A DNA stretch of 37,459 nucleotides from a virus. The position numbers and the translations under genes are program-made. The notes under the pieces were generated by a model. It was not told where the DNA came from. It did not search any database and was given only the letters and a program-made list of their open reading frames with translations. The stretch covers positions 1 through 37,459 of the IMG/VR virus record IMGVR_UViG_3300044859_001178; one strand, 5' to 3'. Within the stretch, counting starts at the first letter, position 1. Each line of letters opens with the position of its first letter. Of the stretch, positions 1-37,459 are shown in pieces.

Positions 1-2
1 AC

Positions 3-740
3 GGCATCATCGTCTCAAGTAAGCAAGGCAGAGCGACGGCAACATCGAGCGTAATTGATTTTACCGGCGTGCTCTCCGGCGAGAACGTCATCATTTTGGG
101 CGGCAAAGTGCTGGGCGTTTCGTGGAGTACCTACGATGTGAACAACCCCAGCAGCGGTGGGTGGACGGAATCGGTGGCGACTGTAGCAGGCGCAACTTTA
201 GCGGTGGCTACTGGGTTCTCTGTTTGGCTTCAGATCGGATTTACGCCATCAACAGGCCAAGTAGTCGGTGCTCTCTCGACTGCGGATCAAGAGACGCTCA
301 CCGTCGTCGGCGGCACGGGTGGCGGTGGTGGTGGCGGCGGCGGCGGCGGATGCGGAGGCAAGACCACAGGCGGAGAAGGGGCAAATGGCGTGGCTGGAGG
401 CAATGGGTCAAGCGGCTCTCCCGGCACTGGTGGCGGTGGTGGCGCCGCCGGAACAAACTCTCCACCTTCAGAACCAAAAAATGCAGGAGATGGAGGCCAA
501 GGCGGGTACGGGGAAGGCGGCGAGGAGGGATTGCTTGTGCAATTTCAGAATTACACGAAGGCTGCCGCAAACATCCGAAAATGGACGGTATCGAGTGCGT
601 CCTTTGTGGTGTCGGCCAGCAAGCCTTCTTCTAGTGCGACAACCGCCAACCTCCGACTTCTAACCCGATCCGGATCGACCATCACGCACCATCAAGTCGG
701 CAGCGTGTTTATCAGCCTGCCGACTGTCACCTTCATCTAA
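3..740 (+). CDS. Glycine-rich tail fibre/appendage protein, 5'-truncated
   Basis: The reading frame is open from the left edge, so the true start lies outside the window; an internal GTG at 69 is only the first possible start inside it. The visible part is a beta-like N-terminal stretch, then a Gly-rich segment (about residues 80-150 counted from the GTG) with uninterrupted Gly runs, then a C-terminal domain ending in PTVTFI. Gly-rich linkers of this kind occur in phage receptor-binding fibres and tail-tip proteins. It sits just before further fibre-like genes and the lysis cassette, which fits a tail-fibre role. The exact family is not recognised. Confidence 0.7.
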   Translation, partial: GIIVSSKQGRATATSSVIDFTGVLSGENVIILGGKVLGVSWSTYDVNNPSSGGWTESVATVAGATLAVATGFSVWLQIGFTPSTGQVVGALSTADQETLTVVGGTGGGGGGGGGGGCGGKTTGGEGANGVAGGNGSSGSPGTGGGGGAAGTNSPPSEPKNAGDGGQGGYGEGGEEGLLVQFQNYTKAAANIRKWTVSSASFVVSASKPSSSATTANLRLLTRSGSTITHHQVGSVFISLPTVTFI

Positions 741-742
741 GA

Positions 743-748
743 TTGACA
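743..748 (+). promoter_or_regulatory. TTGACA element 14 nt before ATG 763
   Basis: A TTGACA hexamer lies in the 22-nt gap between two fibre genes, exactly 14 nt before the ATG at 763. The same hexamer and spacing precede four other late genes in the window. It cannot act as an ordinary -35 for the gene it precedes, because a -10 would fall inside the coding sequence. Function unknown. Confidence 0.5.
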
Positions 749-762
749 TCCATCGTGTTTTC

Positions 763-1518
763 ATGCCGAACATCTTCGCGTTGACGCTTAAAGCGCAAAA
801 CAGCTATCCGGGCAACTCGGTCATTCCCTCCGCAACTCAGCAAGTGCCTGACTTGATCGTGCGTGAGGAGAGCTTGATCTCGGGGGTGTTTGAGGCTTAT
901 GGCAGCGGAGCAGTCAACACCCTGACGGTCAACTCAAGCTTTCAAATTAGCTCAGTCCTTAACGGTGGCACGGCTGCATTGCTTACCAATCCGATCACAA
1001 ATGCCACTCTGGTTTTTAACAACCTAAAAGGCTTTTATGTGACCGTGACTCGCCGTGACCCTACTGTTGCGCCTGCGTCGGTGCAGCCAACGGCAACCGC
1101 GCCGTCAAGCTCTCTGGTTATTGGAACTGGCACCAAAACATTCACAACTCAAACAGGTCTAGCCTATGTGGCCGGGATGCGGGTGAGAGCGACTGACGTG
1201 GCAAATGCGGCAAACTACATGGAGGGAACTGTCACGAGCTACACCACGGGGACTGGGGCTCTTGTGATGGGTATTGATCGGGTCGGCGGGGCTGGCACTA
1301 CGGTTGCAAGTTGGACATTAACCGGCATCGTTTGCGCTCAGCTTACGGCAACCGATTTTTGCGGGCTTACAATGTCTCCAGCAATCTCGATTCGCGAAAA
1401 CGGTTCATTCCTTTACAACGCTGCGTCGGCTGTAAAAACAGCTAACGGAAATGTTTTGAGTGTTTTCCTTAATGGAACAACCGGACTCAACGTCAACATC
1501 TTGGTTCTAGGCTCTTAA
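763..1518 (+). CDS. Tail fibre/appendage protein with fibre repeat module
   Basis: 251 residues starting MPNIFALTLKAQNSY. Residues about 115-190 contain a module of the type SLVIGTGTKTFT...AGMRVRATD...NYMEGTVTSY...ASWTLTGI, which is recurrent in phage tail-fibre and tail-spike proteins. The N-terminus resembles that of the next gene (MPSTFKLSTLLQNSY), so the two look like tandem paralogues. No Shine-Dalgarno is visible; TTGACA lies 14 nt before the ATG. Probable virion surface component; the exact role is inferred from the module and the location. Confidence 0.75.
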   Translation: MPNIFALTLKAQNSYPGNSVIPSATQQVPDLIVREESLISGVFEAYGSGAVNTLTVNSSFQISSVLNGGTAALLTNPITNATLVFNNLKGFYVTVTRRDPTVAPASVQPTATAPSSSLVIGTGTKTFTTQTGLAYVAGMRVRATDVANAANYMEGTVTSYTTGTGALVMGIDRVGGAGTTVASWTLTGIVCAQLTATDFCGLTMSPAISIRENGSFLYNAASAVKTANGNVLSVFLNGTTGLNVNILVLGS

Positions 1519-1522
1519 TCTT

Positions 1523-2005
1523 ATGCCATCCACATTCAAACTTTCCACGCTGCTCCAAAACTCCTACGCAGCCAGCGCCGTCCGCGCTCCCATCCGGCAT
1601 TCGGTGCCAGAGATTAACGTATCACTTGCGGATCAGTGGAGTGTTGCGGCTGAGTTCACTGCCAATTCTGCCGGAAACATCACGATCGGCTCAGGCGTGT
1701 TGTCGATCACGGTTAACGGTGTCGCGCAGCTTGATCCAATCACGCGCGCAACCATCATCCCTGCTCGGGTGCTGGGCTATATCATTTCGGTGGCAGGCCC
1801 AGCCAATGGTTCCGTTGCGGTTGCCTGCTCGGCATTTGGCAAAATCACGTTCACATCAATCAATGTCGGCGTCGGCGGGGTGCTTAACATTTACAACCCG
1901 AACGCGGGTAACGCTACCGCTGCTGAAGCCTTGACCATCACACCTTCCGGCGTGGGGTATACGGTCAGCGTTGTCGCCTATGGCTCCGCCAACGTGCTGC
2001 CATAA
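1523..2005 (+). CDS. Small virion appendage protein, paralogue of upstream gene
   Basis: 160 residues, rich in Ala, Val, Thr and Ser, and apparently all beta. The first 15 residues and the ending (VSVVAYGSANVLP versus LNVNILVLGS) parallel the preceding gene, but the central fibre module is absent. It starts 4 nt after the upstream stop and is likely co-translated with it. Probably a head- or tail-decorating or fibre-associated protein. No enzymatic motif is visible. Confidence 0.65.
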   Translation: MPSTFKLSTLLQNSYAASAVRAPIRHSVPEINVSLADQWSVAAEFTANSAGNITIGSGVLSITVNGVAQLDPITRATIIPARVLGYIISVAGPANGSVAVACSAFGKITFTSINVGVGGVLNIYNPNAGNATAAEALTITPSGVGYTVSVVAYGSANVLP

Positions 2006-2012
2006 CCATCCG

Positions 2013-2078
2013 ATACTGCGCTCGGTAGCGTGCGAAATCATAGTATCGCATGCCGGTTCGACTCCGGCGCAGTAGCCA
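2013..2078 (+). tRNA. Compact tRNA-like element, apparent CAU anticodon
   Basis: A perfect T-arm is present at 2052-2068 (5-bp stem GCCGG/CCGGC, loop TTCGACT). Positions 2014-2019 (TACTGC) pair perfectly with 2069-2074 (GCAGTA), followed by G and then CCA at 2076-2078. An anticodon-like hairpin at 2032-2048 has loop ATCATAG with T before CAT and A after it, but its stem has a bulged A. The D-arm is only 2 bp with a GG-containing loop. At about 66 nt it is shorter than a normal tRNA. It could be a minimal tRNA-Met-like gene, a tRNA mimic or a decayed tRNA. It lies between gene stop 2005 and ATG 2104. Confidence 0.45.
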
Positions 2079-2103
2079 TTGACAGACGGAATGCGATCAA
2101 GAC

Positions 2104-2400
2104 ATGGAACCTGTCACGCGCGAACAACTTCAGGACTTTGAGTCAAAACTCAAGATCCTCGACTTAGTGGTCAAACTAGGCTGGGCGCTGCTTGTCGGCG
2201 CCTTTATGCTGGGCACATGGGTGGCGGCAATCCAGATCGCGATTAACAGGCAAACGGAATCGCTCAGGGACGTGAAGGATGCAATTGGCGCGACGAACAC
2301 CACAGTCCGCAATCTGGAGATCAAAGACAGCGCAGACACGCAACTGCTTCGGTCGATAGTGGAGAAGCTCGACAAAATTGACAACAAGCTCAATCCGTAA
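2104..2400 (+). CDS. Membrane protein with coiled-coil tail, lysis region
   Basis: 98 residues. One hydrophobic membrane segment at about 23-48 (LVVKLGWALLVGAFMLGTWV) is followed by a charged heptad-like C-terminal half (residues 50-98). Single-TM proteins of this size with a coiled-coil tail are common in phage lysis cassettes (holin accessory, XhlA-like or i-spanin-like). The stop overlaps the next ATG (TAATG), and a peptidoglycan peptidase lies downstream. Role inferred from topology and context. Confidence 0.65.
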   Translation: MEPVTREQLQDFESKLKILDLVVKLGWALLVGAFMLGTWVAAIQIAINRQTESLRDVKDAIGATNTTVRNLEIKDSADTQLLRSIVEKLDKIDNKLNP

Positions 2401-2747
2401 TGCCTGCACCCGGACATCCAATTTTTGGCAAGAAGCCAGAAGTCCGGCGCGCGGAAGATCTAGCGGGTAGGCCGGTCATCAAATCAAACATCATCCACGC
2501 TACGACCATGAAATGGCTATCAAACAAGCTCCTGCCGTTTCTCTTAAACTGGAAGACAACGCTGGCCGGGGTGGCTCTTATTTTGCACGGATTGGGCGCT
2601 GTGGTCGATGCGCTCTTGCAGGTGACCGATGGAGTGCCTCTGACTCTGGAAGGGCTGCAACTGGCAACTGGTGAGATTATTGCGGGCGCTGGTTTGATTG
2701 CTGCGCGGGACGCTAACAAATCGAGCCAAGATTCTAAAGTGCGATGA
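2400..2747 (+). CDS. Putative holin
   Basis: 115 residues from the ATG that overlaps the upstream stop. An in-frame ATG at 2508 would give a 79-residue protein starting MKWLSNKLLPFLLNWKTT, which is the more holin-like form; the first 36 residues are polar and may not be used. Two hydrophobic segments follow (TLAGVALILHGLGAVVDALL and GEIIAGAGLIAA), then a short charged tail (ARDANKSSQDSKVR). The size, the two-TM topology and the position between a membrane accessory protein and a lipoprotein support a holin. The dual start is an open question. Confidence 0.65.
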   Translation: MPAPGHPIFGKKPEVRRAEDLAGRPVIKSNIIHATTMKWLSNKLLPFLLNWKTTLAGVALILHGLGAVVDALLQVTDGVPLTLEGLQLATGEIIAGAGLIAARDANKSSQDSKVR

Positions 2748-2908
2748 AAACCATTCTCCTTATCCTCGCGCTTGGATCGTGCTCGTGTGTCAGTATCCAG
2801 CAGATGCCGGACGCATCGCTCTTCCCGGACAAGAGCGAGGACTGGCGCGACGGCTTCAAGGCAGGGATGATGGAAGGCTTGCTTTTGTCGGTGACACTTG
2901 CTTGGTAA
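2744..2908 (+). CDS. 54-residue lipoprotein, o-spanin candidate
   Basis: A short gene starting at an ATG that overlaps the upstream TGA (ATGA). Residues 1-12 form a signal peptide (MKTILLILALGS) ending in a lipobox-like LALGSC, with Cys at 13 and 15. The mature part is about 40 residues and includes PDASLFP and DWRDGFKAG. Small outer-membrane lipoproteins next to a holin and an endolysin are typically the outer spanin subunit, which helps disrupt the Gram-negative outer membrane. Lipidation and the spanin role are inferred. Confidence 0.65.
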   Translation: MKTILLILALGSCSCVSIQQMPDASLFPDKSEDWRDGFKAGMMEGLLLSVTLAW

Positions 2909-2912
2909 GCGT

Positions 2913-3221
2913 ATGAAATTCTTCACATGGTTCAAATCACTCTGGCATCGCGACGCGGTTGCTAAGGCCACCGAAACTGCGCGCCTGCTTGTCGCTGGCT
3001 TGTCGAACGAGCAATTCCAAGTCATCGTGGACAACGTAACGCTGGCCAGCAAGATGCCGGTGTCCGGACTCGATAAAGCGATGCGGGTGCGGGAGATTAT
3101 CACATCTCCGCGCTTTACTCTCACGCACGGTACACCGCCCTGGGTGCAGCAGGGGATCGACTTCGCCAGCGTTATCGTGCAGCTCGCGTGGGTAGTGGCA
3201 AAACTCACCAAGCGCATCTGA
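2913..3221 (+). CDS. Small protein of lysis cassette, unknown
   Basis: 102 residues starting MKFFTWFKSLWHRDAVAKA at the ATG 5 nt after the lipoprotein stop; an in-frame start 15 nt earlier would overlap that gene and is less likely. The N-terminus is aromatic and basic, the middle soluble, and the C-terminus hydrophobic (FASVIVQLAWVVAKL), so membrane association is likely. No known domain was recognised. Its place between an o-spanin-like gene and the endolysin suggests a lysis role. Its stop overlaps the next ATG. Confidence 0.6.
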   Translation: MKFFTWFKSLWHRDAVAKATETARLLVAGLSNEQFQVIVDNVTLASKMPVSGLDKAMRVREIITSPRFTLTHGTPPWVQQGIDFASVIVQLAWVVAKLTKRI

Positions 3222-3322
3222 TGCCAACACTCCAAGCACTACTGCACGTTGCGTTCTTCGCTCTCATGATTGTATGCTGGTTTTTCATGCTTGGCTGGAT
3301 TCTGAGTTCTTTTTCCCCATGA
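3221..3322 (+). CDS. 33-residue hydrophobic membrane peptide
   Basis: The ATG at 3221 shares its A with the upstream TGA, and the TGA at 3320-3322 overlaps the endolysin ATG at 3319. The peptide is almost wholly hydrophobic and aromatic (LLHVAFFALMIVCWFFMLGW) and would form one membrane span. Tight coupling on both sides supports real translation. It may be a second holin-like or regulatory lysis peptide; the function is unproven. Confidence 0.5.
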   Translation: MPTLQALLHVAFFALMIVCWFFMLGWILSSFSP

Positions 3323-3879
3323 CCAAGCGCGACATCCAACTCATTCAGGAAAAGATTGGCGTTGTTCCTGATGGCGTGTGGGGGCCAAAGTCACGAGCTG
3401 CTTGTCAGAAGCATCTCGACCGCCTGCGGCCAGTACCGGTGCAGTGGCCGATGCAGGACGACCAGTCACTCATTGCGTTTTACGGCCAACCGGGGGACGA
3501 GAACAATCTGGTCAATCTGTCGGTCTCCGACCTCGGCGTGCACTACGAAGGGCAAGCGGTAAAGACCATACGCTGCCACACGCGGGTCGCATCCAGCCTA
3601 CATCGCGTGCTAACCGCGATCAGCAAGACACATCCGCACGTGCTCAAGCAGTACGCGGGCTGTTTTAACGACCGCAACATGCGCGGAGGATCGCGCAAGA
3701 GCTTGCACGCGTGGGGTGCAGCGATTGACTTAATGGCAGGATCAAACGGCAATAATACCGCCTGGCCGACCGACGCATCCATGCCGCTGGAGGTCATGGA
3801 GTACTTTGCTGATGAGGGCTGGTTGTCGGGAGGCGCTTATTGGAGCCGCGACAGCATGCACTTCCAAGCCACACGATGA
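3319..3879 (+). CDS. Endolysin: PG-binding motif plus M15 peptidase
   Basis: 186 residues. The N-terminus (about 5-32, IQEKIGVVPDGVWGPKSRAACQ) matches the peptidoglycan-binding type 1 pattern. The catalytic part carries the M15 (VanY/L-Ala-D-Glu peptidase-like) zinc motifs SLHAWGAAIDL with His130 and Asp137, and the terminal MHFQ with His181. It would cleave peptide stems of peptidoglycan during lysis. The start was chosen at MTKRD because it overlaps the stop of the 33-residue membrane peptide (ATGA). There is no signal peptide, so release probably needs the holin. Confidence 0.88.
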   Translation: MTKRDIQLIQEKIGVVPDGVWGPKSRAACQKHLDRLRPVPVQWPMQDDQSLIAFYGQPGDENNLVNLSVSDLGVHYEGQAVKTIRCHTRVASSLHRVLTAISKTHPHVLKQYAGCFNDRNMRGGSRKSLHAWGAAIDLMAGSNGNNTAWPTDASMPLEVMEYFADEGWLSGGAYWSRDSMHFQATR

Positions 3880-4535
3880 CAATTTCCATCATTCCAACCA
3901 CCGACGACCTTGGGCTGACTCCGGTCTTTGCGACTACGCCATTGGTCCTTACGGCGCCGATTCCCGCTAGTGGTCCGGCGATGGCATCGTATCGCATGGA
4001 GTTATGGAAGCGACCATACGAAAGCGCGGTAGCCGGCGCTCTTCCGCTGGCTTCAACGGCTGGCATCGTGGCCGGGGCCAACGTGACGTTTACGTTCAGC
4101 GCGGCACAGATGGACCAAACGCTGAACAATCAGATCAACTCCAACAATTTTTGGATCGTCATCGGTGGGCTTGATACAAACGGATTCCCATACTCGCTGC
4201 GCGCAGGCAATCTAGAGATCAAGCCATCCGCTCTATCCTTGCAGCCAGACACGTCCATCACGTTCACAGTGGTCAACGGCGTGGCTTCTTACGTTTTTAG
4301 CGGAACAACATACAGCTTTGACGTGATTGCTGGCGCAGCCACAACTTCCACCGACTACCGGGTGATTAATGATGTCGCGTCGTTTGTGTACAACGGCATC
4401 CTCTACAGCTACGATGCGGTTCTTGACCCGACATTCGGACCGATTGACACGAGTGTCGTCGTTATCGACGATATGCTAGTCGTCACGGCCAATGGTCAGA
4501 GCTATTCCGTTCCAGCCGTCATTACGAATCCTTAA
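3876..4535 (+). CDS. Virion appendage protein, beta-rich
   Basis: 219 residues from the ATG that overlaps the endolysin stop (ATGA). The N-terminal half reads like an immunoglobulin- or fibronectin-like beta domain. The C-terminal half has three related strands around ASYVFSGTTYSFD, ASFVYNGILYSYD and MLVVTANGQSYSV, suggesting an internal beta repeat of about 40-45 residues. No enzyme motif is visible. Its position between the endolysin and a clear fibre gene suggests a tail-fibre-associated protein. Confidence 0.65.
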   Translation: MTISIIPTTDDLGLTPVFATTPLVLTAPIPASGPAMASYRMELWKRPYESAVAGALPLASTAGIVAGANVTFTFSAAQMDQTLNNQINSNNFWIVIGGLDTNGFPYSLRAGNLEIKPSALSLQPDTSITFTVVNGVASYVFSGTTYSFDVIAGAATTSTDYRVINDVASFVYNGILYSYDAVLDPTFGPIDTSVVVIDDMLVVTANGQSYSVPAVITNP

Positions 4536-5759
4536 ATGAGCACTGTTACCACTTCCACCAACGTCGCAATTATTCAGCGCAATTCCTCCGGGGACAACGC
4601 CTGGGTGAACGTGCTGGGCAGCACCAACGCTAACAAGGCGCTCGGGTTTTCCTCTGTGGGTGCGGTCACAGCTTTGAGCGTGCCATTGCTGGCGTCGGCC
4701 AACACGTTCACGGCGGCCAACACGTTTAGCGCGCTGCAAACTGTAGCGGTCACAAGTGCAGCATCAGGTGCTGACTTGCTATATCTAGGCAGAAGTGGCG
4801 AAACTACGGATGGAACAAACCAACAGGTTCGTTTTATTGCTGGAAATGGCCCAGCGGAAGGGAACGGTTTTCTTTTTGGTCATTATTCCAGAACTTCTGG
4901 CGCGCAAACAGCAAAGAATTATCAGCGTTTTTACGATACAGGGATCAGTTTTGAATCAGCGGGACTCGATAAGATTTTAGACATTAATACCACGCTTCAA
5001 ACAATCTCGATTTCGGGCGCAGTCCACACTGAGGCATTTGCTAAGGTTCACATCGGTGGAACATTTTTGACAAGCCTGTACAACGACGTTCGCTCGGTGC
5101 GAGTCAGTTCAGTTGCAGAGCTTGGGCCGGGCTGGTCGTTTTGCAATTATGATGCGCAGGGCATCACGACCGGGACGCAAAACAATGACCACATTGCAGG
5201 ATTTCAATCAAGGCCGAGGCATGAATGCAGCGGCACGCTAAACAACTATTACGCCTTTGTCTCAATCCCAGTTACCAGCGGCGGGCTAACCACTAACGTC
5301 TACGGGTTTTACGCCTTTGACACTACTGGCTCAACCCGCCCAACGAATCAATATGGCCTTTATGTCGCACCTTTAAGCAAAGGACTGACGACCAATCTGG
5401 CAGTTTATACCGCCGGTACGACCCCATCGCTTTTTGGCGGGAACATCACGGCCCGCGCATTTATCGGCACAGACGCAGCCATTGCTGCTGCTGCGATTGA
5501 TTGGGCCACGGGCGCCAGTTTCACAAAAACGCTCTCGGCCAGCACGACGTTCACTTTTGCCAACTCCTTGCCGGGTCAGGAGATCCGAGTTGCGATCACC
5601 AACACGGCGTCCAATTACACAGTCGCATGGCCAGCATCACCGACCTTGAAATGGTCAGGCGGATCAGCACCAACGCAAACGATTGGAGCCAAGACTGACG
5701 TGTACACCTTTGTAAACATCGGCGGCGTGATTTACGGATCAGTTGTTCAGAACTACTAA
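4536..5759 (+). CDS. Tail fibre protein
   Basis: 407 residues, starting directly after the upstream TAA. The N-terminal region has fibre-like repeats (ANTFTAANTFSALQ). The centre (about 80-290) is a beta-rich region with bacterial-phage fibre character. The C-terminus (about 330-407) has the pattern TKTLSASTTFTFANSLPGQEI...VAWPASPTLKWSGG...DVYTFVNIGG, a C-terminal domain widespread in phage fibres. Probable receptor-binding structure. DNA around 4780-5000 is more AT-rich than its flanks, consistent with domain exchange. Confidence 0.8.
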   Translation: MSTVTTSTNVAIIQRNSSGDNAWVNVLGSTNANKALGFSSVGAVTALSVPLLASANTFTAANTFSALQTVAVTSAASGADLLYLGRSGETTDGTNQQVRFIAGNGPAEGNGFLFGHYSRTSGAQTAKNYQRFYDTGISFESAGLDKILDINTTLQTISISGAVHTEAFAKVHIGGTFLTSLYNDVRSVRVSSVAELGPGWSFCNYDAQGITTGTQNNDHIAGFQSRPRHECSGTLNNYYAFVSIPVTSGGLTTNVYGFYAFDTTGSTRPTNQYGLYVAPLSKGLTTNLAVYTAGTTPSLFGGNITARAFIGTDAAIAAAAIDWATGASFTKTLSASTTFTFANSLPGQEIRVAITNTASNYTVAWPASPTLKWSGGSAPTQTIGAKTDVYTFVNIGGVIYGSVVQNY

Positions 5760-5767
5760 TTTAAGCC

Positions 5768-6013
5768 ATGGCCACACTTTACTCAGACACTCTCGCCGCC
5801 GGTGTTACCAGCACCAACATTACGGTCGTCCAAGGCACGATCGTCGGCATCCAAGCGACGCAGCCGGTCTACGTCCTGGCCTCTAATGGCGCACTCATTG
5901 CAGAGCTTGGCGTCAAGGACGCGGCCAACATCATCCCGACTAATGCGACTATTACAATCAAAGCGAAGGAGCTTAATACCGCATCCAGCGTGATCACGGT
6001 CATCGGTCAATAA
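5768..6013 (+). CDS. Small beta-rich virion protein
   Basis: 81 residues, alternating small and hydrophobic amino acids with no charged clusters, typical of small phage structural or capping proteins. It lies 8 nt after a fibre gene and 3 nt before another small ORF in the same transcription unit. No family was recognised. It might trimerise with, or chaperone, the adjacent fibres. Confidence 0.55.
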   Translation: MATLYSDTLAAGVTSTNITVVQGTIVGIQATQPVYVLASNGALIAELGVKDAANIIPTNATITIKAKELNTASSVITVIGQ

Positions 6014-6016
6014 CGC

Positions 6017-6226
6017 ATGACATCAAACCTCACATCATTCATCGCTCCGGCGCTCCCGGTGCAGATTCCGGTGGCGTACTCGCCCACCGATGAGCTGCTG
6101 ATGATGATTGGTGCGACTCTCGGAGGTGCGGCGCCACCAGCACCCACGTATCATGTACTGGTCGAAGAAGGGGCTTCCCACAAAGTGCTCTATCACGGGC
6201 CGGGCGACCTCGTAGTTTCTCAATAA
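6017..6226 (+). CDS. Small protein between fibre genes
   Basis: 69 residues starting MTSNLTSFIAPALPVQIPVAY. A Pro/Ala-rich hydrophobic N-terminal half is followed by a short beta-like tail (YHVLVEEGASHKVLYHGPGDLVV). It starts 3 nt after the preceding stop and ends 9 nt before the next fibre gene. No recognisable domain. Retained as coding because of tight packing and normal amino-acid composition. Confidence 0.5.
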   Translation: MTSNLTSFIAPALPVQIPVAYSPTDELLMMIGATLGGAAPPAPTYHVLVEEGASHKVLYHGPGDLVVSQ

Positions 6227-6235
6227 TTCTTTACC

Positions 6236-7444
6236 ATGGCCAATCAAACTCTTCTGCAATTTACAACCAAGACGTTAGTCGAGGATGCCGACTGGGTGTT
6301 CGTGTGGGACACGGCGGGCGCTATCTCGAAGAAGGTGAGCCGGAATAGCCTGCTCAATAGCGGCACTCTCGCGACCTCCGCTCCCGTGACGATCAGCCAG
6401 ACGTGGAATGACGTGGCGCAAACGTTCACGGCGTTAGTGGTGAATGCGGCTGGATCGAGCGCGGCGAACAGCGCGAATGGTTCTTTACTTTTGGATTTAC
6501 AAGTTGGAGGGGTAAGTTATGTTAAAATAGGAAGAAATGGACTAATTTCAATCGCCGATTCTGTTGGTAGTGGTGGTATCATCTTTCGTCCCGGAAATAC
6601 CGGGAGCGGAGGCATCGGATATTTAAGCGGAGGAGGTTATGGAGTATGGGCAGGTGCGGGAGCAGCTATTGGGTTCTCAACAGGTGCTGCGCTTATCGGA
6701 TCAATTCAAACAGCATTATATACTGACGGAGCCGGACAACTAGCCCTCCGCAACTCCACGGCGGCGCAGACGTTCAATGTTTATGGGACGTATACGAGTG
6801 GCACTTCTTATGAGCGGCTGACGCTGAGTGCTCCAACCTCAGCCAATGCCATCATCGGCACCAACAAAGGCAGCGGCGGCGGGACTGCGCGTGGGCTTGA
6901 CTTGCATACTGACGGCGCTGCACGCTGGACTATCTCGACGGCTGGGCACTTACTAGGAGCCGCCGACAACACCTACGACATCGGAGCGAGCGGTGCGAAC
7001 AGGCCGAGGAATGTTTATGTGGCAAACAATGTGACTGTCGGCAACACAATATCTGTAGCAATTTGTGATGTCACTGCTATACGTTTAGCCTCCAACGGAA
7101 GCGGTTCTGTTATTCGTCAAGATTCTAACGGGATCATACGGCTATCAAATAACAATGAAACAGATTTTAACCGGCTACAATTTGGAGGAGCTGCTGATAC
7201 CGCTCCCGCGATCGCACGCGATGGCGCAGGCATCAAGTTCACGGGCGCAGCGGCAGGCTTAACATCGCACATCAAGGTGCCAGCGGTTGCGGTCGGATCG
7301 CTTCCCGCCGCCGCCACCGCAGGCGTTGGCGCGCGCGCTTTTGTGAACGATGCGCTTGCTCCTGTTTTTGGAAGCACGGTAGCCACTGGAGGTGCAGTCG
7401 CCGTGCCAGTATACAGCGACGGCTCCGCTTGGAAAGTCGGCTAA
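6236..7444 (+). CDS. Tail fibre/spike protein
   Basis: 402 residues. The N-terminus (LLQFTTKTLVEDADWVFVWD) looks like a virion-anchoring segment. Residues about 60-110 carry the common fibre pattern FTALVVNAAGSSA..GSLLLDLQVGGVSYVKI. The C-terminus (about 345-402, GSLPAAATAGVGARAFVNDA...VPVYSDGSAWKVG) is a very common fibre C-terminal domain. Parts of the gene (about 6480-6750 and 7035-7195) are noticeably AT-rich, suggesting modular acquisition. Likely host-range determinant. Confidence 0.8.
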   Translation: MANQTLLQFTTKTLVEDADWVFVWDTAGAISKKVSRNSLLNSGTLATSAPVTISQTWNDVAQTFTALVVNAAGSSAANSANGSLLLDLQVGGVSYVKIGRNGLISIADSVGSGGIIFRPGNTGSGGIGYLSGGGYGVWAGAGAAIGFSTGAALIGSIQTALYTDGAGQLALRNSTAAQTFNVYGTYTSGTSYERLTLSAPTSANAIIGTNKGSGGGTARGLDLHTDGAARWTISTAGHLLGAADNTYDIGASGANRPRNVYVANNVTVGNTISVAICDVTAIRLASNGSGSVIRQDSNGIIRLSNNNETDFNRLQFGGAADTAPAIARDGAGIKFTGAAAGLTSHIKVPAVAVGSLPAAATAGVGARAFVNDALAPVFGSTVATGGAVAVPVYSDGSAWKVG

Positions 7445-7467
7445 CCCAACCAACACACACTTTTACC

Positions 7468-7785
7468 ATGCCAATCGAACCTGAATCACCAATCGTCGTC
7501 CCCGCCGTTCCCGAGAAAACTTACACGGAGCAGTGGGTGTACAACCTCGTCGTGCACGCGCCGACGCTTACCACCGGCAACGTGCGCATCGAGCTGCTGC
7601 CTTACGATCCGACCACGCAGGAGATCGGACCGGGCACGCTCAATCAGCCGGTGTATACCGATCAATTGTGGCAAGCAATCAACGAGGTGCCAGAAGTGGC
7701 CATCGCGTTCGATGCCGTCATCAACTGCGTCGGCCCGTTACGCTCCTGGATTGAAGCGCAGGCTGCGCTTCCGCCTACTGAATAG
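7468..7785 (+). CDS. Small protein downstream of tail fibre
   Basis: 105 residues from MPIEPESPIVVPAVPEKTYTEQW. The start at 7468 was chosen over an upstream one inside the preceding gene because it follows an A/C-rich leader ending ACC-ATG, as in many genes here. The protein is acidic, with one hydrophobic patch near the centre. The family is unknown. Its position directly after a fibre gene suggests a fibre assembly factor or a structural accessory. Confidence 0.6.
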   Translation: MPIEPESPIVVPAVPEKTYTEQWVYNLVVHAPTLTTGNVRIELLPYDPTTQEIGPGTLNQPVYTDQLWQAINEVPEVAIAFDAVINCVGPLRSWIEAQAALPPTE

Positions 7786-7826
7786 CGGCTTGATTTGCCT
7801 CCCTTCCGCTTCATCCTAGCCTCTCT

Positions 7827-8024
7827 ATGGAACCAACCGCATCACTCCAACTGACGGAAAAAGAAGCCGTCGCACTCTCAAATCTGCTCGATGTCGCGGT
7901 CAAGGCCGCTGGCATCCAGTCCGCCGCACCAGCCGCTCACCTGCATCAAAAGCTCTTTGATGCGTGTCAAATCTTCCGCAAGGAGGAGGCCGCACCACTA
8001 GTTGATGCTGAGGTGGTGAGCTAA
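7827..8024 (+). CDS. Small helical protein, last gene of the late unit
   Basis: 65 residues, predominantly helical (LTEKEAVALSNLLDVAVKAAG...HLHQKLFDACQIFRKEE). No known domain was recognised. It is the last plus-strand gene before the strong terminator at 8076-8110, so it closes the fibre/lysis transcription unit. Confidence 0.55.
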   Translation: MEPTASLQLTEKEAVALSNLLDVAVKAAGIQSAAPAAHLHQKLFDACQIFRKEEAAPLVDAEVVS

Positions 8025-8075
8025 GCAAACGCCTTCCGCTCGGAGCCGCTTCCGGGGCCGTTTCCGGGTGAAGTG

Positions 8076-8110
8076 ACCCGCATCTCTTTCACGAGGGATG
8101 CGGGTTTTTT
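8076..8110 (+). terminator. Rho-independent terminator of late genes
   Basis: A perfect 9-bp GC-rich stem, ACCCGCATC (8076-8084) with GATGCGGGT (8097-8105), a 12-nt loop, and a T run at 8105-8110. It separates the fibre/lysis unit from the early promoter at 8132. Confidence 0.9.
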
Positions 8111-8131
8111 GTGTGATTTTGCTTTTTGTTG

Positions 8132-8159
8132 TTGACGGCGTGGTCAAAGCCTCTACAAC
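8132..8159 (+). promoter_or_regulatory. Promoter of early unit, near-leaderless
   Basis: TTGACG at 8132-8137, a 16-bp spacer, and TACAAC at 8154-8159, only 7 nt before the ATG at 8167. With a normal start site the mRNA would begin at or within a base or two of the ATG. The same geometry is seen for three minus-strand promoters at 21695-22807. Confidence 0.6.
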
Positions 8160-8166
8160 TGACCAC

Positions 8167-8304
8167 ATGCAGAACGACGCATTCCTAACCCTCCGCATTA
8201 CGCAAGAGCTGCGGGAGAAGCTCAAGGCCGCAGCCGCCGAGGTCAACATGCCTCTCTCGGTCTTTCTGCGGATCGTGCTATCCCGCATCGTTAAACAACC
8301 ATAA
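8167..8304 (+). CDS. Ribbon-helix-helix-like DNA-binding protein
   Basis: 45 residues, MQNDAFLTLRITQELREKLKAAAAEVN then MPLSVFLRIVLSRIV. The pattern of a beta strand (LTLRI) followed by two amphipathic helices matches ribbon-helix-helix repressors of the Arc/CopG type. The ATG at 8167 was chosen over the upstream in-frame ATG at 8098, which lies inside the terminator. It is the first gene after the early promoter and is probably a transcriptional regulator, possibly of its own promoter. Assignment rests on pattern and size only. Confidence 0.65.
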   Translation: MQNDAFLTLRITQELREKLKAAAAEVNMPLSVFLRIVLSRIVKQP

Positions 8305-8310
8305 CCCAAT

Positions 8311-8517
8311 ATGAAACCACAACCCCACCGCAACATGGCGCAGGTCTACACCGCCGCCGCATCACGCCGGCGCCGGATGCTGCGCGACGCCAAGAGCGAA
8401 GCCGCGCACTGGTACAAGAACAATCCGGACGACGGGCCGGGCGGGTGCATGTGCATCCTGTTTATCTCGATCGTGGCCGTCATCGTCTATGCGTCACTGT
8501 TCTTTTGCTGGATATGA
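8311..8517 (+). CDS. Small membrane protein
   Basis: 68 residues. A basic N-terminal half (SRRRRMLRDAKSE) is followed by a C-terminal membrane span (CMCILFISIVAVIVYASLFF). The start is preceded by ACCCAAT-ATG, the same start context as four minus-strand genes. Its stop overlaps the next ATG (ATGA). Could be an early host-takeover or superinfection-exclusion protein; unproven. Confidence 0.6.
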   Translation: MKPQPHRNMAQVYTAAASRRRRMLRDAKSEAAHWYKNNPDDGPGGCMCILFISIVAVIVYASLFFCWI

Positions 8518-8699
8518 GGCGGTACGTGTACCACAACAAACGATTCAAGGTCGTCATTCTCACGACTACAGGGCGCATCCTGACCAAGGAATACGCAGCC
8601 ATCAACGGCGGAGCAGCACGCAAGAAGGCGCTAATGCCAAACGATGTCGAAAGGATTTTAGCAGTCGAAGAAATACACGAACAACACCAACCAAAATGA
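8514..8699 (+). CDS. Small basic protein, unknown
   Basis: 61 residues starting MRRYVYHNKRFKVVILTTTG at the ATG overlapping the preceding TGA. A short beta-type N-terminus (RFKVVILTTTGRILTKEY) is followed by a helix (ARKKALMPNDVERILAVEE). No family was recognised. Coupled on both sides by ATGA overlaps. Confidence 0.55.
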   Translation: MRRYVYHNKRFKVVILTTTGRILTKEYAAINGGAARKKALMPNDVERILAVEEIHEQHQPK

Positions 8700-9052
8700 A
8701 ACACTACAAAGCAAGCGTACAAACAGAGAGCGGCGCCGTCATCAACCTGACCGTCAAATCACCCGACGAGCGGCTGGCGCTCGCATCGGTCAAGCGCAAA
8801 GACGGCATCTTTCGGGTGCTCTCGATTGCCGAGTGCCCGGCGCCGGCTAGTATGGCCACTGCAAACAAGAGGTTCTTTGTCGTCCTGGCCAAAAACATGG
8901 CGGGCAACCACACGGAGATCTTTGTATCGGCTACGTCCCAGAGCAACGTCCGCACCAAGATGGAGATGCACAGCCAATGTGCGCAGATCGTCCGCATCAC
9001 TGAGACGTGCGAGAGCGACTGGCTCAACCGCAAACAGAAAACTTTGGTCTAA
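8696..9052 (+). CDS. Hypothetical early protein
   Basis: 118 residues. Two similar beta-rich halves may be a duplication: residues 1-45 (YKASVQTESGAVINLTVKSPDERLALA...) and 58-110 (FFVVLAKNMAGNHTEIFVSATSQSNVRTK...). The start ATG overlaps the upstream TGA and follows the A/C-rich leader AACACCAACCAAA. No domain was recognised. It is the last gene before the first pentamer array. Confidence 0.55.
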   Translation: MKHYKASVQTESGAVINLTVKSPDERLALASVKRKDGIFRVLSIAECPAPASMATANKRFFVVLAKNMAGNHTEIFVSATSQSNVRTKMEMHSQCAQIVRITETCESDWLNRKQKTLV

Positions 9053-9154
9053 TCGGTGAGAGGACCTTAACGCCAAGGGGGAACAAACCTCCTATATTGC
9101 GAGCGACCCGGCGCTCTGGCTATCCGCCGACCGGGAATAATTTTGGGAACGCTT

Positions 9155-9265
9155 GGAATTTGGCGGGGCAGGGCACGGCCCGGCGCGGCTTGAGCCTGGC
9201 AAGGAATATGGCGGGGCGAGGCTTGGCCCGGCAGGGCCTGGCGCGGCACGAGCAAGGAACTTGGG
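9155..9265 (+). repeat. G-rich pentamer tandem array A (two units)
   Basis: Two units of 48 and 53 nt plus a half unit. Each begins GGAATNTGGC (9155, 9203; then GGAACTTGGG at 9256), continues as phased pentamers NNGGC, and ends in NNGAGC. The two lengths differ by exactly one pentamer. It lies in the 279-nt gene-free stretch between 9052 and the ATG at 9332, directly before the A/C-rich leader of the next gene. The remaining sequence at 9053-9154 holds nothing I recognise. Confidence 0.85.
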
Positions 9266-9331
9266 CTGGCGTCACAACCAGCAAACACACACACACACGG
9301 AACACGGTAACAACACAACAACACTAAAAAC

Positions 9332-10000
9332 ATGTATCAGAAAAACTACGCAGTCACACTCACAGGAGCCACAGACCTCTTGATGCACAGAGACAACATC
9401 GACTTTGGCGCCAAGACACGCGCATGGCAGAAAGATCCTGCTAACAAAAAAATGTCAGTGGCCGGAGACGACCGCTCGCCCGCATGGAGCTGGCTCTCGT
9501 GCTTGTACACGTCCGGCGGGCAGGTCGTCATCGACAGCGACAACATCATGTCGATGCTGCGCGACGGCGGAAAGAAGTGCTCGGCGCCGACAGGCCGGGG
9601 CTCGATGAAGGCCCAAACGCAGTCAGGCATCATCTGCAATGAGATCGGCTGGCCGATCACCCTGGCCGATGGCCGCAACATCGACAGCAACGCGCTACTT
9701 GCCATGGTCAAGGAGAGCGAGTTTGAAGAGCATGAGAAGGCGGCACAGGAAGCGGGCTTCGTGCTTTTCGTGAAGCGTGCTCGGGTCGGCACATCCAAAC
9801 ACGTCCGTGTTCGTCCGCGCTTCTCCAACTGGTCAGCCAGCGGAACGCTCACTGTGGTCGATCCAAGCATCACGCAGGAGATGTTGCAGCACATCCTGAC
9901 CTTTGCTGGATGCTTCTGCGGGGTGGGCGATTGGCGGCCATCCTCACCGACACCCGGCCAGTTCGGGCGCTTCACCGCAACCATCACGAAACTTCCTTAA
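9332..10000 (+). CDS. Conserved phage-type protein of unknown function between two arrays
   Basis: 222 residues, read from the ATG after an A/C-rich leader. Recognisable blocks are TDLLMHRDNIDF (about 10-21), AGDDRSPAWSWLSCLY (about 45-60), FVKRARVGTSKHVRVRPRF (about 148-166) and GVGDWRPSSP.PGQFGRF near the C-terminus. From memory, similar blocks occur in uncharacterised phage early proteins. The Gly-rich end is loosely reminiscent of RAMP-type RNA-binding folds, but I would not assign it. A G-rich pentamer array lies upstream (9155-9265) and another downstream (10489-10856), so a nucleic-acid-binding role is a fair guess. Confidence 0.6.
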   Translation: MYQKNYAVTLTGATDLLMHRDNIDFGAKTRAWQKDPANKKMSVAGDDRSPAWSWLSCLYTSGGQVVIDSDNIMSMLRDGGKKCSAPTGRGSMKAQTQSGIICNEIGWPITLADGRNIDSNALLAMVKESEFEEHEKAAQEAGFVLFVKRARVGTSKHVRVRPRFSNWSASGTLTVVDPSITQEMLQHILTFAGCFCGVGDWRPSSPTPGQFGRFTATITKLP

Positions 10001-10011
10001 CCACTACCCAC

Positions 10012-10440
10012 ATGACCCTAGTCACAGGCATTCCCACGAAGATCGACGTAAACAAGTTGATGGATGCGATCAAGCCACTACAGGAAGGAGACCTTTTCTC
10101 TTACGACTCGATCGCCGAGACCATTGGTGTTCAGCGCACCAACAAACGCTTCCAGTCCGTTATGGGTGCATTCCGCAACCGCTTGATGCGAGAACGCAAC
10201 ATCTATCTCGTGTGTGAACCACGCGAAGGATACCGCTTGGCCGATCCGGACCGCCGCATTACGGTGGCCGCCAACAAGGTCACCTACGGCAAGCGCATGA
10301 TTTTCCGGGCGAGCAGTCTGGCAATGACAACAGACACCAACCGCCTGACCGGAGAGAACCGCAAGCTGCAACAGCATCTGGCAACGCTGCCAATCCGCAT
10401 GAAGCTGGCCGCATTGACCGCACCAAAGGAGATCGACTAA
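10012..10440 (+). CDS. Putative HTH DNA-binding protein
   Basis: 142 residues. Residues about 20-75 (EGDLFSYDSIAETIGVQRTN...FQSVMGAFRNRLMRERNIYLV) resemble a winged-helix DNA-binding domain found in small phage proteins, followed by a wing-like CEPREGYRLADPDR. The C-terminal part is basic and helical. The ATG at 10012 follows the leader CCACTACCCAC. It ends just before pentamer array B and could be its binding protein; that is inference from position only. Confidence 0.55.
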   Translation: MTLVTGIPTKIDVNKLMDAIKPLQEGDLFSYDSIAETIGVQRTNKRFQSVMGAFRNRLMRERNIYLVCEPREGYRLADPDRRITVAANKVTYGKRMIFRASSLAMTTDTNRLTGENRKLQQHLATLPIRMKLAALTAPKEID

Positions 10441-10488
10441 AATGACAAGCCCGGAGGCATTATTCGGAGCGGTGCCTTTCGGGCGCGT

Positions 10489-10856
10489 GGATTTTGGCGT
10501 GGCGGGGCGCGGCTTCGCACGGCGGGGCATGGCCGGGCATGGGCGAGGCGAGGAATTTGGCCTAGCGAGGCACGGCGGGGCAAGGCAAGGCCAGTCGTGG
10601 CGCGAGCGAGGCATGGATTGTGGCGAAGCACGGCGAGCCTTGGCAAGGCCCGGCGAGGCAAGAGCAAGGCATGGAACACGGCAAGGCAGCGTTGGGCACG
10701 GCAGGACTGGGCACGAGCGAGGCTTGGCATGGAATGTGGCGAGTCCGGGCAGGGCACGGCACGGCGCGGCCTGGCATGAGCGGGGCAGGGAATATGGCAA
10801 GGATCGGCACGGCGCGGCTGGGCGCGGCATGAGCGATGCTCGGCAAGGAACAAGGG
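10489..10856 (+). repeat. G-rich pentamer tandem array B (six units)
   Basis: Six head-to-tail units start at 10489, 10552, 10615, 10673, 10731 and 10789, with lengths 63, 63, 58, 58, 58 and 58 nt, then a terminal half unit at 10847. Each unit is GGAATNTGGC-like, then 4-7 pentamers NNGGC, then NNGAGC and a short tail (GAGGCAT). GG recurs every 5 nt on the plus strand, giving repeated GG-N3-GG runs. The 58-nt period is not a multiple of 3, so this is not a protein repeat. It fills most of the gene-free stretch 10441-10894. Confidence 0.9.
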
Positions 10857-10894
10857 CGGGCACATCCGCAAGCACAACAAACCAACACAACAAC

Positions 10895-11113
10895 ATGGAC
10901 AGCGAATCACTACACTCCAACGCACTCATGAACTACGCCGGGCTACTTTACTCGGCATATATGCGCGAAGCACGCGCGCACCACAACATGACCACACCTA
11001 CCTGGGCGGACTTTGTGTGCGACCCGCTTAACAAGATCAGCGTCTTTTGCTGGGTCGAGGTGGCGCGGATTGCTCTGAAGATCGAGACGGAGGTGCGAGA
11101 TGCGCAGCTATGA
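10895..11113 (+). CDS. Small early protein after array B
   Basis: 72 residues starting MDSESLHSNALMNYAGLLY. The frame is open far upstream through the G-rich array, but the ATG at 10895 follows a typical A/C-rich leader (AACCAACACAACAAC) and begins normal protein composition, so I place the start there. A helical, mixed-charge protein with no known domain. Its stop overlaps the next ATG (ATGA). Confidence 0.6.
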   Translation: MDSESLHSNALMNYAGLLYSAYMREARAHHNMTTPTWADFVCDPLNKISVFCWVEVARIALKIETEVRDAQL

Positions 11114-11289
11114 GCGACCAACCCCAACCCCAGACGTGCAGCGATTGCGTGAACTTTTGGAAAAGTGACGCTTCTCCACTCGGTAGATGCACTGTCCCGC
11201 TTCCTTGGTGGGCCGACCACGCGCTGGAGCCGCTGAACCGGAAAGGCGATGAGGAGGAGTTCTGCGAATGCTTCGAGCCAAAACCATGA
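11110..11289 (+). CDS. Small Cys-cluster (zinc-binding-like) protein
   Basis: 59 residues with CSDCVNFW near the N-terminus, GRCTVP in the middle, and FCECFE at the end. The spacing of Cys residues suggests a small zinc-binding or disulphide-knot fold. It resembles the start of the protein at 12485 (CVTCKFWSPDDEHK..GWC), so the two are probably related. Coupled to both neighbours by ATGA overlaps. Function unknown. Confidence 0.6.
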   Translation: MSDQPQPQTCSDCVNFWKSDASPLGRCTVPLPWWADHALEPLNRKGDEEEFCECFEPKP

Positions 11290-11480
11290 CCACAGCAACA
11301 CCACGCACTGATGCCGTCTGGAAAGCAAACACCGACATCGAAGGCTGTATAACCAACATCGAGCCGATTTACGTTGAGATGACCAAGATGGAAAGCGAGA
11401 TCAGCTTTTTGCGCTTCCGGTTGCTAGTGTTGCAATGCAAGACCGGACCGGCGACGACTCAGAAATACGCACTTTACTAG
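11286..11480 (+). CDS. Small TPRTDA-type phage protein
   Basis: 64 residues beginning MTTATPRTDAVWKANTD. TPRTDAV followed by a helical or coiled-coil region is a recurrent signature in tiny phage early proteins of unknown function. The helix EMTKMESEISFLRFRLLVLQ could form a coiled coil. The start overlaps the upstream TGA (ATGA). Confidence 0.6.
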   Translation: MTTATPRTDAVWKANTDIEGCITNIEPIYVEMTKMESEISFLRFRLLVLQCKTGPATTQKYALY

Positions 11481-11482
11481 CC

Positions 11483-11680
11483 ATGAAAAAATACGCATTA
11501 ACCCCACGCACCTTGGCTGTGTACGAAGAATTTGTAGCTACAGACCGCAAGTTTAGTAAGGCTGACGGAACCTACGACGGCCTTAAAATCTGGTGTGTCA
11601 TGGAACAACTAGAGCACGAAAACATTTCTCTTCGAGCACTTCTAAAAGAAGCTCTATCTAAAATCCCGCATGACGACTAA
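11483..11680 (+). CDS. Small helical early protein
   Basis: 65 residues starting MKKYALTPRTLAVYEEFVATD, 2 nt after the preceding TAG. TPRT near the start and a helical C-terminus (MEQLEHENISLRALLKEAL) recall the previous gene, so a shared origin is possible. No domain assigned. It overlaps the next gene by 11 nt. Confidence 0.55.
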   Translation: MKKYALTPRTLAVYEEFVATDRKFSKADGTYDGLKIWCVMEQLEHENISLRALLKEALSKIPHDD

Positions 11681-11858
11681 ACAAGCACTCATCGACCTCC
11701 TGCTTAAGCAGCAGGAGACCATCAACCTCCTGCGGGACACGGCCAGGCACAACTACCGGATGGATTCCAAGGCCATCGAGCTGACCAAAGCGTGGGGAAT
11801 TTACTGGAAAAAGCGCGCCGAGAAAGCAGAGGACGAGCTAAGCGAGATTTTTCGGTAA
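11670..11858 (+). CDS. Small coiled-coil early protein
   Basis: 62 residues, almost entirely helical and charged (ALIDLLLKQQETINLLRDTARHN...WKKRAEKAEDELSEIF). Probably a short coiled-coil protein. It overlaps the upstream gene by 11 nt and is followed by the A/C-rich leader of the RNA ligase gene. Function unknown. Confidence 0.55.
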   Translation: MTTKQALIDLLLKQQETINLLRDTARHNYRMDSKAIELTKAWGIYWKKRAEKAEDELSEIFR

Positions 11859-11876
11859 AACACAACAATCACAACC

Positions 11877-12488
11877 ATGAACACAACCACAGAACACCCA
11901 TTCACGCCGTTCCCGAAGATGGCCCGCTTGCAACGCGAAGTCATCATCACCGAGAAGATCGACGGCACCAACGCGCAGATCTACATCACGGACGACGGCA
12001 GAATGTTGACCGGCAGCCGTACCCGGTGGATCACTCCCGAGGACGACAATTTTGGATTCGCCGCTTGGGCACGAGACCACAAGGACGAGCTGATGCAGCT
12101 CGGACCGGGGCATCACTTTGGTGAGTGGTGGGGTCGAGGCATCCAGCGCAACTACGGCCTCGACGAGCGCCGCTTCAGCCTGTTCAACGTGGCCCGCTGG
12201 TGCCTGCATGGTGAGACACCGAAGCCGATACCGACCGCTGACCCGCGCATCGTTAAAATGCAGGACGTGCTCCCGGCCTGCTGCCACGTAGTCCCGATCC
12301 TAAGGCGCGGAATCAATATCACAACAATGGCCGACTCCGCATTACATGAGCTAAGTGAGCGAGGCAGCGTAGCCGCGCCCGGATTCATGCACCCAGAAGG
12401 CATCGTGGTGTTTCATACCGCCGGGAACGTCGGATTCAAAATGACCTTGGACAACGACGGAGTTCCAAAATCCTCTTTGAAATCATGA
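11877..12488 (+). CDS. RNA ligase family protein
   Basis: 203 residues with nucleotidyltransferase-superfamily motifs in order: motif I TEKIDGTNAQ with the predicted adenylated Lys27, GSRTRW at 46-51, motif III-like FGEWWG at 81-86, motif IV EGIV around 174-177, and motif V-like FKM at 187-189. This matches a minimal RNA ligase (Rnl2-like) catalytic core that would join RNA ends using ATP. No separate C-terminal domain is present. The start follows the leader ACAATCACAACC, and the stop overlaps the next ATG. Substrate unknown; tRNA repair is one option. Confidence 0.8.
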   Translation: MNTTTEHPFTPFPKMARLQREVIITEKIDGTNAQIYITDDGRMLTGSRTRWITPEDDNFGFAAWARDHKDELMQLGPGHHFGEWWGRGIQRNYGLDERRFSLFNVARWCLHGETPKPIPTADPRIVKMQDVLPACCHVVPILRRGINITTMADSALHELSERGSVAAPGFMHPEGIVVFHTAGNVGFKMTLDNDGVPKSSLKS

Positions 12489-12850
12489 GCATCGAGAATC
12501 TGCCACCGTGCGTGACCTGCAAGTTTTGGTCACCAGACGACGAACATAAAATCTCTGGCTGGTGCAACCACCATCAAATCCTCGCAGACTCTTACGAGAG
12601 CTGTGAGAGTCATAAGCCTGTGATTACAAGCAAAGTCATGACCTCAATACCCATCAAAGAAGCCGTGCGTGCGGCTATCTATTTCGCAAAATACAAGGAG
12701 TCCAACCTGTCGGAGTATTGCTGGTCGTCCGACAAAATGGAACGCGAAGTAACAGAGCAAGACGAGCTGCGCGGACACGCGCAACTAGCAGCCGCCGCCC
12801 GGATTTTGGCTGCCGAAGTCGAGAGGCTAACCAAGGAGCTACAACCATGA
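12485..12850 (+). CDS. Cys/His-cluster protein with helical tail
   Basis: 121 residues. The N-terminal part has CVTCKFWSPDDEH, GWCNHHQ and SCESH, a likely zinc-binding module related to the gene at 11110. The C-terminal part (about 55-121) is helical and resembles small phage ORFs that occur on their own. It may be a fusion of two small-ORF families. Coupled at both ends by ATGA overlaps. Function unknown. Confidence 0.6.
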   Translation: MSIENLPPCVTCKFWSPDDEHKISGWCNHHQILADSYESCESHKPVITSKVMTSIPIKEAVRAAIYFAKYKESNLSEYCWSSDKMEREVTEQDELRGHAQLAAAARILAAEVERLTKELQP

Positions 12851-13140
12851 CCAAAACACCTCAAGAGCTGGCCGCATACCTTCGCAAAGCAAACATTTGG
12901 AGGCGTAGCAACATAGACGATCCAATGCCAGAGCCGACAGAGCTAGGCGAAGCGATAGATCAAGCGATTGCTATTTTGGAACAGCAGGCACAACCCCAGC
13001 GAATTGCTCGCTCGAATTGCTGCGGAGCGCGCGCCGTCACTGCGGGCAAGCCGGGATCAACTCAATGGCATGTATGCCCTCATTGTTGCGAGCCATGCGA
13101 CGTATATTATCACGACAGTAAACCAACACAACCACAATGA
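12847..13140 (+). CDS. Small zinc-ribbon-like protein
   Basis: 97 residues from MTKTPQELAAYLRKANIW. A helical N-terminal half is followed by a Cys-rich C-terminal half: SNCCGARA, then WHVCPHCCEPCDV about 20 residues later, which looks like a zinc ribbon. The start overlaps the upstream stop (ATGA). No specific family assigned; probably a nucleic-acid or protein adaptor. Confidence 0.55.
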   Translation: MTKTPQELAAYLRKANIWRRSNIDDPMPEPTELGEAIDQAIAILEQQAQPQRIARSNCCGARAVTAGKPGSTQWHVCPHCCEPCDVYYHDSKPTQPQ

Positions 13141-13343
13141 ACTGGCAACCATTTGAAACCGCGCCGCAAGACAGGCAGTTCCTCGGAGCATGGGGATCAA
13201 CCGAAGGAGAAATACATGGCTACGACGTTTATAAATACATCGGAAACGGAGTCTATGAATCGATGAACGCTAGTGATGATCGGCTCCCCACCTACTTCTA
13301 CAAAATCTTCGGCTGGATGGACATCCCAAAATTTGATCTATAA
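13137..13343 (+). CDS. DUF551-like small protein
   Basis: 68 residues starting MNWQPFETAPQDRQFLGAW and ending FYKIFGWMDIPKF. The WQP-ETAP-D start and the terminal W-P pattern match the DUF551-type proteins common in phages. The start overlaps the upstream TGA and the stop overlaps the DHFR start (TAATG). Function unknown in the family. Confidence 0.65.
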   Translation: MNWQPFETAPQDRQFLGAWGSTEGEIHGYDVYKYIGNGVYESMNASDDRLPTYFYKIFGWMDIPKFDL

Positions 13344-14014
13344 TGAAAACCACCTACAACGCAATCGTCGCCATCGACATACAAAATCGCATTGGCCGCA
13401 ACGGCAAACTTCCCTGGAGCAGTCCGGCGGACATGCGGCACTTTGCCAGCCGCACCAGATACGCAACCGTCTTGATGGGCCGCAAGACCTTTGATTCTCT
13501 GCCTAAGCTGCTAGAGTATCGTCACCACGTGGTTCTAAGCAGAGACGTAAGACCAAACAGCAAAGACGTGACCTTTGTCACGGGCACAGAGGGCGCGCAG
13601 ACTGCCTGTGCGCGCAGGGGCGGAAACGTCTGGGTCATTGGTGGCGCTGAGATCTACCGGCAATTCCTTCCGCTGTGCGAGTCCATTGTCGTCACGCACA
13701 TCCCTCACTGCTTTAACACGCCGCACGAGTCGGACGTGTTCATGCCGGAGTGGGAGGACCAGTTTACTTATGGTGTTTCCGAGAAGCACGATTCATTGCG
13801 ACTCGTGCGCTACTGGCGCGGCCAAAGCGTGGAGGACAAAGTGATTGAGCAGATTCGGGCGCGACAGGCAGCCGGCGCTTTGAAGTACGGCACCACAATG
13901 CGGCGTGACGACCTGAGCGTGGGCGATTGGATGCAGCACGCTAAAGAGGAGATGCTGGATGCTGCAATTTACTTGCAGAAGTTGCAAGACGTTCAGGCTC
14001 AGCTTAAGCAATAG
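13343..14014 (+). CDS. Dihydrofolate reductase with MazG-like C-terminal extension
   Basis: 223 residues. Residues 1-155 are a DHFR: AIVAID, GRNGKLPWSSPAD with predicted catalytic Asp30, MGRKTFDSLP (45-54) and VIGGAEIYRQFLP (98-110). It would reduce dihydrofolate with NADPH in support of thymidylate synthesis. Residues about 163-223 (EQIRARQAAGALKYGTT...DWMQHAKEEMLDAAIYLQKL) resemble the EAExxxD-type core of phage MazG-like pyrophosphohydrolases, so two nucleotide-pool functions appear fused. No thymidylate synthase is seen nearby. The start overlaps the upstream stop (TAATG). Confidence 0.88.
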   Translation: MKTTYNAIVAIDIQNRIGRNGKLPWSSPADMRHFASRTRYATVLMGRKTFDSLPKLLEYRHHVVLSRDVRPNSKDVTFVTGTEGAQTACARRGGNVWVIGGAEIYRQFLPLCESIVVTHIPHCFNTPHESDVFMPEWEDQFTYGVSEKHDSLRLVRYWRGQSVEDKVIEQIRARQAAGALKYGTTMRRDDLSVGDWMQHAKEEMLDAAIYLQKLQDVQAQLKQ

Positions 14015-14069
14015 ACTTTCCCTCCCGCAAAAACAACACAACACCAGAACCAGAACCAAGAACAAAACC

Positions 14070-14804
14070 ATGAACGAGCTAATTCTAAGCACAAAATCAC
14101 GCGAATACGCGCCTCACCCTATAACGCAGGGACTTATTAAAGGCGTCATCGTGGACGTGACACCACTGAAAATGATGACCACGAAATTTGGAGACAAGAA
14201 CATCTTCAAGATTGTCTACGAGACCGAGCACATCGACACAAATGGCCGCTGCGGGCTTATGTTCAGCGCACCCTACAGTCCAAGCCTGCATGAGAAATCA
14301 TCGCTCAGGCGCGATCTAAAGAAGATCCGTGGCCGTGACCTAACAGCCGAGGAAGAGCGAGAGTTCCGCCTTGAAGAAATTCTAATGGGCTTCGCAGTCC
14401 AACTCATCGTCACGCATGAAGAGAAGGGCGACCGGACGTATGCGCAGATCAGCTTCATGCAGCCAGACAAATCCGGCGAGCCGCTGAAGCCGTCCGGAAG
14501 TTACGTGCGGGTCAAGGACAGGCCCGACAAGGAGGCAGGCGGCACCTATAAAAAAGCATCTGAACCACAAGATGACGATTCTGCAGGCCGGGAGGACTGG
14601 CAGAAAGTGAAAGTGCACATTGGTAAGTACGCAGGCCAGGAAGTCGGAGACCTGCCAGCGGATGCGATCATGGCACTTCATGACAAGTGGATTCCAAGCA
14701 TCGACCCGGTGAAGCCAAAAGCCGATGACAAGCGGCTCGACGCAGCAATTAAGCAGGCCGTGGCAATTCTTAACGCTCAACCTCAAACCACCGAGCTATT
14801 TTGA
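14070..14804 (+). CDS. SSB-like/OB-fold protein with ExoX-type C-terminal motif
   Basis: 244 residues starting MNELILSTKSREYAPHPI. Residues about 15-140 read as an OB-fold (GLIKGVIVDVTPLKMM..KIVYETE...GLMFSAPYSPSLHEKS), typical of phage single-strand-binding or related replication proteins. Residues about 175-215 (KVKVHIGKYAGQEVGDLPADAIMALHDKWI) resemble a small domain found at the ends of some exonucleases and helicases. It lies directly before a 3'-5' exonuclease, with stop and start overlapping. Likely binds ssDNA during replication or recombination. Confidence 0.6.
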   Translation: MNELILSTKSREYAPHPITQGLIKGVIVDVTPLKMMTTKFGDKNIFKIVYETEHIDTNGRCGLMFSAPYSPSLHEKSSLRRDLKKIRGRDLTAEEEREFRLEEILMGFAVQLIVTHEEKGDRTYAQISFMQPDKSGEPLKPSGSYVRVKDRPDKEAGGTYKKASEPQDDDSAGREDWQKVKVHIGKYAGQEVGDLPADAIMALHDKWIPSIDPVKPKADDKRLDAAIKQAVAILNAQPQTTELF

Positions 14805-15478
14805 AAACCTGCCTATTTGACATCGAGACCGGCGCATTGCCGCTGGAGCAGATTGAGCACCTGTGCCCGGAGTTCAAGGCGCCGGCTAATTACAAGGACG
14901 CGGCCAAAATCGCCGAGAACATTGCCGAGCAGAAAGTCACATGGGTCGAGCGTGGCGCCTTGTCCGCCTTAACCGGGCGGGTGCTGGCAATCGGGCTGCG
15001 CACGGATGGCGTTACAACCATACTGCAGGACGAGGACGAGGCCAAGAATCTGCGCGCGTTCTGGGCGTGGCTGGAAGACCGAGTGCGGGAACGGCGGGCG
15101 GTTGTCGGATTTAACTCTAACAAGTTCGACATTCCGTTCCTTACGCGCAGGAGCTGGGCACACGGTATCGCCATCCCGTCCGGCGTTTTCATGACTCGCG
15201 GCTACGTGAATCAAAGCGTGTTTATTGACCTAGCACTAGAGTGGCAATGCGGAGATCGGATGGAGTGGGTCAAGCTGGACACAGTTTGCCGCTTCTTCGG
15301 TCTTTCCGGAAAGAACGGAAATGGCAAGGAGTTTGCCGGGCTATGGGTAAACGACAGGGCTAAGGCTCTAGAGTACCTAAACAATGACATGGCCATCACG
15401 GCAAAAGTGATGGAGCGGATGCTCAGCATCTCCGAGGCGCCGACGCCTGCACCCGTGGCCGCTGACCTCGACTACTAG
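14801..15478 (+). CDS. DnaQ/PolB-type 3'-5' exonuclease
   Basis: 225 residues with DEDD exonuclease motifs: FDIET with Asp7 and Glu9, GFNSNKFDIPFL with Asp110, and LEYLNNDMAIT with Asp196 and Tyr192. This matches the stand-alone PolB-like proofreading exonuclease family. It would trim DNA 3' ends in replication or recombination. The start is TTG, overlapping the upstream TGA (TTGA); no ATG fits the conserved N-terminus. No polymerase gene is visible in the window. Confidence 0.8.
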   Translation: MKTCLFDIETGALPLEQIEHLCPEFKAPANYKDAAKIAENIAEQKVTWVERGALSALTGRVLAIGLRTDGVTTILQDEDEAKNLRAFWAWLEDRVRERRAVVGFNSNKFDIPFLTRRSWAHGIAIPSGVFMTRGYVNQSVFIDLALEWQCGDRMEWVKLDTVCRFFGLSGKNGNGKEFAGLWVNDRAKALEYLNNDMAITAKVMERMLSISEAPTPAPVAADLDY

Positions 15479-15481
15479 GCC

Positions 15482-16068
15482 ATGACCATGAAAGAAATCG
15501 CGGCTGCTCAAGCAGCCGCTGCGGCGGACGCTCAAAAAAAAACGCCGCCGCTCGTTTTGGGCGTCTTGCATCCCGTCCCGTCAAGGCCGAGGGAGTTACC
15601 GACACGACCAGAACGACCACCTTCGCACCAGTTGCCATGCGAAGACGATCGACTGCTAGCGACCGAGAATCTAACCGACGTGATTCCCAACTTCCCGCCC
15701 AGGAGCAGCGACGGGGAGAAACTGTGGAATCAAGCCTGCCTCCTGCCTCACAGCAATCTGGGGATTATTATGGCACATTCGAGCCAGACCGCGTGGATCG
15801 CGTGTTGTCGGATTGGGAAGCCGCCATTGCTTCTCTTTCCACTTCCGATGCTGGGCCGCCTTCCAGAAATTCCGCTCGACCCGCTGGTTTCACCGGAACA
15901 GTGACGATGGCAGAAATCGCATGGGTCCATCAAGTCAACAAGAGGATGGATTTCATACCTGACGCTTATTGCCCGACCTGCTGGGTACGGTGGAATAAGC
16001 AACTTTGGCCGTCCTCGTGCGTGTGCACGGGGGCGGTTTCTTTGCAGTTCAGTATTCCACGACTTTAA
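15482..16068 (+). CDS. Zinc-finger-like early protein split by a frameshift at A9
   Basis: The first 20 codons (MTMKEIAAAQAAAAADAQKK) are in the frame of the ATG at 15482. After nine consecutive A residues (15534-15542) the best protein-like frame is -1: NAARFGRLASRPVK...SGDYYGTFEPDRVDRVLSDWEAAIASL...YCPTCWVRWNKQLWPSSCVCTG, with a Cys4 cluster, ending at 16068. Slippage at A-AAA-AAA would give a 195-residue product. Without it the frame runs to 15904 as a less convincing 140-residue Pro/Leu-rich protein. This could be a programmed -1 frameshift, a mutation or a homopolymer sequencing error. Confidence 0.5.
15534..15542 (+). other. Possible -1 slippery site (A9)
   Basis: Nine A residues; in the starting frame the reading is CAA-AAA-AAA-ACG, so A-AAA-AAA could slip by -1 into AAC-GCC. 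The downstream -1 frame is the more protein-like one and stays open to 16068. Confidence 0.4.
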
Positions 16069-16069
16069 C

Positions 16070-17410
16070 ATGACACTCGAAACAACACTATTACCAACCG
16101 AAATCATACTCGACGCCAGCCAGCAATCAGCAGTCAACACGATGCATCGCGGCAGCAACGTCTTTCTCACAGGAAACGCTGGCACAGGGAAGAGCACGGT
16201 CATCACGCAGTTTATCGCCGGAAACAAAAACTCGATCACGGTGACGGCCACCACCGGCATTGCCGCACTCAACCTGCGTGACCAGCTTTACGCAAATTCG
16301 GGCGTCAGCATGATCGCAAACACGATCTATCGGTGGTCTGGCATAGGACTTGGGCCGCAGCCGCATGAAGATGATGAACAATGCTGGGATCGACTTTGCT
16401 CGGAAATGTCGAAGCCTCCGCTTAGCATCTCAAGGAAGAATGCCTTTGAACGCATTAGAAAGTGCGAATGCTTGATCATTGATGAGATCAGCATGTTGCC
16501 TGGCCGAACGTTTCAGTTTTTGGAGTTCTTGTGCCGCAAGCTGCGCGGCAACAATTACGCATGGGGCGGCATTCAAGTGATCTGCGTTGGCGACTTCCTG
16601 CAACTGCCGCCAGTGAGCAAGACAGGGAAGTACGACTGGGCTTTCCTGAGTTCATCATGGAAGATGACGGATTTTGAGCACGTCGTGCTTCAGAAGATTC
16701 ACCGACAGGACAATGACGTGTTCAAAGATCTGCTGAACAACGTGCGCGTCGGCACGATCCAGCCGCGTCACTCCGAGATCATGGCAAAGCGTGTGGCGCG
16801 TTTTCCGCGCGCTGATCTCCTCAGACTTTTTACGCACAATGTGCAGGTCGATAAGTACAACAACATGATGCTCGAAGGCATCGAGGAGCCATTGCACTTG
16901 TACCGCATGAGCAACAGCGGCCATGCAGCCTGCGACTGGATGATCAAAAACATGCTGACGCCTGAAAAGCTGCAACTGAAGGTCGGAGCACGAGTCATGG
17001 TCACGGCTAATCTGACAGAGAAAAACAGCGGTGGAGCATTAAGGGCCGTTAATGGAAGCCTAGGCACGGTGTGCGACTGCGAAAGCGACGAAGTAACGGT
17101 CGAGCTGGACTCCGGAGACTTCCTGCATGTAGACGATTACAAATGGAACATCGACCCAAGCGACGACAAGCAAGGCTGGGTCATGCAAATACCGCTCAAG
17201 CTCGCATGGGCGGCCACCATCCACAAAAGCCAAGGGCTCAGCCTCAATTCTGCACTGATCGACGTTCGAGCAACACGAGAGCCGGGGCAGACATACGTCG
17301 CACTCAGCCGGGTGCGCTCTCTGGCCGGTTTGTATTTAAAGGACGTTTTCAAAGGCGTCTGGGTATCGCAGGAAGCCATTCAGTTCACAAAATCCATTTC
17401 ACAGTCATGA
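16070..17410 (+). CDS. Pif1/RecD-like SF1B DNA helicase
   Basis: 446 residues. Walker A GNAGTGKST at 35-43, a TTGIAAL motif at about 61-67, Walker B LIIDEISML at 135-143, GDFLQLPPV at 174-182, and C-terminal motifs ATIHKSQGLSL and YVALSRVRSLAGL. These identify a 5'-3' SF1B helicase of the Pif1/Dda/RecD2 group. Such helicases help phage replication-fork movement and can unwind G-quadruplexes, which is of interest given the G-rich arrays upstream. Its stop overlaps the primase start (ATGA). Confidence 0.9.
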   Translation: MTLETTLLPTEIILDASQQSAVNTMHRGSNVFLTGNAGTGKSTVITQFIAGNKNSITVTATTGIAALNLRDQLYANSGVSMIANTIYRWSGIGLGPQPHEDDEQCWDRLCSEMSKPPLSISRKNAFERIRKCECLIIDEISMLPGRTFQFLEFLCRKLRGNNYAWGGIQVICVGDFLQLPPVSKTGKYDWAFLSSSWKMTDFEHVVLQKIHRQDNDVFKDLLNNVRVGTIQPRHSEIMAKRVARFPRADLLRLFTHNVQVDKYNNMMLEGIEEPLHLYRMSNSGHAACDWMIKNMLTPEKLQLKVGARVMVTANLTEKNSGGALRAVNGSLGTVCDCESDEVTVELDSGDFLHVDDYKWNIDPSDDKQGWVMQIPLKLAWAATIHKSQGLSLNSALIDVRATREPGQTYVALSRVRSLAGLYLKDVFKGVWVSQEAIQFTKSISQS

Positions 17411-19920
17411 TCACTACCGAAAACACACACCCGCAGGAAGCCGAGGTTGCAGGCACAGCCGAAGCGCAGATCACATGGTTTCCGGAGGCAACGGCGGTCA
17501 CGCCGGTTCGCACTGGATCGCTGCAGGAATACATCCACCAATGCAGGAGCGGCACGTATCAAGACATCGTGTTGAAGATTAGGCAGGCAGCAGCCGCAAA
17601 CGAGACCGCCAAAATGGGGATGCTTAAAAGGCGGCTGCCAGCGGCCACCTTGTCTTGCAGTATGGTCAGCCGCTCCAAGAACGCGCCAATACGGGCACGC
17701 ACGCACAGCGGCTGGTTGCAGTGCGACTTTGACGGCAAAGAGAACCTAGGTCTACTGCAGGACGAAATACGGGCACGCCTGCAGGGCGATCCACATGTCG
17801 GCGCCGTGTTCGTCGGGCCAAGCGGCGTTGGCATCAAATGCGCAGTTCGGATCGACGGCAGCCGGCACCTTGCCAGCTTCAACAGTGCCAAGGAATACTT
17901 CGCCAAAGAGTACGGCCTGCAACTCGATAAAGCCTGCAAGGACATCGAGCGCCTGTGCTTTTTATCGTTTGACCCGGAGGCATGGTGTCGTCAAGGCGGG
18001 ACGAAGGTGTTGCCAGTGACGGAACAGGCGGAAAAGGAAGTGGTTCGAGCTAAGCCGGTCAATACAGATTTAACACCATTTGCAGCCGAGCAGCACGATA
18101 TGAGCATCTCGGACGTTCGGGAGATCCTGACGTATCTGCCGAAGCGGCCAGATTACGATACGTGGCTGCGGGTTGCATCTGGGGTGTTCAGTGTGCTACC
18201 GCTTGGGGCCGCATGTGCAGTGTTGAACGAGTGGGCGCCGGAGGAGCACCCTGGGGAGTACGAGAAGAAGCACAAGAACCGCCTGAAGAACGTCACGATC
18301 CGGACGGTCATTCACTACGCACAGCAGCACGGGTTTGACGCACGAGCAGCAGCAAAGCGCAAGACGTGGATGGGCCGCCTGCTTTTCGGTGACACAGGTG
18401 CCTCGCACTCGGATCTGCTGGAGGGAGATCCGGCGCCACCGGATCTGACCGAGGAGGAAAGGCAGGTCGTAGGCGAGGACGGCGGCATGGACTTGGAAAG
18501 TGTCCTCAAACTTTACACTCGGGAACAAGTGGGTGATGCAACGGTCTTTTTACGCAGCGGCTGCAATGACTTTGCATACGACCCGTTGTCGCAGGTTTGG
18601 CGGAAGTACGCAGAGAATACCGGGCTCTGGACGAAGGACAGCGTGGGGAGCACGATTCACGATATGTCCGCACGCATCATCTCAGCCTATGATGTGTTGA
18701 TCAGTACAGCGGAGGCGGAGGCCAAAGCGGCCAAGAACAAGGAAGTGACGAAAGCCAACATGGCCGAGATCCAGCAGATGCGCCAACGCTGCGGGAGTTT
18801 GCAGAAGGCACCGTACATGGCAAACGTGCTCGGACTGGCGCAACGCTTTGATCGGTTGTGCAGGCCAGCAACCGAGTACGACCAACATAGGCACTTACTG
18901 GGGCTCAAGAATGGCGTGTGCGTGGATTTTCGAGAAAAGAAGGTGAGGCCAACCGAACGGACCGACCTGCTTAGCGTTGCGTGTCCGGTCGTCTACGATG
19001 CTGACGCAACGTGTCCGTACTTTGATGCGTTTATCGAGCGCGCATTCGGTGGAGACGCGGACATGATCGAATACTGGTGGCGAATTGTCGGATACAGCCT
19101 GACCGGCTTTGTCGATCATGATGCTCTCTTTTTCTGTTATGGTTTGGGAGCAAACGGCAAAAGTACAGGACTGATGGCGCTCCGGTATCTGCTAGGCGAT
19201 CAACTTAGCACCATGGTGGATGTGAACACGCTTCTTGGCACCAGCGGTGACGCAACGATGGACTACAAAAAAGCCATGCTTGAAGGAAAGCGCCTGATCA
19301 TCACGGACGAGCTGCCAGACAACAAGAAGATTAACGAGAGCATGGTAAAAGGGCTTTTGGGTGGTGAGGACATTGTAGCACGCAGGCCGTATGAGCGGCC
19401 TTATACGTTCTCACCGACGCACAAAATTTGGATGGTCGGCAACCACAAACCAAAGATTTCAGGCGTGGATCACGGCATCTGGCGCCGCATCCACCTTATC
19501 CCATGGGAAGTGACCATCCCGGTGGCTGAGCGCAAACCCCGGTCGGAGATTTGGGACATCTTTAAGAAGGAGCTGCCTGGCATGTTGCTGCGTGCGATTG
19601 ATGGTTATCTGGATTTTGAAGACCGAGGAGGACTTTGCCCGCCGGCTATGGTCAAGGCCGCAACCGAAGAGTATCGTATGGAAGAGGACAGTTTGCAGCA
19701 GTTCATGAGCGAACGAGTGATTGAAATGCCGGGTGCGCACTTTCCGATGCGTGACCTTTTTACCGAGTACAAGAACTGGTGCACCGCCTCCGGCGAAACG
19801 TCCGTGGTCGATACTGCAAATAAACTCACTAGAGCACTCAAACAAGCGCCTTATAGTATTTCCATCGGTTATGACAGCTCAAAGGTGAATGTCATGCAAA
19901 ACCGCATTTTGAGGAGCTAA
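17407..19920 (+). CDS. Primase-helicase: VirE_N, PriCT_2 and D5/SF3 domains
   Basis: 837 residues from MITTENTHPQ; an in-frame start further upstream would lie inside the helicase gene and is rejected. Residues about 80-200 (LQCDFDGKENL...VGAVFVGPSGVGIKCAVRID) match the VirE N-terminal/BT4734-like primase domain. Residues 235-310 match PriCT_2. The C-terminal part is a D5-like SF3 helicase with Walker A GLGANGKST (579-587), Walker B LIITDE (630-635) and the sensor-like WMVGNHKPK. It would prime and unwind phage DNA. It is the last gene before the structured intergenic region at 19921-20260. Confidence 0.88.
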   Translation: MITTENTHPQEAEVAGTAEAQITWFPEATAVTPVRTGSLQEYIHQCRSGTYQDIVLKIRQAAAANETAKMGMLKRRLPAATLSCSMVSRSKNAPIRARTHSGWLQCDFDGKENLGLLQDEIRARLQGDPHVGAVFVGPSGVGIKCAVRIDGSRHLASFNSAKEYFAKEYGLQLDKACKDIERLCFLSFDPEAWCRQGGTKVLPVTEQAEKEVVRAKPVNTDLTPFAAEQHDMSISDVREILTYLPKRPDYDTWLRVASGVFSVLPLGAACAVLNEWAPEEHPGEYEKKHKNRLKNVTIRTVIHYAQQHGFDARAAAKRKTWMGRLLFGDTGASHSDLLEGDPAPPDLTEEERQVVGEDGGMDLESVLKLYTREQVGDATVFLRSGCNDFAYDPLSQVWRKYAENTGLWTKDSVGSTIHDMSARIISAYDVLISTAEAEAKAAKNKEVTKANMAEIQQMRQRCGSLQKAPYMANVLGLAQRFDRLCRPATEYDQHRHLLGLKNGVCVDFREKKVRPTERTDLLSVACPVVYDADATCPYFDAFIERAFGGDADMIEYWWRIVGYSLTGFVDHDALFFCYGLGANGKSTGLMALRYLLGDQLSTMVDVNTLLGTSGDATMDYKKAMLEGKRLIITDELPDNKKINESMVKGLLGGEDIVARRPYERPYTFSPTHKIWMVGNHKPKISGVDHGIWRRIHLIPWEVTIPVAERKPRSEIWDIFKKELPGMLLRAIDGYLDFEDRGGLCPPAMVKAATEEYRMEEDSLQQFMSERVIEMPGAHFPMRDLFTEYKNWCTASGETSVVDTANKLTRALKQAPYSISIGYDSSKVNVMQNRILRS

Positions 19921-19932
19921 AATGGCAATTCC

Positions 19933-20045
19933 CGGTAAACCGGTAAATGCGGTGAAAATTCCCAACCTTTTTATATTTTGGCCACTTTCATTTTGGCCAA
20001 ATTCCTAGAAGCCTAGGAATACAGCCTTCGTTTACCGGTTTACCG
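19933..20045. repeat. Perfect 15-bp inverted repeat
   Basis: CGGTAAACCGGTAAA at 19933-19947 is the exact reverse complement of TTTACCGGTTTACCG at 20031-20045, separated by 83 nt. Each arm is itself a tandem pair of CGGTAAA units, with a third imperfect copy (GCGGTGAAA) after the left arm. This looks like paired iteron-type binding sites. Confidence 0.8.
20001..20020. repeat. Palindrome ATTCCTAG-N4-CTAGGAAT
   Basis: Perfect 8-bp arms with a 4-nt centre (AAGC), nested inside the 15-bp inverted repeat. Either a dimeric protein-binding site or a small hairpin. Confidence 0.65.
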
Positions 20046-20046
20046 T

Positions 20047-20089
20047 AATACTATCTCTTCTCTTTATAGAGAAAAGAGAGATTATAGTA
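20047..20089. repeat. Imperfect AT/CT hairpin
   Basis: TACTATCTCTTCTCT at 20049-20063, loop TTAT, then AGAGAAAAGAGAGATTATAGTA pairs with small bulges. There is no T-run suited to termination on the plus strand. It may be part of an origin or a regulatory structure. Confidence 0.45.
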
Positions 20090-20192
20090 AATAGAGGGGG
20101 CTTTTGCAGGTTAGATCGGATTTTGCCGTTTTTGCCTCTGCGGAGCACTGCCTTTTCTCTCGTGTAGCGCCGCGATTTTCCGGAGGTTTTTT

Positions 20193-20222
20193 TTGGCGGT
20201 GTCATTTTGAGTGCTATATAAT
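20193..20222 (+). promoter_or_regulatory. Promoter of gene 20261
   Basis: TTGGCG at 20193-20198, an 18-bp spacer and a perfect TATAAT at 20217-20222 (overlapping TGCTATATA, an extended -10-like form). It is followed by an A/C-rich leader before the ATG at 20261, so unlike the minus-strand promoters it gives a leadered mRNA of about 30 nt. Confidence 0.65.
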
Positions 20223-20260
20223 ACACCTATAAAAACCAACACAAACACTAAGGAACTATA

Positions 20261-20701
20261 ATGAAGGAAGAAACTAGAAAAGAGCCGACACAATATGCTT
20301 TGAGGATGAAAAAACGACGTCTTGCTAGTGCGGCCAGAGTGCAGGGATTGCTAGATAAGGCGGACAAGGCGCAACAAGAACGCGAAGACGCTTCTTTGCA
20401 GAGACAGCGCGAAAAAAACGCGATCGAGCGCGAATGGGCGGAAATCACGCAACCTGCCGACAAGTTGCAGTTCGCAGTGCACAAAAAGCTAGTGCTGCAG
20501 GCGAGCGTCAAAAACAAGGCAGGAAAGGCCGTGGGAGAGTGGACAGACCTCGATGCAAGACATTACGGCCAGACGATCAAGAACGGCCTAGAAATGGCAA
20601 TGTGGGCCAAATACAAGGGCAGCAGCGGACACGCTCACCGGATCGTGGAAAGGACCGACGTGGTGCTGGTCATGCCGGGAGAATTACGGTGGAAGAAGTA
20701 G
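20261..20701 (+). CDS. Charged coiled-coil protein, unknown
   Basis: 146 residues. The N-terminal half is highly charged and helical (RMKKRRLASAARVQGLLDKADKAQQEREDASLQRQREKN), likely a coiled coil. The C-terminal half (WTDLDARHYGQTIKNGLEMAMWAKYKGSSGHAHRIVERTDVVLVMPG) is globular. It has its own promoter and ends at a strong terminator, so it is a single-gene unit separate from the replication genes. Not recognised; perhaps a regulator or a DNA-binding protein. Confidence 0.65.
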   Translation: MKEETRKEPTQYALRMKKRRLASAARVQGLLDKADKAQQEREDASLQRQREKNAIEREWAEITQPADKLQFAVHKKLVLQASVKNKAGKAVGEWTDLDARHYGQTIKNGLEMAMWAKYKGSSGHAHRIVERTDVVLVMPGELRWKK

Positions 20702-20705
20702 ACAT

Positions 20706-20737
20706 AAAAAACCCCGACCAGCACTCACTGGTCGGGG
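20706..20737. terminator. Bidirectional terminator between convergent units
   Basis: A perfect 10-bp stem, CCCCGACCAG (20712-20721) and CTGGTCGGGG (20728-20737), with a 6-nt loop. The A run at 20706-20711 gives a T tail for the minus-strand genes. For the plus strand the tail CTCCCCTTTT is weaker. It lies 5 nt after the stop of the plus-strand gene and about 30 nt beyond the last minus-strand gene. Confidence 0.9.
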
Positions 20738-20768
20738 CTCCCCTTTTCCTAAACGTCCATTTTCCAGA

Positions 20769-21032
20769 CTAAGGGAATAGAGAGGCGTCCGGCTCGGTGT
20801 CAAGAGCGATGCGTGGGAGGAGCTGACTGTCCTCGGTGTCTTGTCGCTGGATCGGGCGCGCAGGCCGGTCAGGCGGTGGAGCGATAAATATGGGCGTGTC
20901 GGAAGCGGGCGTATCGTAGGGGTGGAGAAAGACGGTCGGCTGGCGGTCGGTCAGGCGGGCTTCGAGAGAGATGATCCAAGTAAGGCTGGATGCCTGGGTG
21001 ACGAGGAGCGTGATGAGGAGTGCGTTTTTCAT
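20769..21032 (-). CDS. Small exported proline-rich protein
   Basis: 87 residues from MKNALLITLLVTQASSLTWII. The N-terminal 20 residues form a signal peptide or membrane anchor. The rest is Pro/Asp-rich (IFIAPPPDRPARPIQRQD) and ends EPDASLFP, echoing PDASLFP in the lysis lipoprotein at 2744. The start follows ACACCAAT-ATG. It is the last gene of the minus-strand unit. A periplasmic role is likely; i-spanin-like function or superinfection exclusion are only guesses. Confidence 0.6.
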   Translation of the reverse strand: MKNALLITLLVTQASSLTWIISLEARLTDRQPTVFLHPYDTPASDTPIFIAPPPDRPARPIQRQDTEDSQLLPRIALDTEPDASLFP

Positions 21033-21074
21033 ATTGGTGTTGGGGGTGGTGCACATGAGGGGCACATAAGCAGA

Positions 21075-21293
21075 CTAATAAATCCCGGCGGCAATCTCTG
21101 CCTCAATCATTTCGTCGCGGGTAATTAAGGTGTCGTCGCTTTTGACGATCTTGTAGGTGACGTAGGAGTAGCCGCCTGATCCTGGCCGAGTGCGAAGGCG
21201 CTTAGCGTCTTTTTGCTGGGCCTTGAGAGCGTTGGCCAGTGTGCGGTGATTGGAGAGGGTGGTGCGGTTAAATGTGTCGATTAGGGTGTACAT
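21075..21293 (-). CDS. Small basic protein, unknown
   Basis: 72 residues, MYTLIDTFNRTTLSNHRTLANALKAQQKDAKRL... then SGGYSYVTYKIVKSDDTLITRDEMIEAE. A helical basic N-terminus and a beta-type C-terminus suggest a nucleic-acid-binding fold, but no family was recognised. The start context is CACCCCAAT-ATG, shared by other genes in this block. Confidence 0.6.
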   Translation of the reverse strand: MYTLIDTFNRTTLSNHRTLANALKAQQKDAKRLRTRPGSGGYSYVTYKIVKSDDTLITRDEMIEAEIAAGIY

Positions 21294-21340
21294 ATTGGGG
21301 TGTTGGTTGGGGTGAGTGGTAAGGGAGCGGTGAAGGAAGA

Positions 21341-21688
21341 TTAGGCAATGTTGTTGCGGGCCATGGCGGCTTTTAATCCGTCGAGCGTGATGCCCTTGGT
21401 GTCGCGCAGGGCGCTATCGGCTTGGCTGGCCGACTTAAAGCCTTGTGAGTTGATCCAGACGCGGATGGCTGTGGTTTCGTCGGCGCTGAGGTTGGCGGCT
21501 CGCTCGTCGCGGTCGGCGCGCATGCACTCCATTAACTCATCGCTGATCATCTCGTGCTTGCTTTCGTGTGGGTTGTACCCCTCACGACCTTCAAGCTGTA
21601 GGCGGGAATAAGATTTAACCAGCGCATACGCTTCTTGCAAAGCGTTGCTCAGAGCAGCCAGGCGGGCGGTGTGGGATGTTGTTTGCAT
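21341..21688 (-). CDS. Helical protein, first gene of a minus-strand operon
   Basis: 115 residues, largely helical (TARLAALSNALQEAYALVKSYSRLQLEGREG... LSADETTAIRVWINSQGFKSASQADSALRDTKG). No known domain. It is transcribed from the promoter at 21695-21722, whose -10 box ends only 6 nt before the ATG, so the mRNA should be leaderless or nearly so. The following two genes probably share the transcript. Confidence 0.65.
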   Translation of the reverse strand: MQTTSHTARLAALSNALQEAYALVKSYSRLQLEGREGYNPHESKHEMISDELMECMRADRDERAANLSADETTAIRVWINSQGFKSASQADSALRDTKGITLDGLKAAMARNNIA

Positions 21689-21694
21689 GTGGCA

Positions 21695-21722
21695 AGTATA
21701 CTCTGTTAGGGGATAGAGTCAA
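21695..21722 (-). promoter_or_regulatory. Minus-strand promoter P1
   Basis: On the minus strand: TTGACT (21722-21717), a 16-bp spacer CTATCCCCTAACAGAG, and TATACT (21700-21695), with only 6 nt to the ATG at 21688. The spacer is nearly the same as in P2 and P3. Confidence 0.75.
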
Positions 21723-21776
21723 CGGATAATTGCATTATTTTATCAAATAAATAGGAAGGGGAGGGAGGGAGATCGT

Positions 21777-21998
21777 TTATTTGTTGGACTCTTCCCATGA
21801 ATAGAAAGCGGATGTCGCGCATGGTCCGTAGAAGATGGGCTGGGCTCCGGGATGGTTGCGGGTCATCCATTTTTGCAGGTCGTATCCAGCCAAGGTCCAT
21901 GAGCTGTGATCGCCTACGCAATCGGTGTTTTTGCCTGCGTGGTGGAAGCGTGGGCCGTACATTGTCCACATTGCTTTAATCCGGATTTGTTTGGTCAT
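21777..21998 (-). CDS. Small protein, unknown
   Basis: 73 residues starting MTKQIRIKAMWTMYGPRFHHAG, rich in Trp, Tyr and His, with GDHSSWTLAGYDLQKWM in the centre. The start is preceded by GCCCAAT-ATG. Part of the P2 operon with the genes at 22040 and 22337. No family was recognised. Confidence 0.6.
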   Translation of the reverse strand: MTKQIRIKAMWTMYGPRFHHAGKNTDCVGDHSSWTLAGYDLQKWMTRNHPGAQPIFYGPCATSAFYSWEESNK

Positions 21999-22039
21999 AT
22001 TGGGCGTTAGGTAAAAGCGGGAGGGCTTGATGGGGCTTC

Positions 22040-22297
22040 TTACTTGCGGTATTCGCGGTAAACTGTGCCATCTGGCAACGTGACGGTCCGCGCTGCCGTG
22101 TGCGGCATATTGGGCGTGTTGCGCCAGCCGTCGTCGGTCATTTTGATCGAATCAAACTTGACCCATGTTTTAGGCCAGCCAGTCCAAGCGACCTGAGCGC
22201 GTCCGTCTTTGATGTCGATGACCTGGCCGATGCGTGGGGCGTAATGCGAGGGGGTTTTGATGTGCTGGACTGTGGAGCCGATGGTAATAGAGTTCAT
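22040..22297 (-). CDS. Small SH3/KOW-like protein
   Basis: 85 residues. VQHIKTPSHYAPRIGQVIDIKDGRAQVAWTG... then TWVKFDSIKM resembles the small beta-barrel SH3/KOW folds found in phage accessory proteins. The start is preceded by ACCCAAT-ATG. Likely translated from the P2 transcript. Ligand unknown; nucleic-acid binding is plausible. Confidence 0.6.
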   Translation of the reverse strand: MNSITIGSTVQHIKTPSHYAPRIGQVIDIKDGRAQVAWTGWPKTWVKFDSIKMTDDGWRNTPNMPHTAARTVTLPDGTVYREYRK

Positions 22298-22336
22298 ATT
22301 GGGTATTGGGTAAAAGCGGGAGGGCTTTGATGCGGT

Positions 22337-22516
22337 CTAGTACTTGTCAAAGTTGCCGTGCGCCTTGGCGATGCGGTCAAACGTGCGCAGGGCTGAGTCG
22401 CGCAACTCAACGGACATGTGAGCGGTTTGGCGGTCGAAGGTGCCGCGAACGAGGCGCAGGTGGCGGCGGCTGGTGATTCCCTTGCGGGCGGTCTTGAGGC
22501 ATTGGATGATCGTCAT
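22337..22516 (-). CDS. 59-residue basic protein, first gene after P2
   Basis: Short ORF, MTIIQCLKTARKGITSRRHLRLVRG... ending AKAHGNFDKY. Strongly basic N-terminal half (RKGITSRRHLRLVRG), so a nucleic-acid-binding role is plausible. The ATG lies 6 nt from the -10 of promoter P2, the same position as the gene at 21688 relative to P1, which strongly supports it as a real gene despite its size. Confidence 0.6.
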   Translation of the reverse strand: MTIIQCLKTARKGITSRRHLRLVRGTFDRQTAHMSVELRDSALRTFDRIAKAHGNFDKY

Positions 22517-22522
22517 GTAATC

Positions 22523-22550
22523 ACTATACTCTAACGGGGGATAGCGTCAA
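22523..22550 (-). promoter_or_regulatory. Minus-strand promoter P2
   Basis: On the minus strand: TTGACG (22550-22545), a 16-bp spacer CTATCCCCCGTTAGAG, and TATAGT (22528-22523), with 6 nt to the ATG at 22516. Shares 12 of 16 spacer bases with P1, including CTATCCCC and the terminal AGAG. Confidence 0.75.
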
Positions 22551-22770
22551 CAGACGATTTAATCTTTTTCGCTTTTTTTATGAGTGCATCAATGAGCAGT
22601 AGCTGCACCCAGACAGGCGGCTCGCTCGCGTGCTGCTCGTACTTTTGGAGCATCTTGAGCGGCATCTCGGGGATGAGTCGAGCGCACTGCGACTGGCTCA
22701 ATCCATGCGCGCGACGGATTGAGATGAGGGTTGCTGCAAGGGTCTCGGTGGTGGTGGTGGTCTTGGTCAT
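22531..22770 (-). CDS. XRE-type helix-turn-helix regulator
   Basis: 79 residues with the HTH_XRE pattern TLISIRRAHGLSQSQCARLIPEMPLKMLQKYEQH (about 14-47), followed by one helix (WVQLLLIDALIKKAKKI). Proteins of this size act as Cro- or CI-like regulators in phages. It has its own promoter P3 with the spacer motif shared by P1 and P2, so it may repress all three, including itself. The end of its coding sequence overlaps the P2 -35 region. Confidence 0.75.
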   Translation of the reverse strand: MTKTTTTTETLAATLISIRRAHGLSQSQCARLIPEMPLKMLQKYEQHASEPPVWVQLLLIDALIKKAKKIKSSVDAIPR

Positions 22771-22779
22771 GAGTTGGTG

Positions 22780-22807
22780 ACTGTACGCTGATGGGGGATG
22801 CGGTCAA
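22780..22807 (-). promoter_or_regulatory. Minus-strand promoter P3
   Basis: On the minus strand: TTGACC (22807-22802), a 16-bp spacer GCATCCCCCATCAGCG, and TACAGT (22785-22780), with 9 nt to the ATG at 22770. The ATCCCC core and AGNG end are shared with P1 and P2. Confidence 0.7.
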
Positions 22808-23040
22808 GAGTCAATCCATGGTGCGTCTCTCAATAATGATAAACATTGATTGATTATCAAATATGATACGATTCTTACATATGAGAAAAAAGTACCATAA
22901 TAGTTGTAGCCACAAAAACCTCGTATGGGAAAAGTAGTGTTCAAAAAAAGTCGAGTACGGGAAAACCACCCCCCGGAAAAGTAATCTCTTGAACACGTAC
23001 TAAAAAGCAGGTTTCCGCCTCGCGCGCACAATTTGCGCTC

Positions 23041-23057
23041 TTGAGAACGAATCTCAA
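23041..23057. promoter_or_regulatory. Operator-like dyad 1, TTGAG-N7-CTCAA
   Basis: TTGAG at 23041-23045 and CTCAA at 23053-23057 with a 7-nt centre. The geometry matches dyad 2 located 75 bp downstream. Possible binding site of the XRE regulator. Confidence 0.5.
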
Positions 23058-23113
23058 TAGTATTTTACCACGAAGAATTGCAACTGGATCAAAAAAAACT
23101 CAAATTACAATGA

Positions 23114-23134
23114 TATTGAGTTTGCGTCTCAATA
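23114..23134. promoter_or_regulatory. Operator-like dyad 2, TATTGAG-N7-CTCAATA
   Basis: Perfect 7-bp arms (23114-23120 and 23128-23134) around TTTGCGT. Contains the same TTGAG-N7-CTCAA core as dyad 1. It lies just before the late-region coding frame that opens at 23148. Confidence 0.55.
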
Positions 23135-23237
23135 GCGTTAGTGGTAAATCAAGCGCATCGACACCGACCACCCAGTTTTTCAGGTAGCAGCTCCCGAGTA
23201 CGTCGAGCAGCCAGAAGACATCCTCGCCGAGCGCATC

Positions 23238-23654
23238 GTGCGGCGGTGGCGGCAACATGCGGATCTGAGCCGGGCGCAGGCCATCGACATTGTGAAGAGC
23301 GAGTACGTGCGATTTCAGATGGAACGCGAAGCACGCGACCTCGACCATTACAGCTACGCAAAAGGCATCAGCGCCGTCCTAGCCTACATCGCGGACAGTG
23401 CAACCCCAATGGTCGAGCTGGATGCGGTCGCTTACTGCTACGGGCTGATCGGTCGTGCGGAAGAGTCCATGGACCAGATAGCCAAGCGCCATCGGATTTC
23501 AAAGCAGGCATTTTCCAAGAAGGTGGAAAAAACGCTGGAGAGCTTTCACCTGAAACCCAAGCACGGGATGCGGCCACAACCTCAACGGAAGATTTACGAG
23601 TCAGTCCATCACGCCAAGTGGGAGCACATCGAACAAGACGCACCAAAATTATGA
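23238..23654 (+). CDS. Sigma-region-4/HTH-like protein, start uncertain
   Basis: 138 residues from the GTG at 23238. The C-terminal half has ESMDQIAKRHRISKQAFSKKVEKTLESF (about 79-106), a helix-turn-helix of sigma region 4 type. Protein-like sequence (TDHPVFQVAAPEYVEQPEDILAERIV) continues upstream in the same frame back to a stop at 23145, but with no ATG, GTG or TTG, so the real N-terminus may use a rare start or have been lost. It is the first gene of the packaging region and overlaps the resolvase start. May regulate late genes. Confidence 0.6.
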   Translation: MRRWRQHADLSRAQAIDIVKSEYVRFQMEREARDLDHYSYAKGISAVLAYIADSATPMVELDAVAYCYGLIGRAEESMDQIAKRHRISKQAFSKKVEKTLESFHLKPKHGMRPQPQRKIYESVHHAKWEHIEQDAPKL

Positions 23655-24109
23655 CCAGCTACATTGCAATCGACCCAGGGGTAAACGGCGGGATCGCGTG
23701 GGGCGCCACCGCGCTTTCATCCTGCATGGGGATGCCGGACAGCGACACAGAGATAGCGGAGGAGATCAGCCTGCTCTACAGTATGCGGCCAGGCATCAAG
23801 TGCATCATCGAGGACGTGCCGAAGTTTGTCGGCAGGGCGCTTCCGGGATCGACCATCTTCCCGCTCGCGTTCAACTGCGGGCTTGTGCGAGGTATCGCGG
23901 TGTCTCTTCGCATGCCGGTCATTCTGGTCAGGCCACAAGACTGGCAAAAGCACTTCCGGCTTGGCACCAAAGGCGACACCGCCGGGACGACCGAGTGGAA
24001 GAACAAACTGAAGGCCGAGGCACAGCGGCGCTACCCACATCTCAAAGTCACACTCAAAACAGCGGATGCGCTTCTGCTTCTAGCCTACGCACAAGAAAAA
24101 CAACTATAA
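23651..24109 (+). CDS. RuvC-like Holliday junction resolvase
   Basis: 152 residues. AIDPGVNGGIAWG with Asp8, CIIEDVP with Glu54/Asp55, and TADALLLLAYA with Asp139 match the acidic triad of RuvC-family resolvases in the RNase H fold. It would cut branched DNA before packaging. The start overlaps the upstream TGA (ATGA), and it lies upstream of the terminase genes, a common arrangement in phages. Confidence 0.85.
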   Translation: MTSYIAIDPGVNGGIAWGATALSSCMGMPDSDTEIAEEISLLYSMRPGIKCIIEDVPKFVGRALPGSTIFPLAFNCGLVRGIAVSLRMPVILVRPQDWQKHFRLGTKGDTAGTTEWKNKLKAEAQRRYPHLKVTLKTADALLLLAYAQEKQL

Positions 24110-24114
24110 CCACT

Positions 24115-24315
24115 ATGTTCCAACCAATCAAACTCGAAACCAGAAAGAACGTCGCGCGCTTCAAAAACATGCAGGTCGGCGAAGTGCGGGAACTTAACGC
24201 CAAGTCAAAGTCTCAGGCAATCGCGACGCTGCGCTTCCGCATGAGGAAGTACGTGCACGAGATTTACACGCTCGATGACTCATCCATGCCATTCAAATTC
24301 CGCCGCGACGCCTGA
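24115..24315 (+). CDS. Small basic protein, unknown
   Basis: 66 residues starting MFQPIKLETRKNVARFKNM, basic throughout (RFRMRKYVHEIYTLDD...FKFRRDA). Possibly DNA-binding. It starts 5 nt after the resolvase stop and its stop overlaps the next ATG (TGATG). No family was recognised. Confidence 0.6.
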   Translation: MFQPIKLETRKNVARFKNMQVGEVRELNAKSKSQAIATLRFRMRKYVHEIYTLDDSSMPFKFRRDA

Positions 24316-24881
24316 TGCAACTAGCACTTCCAAACTTTGACACGTTCAGCCAAAAAGAGCTGGAGGACTTTGCAGCGATTGAGCTTTCCATGATGCGGGA
24401 GGAAGCGCAGGCCGCATCCACAATCAGCCAGACCGCATTCCAGCGCGCTTGGAAAGTCGGCAAGGCGTGCGTCAAGCTCAAGGAGGCAGTGAGCGAGGAC
24501 GACTGGGAAGCATACGCAACCCAGCACGTCGGTGCCGGGGACTACTATGCGGTTTATCGCTGTATGCGCCTCGCGCGGATGTCGCCGGACAAGCCGCCGC
24601 TGCAAAAGACCGGGAGCAGCCAGTACAAGCAACTCCAGATTGCGATGGGGCTTGAGTCCGCACCAAAGACGACGCCGCGCAAGACGGACGTTCTCAAGTT
24701 CCAGAACCTCATGGCTTCCCTCGGCTGCATCAAACGCTGGTGGCGTGAGGGGCACGTCATCGAGACGCTCGATGCGGAGATGATCGCCGAAATCCTCGAA
24801 GACATGCAATTCCTTCAAGAAATTTATGAGACACTCAAAGAGCAGATTCCCGAAGCCACCGACACCGCCGCAAGTGGATAG
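24315..24881 (+). CDS. DUF3102-like protein
   Basis: 188 residues. The region about 40-90 (AFQRAWKVGKACVKLKEAVSEDDWEAYATQHVG...YYAVYRCMRLARM) resembles the DUF3102 pattern of phage and plasmid proteins (short helix, DW, then an aromatic YxAxRxMRxA stretch). The C-terminal part is acidic and helical. Its place before the terminase small subunit suggests a role in DNA processing or regulation; the family function is unknown. Confidence 0.6.
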   Translation: MQLALPNFDTFSQKELEDFAAIELSMMREEAQAASTISQTAFQRAWKVGKACVKLKEAVSEDDWEAYATQHVGAGDYYAVYRCMRLARMSPDKPPLQKTGSSQYKQLQIAMGLESAPKTTPRKTDVLKFQNLMASLGCIKRWWREGHVIETLDAEMIAEILEDMQFLQEIYETLKEQIPEATDTAASG

Positions 24882-24888
24882 AGAAATC

Positions 24889-25083
24889 ATGTTGGGCGAG
24901 GTGCCAAAGCGGATGCAGCAGACCATGGACATATCAAGAGAGACGGTCGCTGACTCGCAAGAACGGCTCGGTGACACCGGCGTGCTCTTGCGTGAGTGGA
25001 TCGAGTGGTGCGAGAGCACTGGGCGCGCTGCACACGCTGCGGATCTGATCGAGCGCAGCCGTGCGGAGATGCGCAATCAATAA
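24889..25083 (+). CDS. Small protein before terminase
   Basis: 64 residues from the ATG at 24889 (MLGEVPKRMQQTMDISRE). The frame extends upstream to an ATG at 24826 that would overlap the previous gene by 56 nt, and a GTG at 24874 is also possible. A helical, charged protein with no known domain. It ends 4 nt before the terminase small subunit. Confidence 0.55.
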   Translation: MLGEVPKRMQQTMDISRETVADSQERLGDTGVLLREWIEWCESTGRAAHAADLIERSRAEMRNQ

Positions 25084-25087
25084 CAGC

Positions 25088-25792
25088 ATGGATGCAACCA
25101 CCGCCGAGGACACACAGAAGAAGCTGCAAGACCTGCTCGCGCGGGTCGCTGCTGGTCATCCGTTGTCCTATGCGGAGACCGAGTTCCTTAAGAGTCGCAA
25201 CACCCAGCCGCGCTACGAGACTCAGAAAGATGTGGCCGACTTTTTCTCGATCTCGCCGGGCGCGCTACGTCGCTGGGAAGAGAAGTATCCGGAGGCATTT
25301 GTTAAAGGGCCAAACGGGTATGACATCGAAAAGATCAAGGCCGCAAGGCAGCAGTTTTTGGCCAGCGGCAAGTACACGCGGCTAAACGATGGTGACACGA
25401 TCAACGTGGAAGGCGTGCAGGATGTGGCGTCGCTCAAGGCGCGCAAGATCCATCTAGAGTGCCAGAAGCTCGCCACGCAGATTGAAATCCTACAGGCAAA
25501 ATACGTCTCGGTCGATGAGGTGCTGGCACAGGTCCGAGCCGTGATGTATGCAATCAAGGAGAAGATCAAGCGGGTGCCACCAGAAATGGCTTACGAGGTG
25601 AGCGGAGTGTCACCGGCGGAGGCCGAGGAGCGGTTACTTGTCTGCATCGACAAGATCCTGCGGGAGATGGAGCAGGAAGATTACATCAAGATCGAAGAGC
25701 AGCTCAAGGCGAAGAAGGTGGATGTCGAAATGATGGAAGTCGAGATCGCGCCAACCGAGCCAGTGAAGCGAGGGAGACCGCGCAAAAGCTGA
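25088..25792 (+). CDS. Terminase small subunit (Nu1-like)
   Basis: 234 residues. Residues about 45-85 (TQKDVADFFSISPGALRRWEEKYPEAFVKGPNGYDIEKIK) form a winged HTH of the phage DNA-packaging Nu1 type. The centre is a long helical region, and the C-terminus is acidic then basic (KRGRPRKS). It would recognise the packaging site and recruit the large subunit. The stop overlaps the large-subunit ATG (TGATG). Confidence 0.8.
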   Translation: MDATTAEDTQKKLQDLLARVAAGHPLSYAETEFLKSRNTQPRYETQKDVADFFSISPGALRRWEEKYPEAFVKGPNGYDIEKIKAARQQFLASGKYTRLNDGDTINVEGVQDVASLKARKIHLECQKLATQIEILQAKYVSVDEVLAQVRAVMYAIKEKIKRVPPEMAYEVSGVSPAEAEERLLVCIDKILREMEQEDYIKIEEQLKAKKVDVEMMEVEIAPTEPVKRGRPRKS

Positions 25793-27600
25793 TGGCATTC
25801 TCGATCTACCCATTGATGGCGGAGGTTTGGCGGCCAACGCCGAAGCTCCCGGTGGACGAGTGGCTGCGCACGCACGTGCGGTTCGAGCGCGGGCCCATCC
25901 TTGGGTCGTTCGATGTGCGCAATTCGCCATGGATTAAGGCACCGCTTGAAGAGCTGCGGAATCACGAAACGCGCGAAATCATCTGCGCGTGCTCGGTGCA
26001 GAGTGCGAAAACCGCTTTGGCCGAAGGCGCCATGTTGTACCTGATCGCTGAAGAAGGCGGGGATATGTGTCTCTACTTGCAAACCGACGAGCACGCCGAT
26101 GAGTTCCTTGATACGCGATTCAAGCACAGGATTCTGGACTGCAAGCCGGTGCGGGCAATGCTCAACAAGGGAGACAAAAGCATCCAAAAGCGGACGGTGG
26201 CATTCGCTCACATGACCCAGTACGTGATGGGCGCCAGCAACATTCACAATCTCCAGTCAAAAGCGGCGCGCTACGTCATCGGGGACGAGGCCGCATACTG
26301 GACGCACGGGCACATCGACGAGTCACGCAAGCGGACAACATCGTTCGACGCGCGCAATTCCAAGCGCATTTACGTGAGCACACCCATGAACAACAGCGGT
26401 GAATTTTACGAGAGTTTTTCCGCCGGATCATGCAGCGAGTGGCATGTGGCTTGTCCTGCGTGCGGGGAAAAGTGGCCGATGGTGCTGGGTCAGCTCAAGT
26501 GGGACGGTGAAGGCGCCAAGCTGGCTGACGGCAAATACGACCTCGCGCGGATCAAGAACACGGTCAGATACGAATGCCCCTCGTGCAAAGTCCACCTCAA
26601 GGACGAGCCGCAAGTCCGCCGGCAGATCGCGAACAGCGGGTTCTATCAGAATCAGAACTCGGCGCCAGACCCGCGCGTCAAGAGTTACCACTGGAACGCG
26701 CTGACCGTGCCATGGGTAGCGTGGGACACTATCGCCAGCGAGTTCTTGAAGGCAGAACACGCGCGGAAATTGGGTGATTACTCGCCGCTCGCGGAGTTTG
26801 TACGCAAGCGGCTGGGTGAGTTCTGGGATATGCGGGAGTTTCAGAGCGAAGAGGTCAATTTGTCGGGCGGTTTCGCGATGGAGGAGCCGTGGGAGCAAGA
26901 GTTTAGGCGTTACATGACCGTGGACGTTCAGCGTGACTATTTCCGCGTCATTGTCCGACTTTGGGCGCAAAACGGCGAATCTAGACTCTTTTACGCGGGC
27001 GAGCTGCATACATGGGCGCAACTGGCCGACCTACAAAAGCGATTAGAAATCACCGACAGGCGCGTGTTCGTCGATTGCGGCTTTGAGCGGTACCAAGGTG
27101 AGGTTTACCGCCAGTGTGCGGCCAATAATTGGATCGCGCTCAAGGGCGACAAAGCGCAGTTCTTCACGTGGACATTGCTGGACAAGCGGACAGGCCGGAG
27201 CCGGTCGGTCAAACGTCCGTATTCGCAGATCCAACACGTCGATTCCGGGGTGGGACTTGCACGATCCAAAGTCCGCAACGCTCGACAGGCTGACTTGTGC
27301 GACCGTATTGTCTGGAGCAGCGACTACATCAAGCTGGTTCTGCATCGTCTGCGCGCAGGCCAGGGGGCATCGTGGCAGATCGCGCACAATGCGCCGAAGT
27401 GGTACTTCAAGGAGATTCAGAACGAGGTGTTTGTCACCGAGAAGGACAAGCGGACCGGCAAGAACAAGACGTTTTTCAAAAAGCTAGGCGAAAACCACTC
27501 GTTCGACGCCGAAGCCATGCAGGTGCTGGCCGCCTGCATCGAAAAGATCATCGGGCAGGCCGAAATCATCACAAACGACGTGGAGGCTGTCAACGCTTGA
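25792..27600 (+). CDS. Terminase large subunit, GpA family
   Basis: 602 residues, the usual length for lambda GpA-type terminases. ATPase: a variant P-loop SVQSAKTA (68-75) and Walker B YVIGDEAAYW (161-170). A zinc-finger pair, CPAC (221-224) and CPSC (262-265), typical of the family. Nuclease half: TVDVQ with Asp378, VDCGFE with Asp428 and HSFDAEAM near the C-terminus. It cuts and translocates DNA into the prohead. The start overlaps the small-subunit stop. Confidence 0.92.
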   Translation: MAFSIYPLMAEVWRPTPKLPVDEWLRTHVRFERGPILGSFDVRNSPWIKAPLEELRNHETREIICACSVQSAKTALAEGAMLYLIAEEGGDMCLYLQTDEHADEFLDTRFKHRILDCKPVRAMLNKGDKSIQKRTVAFAHMTQYVMGASNIHNLQSKAARYVIGDEAAYWTHGHIDESRKRTTSFDARNSKRIYVSTPMNNSGEFYESFSAGSCSEWHVACPACGEKWPMVLGQLKWDGEGAKLADGKYDLARIKNTVRYECPSCKVHLKDEPQVRRQIANSGFYQNQNSAPDPRVKSYHWNALTVPWVAWDTIASEFLKAEHARKLGDYSPLAEFVRKRLGEFWDMREFQSEEVNLSGGFAMEEPWEQEFRRYMTVDVQRDYFRVIVRLWAQNGESRLFYAGELHTWAQLADLQKRLEITDRRVFVDCGFERYQGEVYRQCAANNWIALKGDKAQFFTWTLLDKRTGRSRSVKRPYSQIQHVDSGVGLARSKVRNARQADLCDRIVWSSDYIKLVLHRLRAGQGASWQIAHNAPKWYFKEIQNEVFVTEKDKRTGKNKTFFKKLGENHSFDAEAMQVLAACIEKIIGQAEIITNDVEAVNA

Positions 27601-27602
27601 CA
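27597..27602 (+). promoter_or_regulatory. TTGACA element 14 nt before ATG 27617
   Basis: The TGA inside this TTGACA is the stop codon of the terminase gene. The hexamer ends exactly 14 nt before the ATG at 27617, as at four other late genes. Confidence 0.5.
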
Positions 27603-27616
27603 GGCTGAGTGACTTT

Positions 27617-27892
27617 ATGGGCGGACCTTCAATTCTACGATATGCTTCGCTGCAATTTTGCGAAACGCTTTACGATCAGTGCTTATCGGCGCTGACCGAA
27701 GGGCAGGGCACCATCGTGATTAGCACATCCGGCGGCGGTGAGTCCGAAACCCGCGCGTCTGGATCAGACGGAGGCATTCCCGTGATGACCTTGATGAGGG
27801 CGGTGATGCGGAGGATGCACCAGCTCGACCCAGTGAAGTACCCGGGTATCTCCAACCGCCTTAAACCTGACTTTTCAACCTTTCCGCTATGA
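27617..27892 (+). CDS. Small head-tail connector-like protein
   Basis: 91 residues between terminase and portal, the position of gpW-type joining proteins. The sequence (FCETLYDQCLSALTEGQGTIVISTSGGGESETRASGSDGG.. RMHQLDPVKY) is short and partly helical, and I do not see a decisive signature. The start has no Shine-Dalgarno but has TTGACA at N14. The stop overlaps the portal start (ATGA). Confidence 0.6.
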   Translation: MGGPSILRYASLQFCETLYDQCLSALTEGQGTIVISTSGGGESETRASGSDGGIPVMTLMRAVMRRMHQLDPVKYPGISNRLKPDFSTFPL

Positions 27893-29547
27893 GTTTCATC
27901 GAACAAACGATCAGGTTTTTCAGTCCGGCAACCGCCTTGCAACGCCAACGCGCGAAGGCGCAGCTTGAGGCGGGCGACAGGACGGGCTACTGGCGCGTCG
28001 GGGCGCAGTCATCGACTAATCGCCGGGCGAGCGGGCAAGCACTGGATCAGCCTGATTCCAGCCGCAATCACACCGACCGCGTGACGCTCATCCGGGAGGC
28101 GCGGTGGCTGGAGGAGAATAGCAGTGTGGTGAAGTCGATCCTGCGCAAGTACCGCACCTTTTCGGTGGGCCGCTTACAGTACGTGCCGCGCACCAGCTCC
28201 GAGGAAGCCAACAGAGCAATCACGGCTTACGTGGAAAGGTGGATGTCGAGCTGCGACCTGACCCGGCGCCACCACTTTCGGGTGCTGGCCGGGTTGGGTG
28301 TCACGTCGATGAAGCGTGACGGTGACATTGGCTACATCGTGTCCGAAGTGCCGATGACGCAGCTCGACGAGATGCTCAAAATCAGTCCGATCCGGCTACA
28401 GGCCATCGAGGCTGACCGCATCGGCTCGATTCCTAATCGCAACGGCACGGATGCGAAGCCGTTTAAGCCGCTTAAGAGAGGCGAGCAAGACTTTTCCGGC
28501 GTCGTCATCGACTCAACCGGAAGGCCGATCCGATATCGGATCTACAATCGCAGCCTAACCGGTGAGTCCATGATGCCTGCGCTCGAAGTGCCAGCGCAGG
28601 AGTTCCTTCACCTGTTCGACCCCACCCGTCTTGACTCTTATCGCGGTTTCTCGGCGTTCGACGCGGCAATCACCGACATCAAGGATCTACAAGAGATCCT
28701 CGCGTGCGAGAAGATCTCAGTGAAGTACCTTTCCTCGATCAGCGGCGTCATCAATAATGCTGACGGCAGCGCAGATCAGGACGTATCTCTGGATACGACG
28801 CACAGCGACTACATGTCGGATGCGGATCGGCTGAAGAAGGTGGAGCCGGGCGCCATTCAGTACCTCGCAGAAGGCGAATCGTTCAACCCGGTTGATTTTA
28901 ACCGACCTTCACCGACTTTTAACGGGTTTCTTGACACGCTCGTGCGCTCGACCGGGCTGGCTGTCGGGCTGCCTTACGGATTTATCTACTCCTGGGCGGG
29001 ACAAGGGACAGCGGTCAGGATGGAAGCTGCGCAGGCCGCGCGTGAGTTTGAAATGACGCAGCTAACGCTGGAGGAGAAGCTTCTGTATCCGATCGTCATG
29101 CGGGTCATCGCTCGCGGTATCCAGCTCGGTCACCTGCCAGCCGTACCAGACTTTGATGCGGGGGAGTGGCGCTTTCCGGCCAAAGTCACCGCCGACATCG
29201 GGCGCGAATCGAAGGCGCTCATCGACGAGACCATGGCCGGGATTATCAGCAAGACGCAGATTGCAGCCGATCGCGGTGAGGATCGCAACATCATCCGCAG
29301 TCTGCTCCGCGCTGAAGCCATGGAGCTTGTCGAGGACGCCAAGATGGTGCAAGACGCATCTGGCGGAGTGCTGGATCTGCCAACCGCCATCTACATGCTG
29401 GAGCGGCGGGCTCCTAACGCGCCAGCTATCCCGGCGCCAGCGGCTGCGCCTGCGGAGGACGTGCCAGAAGTCGAGGACGAAGAGTCACCCGAGGACGAGG
29501 CCGAAGACATCGCCGAGGACGAAGCCGAGGCTGGTAGCACTGATTGA
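27889..29547 (+). CDS. Portal protein (lambda B family)
   Basis: 552 residues. DRVTLIREARWLEENSSVVKSILRKYRTFSVG near the N-terminus, RLQAIEADRIGSIPN in the middle, and SAFDAAITDIKDLQEILACEK followed by GFLDTLVRSTGLAVGLPYGFIY match the lambda-type phage portal family. It forms the dodecameric ring for DNA entry. The last 40 residues are extremely acidic. The start overlaps the upstream stop; the TGA stop is inside the TTGACA preceding the protease. Confidence 0.9.
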   Translation: MSFIEQTIRFFSPATALQRQRAKAQLEAGDRTGYWRVGAQSSTNRRASGQALDQPDSSRNHTDRVTLIREARWLEENSSVVKSILRKYRTFSVGRLQYVPRTSSEEANRAITAYVERWMSSCDLTRRHHFRVLAGLGVTSMKRDGDIGYIVSEVPMTQLDEMLKISPIRLQAIEADRIGSIPNRNGTDAKPFKPLKRGEQDFSGVVIDSTGRPIRYRIYNRSLTGESMMPALEVPAQEFLHLFDPTRLDSYRGFSAFDAAITDIKDLQEILACEKISVKYLSSISGVINNADGSADQDVSLDTTHSDYMSDADRLKKVEPGAIQYLAEGESFNPVDFNRPSPTFNGFLDTLVRSTGLAVGLPYGFIYSWAGQGTAVRMEAAQAAREFEMTQLTLEEKLLYPIVMRVIARGIQLGHLPAVPDFDAGEWRFPAKVTADIGRESKALIDETMAGIISKTQIAADRGEDRNIIRSLLRAEAMELVEDAKMVQDASGGVLDLPTAIYMLERRAPNAPAIPAPAAAPAEDVPEVEDEESPEDEAEDIAEDEAEAGSTD

Positions 29548-29549
29548 CA
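29544..29549 (+). promoter_or_regulatory. TTGACA element 14 nt before ATG 29564
   Basis: TTGACA overlaps the portal stop codon and ends exactly 14 nt before the protease ATG. One of five identical arrangements. Confidence 0.5.
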
Positions 29550-29563
29550 TCGGGGCGGCCAGT

Positions 29564-30475
29564 ATGCTCGTCAAAGAAGAGATTCAGACATTCGCAGCGT
29601 TTCAGGGGAAAGTTTCAGGGAACACCATCATGGGTGTTTCTCTGATCCAAGAAGGCCCGGCGCTGGGTCACGGGGTGTTTGTGGACAAGCGTTCGCTCAA
29701 CAAGTTTAAGTCCTTGGCAATCGAGAAGGGACGGGTGAAGGCAAAGCTAAACCACTTCTCTTCGGTCGAGGATACCGTCGGGTATTACGAGAACTTCCGG
29801 GTGAGCAAAGGCAAACTGCTGGCCGATCTGACCCTATTTGACGCGCACAGCGGAAAGGAGATGCTGCTGGAGATGATCAACGAAATCCCGTCCGCTTTTG
29901 GCGTCTCCTTGATGTTTGCAGCGGATGCGCCAGAGTTGGACAAGGAGAGCGGCAATTACATGACCCGCCCACGCGGTTTGTATTCGGCTGACTTTGTAGA
30001 CACACCCGCAGCCAATGCTGACGGCGTGTTCTCGGCTGATCAGATTGACAGTGACGAAGATGTTATGCCAATTGACCCACCGGCGCCTGCGCCAGAACCT
30101 CAAGTTGATTTCTCCACTTTGATCGCGGAGCAGTTCGCCGCTTTCACTGCTAAGTTTGACGAAGTGGCTGCACAGTTTGCTGCTGACAATGCCAAGGTGT
30201 TAGCCGAGTGTGAGGCACTTAAGGCCTACGTGGAAGCGTTGCAAGCTGGCAACAGCGACATTGAGCTGCAAGCTCGACTGGCCGCCGCCGCTCCTGCTCC
30301 TGCTGCGTTTGCCGCTCCTATCAATGAGCCGGAAGTCAAGGTACCATCCATCTCCTACCACGAAGCCAAAAACCAAGCCATCGGAACGGCTACCGGCCTT
30401 GATCGCTTGAAAGCGGTTCGTGCGTTCACCGAAAAATTCCCAACCGAAGCGGTCTACGTTTCGGCCAACTCATAA
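29564..30475 (+). CDS. Prohead protease fused to scaffold
   Basis: 303 residues from MLVKEEIQTF. The N-terminal domain resembles assemblin-type (U35/prohead core) serine proteases: KAKLNHFSSVED with His64, GYYENFRVSKGKLLADL, and FGVSLMF with Ser115. Residues about 170-260 are helical and acidic or Ala-rich, typical of a scaffolding domain removed during maturation. Located between portal and capsid as expected. The ATG was chosen over the open frame further upstream, which shadows the portal. Confidence 0.75.
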   Translation: MLVKEEIQTFAAFQGKVSGNTIMGVSLIQEGPALGHGVFVDKRSLNKFKSLAIEKGRVKAKLNHFSSVEDTVGYYENFRVSKGKLLADLTLFDAHSGKEMLLEMINEIPSAFGVSLMFAADAPELDKESGNYMTRPRGLYSADFVDTPAANADGVFSADQIDSDEDVMPIDPPAPAPEPQVDFSTLIAEQFAAFTAKFDEVAAQFAADNAKVLAECEALKAYVEALQAGNSDIELQARLAAAAPAPAAFAAPINEPEVKVPSISYHEAKNQAIGTATGLDRLKAVRAFTEKFPTEAVYVSANS

Positions 30476-30493
30476 CAACTTTCTACCAAGACC

Positions 30494-31450
30494 ATGCCAC
30501 ACGCCAATCTTCTCGATATTGCCAAACTTAACGGCTCCGACACCATCGTCGGGCTGATTGAGGAAACGCTGACCTACGCTCCAGAGGTTCAGATTATGCC
30601 AGCCCGCACGATCCGCGGCACCAGCTACAAAGTCGTCTCTCGCACGTCTTATCCTGGCGTCGGGTTTCGCGCTGCTAACGAAGGTTCGACTCCGACGAAA
30701 TCGAGCTTTGAAAACCAGCTCATTGAGTGCTATATCCTCAGCGGCGCCGTTCAGGCCGACATTGCAGTCGCTCGCGCTTACGAAGACGGCGAACAAGCGT
30801 GGAAAGACATTGAGTCCATTGGCGTCATGCGCCAAGCCATGATCGAGCTTGGTTCACAGGTCATCTATGGAACGTCTGTTGATGCGAAGGGCTTTCCCGG
30901 CTTGCAGGCTATCCATACCGCTTTTAACTCCGGTCTGGGTGCTTCCGCGCTAACGGTCGATGCAGGCGGAACAAGTGCTGGTACTGGCTCTTCGGTGTAC
31001 GGCATCAATACTGATACGCAAGGCGTACAGCTCGTGTTCGGCTCCGGCACCACTTTTGAGCTTGGCGAATGGCGCATCGAAAACGTGGGAACCGACTCGG
31101 TCTATCCTGCGCACGTTGCTAACTTGACCGCTTGGGTGGGTATGCAGGTCGGCAGCAAGTACAGCGTGGGCCGCCTGAAAGACGCTACCGCTGATTCGGG
31201 TATGGGTGTCACCGACGCCAAACTTGCTGAGTTGCTTAGCAAATACCCAGTGGGCTACCGGCCTAATTACTGGCTCATGAACCGCCGCTCGGCCTTCCAG
31301 TTGCAGGTCAGCCGCTCAGCTTCCACGGTTCAAAACGGTGTCAAAACCTCTAGCGGTTCTGAGATCTTTGCCCCTCTACCTACTGAGTCGAACGGCATCC
31401 CGATCGTCATCACCGATTCCATCCTCAACGACGAAGCTCTTACCGCTTAA
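30494..31450 (+). CDS. Major capsid protein
   Basis: 318 residues, directly after the protease-scaffold gene. Blocks such as MPARTIRGTSYKVVSRTSYPGVGFRAANEG, the E-loop-like region and LLSKYPVGYRPNYWLMNRRSAFQLQVSRS, and a C-terminal ESNGIPIVITDSI agree with an HK97-fold phage major capsid protein. No Shine-Dalgarno; the leader is AACAACTTTCTACCAAGACC. Expected to be the most abundant virion protein. Confidence 0.85.
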   Translation: MPHANLLDIAKLNGSDTIVGLIEETLTYAPEVQIMPARTIRGTSYKVVSRTSYPGVGFRAANEGSTPTKSSFENQLIECYILSGAVQADIAVARAYEDGEQAWKDIESIGVMRQAMIELGSQVIYGTSVDAKGFPGLQAIHTAFNSGLGASALTVDAGGTSAGTGSSVYGINTDTQGVQLVFGSGTTFELGEWRIENVGTDSVYPAHVANLTAWVGMQVGSKYSVGRLKDATADSGMGVTDAKLAELLSKYPVGYRPNYWLMNRRSAFQLQVSRSASTVQNGVKTSSGSEIFAPLPTESNGIPIVITDSILNDEALTA

Positions 31451-31469
31451 TCTCTAAAGAATTATTACA

Positions 31470-31880
31470 ATGGCTAACGAATTTTCTCGAAACATTCAGG
31501 ACGCGGACCTGACCAAGGCTCGTCTGCTGACCGCCTCTGACGGCAACGTCCAATCCCCTGACCTCGACCTCGGCACCAATTCTAAAGGGTTTTTCCCTGA
31601 GAATACCGAAGTAGAAGTCTTGATCCCTGCTTTGACTGCTACGCAGCTCGCATCAGCGGACACGATCACCATCCTCTTGCAGGGTGGATCAACGGCCACT
31701 CCGACGACCAGTTTGGGTCTTTCGGCGGTGCTAACCGGCACAGGCAGCGCAATTGCTCAAACATCCTTCCGTTTCCGGCTGCCTTCTCCCGCTCCGCGCT
31801 ACGTGAACGCTAAGTTCACCACAGCCGGCACTACGGGCGACATGAGCGCGGTGAGCGCCTCCGTCAGACTGCTGACCTAG
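31470..31880 (+). CDS. Capsid cement/decoration protein (Bbp16-like)
   Basis: 136 residues, immediately after the capsid gene. NIQDADLTKARLLTASDGNVQSPDLDLG and a beta-rich remainder with FRFRLPSPAPRYVNAKFTTAG recall Bbp16-type capsid cement proteins. It would stabilise the capsid surface. It is followed by a strong terminator, so capsid and cement form the end of a transcription unit. Confidence 0.65.
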   Translation: MANEFSRNIQDADLTKARLLTASDGNVQSPDLDLGTNSKGFFPENTEVEVLIPALTATQLASADTITILLQGGSTATPTTSLGLSAVLTGTGSAIAQTSFRFRLPSPAPRYVNAKFTTAGTTGDMSAVSASVRLLT

Positions 31881-31908
31881 TTTTTGGTGTTGGGTGTTTT
31901 CATCGTGG

Positions 31909-31946
31909 GCGGCTGACAGGGTTCTATCCTTGTCAGCCGCTTTTTT
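31909..31946 (+). terminator. Strong terminator ending 2 nt before the next ATG
   Basis: A 13-bp stem (31909-31921 with 31928-31940; one G-T pair), hexaloop TTCTAT, and T6 at 31941-31946. The next gene's ATG is at 31949. It would lower neck and tail gene expression relative to capsid, or end a processed mRNA. Confidence 0.9.
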
Positions 31947-31948
31947 GT

Positions 31949-32308
31949 ATGACCTACGCTCAACGCATCGCCTCCGCGCATGGCCGAATCCGCACCAAGT
32001 TCGGGACGGATGCCAGCGGCGCGCAACTTTACGTGTGGCATAACAACGTACAGATTTACGCCTATCAGCCGACCGGCAAGAACAGCCGCAACCTGATGGC
32101 TCAGATCATCGTCAAGGACGACACGGTGAGCGTGATTGCGACCAAAGCGCAGTTTACTACGGTTCCAAAGATCAACGACGAGATCAAGATGGGCACTGTG
32201 TTGGCCACAGCGGTCGTCTATCGTATCGACAGCGTGACCACTACGCAGATCCGCCCGTTTTACGATCTGGAGCTGATTGACCCAAACATGGAGGCGACGG
32301 CGGCATGA
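31949..32308 (+). CDS. Head-tail connector/neck protein
   Basis: 119 residues, MTYAQRIASAHGRIRTKFGTDA... ending DLELIDPNMEATAA. The beta-type sequence and location after the capsid genes match head-completion or stopper proteins. The ATG lies directly after the terminator T run, so translation must depend on read-through or on a start inside the terminator hairpin. Its stop overlaps the next ATG (ATGA). Confidence 0.6.
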   Translation: MTYAQRIASAHGRIRTKFGTDASGAQLYVWHNNVQIYAYQPTGKNSRNLMAQIIVKDDTVSVIATKAQFTTVPKINDEIKMGTVLATAVVYRIDSVTTTQIRPFYDLELIDPNMEATAA

Positions 32309-32979
32309 GCGTTCAGATTAGGATTGATACAGATAATTTGGAAAAAGCGATGGCTGCTTATGCCAAAATGAAGAAAAAAAGCGATATTTCTGTTGTAAAT
32401 AAAGGAATGCGTTTTTGGCTGCCATTCGCTGCAAACAAATTAAAACAAAAATCTACAACAGCCGCAAGAGTGCGAATTGAGTTGACCGGTCAAGCCAAGC
32501 GGATCAGTCGAGGAGAAAAGAAAAAGAAAACGCAGCTCACGAATACCGTAGCGGCTGCGATTATTGCGGCACGACTGAGGAAACAAGGCCGAAACCACTT
32601 TCCGCGCGCATCCAGTGGGCCGAAATCCGCAGCGTTTGTGGGTGAGTTTTACGCTATGTCGGAGCGGTTTATTAATGCGCGGGTGCGTTCCATTGGCTAC
32701 CTTGCGGCTGGTTTTATCCCGGCTTATAAAGCGTTTAATGTCCCACAAAAAGGAATGCCTAAAAATCAAAAGCGTTTTAACGGGCGCTCAATCGGCACTA
32801 AGGCGGTTCCAGTTTCAAGCGGCAAGGTCACAGCTTTTGCCAGCGTGAAGCGGCTGGGCGCCTTCCTAGTCGCACCAAACGCTTTCAGTTCATCTATTCC
32901 CGAAGTGCGTCGGCAGTTCATTGAATGGATGGCGAAAGACGTGAACGAAGTCGCCAAGAAAACAGGATTCAAGAAATGA
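32305..32979 (+). CDS. HK97 gp10-like tail completion protein
   Basis: 224 residues. A basic N-terminal part (LEKAMAAYAKMKKKSDISVVNKGMRFWLPFAANKLK) and a C-terminal end (EVRRQFIEWMAKDVNEVAKKTG) resemble minor tail or neck proteins of the gp10 type. Much of the gene (about 32330-32770) uses A/T-ending codons, unlike its neighbours, suggesting recent exchange. Coupled to both neighbours by ATGA overlaps. Confidence 0.6.
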   Translation: MSVQIRIDTDNLEKAMAAYAKMKKKSDISVVNKGMRFWLPFAANKLKQKSTTAARVRIELTGQAKRISRGEKKKKTQLTNTVAAAIIAARLRKQGRNHFPRASSGPKSAAFVGEFYAMSERFINARVRSIGYLAAGFIPAYKAFNVPQKGMPKNQKRFNGRSIGTKAVPVSSGKVTAFASVKRLGAFLVAPNAFSSSIPEVRRQFIEWMAKDVNEVAKKTGFKK

Positions 32980-33461
32980 TCACCTACCCAATCTGCCCCT
33001 CCGACCGACTACAGCGGCGCCTGATTACGGTGCTCGATGACGAGCTTTTGCCGTTGTCAGCATTCACCGGCTTCACGCTCTGCGACGACCGCGAAAACGA
33101 CGAAGTAAAGCTGCCGTTTATCGTGGTGCGGGTGACCGAATCCGACGAAATCCCGCAGGCCGGGACCGTCTGGCACTGCCGGTTAAACGTGAACATGGTC
33201 GAGGATCGGCAGGAGGCGAATCTGATTCTGGGTGGAGACAATCGACCAAGGCACGAGCTGCGGGCGGAGAATATCTCCGCGCTGCTCTTCGGCGTGTGGG
33301 ACACGACCACACTGGGCCAAAAGATCAACGCAATCAGCAACGGCCAGGGCGTTTACGTGCTCAAGCAGCACAGTAACAATATGACGCCGGGGTCGAGCGA
33401 GAATGACACGCTCTCGACCGAGTACGCCTTCACCATCATCTGCGCATCCACGCAGCAGTAA
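32976..33461 (+). CDS. Tail terminator-like protein
   Basis: 161 residues from MITYPICPSDRLQRRLITVLDDELL; the start overlaps the upstream TGA. The order connector, completion protein, this protein, tube suggests a tail terminator (gpU-like). FIVVRVTESDEIPQAGTVWHCRLNVNMVEDRQ is consistent with that beta-alpha fold. Assignment rests on position and general shape. Confidence 0.55.
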   Translation: MITYPICPSDRLQRRLITVLDDELLPLSAFTGFTLCDDRENDEVKLPFIVVRVTESDEIPQAGTVWHCRLNVNMVEDRQEANLILGGDNRPRHELRAENISALLFGVWDTTTLGQKINAISNGQGVYVLKQHSNNMTPGSSENDTLSTEYAFTIICASTQQ

Positions 33462-33463
33462 GA

Positions 33464-33469
33464 TTGACA
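33464..33469 (+). promoter_or_regulatory. TTGACA element 14 nt before ATG 33484
   Basis: TTGACA follows the previous stop by 2 nt and ends 14 nt before the ATG. The whole gap resembles that before ATG 763 (both begin TAAGATTGACA and end with ATGCC). Confidence 0.5.
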
Positions 33470-33483
33470 CCCACTCTGTAAAT

Positions 33484-33888
33484 ATGCCTGCCGTCGCCGC
33501 TTTGATTCAACACGGAAACATTCCATCCTCAACGCTGCTGGATGAGAGCAATGCCGTGACCCCGGACATCCTCGTTCAGTCTTTGACGATCACGGCAGCG
33601 CGTGACGAGAAGGCTTATCTTAACGCTGCCGGAGCCACCTTCGGGCTTGAGTACCGCAACCCGACGATCACCTTTGCGTTCGACGGTTACCTGTCCAACA
33701 AGACGACCGGACTAGCCAACCAGCACCCAGGCACGCAAGTCACCACGCTGGCCAACTTTACAGCCAACACCTACGGATTCGTCCCAGCGGATGGCACCAT
33801 GATCTTCATGGACCCAAATCGCTCCGAGACCAATACTGAGATGGCCAAGACTACCTTCTCGGTGAAGCAATACCCATTTGTTGTGTAA
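33484..33888 (+). CDS. Major tail (tube) protein candidate
   Basis: 134 residues, MPAVAALIQHGNIPSSTLLDESN... with ATFGLEYRNPTITFAFDGYLSN and a beta-rich C-terminus. The size and position before the tail chaperone genes match a tail-tube subunit. The start lies after a TTGACA-N14 leader. No sheath gene is present next to it, consistent with a non-contractile tail. Confidence 0.65.
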   Translation: MPAVAALIQHGNIPSSTLLDESNAVTPDILVQSLTITAARDEKAYLNAAGATFGLEYRNPTITFAFDGYLSNKTTGLANQHPGTQVTTLANFTANTYGFVPADGTMIFMDPNRSETNTEMAKTTFSVKQYPFVV

Positions 33889-33889
33889 T

Positions 33890-34291
33890 ATGGAAAGCTG
33901 GATCGCCTGCACGGACGTTGATGTAGCGTCCGCTTTCATGACCATGGGTGTCGTGATGAAGCCAGTGGTGCAAGTGCGGGCGGACAATGGAAAGGAGTAT
34001 GTCACGATGTATCTTTCCACGACATCGGTGACGATGCCGGAGATTAACGTCGGGCACCTGATGAAAGCGTTGATGTCGGGTGAGCTACAAAAGCTCGATC
34101 CGCACCACGAGCTTCTTGGCTACTTAATGGCTATCAAAAACAGACACGCGGCCAAGCGCGCGCTTGACTCAGCAGAGCGCCAAGTGCTAATTACGAGGAA
34201 GGGCACCACCCGCACAGCTTATGTGCGCGAATCCATTACCAACAAGGGAATGGAAATGGCTGACCGATTTCTTGCAACTGGCCGACCATGA
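33890..34291 (+). CDS. Tail protein, unknown
   Basis: 133 residues from MESWIACTDVDVASAFM, 1 nt after the tube stop. The middle (MPEINVGHLMKALMSGELQKLDPHHELLGYLMAIKNR) is helical, and the end is basic (RQVLITRKGTTRTAYVRESI). No domain was recognised; the position suggests a tail assembly protein. The stop overlaps the next ATG. Confidence 0.6.
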   Translation: MESWIACTDVDVASAFMTMGVVMKPVVQVRADNGKEYVTMYLSTTSVTMPEINVGHLMKALMSGELQKLDPHHELLGYLMAIKNRHAAKRALDSAERQVLITRKGTTRTAYVRESITNKGMEMADRFLATGRP

Positions 34292-34740
34292 TAGACATTC
34301 AAACCCAAGAGGACGACGGGATTTCACTCGTGAACCTGCCGAACGAGCAGGAGCAGCGCAGAACAGACGCATTCAATGCGGCTTATGAGTGGAAGGGGAA
34401 AACTTTTGAAGGCGTCTCGTGCTCGCGAAAAGACATCTGGGTTTCAATGTGCCACAAGTCCGGCTTCCCAACGCTCGATGCCTGCTTTGACGAGTTCTCG
34501 CTATTCGCGCCGCTCAGCAAGGTGCTGATTTTCGTTTGCATCACGCCGACCGCACAGCTCCGCAAGCTGCGCGCGCAAGGCATCCAAGCGTTGATTGATG
34601 CGTGCGATGACTGGATCGACGCCAACATCAAGATCTCAGAAGAGCGCGACGCGATCAGTCTTGGACTTCGCATCCTGAACGACTCAACGGCCAATCAGTC
34701 CGAGGTGGTGCAAACAGCCGGCGCCGAGGGAAAGCGTTAG
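34288..34740 (+). CDS. Tail assembly chaperone G
   Basis: 150 residues, helical in the C-terminal half (LRKLRAQGIQALIDACDDWIDANIKISEERDAI). It lies directly before the tape measure and contains a GGGAAAG slippery sequence two codons before its stop, the lambda G/GT arrangement. It would coat the tape measure during tail assembly. Confidence 0.8.
   Translation: MIDIQTQEDDGISLVNLPNEQEQRRTDAFNAAYEWKGKTFEGVSCSRKDIWVSMCHKSGFPTLDACFDEFSLFAPLSKVLIFVCITPTAQLRKLRAQGIQALIDACDDWIDANIKISEERDAISLGLRILNDSTANQSEVVQTAGAEGKR
34728..34734 (+). other. -1 frameshift slippery site GGGAAAG
   Basis: Reads G-GGA-AAG in the G frame and GGG-AAA after a -1 shift. It lies 3 nt before the G stop codon (34738). The same heptamer is known for lambda G/T frameshifting. 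The -1 frame then stays open to 34985. Confidence 0.85.
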
Positions 34741-34985
34741 CCAGTCCGGTCTTTCAAGCGCACTACGTGTCATTGGTGCGGCCAATCACTGGACTGACGG
34801 AGCAGGAGGTGCTGTGGGAGCTGCCTCTGTGTCGCGGGCTTGCTTACCTGCACATTGCACTGGTCAAGGAAGGCATCGAGACCCAATGGGTCGGGCACGA
34901 CATGATGGAGGACGAGACCATCAAGAACGCGATGGATTACATCCAGCGGCGTAAGACGAATCGAGTTGTCAACTCATTGACATAA
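34734..34985 (+). CDS. T domain of the GT frameshift product
   Basis: 83 residues read in the -1 frame after GGGAAAG: ALASPVFQAHYVSLVRPITGLTEQEVLWELPL...AYLHIALVKEGIETQWVGHDMMEDETIKNAMDYIQRR. It has no proper start of its own (an internal GTG at 34767 exists), so it is best read as the C-terminal part of a 232-residue GT fusion. T domains bring the tape measure and tube together. Confidence 0.8.
   Translation, partial: ALASPVFQAHYVSLVRPITGLTEQEVLWELPLCRGLAYLHIALVKEGIETQWVGHDMMEDETIKNAMDYIQRRKTNRVVNSLT
34977..34982 (+). promoter_or_regulatory. TTGACA element 14 nt before ATG 34997
   Basis: TTGACA ends exactly 14 nt before the tape measure ATG. It overlaps the last codons of the T domain (stop TAA at 34983-34985). 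Confidence 0.5.
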
Positions 34986-34996
34986 CCAGCAAGTTC

Positions 34997-36766
34997 ATGG
35001 CAGCTACGCTAGACGCATCACTCAGGCTCGATTCCAGTCAATTTACGTCTGGGCTAAGCGAATCTATGCGAAGAACAAACGACGCCGTTTCTCGGATGTC
35101 GTCGGCGTTTTCTATGCTGAAAAATATTGCCATAGGTGGAGCAGTAGGATCAGCTTTTGCAACAGTTGCTCAAGAAATAACAACCACTTATGTTGAAGCG
35201 GAAAAACTCCAGAATGCGTTAAAAGCCACAGCGGGCAGCGACATTTTAGGGATGAGTCAATATGAGCAATTAAAAACGCTTTCTGCTGAAATTGGAATAA
35301 ACATGAGCATTGCAGCAAAAGCGACGCTGCAACTGCAAGCCGCCGGAATGGCTGCATCAGATGCGTTTAAAGTAATTCGAACATTTCAGAACGCAGTAGC
35401 ATCAAGCGGAGGAGGCAGCGAAGAGTTGGCACGACTGCTTTATGGATTTAAGCAGCTTTATGGTTCAACAAAACCAGTTCAAGAAGACATTAATCAAATT
35501 AATGAAGCGTTAGATGCGGCTCCGTTTTTGTTTAAAAAAGCGTTTGGATCAGATCGCTCTGAGGATCTTCAAAAACTTAAATTAAGCGGCCAACAAGTAG
35601 CGGAAGCATTAGTAAAATCGGCAGAGGCAATGCCTAAAATGGCGCGCGGATTAGGCGGTCAAATTGATGCTATTAAAGCAAAATTTGAATCATTAAAAGA
35701 AATGATGGGCGAGGAAAGTTCTGGAGCAACAAAAGGCATTGCTGGCGGGCTCGCCTCTTTTTTAGATTATATAATTAAAAAAAGAAAAGAAATAAAGGCC
35801 AACGAAGAAGCCTTTTCTATGTCGGCGGCTGGGATTGATCCAAAGAAAGAAACTGAAAAACAAGCTGCTGAAATAAAAGCTGCTGAAGCAAAGAAAAAAG
35901 CGGAATTTGACACATTAAAAGCGGCAGCGCAGCGCAAGAAACTTCAAGAAGCTTTAGATAAAGGCAATCAGGAAAACAGAGACCTAGACGCCATAAAGTG
36001 GCAGAATGAAGAGCGGTTTTATCAGGAGCGAGACAAAAAAAACAAAGAGGCGCAAGACGACGCCAAGAAGGCAGCCGATCAGGCCATCTCCGATGCGAAG
36101 GAGCTGCTGAGCTTGCACGAGGACACGGTACGCAAAATCAAAAGCGTACAGGAATCCGTGTACTCGGCTCAGCAGTCTATGGCCGGATCTGATGCGGAGA
36201 AGCTGACCAACGCTCAAAAAGCATTGCAGGCAGAAGGAGAGTTCTTGATGGGCGACGATCCGGGCGGGTTCGACAAGCTGAGCGTCTCGGCGTTCGAGGA
36301 TGCGGTCAAAAACGGACGCAACGTGACGGAAGGTCAAGTGGAGCAATACAACCGCATCATCGGACTCAAGGAAGAGATCCTTGGTCTTGAGCAAAGCATT
36401 ACAGACGAAGCCAAGAACGGAGCCGCTGAGCTGCGCGATCAGAACCGCGAAGCCGTTCAACGCTCAATCGAAAAGGCAGGCCGCACACCAGCGGAGAGGA
36501 AGCAGGAGATCCGGGACAACAATGACATGCAGCGCCAACGCCGGAGAGCGTTTAATGACGACGTGCGAGATGAAATGACCCGGCTAAAAAAAGAGGCTGA
36601 GGAAAAGAACAAGGGCAGAAACATTCTTGAACGGGAAAAAACAGATCGCGAATCATTTCGCGAACAAGCGAGAAAAAACATTACGCCAAAATGGGCCGAC
36701 GCTCTTCCTAAAGAGGCGACACTTGTGGACATTAGAGACATTCTCAAAAACCTCGCAGCCGCTTAA
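34997..36766 (+). CDS. Tape measure protein
   Basis: 589 residues. A fragment typical of phage tape measures (LRLDSSQFTSGLSESMRRTNDAVSRMSSAF, then a hydrophobic stretch IAIGGAVGSAFATVA) is followed by long helical, charged coiled-coil sequence to the end. At about 1.5 Angstrom per residue, the usual rule, this would give a tail of roughly 90 nm. DNA from about 35030 to 36000 is AT-rich, and the remainder matches the rest of the genome, so the protein looks mosaic. Confidence 0.85.
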   Translation: MAATLDASLRLDSSQFTSGLSESMRRTNDAVSRMSSAFSMLKNIAIGGAVGSAFATVAQEITTTYVEAEKLQNALKATAGSDILGMSQYEQLKTLSAEIGINMSIAAKATLQLQAAGMAASDAFKVIRTFQNAVASSGGGSEELARLLYGFKQLYGSTKPVQEDINQINEALDAAPFLFKKAFGSDRSEDLQKLKLSGQQVAEALVKSAEAMPKMARGLGGQIDAIKAKFESLKEMMGEESSGATKGIAGGLASFLDYIIKKRKEIKANEEAFSMSAAGIDPKKETEKQAAEIKAAEAKKKAEFDTLKAAAQRKKLQEALDKGNQENRDLDAIKWQNEERFYQERDKKNKEAQDDAKKAADQAISDAKELLSLHEDTVRKIKSVQESVYSAQQSMAGSDAEKLTNAQKALQAEGEFLMGDDPGGFDKLSVSAFEDAVKNGRNVTEGQVEQYNRIIGLKEEILGLEQSITDEAKNGAAELRDQNREAVQRSIEKAGRTPAERKQEIRDNNDMQRQRRRAFNDDVRDEMTRLKKEAEEKNKGRNILEREKTDRESFREQARKNITPKWADALPKEATLVDIRDILKNLAAA

Positions 36767-36768
36767 CC

Positions 36769-37413
36769 ATGCCAACGCCACCAACAAACCATACGCACTG
36801 GCCCGGATCAACTGACCCAATCCTCGCAGAGAACGGACTGCGCTTGTCCGTGTCCGAAAGCGGCTGGGACACGATGACCCTGAAGTACTGGGGGAGGACC
36901 GACACGCCAGCAACGTATGCAGCTACCCACTTTGCGACAGGGATGCAGCCAGCGTTTTACCCAAACATGTATTACAACGGCGTGACCGTCACGCAGGAGG
37001 GATCGAACATCTACTCGTTTGATGTGCAGGCGGCGGGCTTGCTCGGCGCGCAGGCGGTCAAGCGCACGGTATCCAGCAAGATCCAGTCTTACAAGAGCGG
37101 CCTAGGCACGGTGCCGGGGACAGGAAACGAAGGCGAGATTCAGGGGCAATACATCAACTTAAGCTGCACGTTTCATCAAGTCACGGAGTTTTTCCCGAAC
37201 ACCGCCACAAGGCCGGAAAACGCTATCGCACTCGGGCCGCTGCCATTCCCGCCAACAAACCCGTTTACGACAGAACCGACAACTCCGGTTTTTAACTTTC
37301 CGTTTGGCTGGATTCAGGACGGGCTAGAGATTGAGACGATCAACGGTGATGGCGTTTCCATCTACCTTGTAAAGCAGTCGATGGTCTACATTTACGAATA
37401 CATGCCGGGCTGA
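36769..37413 (+). CDS. Minor tail protein
   Basis: 214 residues, beta-rich with many aromatics (MQPAFYPNMYYNGVTVTQEGSNIYSFDVQAAG; KQSMVYIYEYMPG at the end). It immediately follows the tape measure, the position of minor tail or distal tail proteins. No catalytic motif. The start has no Shine-Dalgarno; it follows CGCTTAACC. Confidence 0.6.
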   Translation: MPTPPTNHTHWPGSTDPILAENGLRLSVSESGWDTMTLKYWGRTDTPATYAATHFATGMQPAFYPNMYYNGVTVTQEGSNIYSFDVQAAGLLGAQAVKRTVSSKIQSYKSGLGTVPGTGNEGEIQGQYINLSCTFHQVTEFFPNTATRPENAIALGPLPFPPTNPFTTEPTTPVFNFPFGWIQDGLEIETINGDGVSIYLVKQSMVYIYEYMPG

Positions 37414-37414
37414 T

Positions 37415-37459
37415 ATGCTGCCAGAACTCCCAGTCATCGACCCGAAGGTCAACGGCGGT
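37415..37459 (+). CDS. Start of a further tail gene, truncated by window end
   Basis: The ATG at 37415 follows the upstream TGA by one base; only 15 codons (MLPELPVIDPKVNGG) are visible. Position suggests a tail-tip component. Confidence 0.45.
   Translation, partial: MLPELPVIDPKVNGG

What the first reader, a model, noticed from the sequence alone, without database searches (positions are those of the whole stretch)
10489..10856. Tandem array built from NNGGC pentamers in units of 58 and 63 nt
Six units (63, 63, 58, 58, 58, 58 nt) each start with a GGAATNTGGC-type core, continue as phased pentamers NNGGC, and end with NNGAGC. Unit lengths differ by exactly one pentamer, so the array is hierarchical: pentamers within units within an array. 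GG recurs every 5 nt only on the plus strand, giving many GG-N3-GG-N3-GG-N3-GG runs, a two-tetrad G-quadruplex pattern in both DNA and transcript. The 58-nt period rotates the reading frame, so it is not coding. Possible roles: R-loop-primed replication origin, RNA structure or sponge, or protein-binding iterons. I do not know a described element of this type.
Basis: partly seen in the sequence, partly recalled or inferred. Interest (0 to 1): 0.85.

Follow-up and report, generated by a model that had tools for sequence, protein, structure and literature searches.

The report
Phage VIPR guide-RNA repeat array
The repeat array is a set of guide RNAs belonging to VIPR, a phage-encoded, CRISPR-like system reported in a 2026 preprint, in which the two variable letters of each five-letter repeat spell out a DNA target, most likely in a rival phage.

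Summary
The array is real and far beyond chance: the pattern (GGCNN)x3-GGC occurs 18 times in the window against 0.04 expected, all on the + strand. It is not an unknown element. It is the downstream vrRNA array of a VIPR locus (Viral Interference Programmable Repeat; preprint PMC13142463, 2026).

I reached this from the sequence first. Of 130 loci, nearly all fetched by the GGCNN pattern, 93 encode one protein family, that of window ORF 9332-10000. Loci fetched only by that protein carry a same-strand GGYNN array within 2 kb in 200 of 240 cases. The protein folds like Cas7/Csm3 RAMP subunits and matches the solved SUSP1 Vipr protein (36pp, E=4e-40). The next gene (10012-10440) is homologous to the second gene of the SUSP1 VIPR locus, taken to be vap1.

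The locus reads: array 1 (9155-9255, two units), vipr, vap, array 2 (10489-10846, six units). GGY is scaffold and NN is the guide, read with a one-base skip. Between close relatives vipr is 91-94% identical while the arrays differ about as much as random NN would make them.

No reliable target was found for the window's guides. Three sibling records keep an intact array but lack vipr and vap. Verdict: new member of a known, very recent kind.

The parts
9053..9154 (+). leader of array 1, after the stop of the upstream gene
   Evidence: 77-97% identical in L003, L004, L007 and L008; the left flank CGGGAATAATTTTGGGAACGCTT is shared by the relatives
9155..9202 (+). array 1, vrRNA unit 1 (48 nt); NN letters TT GG AG AC CC GC TT [hexamer] CT AA
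   Evidence: GGCNN runs at 9162-9189
9203..9255 (+). array 1, vrRNA unit 2 (53 nt); NN letters AT GG GA TT CC AG CT GC AC [hexamer] AA
   Evidence: GGCNN runs at 9210-9247
9256..9282 (+). terminal tail of array 1, hairpin GCTGG-CGTCACAA-CCAGC
   Evidence: conserved in L003, L004 and L007; appears in the fold of the whole array
9332..10000 (+). vipr gene: RAMP (Cas7/Csm3-like) protein, 222 aa, phrog_4652
   Evidence: (pLDDT 89)
10012..10440 (+). vap gene, homologous to the second gene of the SUSP1 VIPR locus (vap1); phrog_5926; longer ORF 9910-10440
   Evidence: (E=3e-12)
10449..10488 (+). hairpin leader of array 2
   Evidence: predicted stem GCCCGGAGGCAT/GGTGCCTTTCGGGC, -22.3 kcal/mol for 10440-10500; sequence kept in L003, L004, L007
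10489..10551 (+). array 2, vrRNA unit 1 (63 nt); NN TT GT GG GC TT AC GG AT CG AT [hexamer] GA GA
10552..10614 (+). array 2, vrRNA unit 2 (63 nt); NN TT CT GA AC GG AA AA CA GT GC [hexamer] GA AT
10615..10672 (+). array 2, vrRNA unit 3 (58 nt); NN GT GA AC GA TT AA CC GA AA [hexamer] AA AT
10673..10730 (+). array 2, vrRNA unit 4 (58 nt); NN AC AA AG TG AC AG TG AC [hexamer] GA TT AT
10731..10788 (+). array 2, vrRNA unit 5 (58 nt); NN GT GA CG AG AC AC GC CT AT [hexamer] GG AG
10789..10846 (+). array 2, vrRNA unit 6 (58 nt); NN AT AA TC AC GC TG GC AT [hexamer] GA TC AA
10847..10872 (+). terminal tail of array 2 (GGAACAAGGGCGGGCACATCCGCAAG)
   Evidence: same sequence closes array 2 in L003 and L004, and near-identically (GGAACATGGGCGGGCACATCCGCAAG) in L007; it also closes the single array of L005, L006 and L008
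10895..11113 (+). next gene downstream (72 aa, MDSESLHSNALMNYAG...), bounds the array; not part of the system
   Evidence: conserved in L004, L007 and L008

Best explanation
The interval is the downstream vrRNA array of a VIPR locus laid out as vrRNA array 1 - vipr - vap - vrRNA array 2. The array is transcribed with the operon; each 58- or 63-nt unit is one guide RNA. Vipr, a RAMP protein, binds along the RNA and holds the GGY triplets as scaffold, while the NN pairs remain free to read double-stranded DNA with a one-base skip (NNxNNx...). The bound complex blocks transcription of the target, most likely a gene of a competing phage or prophage; the Vap protein assists. Shown here: the arrays, the gene family, its coupling to the arrays, its fold, homology of the two genes to the SUSP1 pair, and fast turnover of NN. 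Taken from the preprint: vrRNA expression, the ribonucleoprotein, the one-base skip rule and repression. Inferred: that this particular locus is active, and what it targets.
For: 93 of 130 loci (120 fetched by the GGCNN pattern, 6 by the GGAATNTGGC pattern, 3 annotated phage regions, and the window) encode one homologue of ORF 9332-10000. In these, arrays lie on the gene's strand 212:4. Conversely, 200 of 240 loci fetched by protein only have a same-strand GG(C/T)NN array within 2 kb; arrays 427 on the gene's strand against 1 on the other. AlphaFold model pLDDT 89; best PDB fold matches are all type VII and type III CRISPR backbone subunits. Profile match to 36pp_D 'SUSP1 Vipr protein' E=4.2e-40; single-sequence E=1.3e-10. 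Second gene homologous to the SUSP1 gene next to vipr, E=3e-12. Preprint defines VIPR by exactly these parts. Arrays between relatives are 73-83% identical while vipr is 91-94%; identity near 70% is what fixed GGC with random NN would give. Family-wide, one-base-skip decoding gives 5 guides with a one-mismatch target, against 0-1 in each of five controls; four of the five sites checked have the skip at the codon wobble position.
Against: No convincing target for the window's own guides: three exact scans of viral contigs returned 4, 17 and 4 hits, near or below chance, and the best ones (L518, L496) are not significant. No tail structure could be shown for each unit, only hairpins at the array ends, unlike the separate tailed vrRNAs of SUSP1. 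No expression data. The W clade sits on a long branch away from SUSP1. Three sibling genomes keep the array without vipr.
Confidence: 0.92

Rival explanations
1. Binding-site array for an RNA-binding protein that only regulates its own operon, in the manner of TRAP sites (triplets spaced by two free bases): NN would be mere spacer and the Vipr-like protein an autoregulator or packaging factor, not a guided DNA binder.
For: Triplet plus two-base spacing, strand bias and adjacency to the binding protein's gene fit equally well.
Against: The protein is homologous to a Vipr shown in the preprint to be guided by NN. One-base-skip decoding of NN gives an excess of near-perfect targets over permuted and reversed guides. 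Array number and unit division are not needed for autoregulation.
Confidence: 0.05
2. G-quadruplex or R-loop element, for example a replication origin.
For: GG recurs every five bases on one strand.
Against: The base after GG is C or T throughout the family and steps are fixed at five, which a quadruplex does not require; arrays occur in phages of very different kinds next to one gene family; several arrays can occur in one genome.
Confidence: 0.01
3. Coding repeat: the 223-aa ORF 10442-11113.
For: The frame is open through the array.
Against: GGCNN repeats seldom hold stops in any frame, and four other frames are long there too. Array lengths put the array out of frame with the downstream gene in L007. 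PHROG search finds no family.
Confidence: 0.01
4. Simple slippage microsatellite without function.
For: Bacterial genomes do hold pure GGCNN microsatellites.
Against: Those have a single NN repeated (entropy near zero), whereas here NN is diverse while GGC is kept; coupling to one gene family.
Confidence: 0.005

Closest known systems
VIPR systems (Viral Interference Programmable Repeat), preprint PMC13142463, 2026; SUSP1 locus, type II
   Same: RAMP protein Vipr, second gene homologous to that of SUSP1, GGY/NN arrays on both sides of the gene pair, one upstream and several downstream units, phage-encoded
   Different: 26% protein identity to SUSP1 Vipr; units here are joined head to tail at 58 or 63 nt (48-53 nt in array 1) with a GGA(A/T)(T/C) boundary and an NNGRGC hexamer, without a visible tail per unit; mostly GGC where SUSP1 has mostly GGT; three siblings hold arrays without vipr. 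Whether these traits match the staggered arrays of the preprint's fig. S18 could not be checked.
Cas7/Csm3 backbone subunits of type III and type VII CRISPR effectors
   Same: Predicted fold and glycine-rich loop; a protein that would line up along a guide RNA
   Different: No CRISPR array; single RAMP gene; guide letters interrupted by GGY
TRAP (trp RNA-binding attenuation protein) sites
   Same: Triplets separated by two free bases (from general knowledge)
   Different: Other triplet, unrelated protein fold, and NN carries information here

Membership tests
VIPR system | Vipr protein of the ancestral RAMP family | tested here: met
   Cas7/Csm3-type fold, 36pp SUSP1 Vipr E=4.2e-40
VIPR system | vrRNA of alternating GGY/NN motifs, about 9-16 repeats | tested here: met
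   9 to 12 NN pairs per unit, GGY mostly GGC
VIPR system | vrRNAs in the intergenic stretches around vipr | tested here: met
   array 1 ends 76 nt before vipr, array 2 starts 48 nt after vap
VIPR system | Accessory gene vap (vap1 in SUSP1-type loci) | tested here: met
   second gene homologous to the SUSP1 gene following vipr, E=3e-12; taken as vap1 from its position in the SUSP1 record
VIPR system | NN hypervariable, GGY conserved | tested here: met
VIPR system | Target recognition by NN with a one-base skip | tested here: inconclusive
   Window guides: no significant target. Family as a whole: modest excess for one-base skip
VIPR system | vrRNA with a structured 3' tail | tested here: inconclusive
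   hairpin at the end of array 1, weaker one at array 2; none per unit
VIPR system | vrRNA expressed and bound by Vipr | not testable with these tools
   needs RNA sequencing and pull-down
VIPR type II (SUSP1 type) | Vipr phylogeny with SUSP1 | tested here: inconclusive
   a 24-row clade (96/94) holds both, but the window's six-row clade is on a long branch; the preprint's type alignments were not available
CRISPR array | Identical repeats of about 25-40 nt with unique spacers | tested here: not met
   5-nt repeats, no constant long repeat

The most novel reading that the evidence does not exclude
vrRNA arrays can live without their own vipr. Three sibling records (L005 and L006, which look like one phage, and L008) have one intact GGY/NN array bounded by the left flank of the window's array 1 and the right flank of its array 2, with no vipr or vap anywhere in the records. 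Such orphan arrays may act in trans through the Vipr of a co-infecting relative, or as decoys that occupy a rival's Vipr; the vipr-vap pair would then be a cassette gained or lost by recombination between arrays.
Probability: 0.3. Interest if true: 0.7.

Novelty: new member of a known kind. Interest (0 to 1): 0.5.

Why it matters
VIPR was reported only in 2026 and is proposed to be older than CRISPR. This locus adds a divergent lineage (window, L003, L004, L007 and kin) with compact head-to-tail units, and its eight guides can be decoded. The pattern and protein searches here show independently, and on a larger set of phages, that GGY/NN arrays and Vipr go together and lie on one strand. The sibling set with and without vipr is a natural comparison for asking how guides are gained, replaced and used.

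Tried and rejected
Coding repeat, microsatellite, G-quadruplex/R-loop origin and TRAP-like autoregulation: see rivals. Blastn of other arrays against phage records gave nothing: (L017) no match; one search used wrong coordinates (reverse-complement numbering) and says nothing. Targets of the window's guides: three exact one-base-skip scans of viral contigs; extension of the hits and codon phase gave no clear target. L496 matches 19 of 20 letters of unit 1 of array 2, and the related unit of L004 matches 18 of 20 there, with the skip at the wobble position, but about this many such hits are expected by chance after selecting on 16 letters. L518 matches all 18 pre-hexamer letters of unit 5, also not significant. 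Sibling genomes held no target. A first family-wide target test was blurred by arrays matching arrays; it was repeated with arrays masked and with permuted and reversed guides. Rfam found nothing in 8500-11500 or in eight related loci, so hammerhead-interspersed arrays were not seen. Control triplets GC(C/T) and GC(G/A) overlap GGC arrays by construction and were not used as controls; CG and other triplets gave about zero. The host is unknown: the nearest named terminase is that of a Verrucomicrobia phage at 24% identity.

Full report
Observation. Four phased GGC triplets occur 18 times in the window against 0.04 in shuffles, all on the + strand. A second array of two units lies at 9155-9255.

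Relatives. Six viral contigs share the flanks but not the array contents: pentamer number and NN letters change freely while GGC stays. Similar arrays lie in Mycobacterium phages of genus Cheoctovirus and in Gordonia phage Ecliptus. A scan for nine phased GGC triplets in viral contigs returned 120 stretches and was cut off there. In these, NN is close to random; the replacement of GGC is chiefly GGT. Arrays often begin within about 20 nt after a stop codon and on the strand of the neighbouring gene. In bacterial genomes the same pattern is mostly pure microsatellite with one repeated NN.

The gene. Window ORF 9332-10000 (phrog_4652) has one homologue in 93 of 130 loci, 126 of which came in through array patterns, 3 through similarity of the array DNA, and one of which is the window itself; arrays lie on its strand 212 to 4. 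The reverse test used protein queries only: 72 of 80, 71 of 80 and 57 of 80 loci from three subfamilies carry a same-strand array within 2 kb, and arrays lie 427 to 1 on the gene's strand. A few loci occur in both sets, so the two tests are not fully independent.

Fold. The family ends in AGxxxGxGxxRPxxxGRFxV, a RAMP-like glycine-rich loop. The AlphaFold model has pLDDT 89.3 and pTM 0.86. The best PDB matches are type VII and type III CRISPR backbone subunits, E down to 3e-6 (TM-scores are moderate, 0.4-0.5). A profile search of PDB sequences gave 36pp_D, 'SUSP1 Vipr protein', E=4.2e-40.

Literature. The preprint PMC13142463 describes VIPR: a phage-encoded RAMP protein, an accessory gene vap, and vrRNAs of GGY/NN repeats whose NN letters bind double-stranded DNA with a one-base skip, repressing transcription of competing phages. 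All parts that can be checked by sequence are present in the window. The second gene is homologous to the gene after vipr in phage SUSP1, and a vap1-like gene follows vipr in 84 of 339 loci, 61 of them in the subfamily of SUSP1. On a tree the window's Vipr forms a six-row clade on a long branch, inside a clade of 24 with SUSP1 (96/94). A SUSP1-type (type II) assignment is therefore likely but not proven.

Guide turnover. Against L003, L004 and L007 the vipr gene is 91-94% and vap 89-94% identical, while the aligned parts of the arrays are 73-83%. With GGC fixed and NN random one expects about 70%, so NN is nearly saturated.

Targets. Across 881 guides and 5.4 million positions with arrays masked, one-base-skip decoding found five guides with a one-mismatch target; skip 0, 2 and 3 and permuted or reversed guides gave 0 or 1 each, apart from one low-complexity guide that matched perfectly under several rules. 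Four of the five have the skip at the wobble position of a sense ORF. One guide, from L275, matches the vipr gene of other phages at codons for R-E-D-M-V-R-V-G-M. This supports the published rule in independent data, modestly. For the window's own guides nothing significant was found.

Orphan arrays. G035 and G036 (L005, L006; apparently one phage) and G037 (L008) align with the window over most of its length in circularly permuted order, with a single array but no vipr or vap by profile or tblastn. The single array carries the left flank of array 1 and the right flank of array 2. G035 and G037 are about 74% identical over aligned parts, yet both arrays are intact. Either vipr-vap was lost twice recently by recombination between arrays, or gained once in the window's lineage, with arrays kept by selection without vipr in cis. 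These cannot be told apart here.

Shown here: the array and its significance, the gene coupling, the fold, the homologies, NN turnover, the vipr-less siblings. From the preprint: expression, ribonucleoprotein, skip rule, repression. Inferred: activity and targets of this locus.

Noticed in passing
L005, L006, L008 (whole records G035, G036, G037): Sibling phages with one intact GGY/NN array and no vipr or vap in the record; the array joins the left flank of array 1 to the right flank of array 2.
   Followed up: partly
L275:3572-3614 and L254:2861, L089:3216: A guide in one phage matches, with a one-base skip and one mismatch, the vipr gene of other phages at the conserved motif REDMVRVG, skip at wobble.
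   Followed up: partly
L009, L010 (Mycobacterium phages Donkeykong, Mattes), L011 (Gordonia phage Ecliptus): Well-known actinobacteriophages carry a vipr homologue annotated as hypothetical next to a GGYNN array.
   Followed up: partly
L142, L148, L204, L235, L238: Bacterial genome contigs (Fibrobacteres, Patescibacteria, Alphaproteobacteria and Bradyrhizobiaceae MAGs, Dokdonella fugitiva) with a vipr homologue and a diverse-NN array; perhaps prophages.
   Followed up: no
L025, L088, L026, L064, L048, L101: Arrays divided by short repeated linkers, some with clear hairpins (L026: CTGCATCTC-TTCG-GAGGTGCAG) and some that resemble a tRNA T arm (GGTTCGANYCC in L025, L088). Rfam has no family for them.
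   Followed up: partly
35 of 37 records without a vipr match, e.g. L018, L073, L077, L096: GGYNN arrays in records where the vipr profile found nothing; some are fragments or low-complexity, others may hold a more distant Vipr.
   Followed up: partly
window 11877-12488 and 13343-14014: The same phage encodes an RNA ligase-like and a dihydrofolate reductase-like protein.
   Followed up: no
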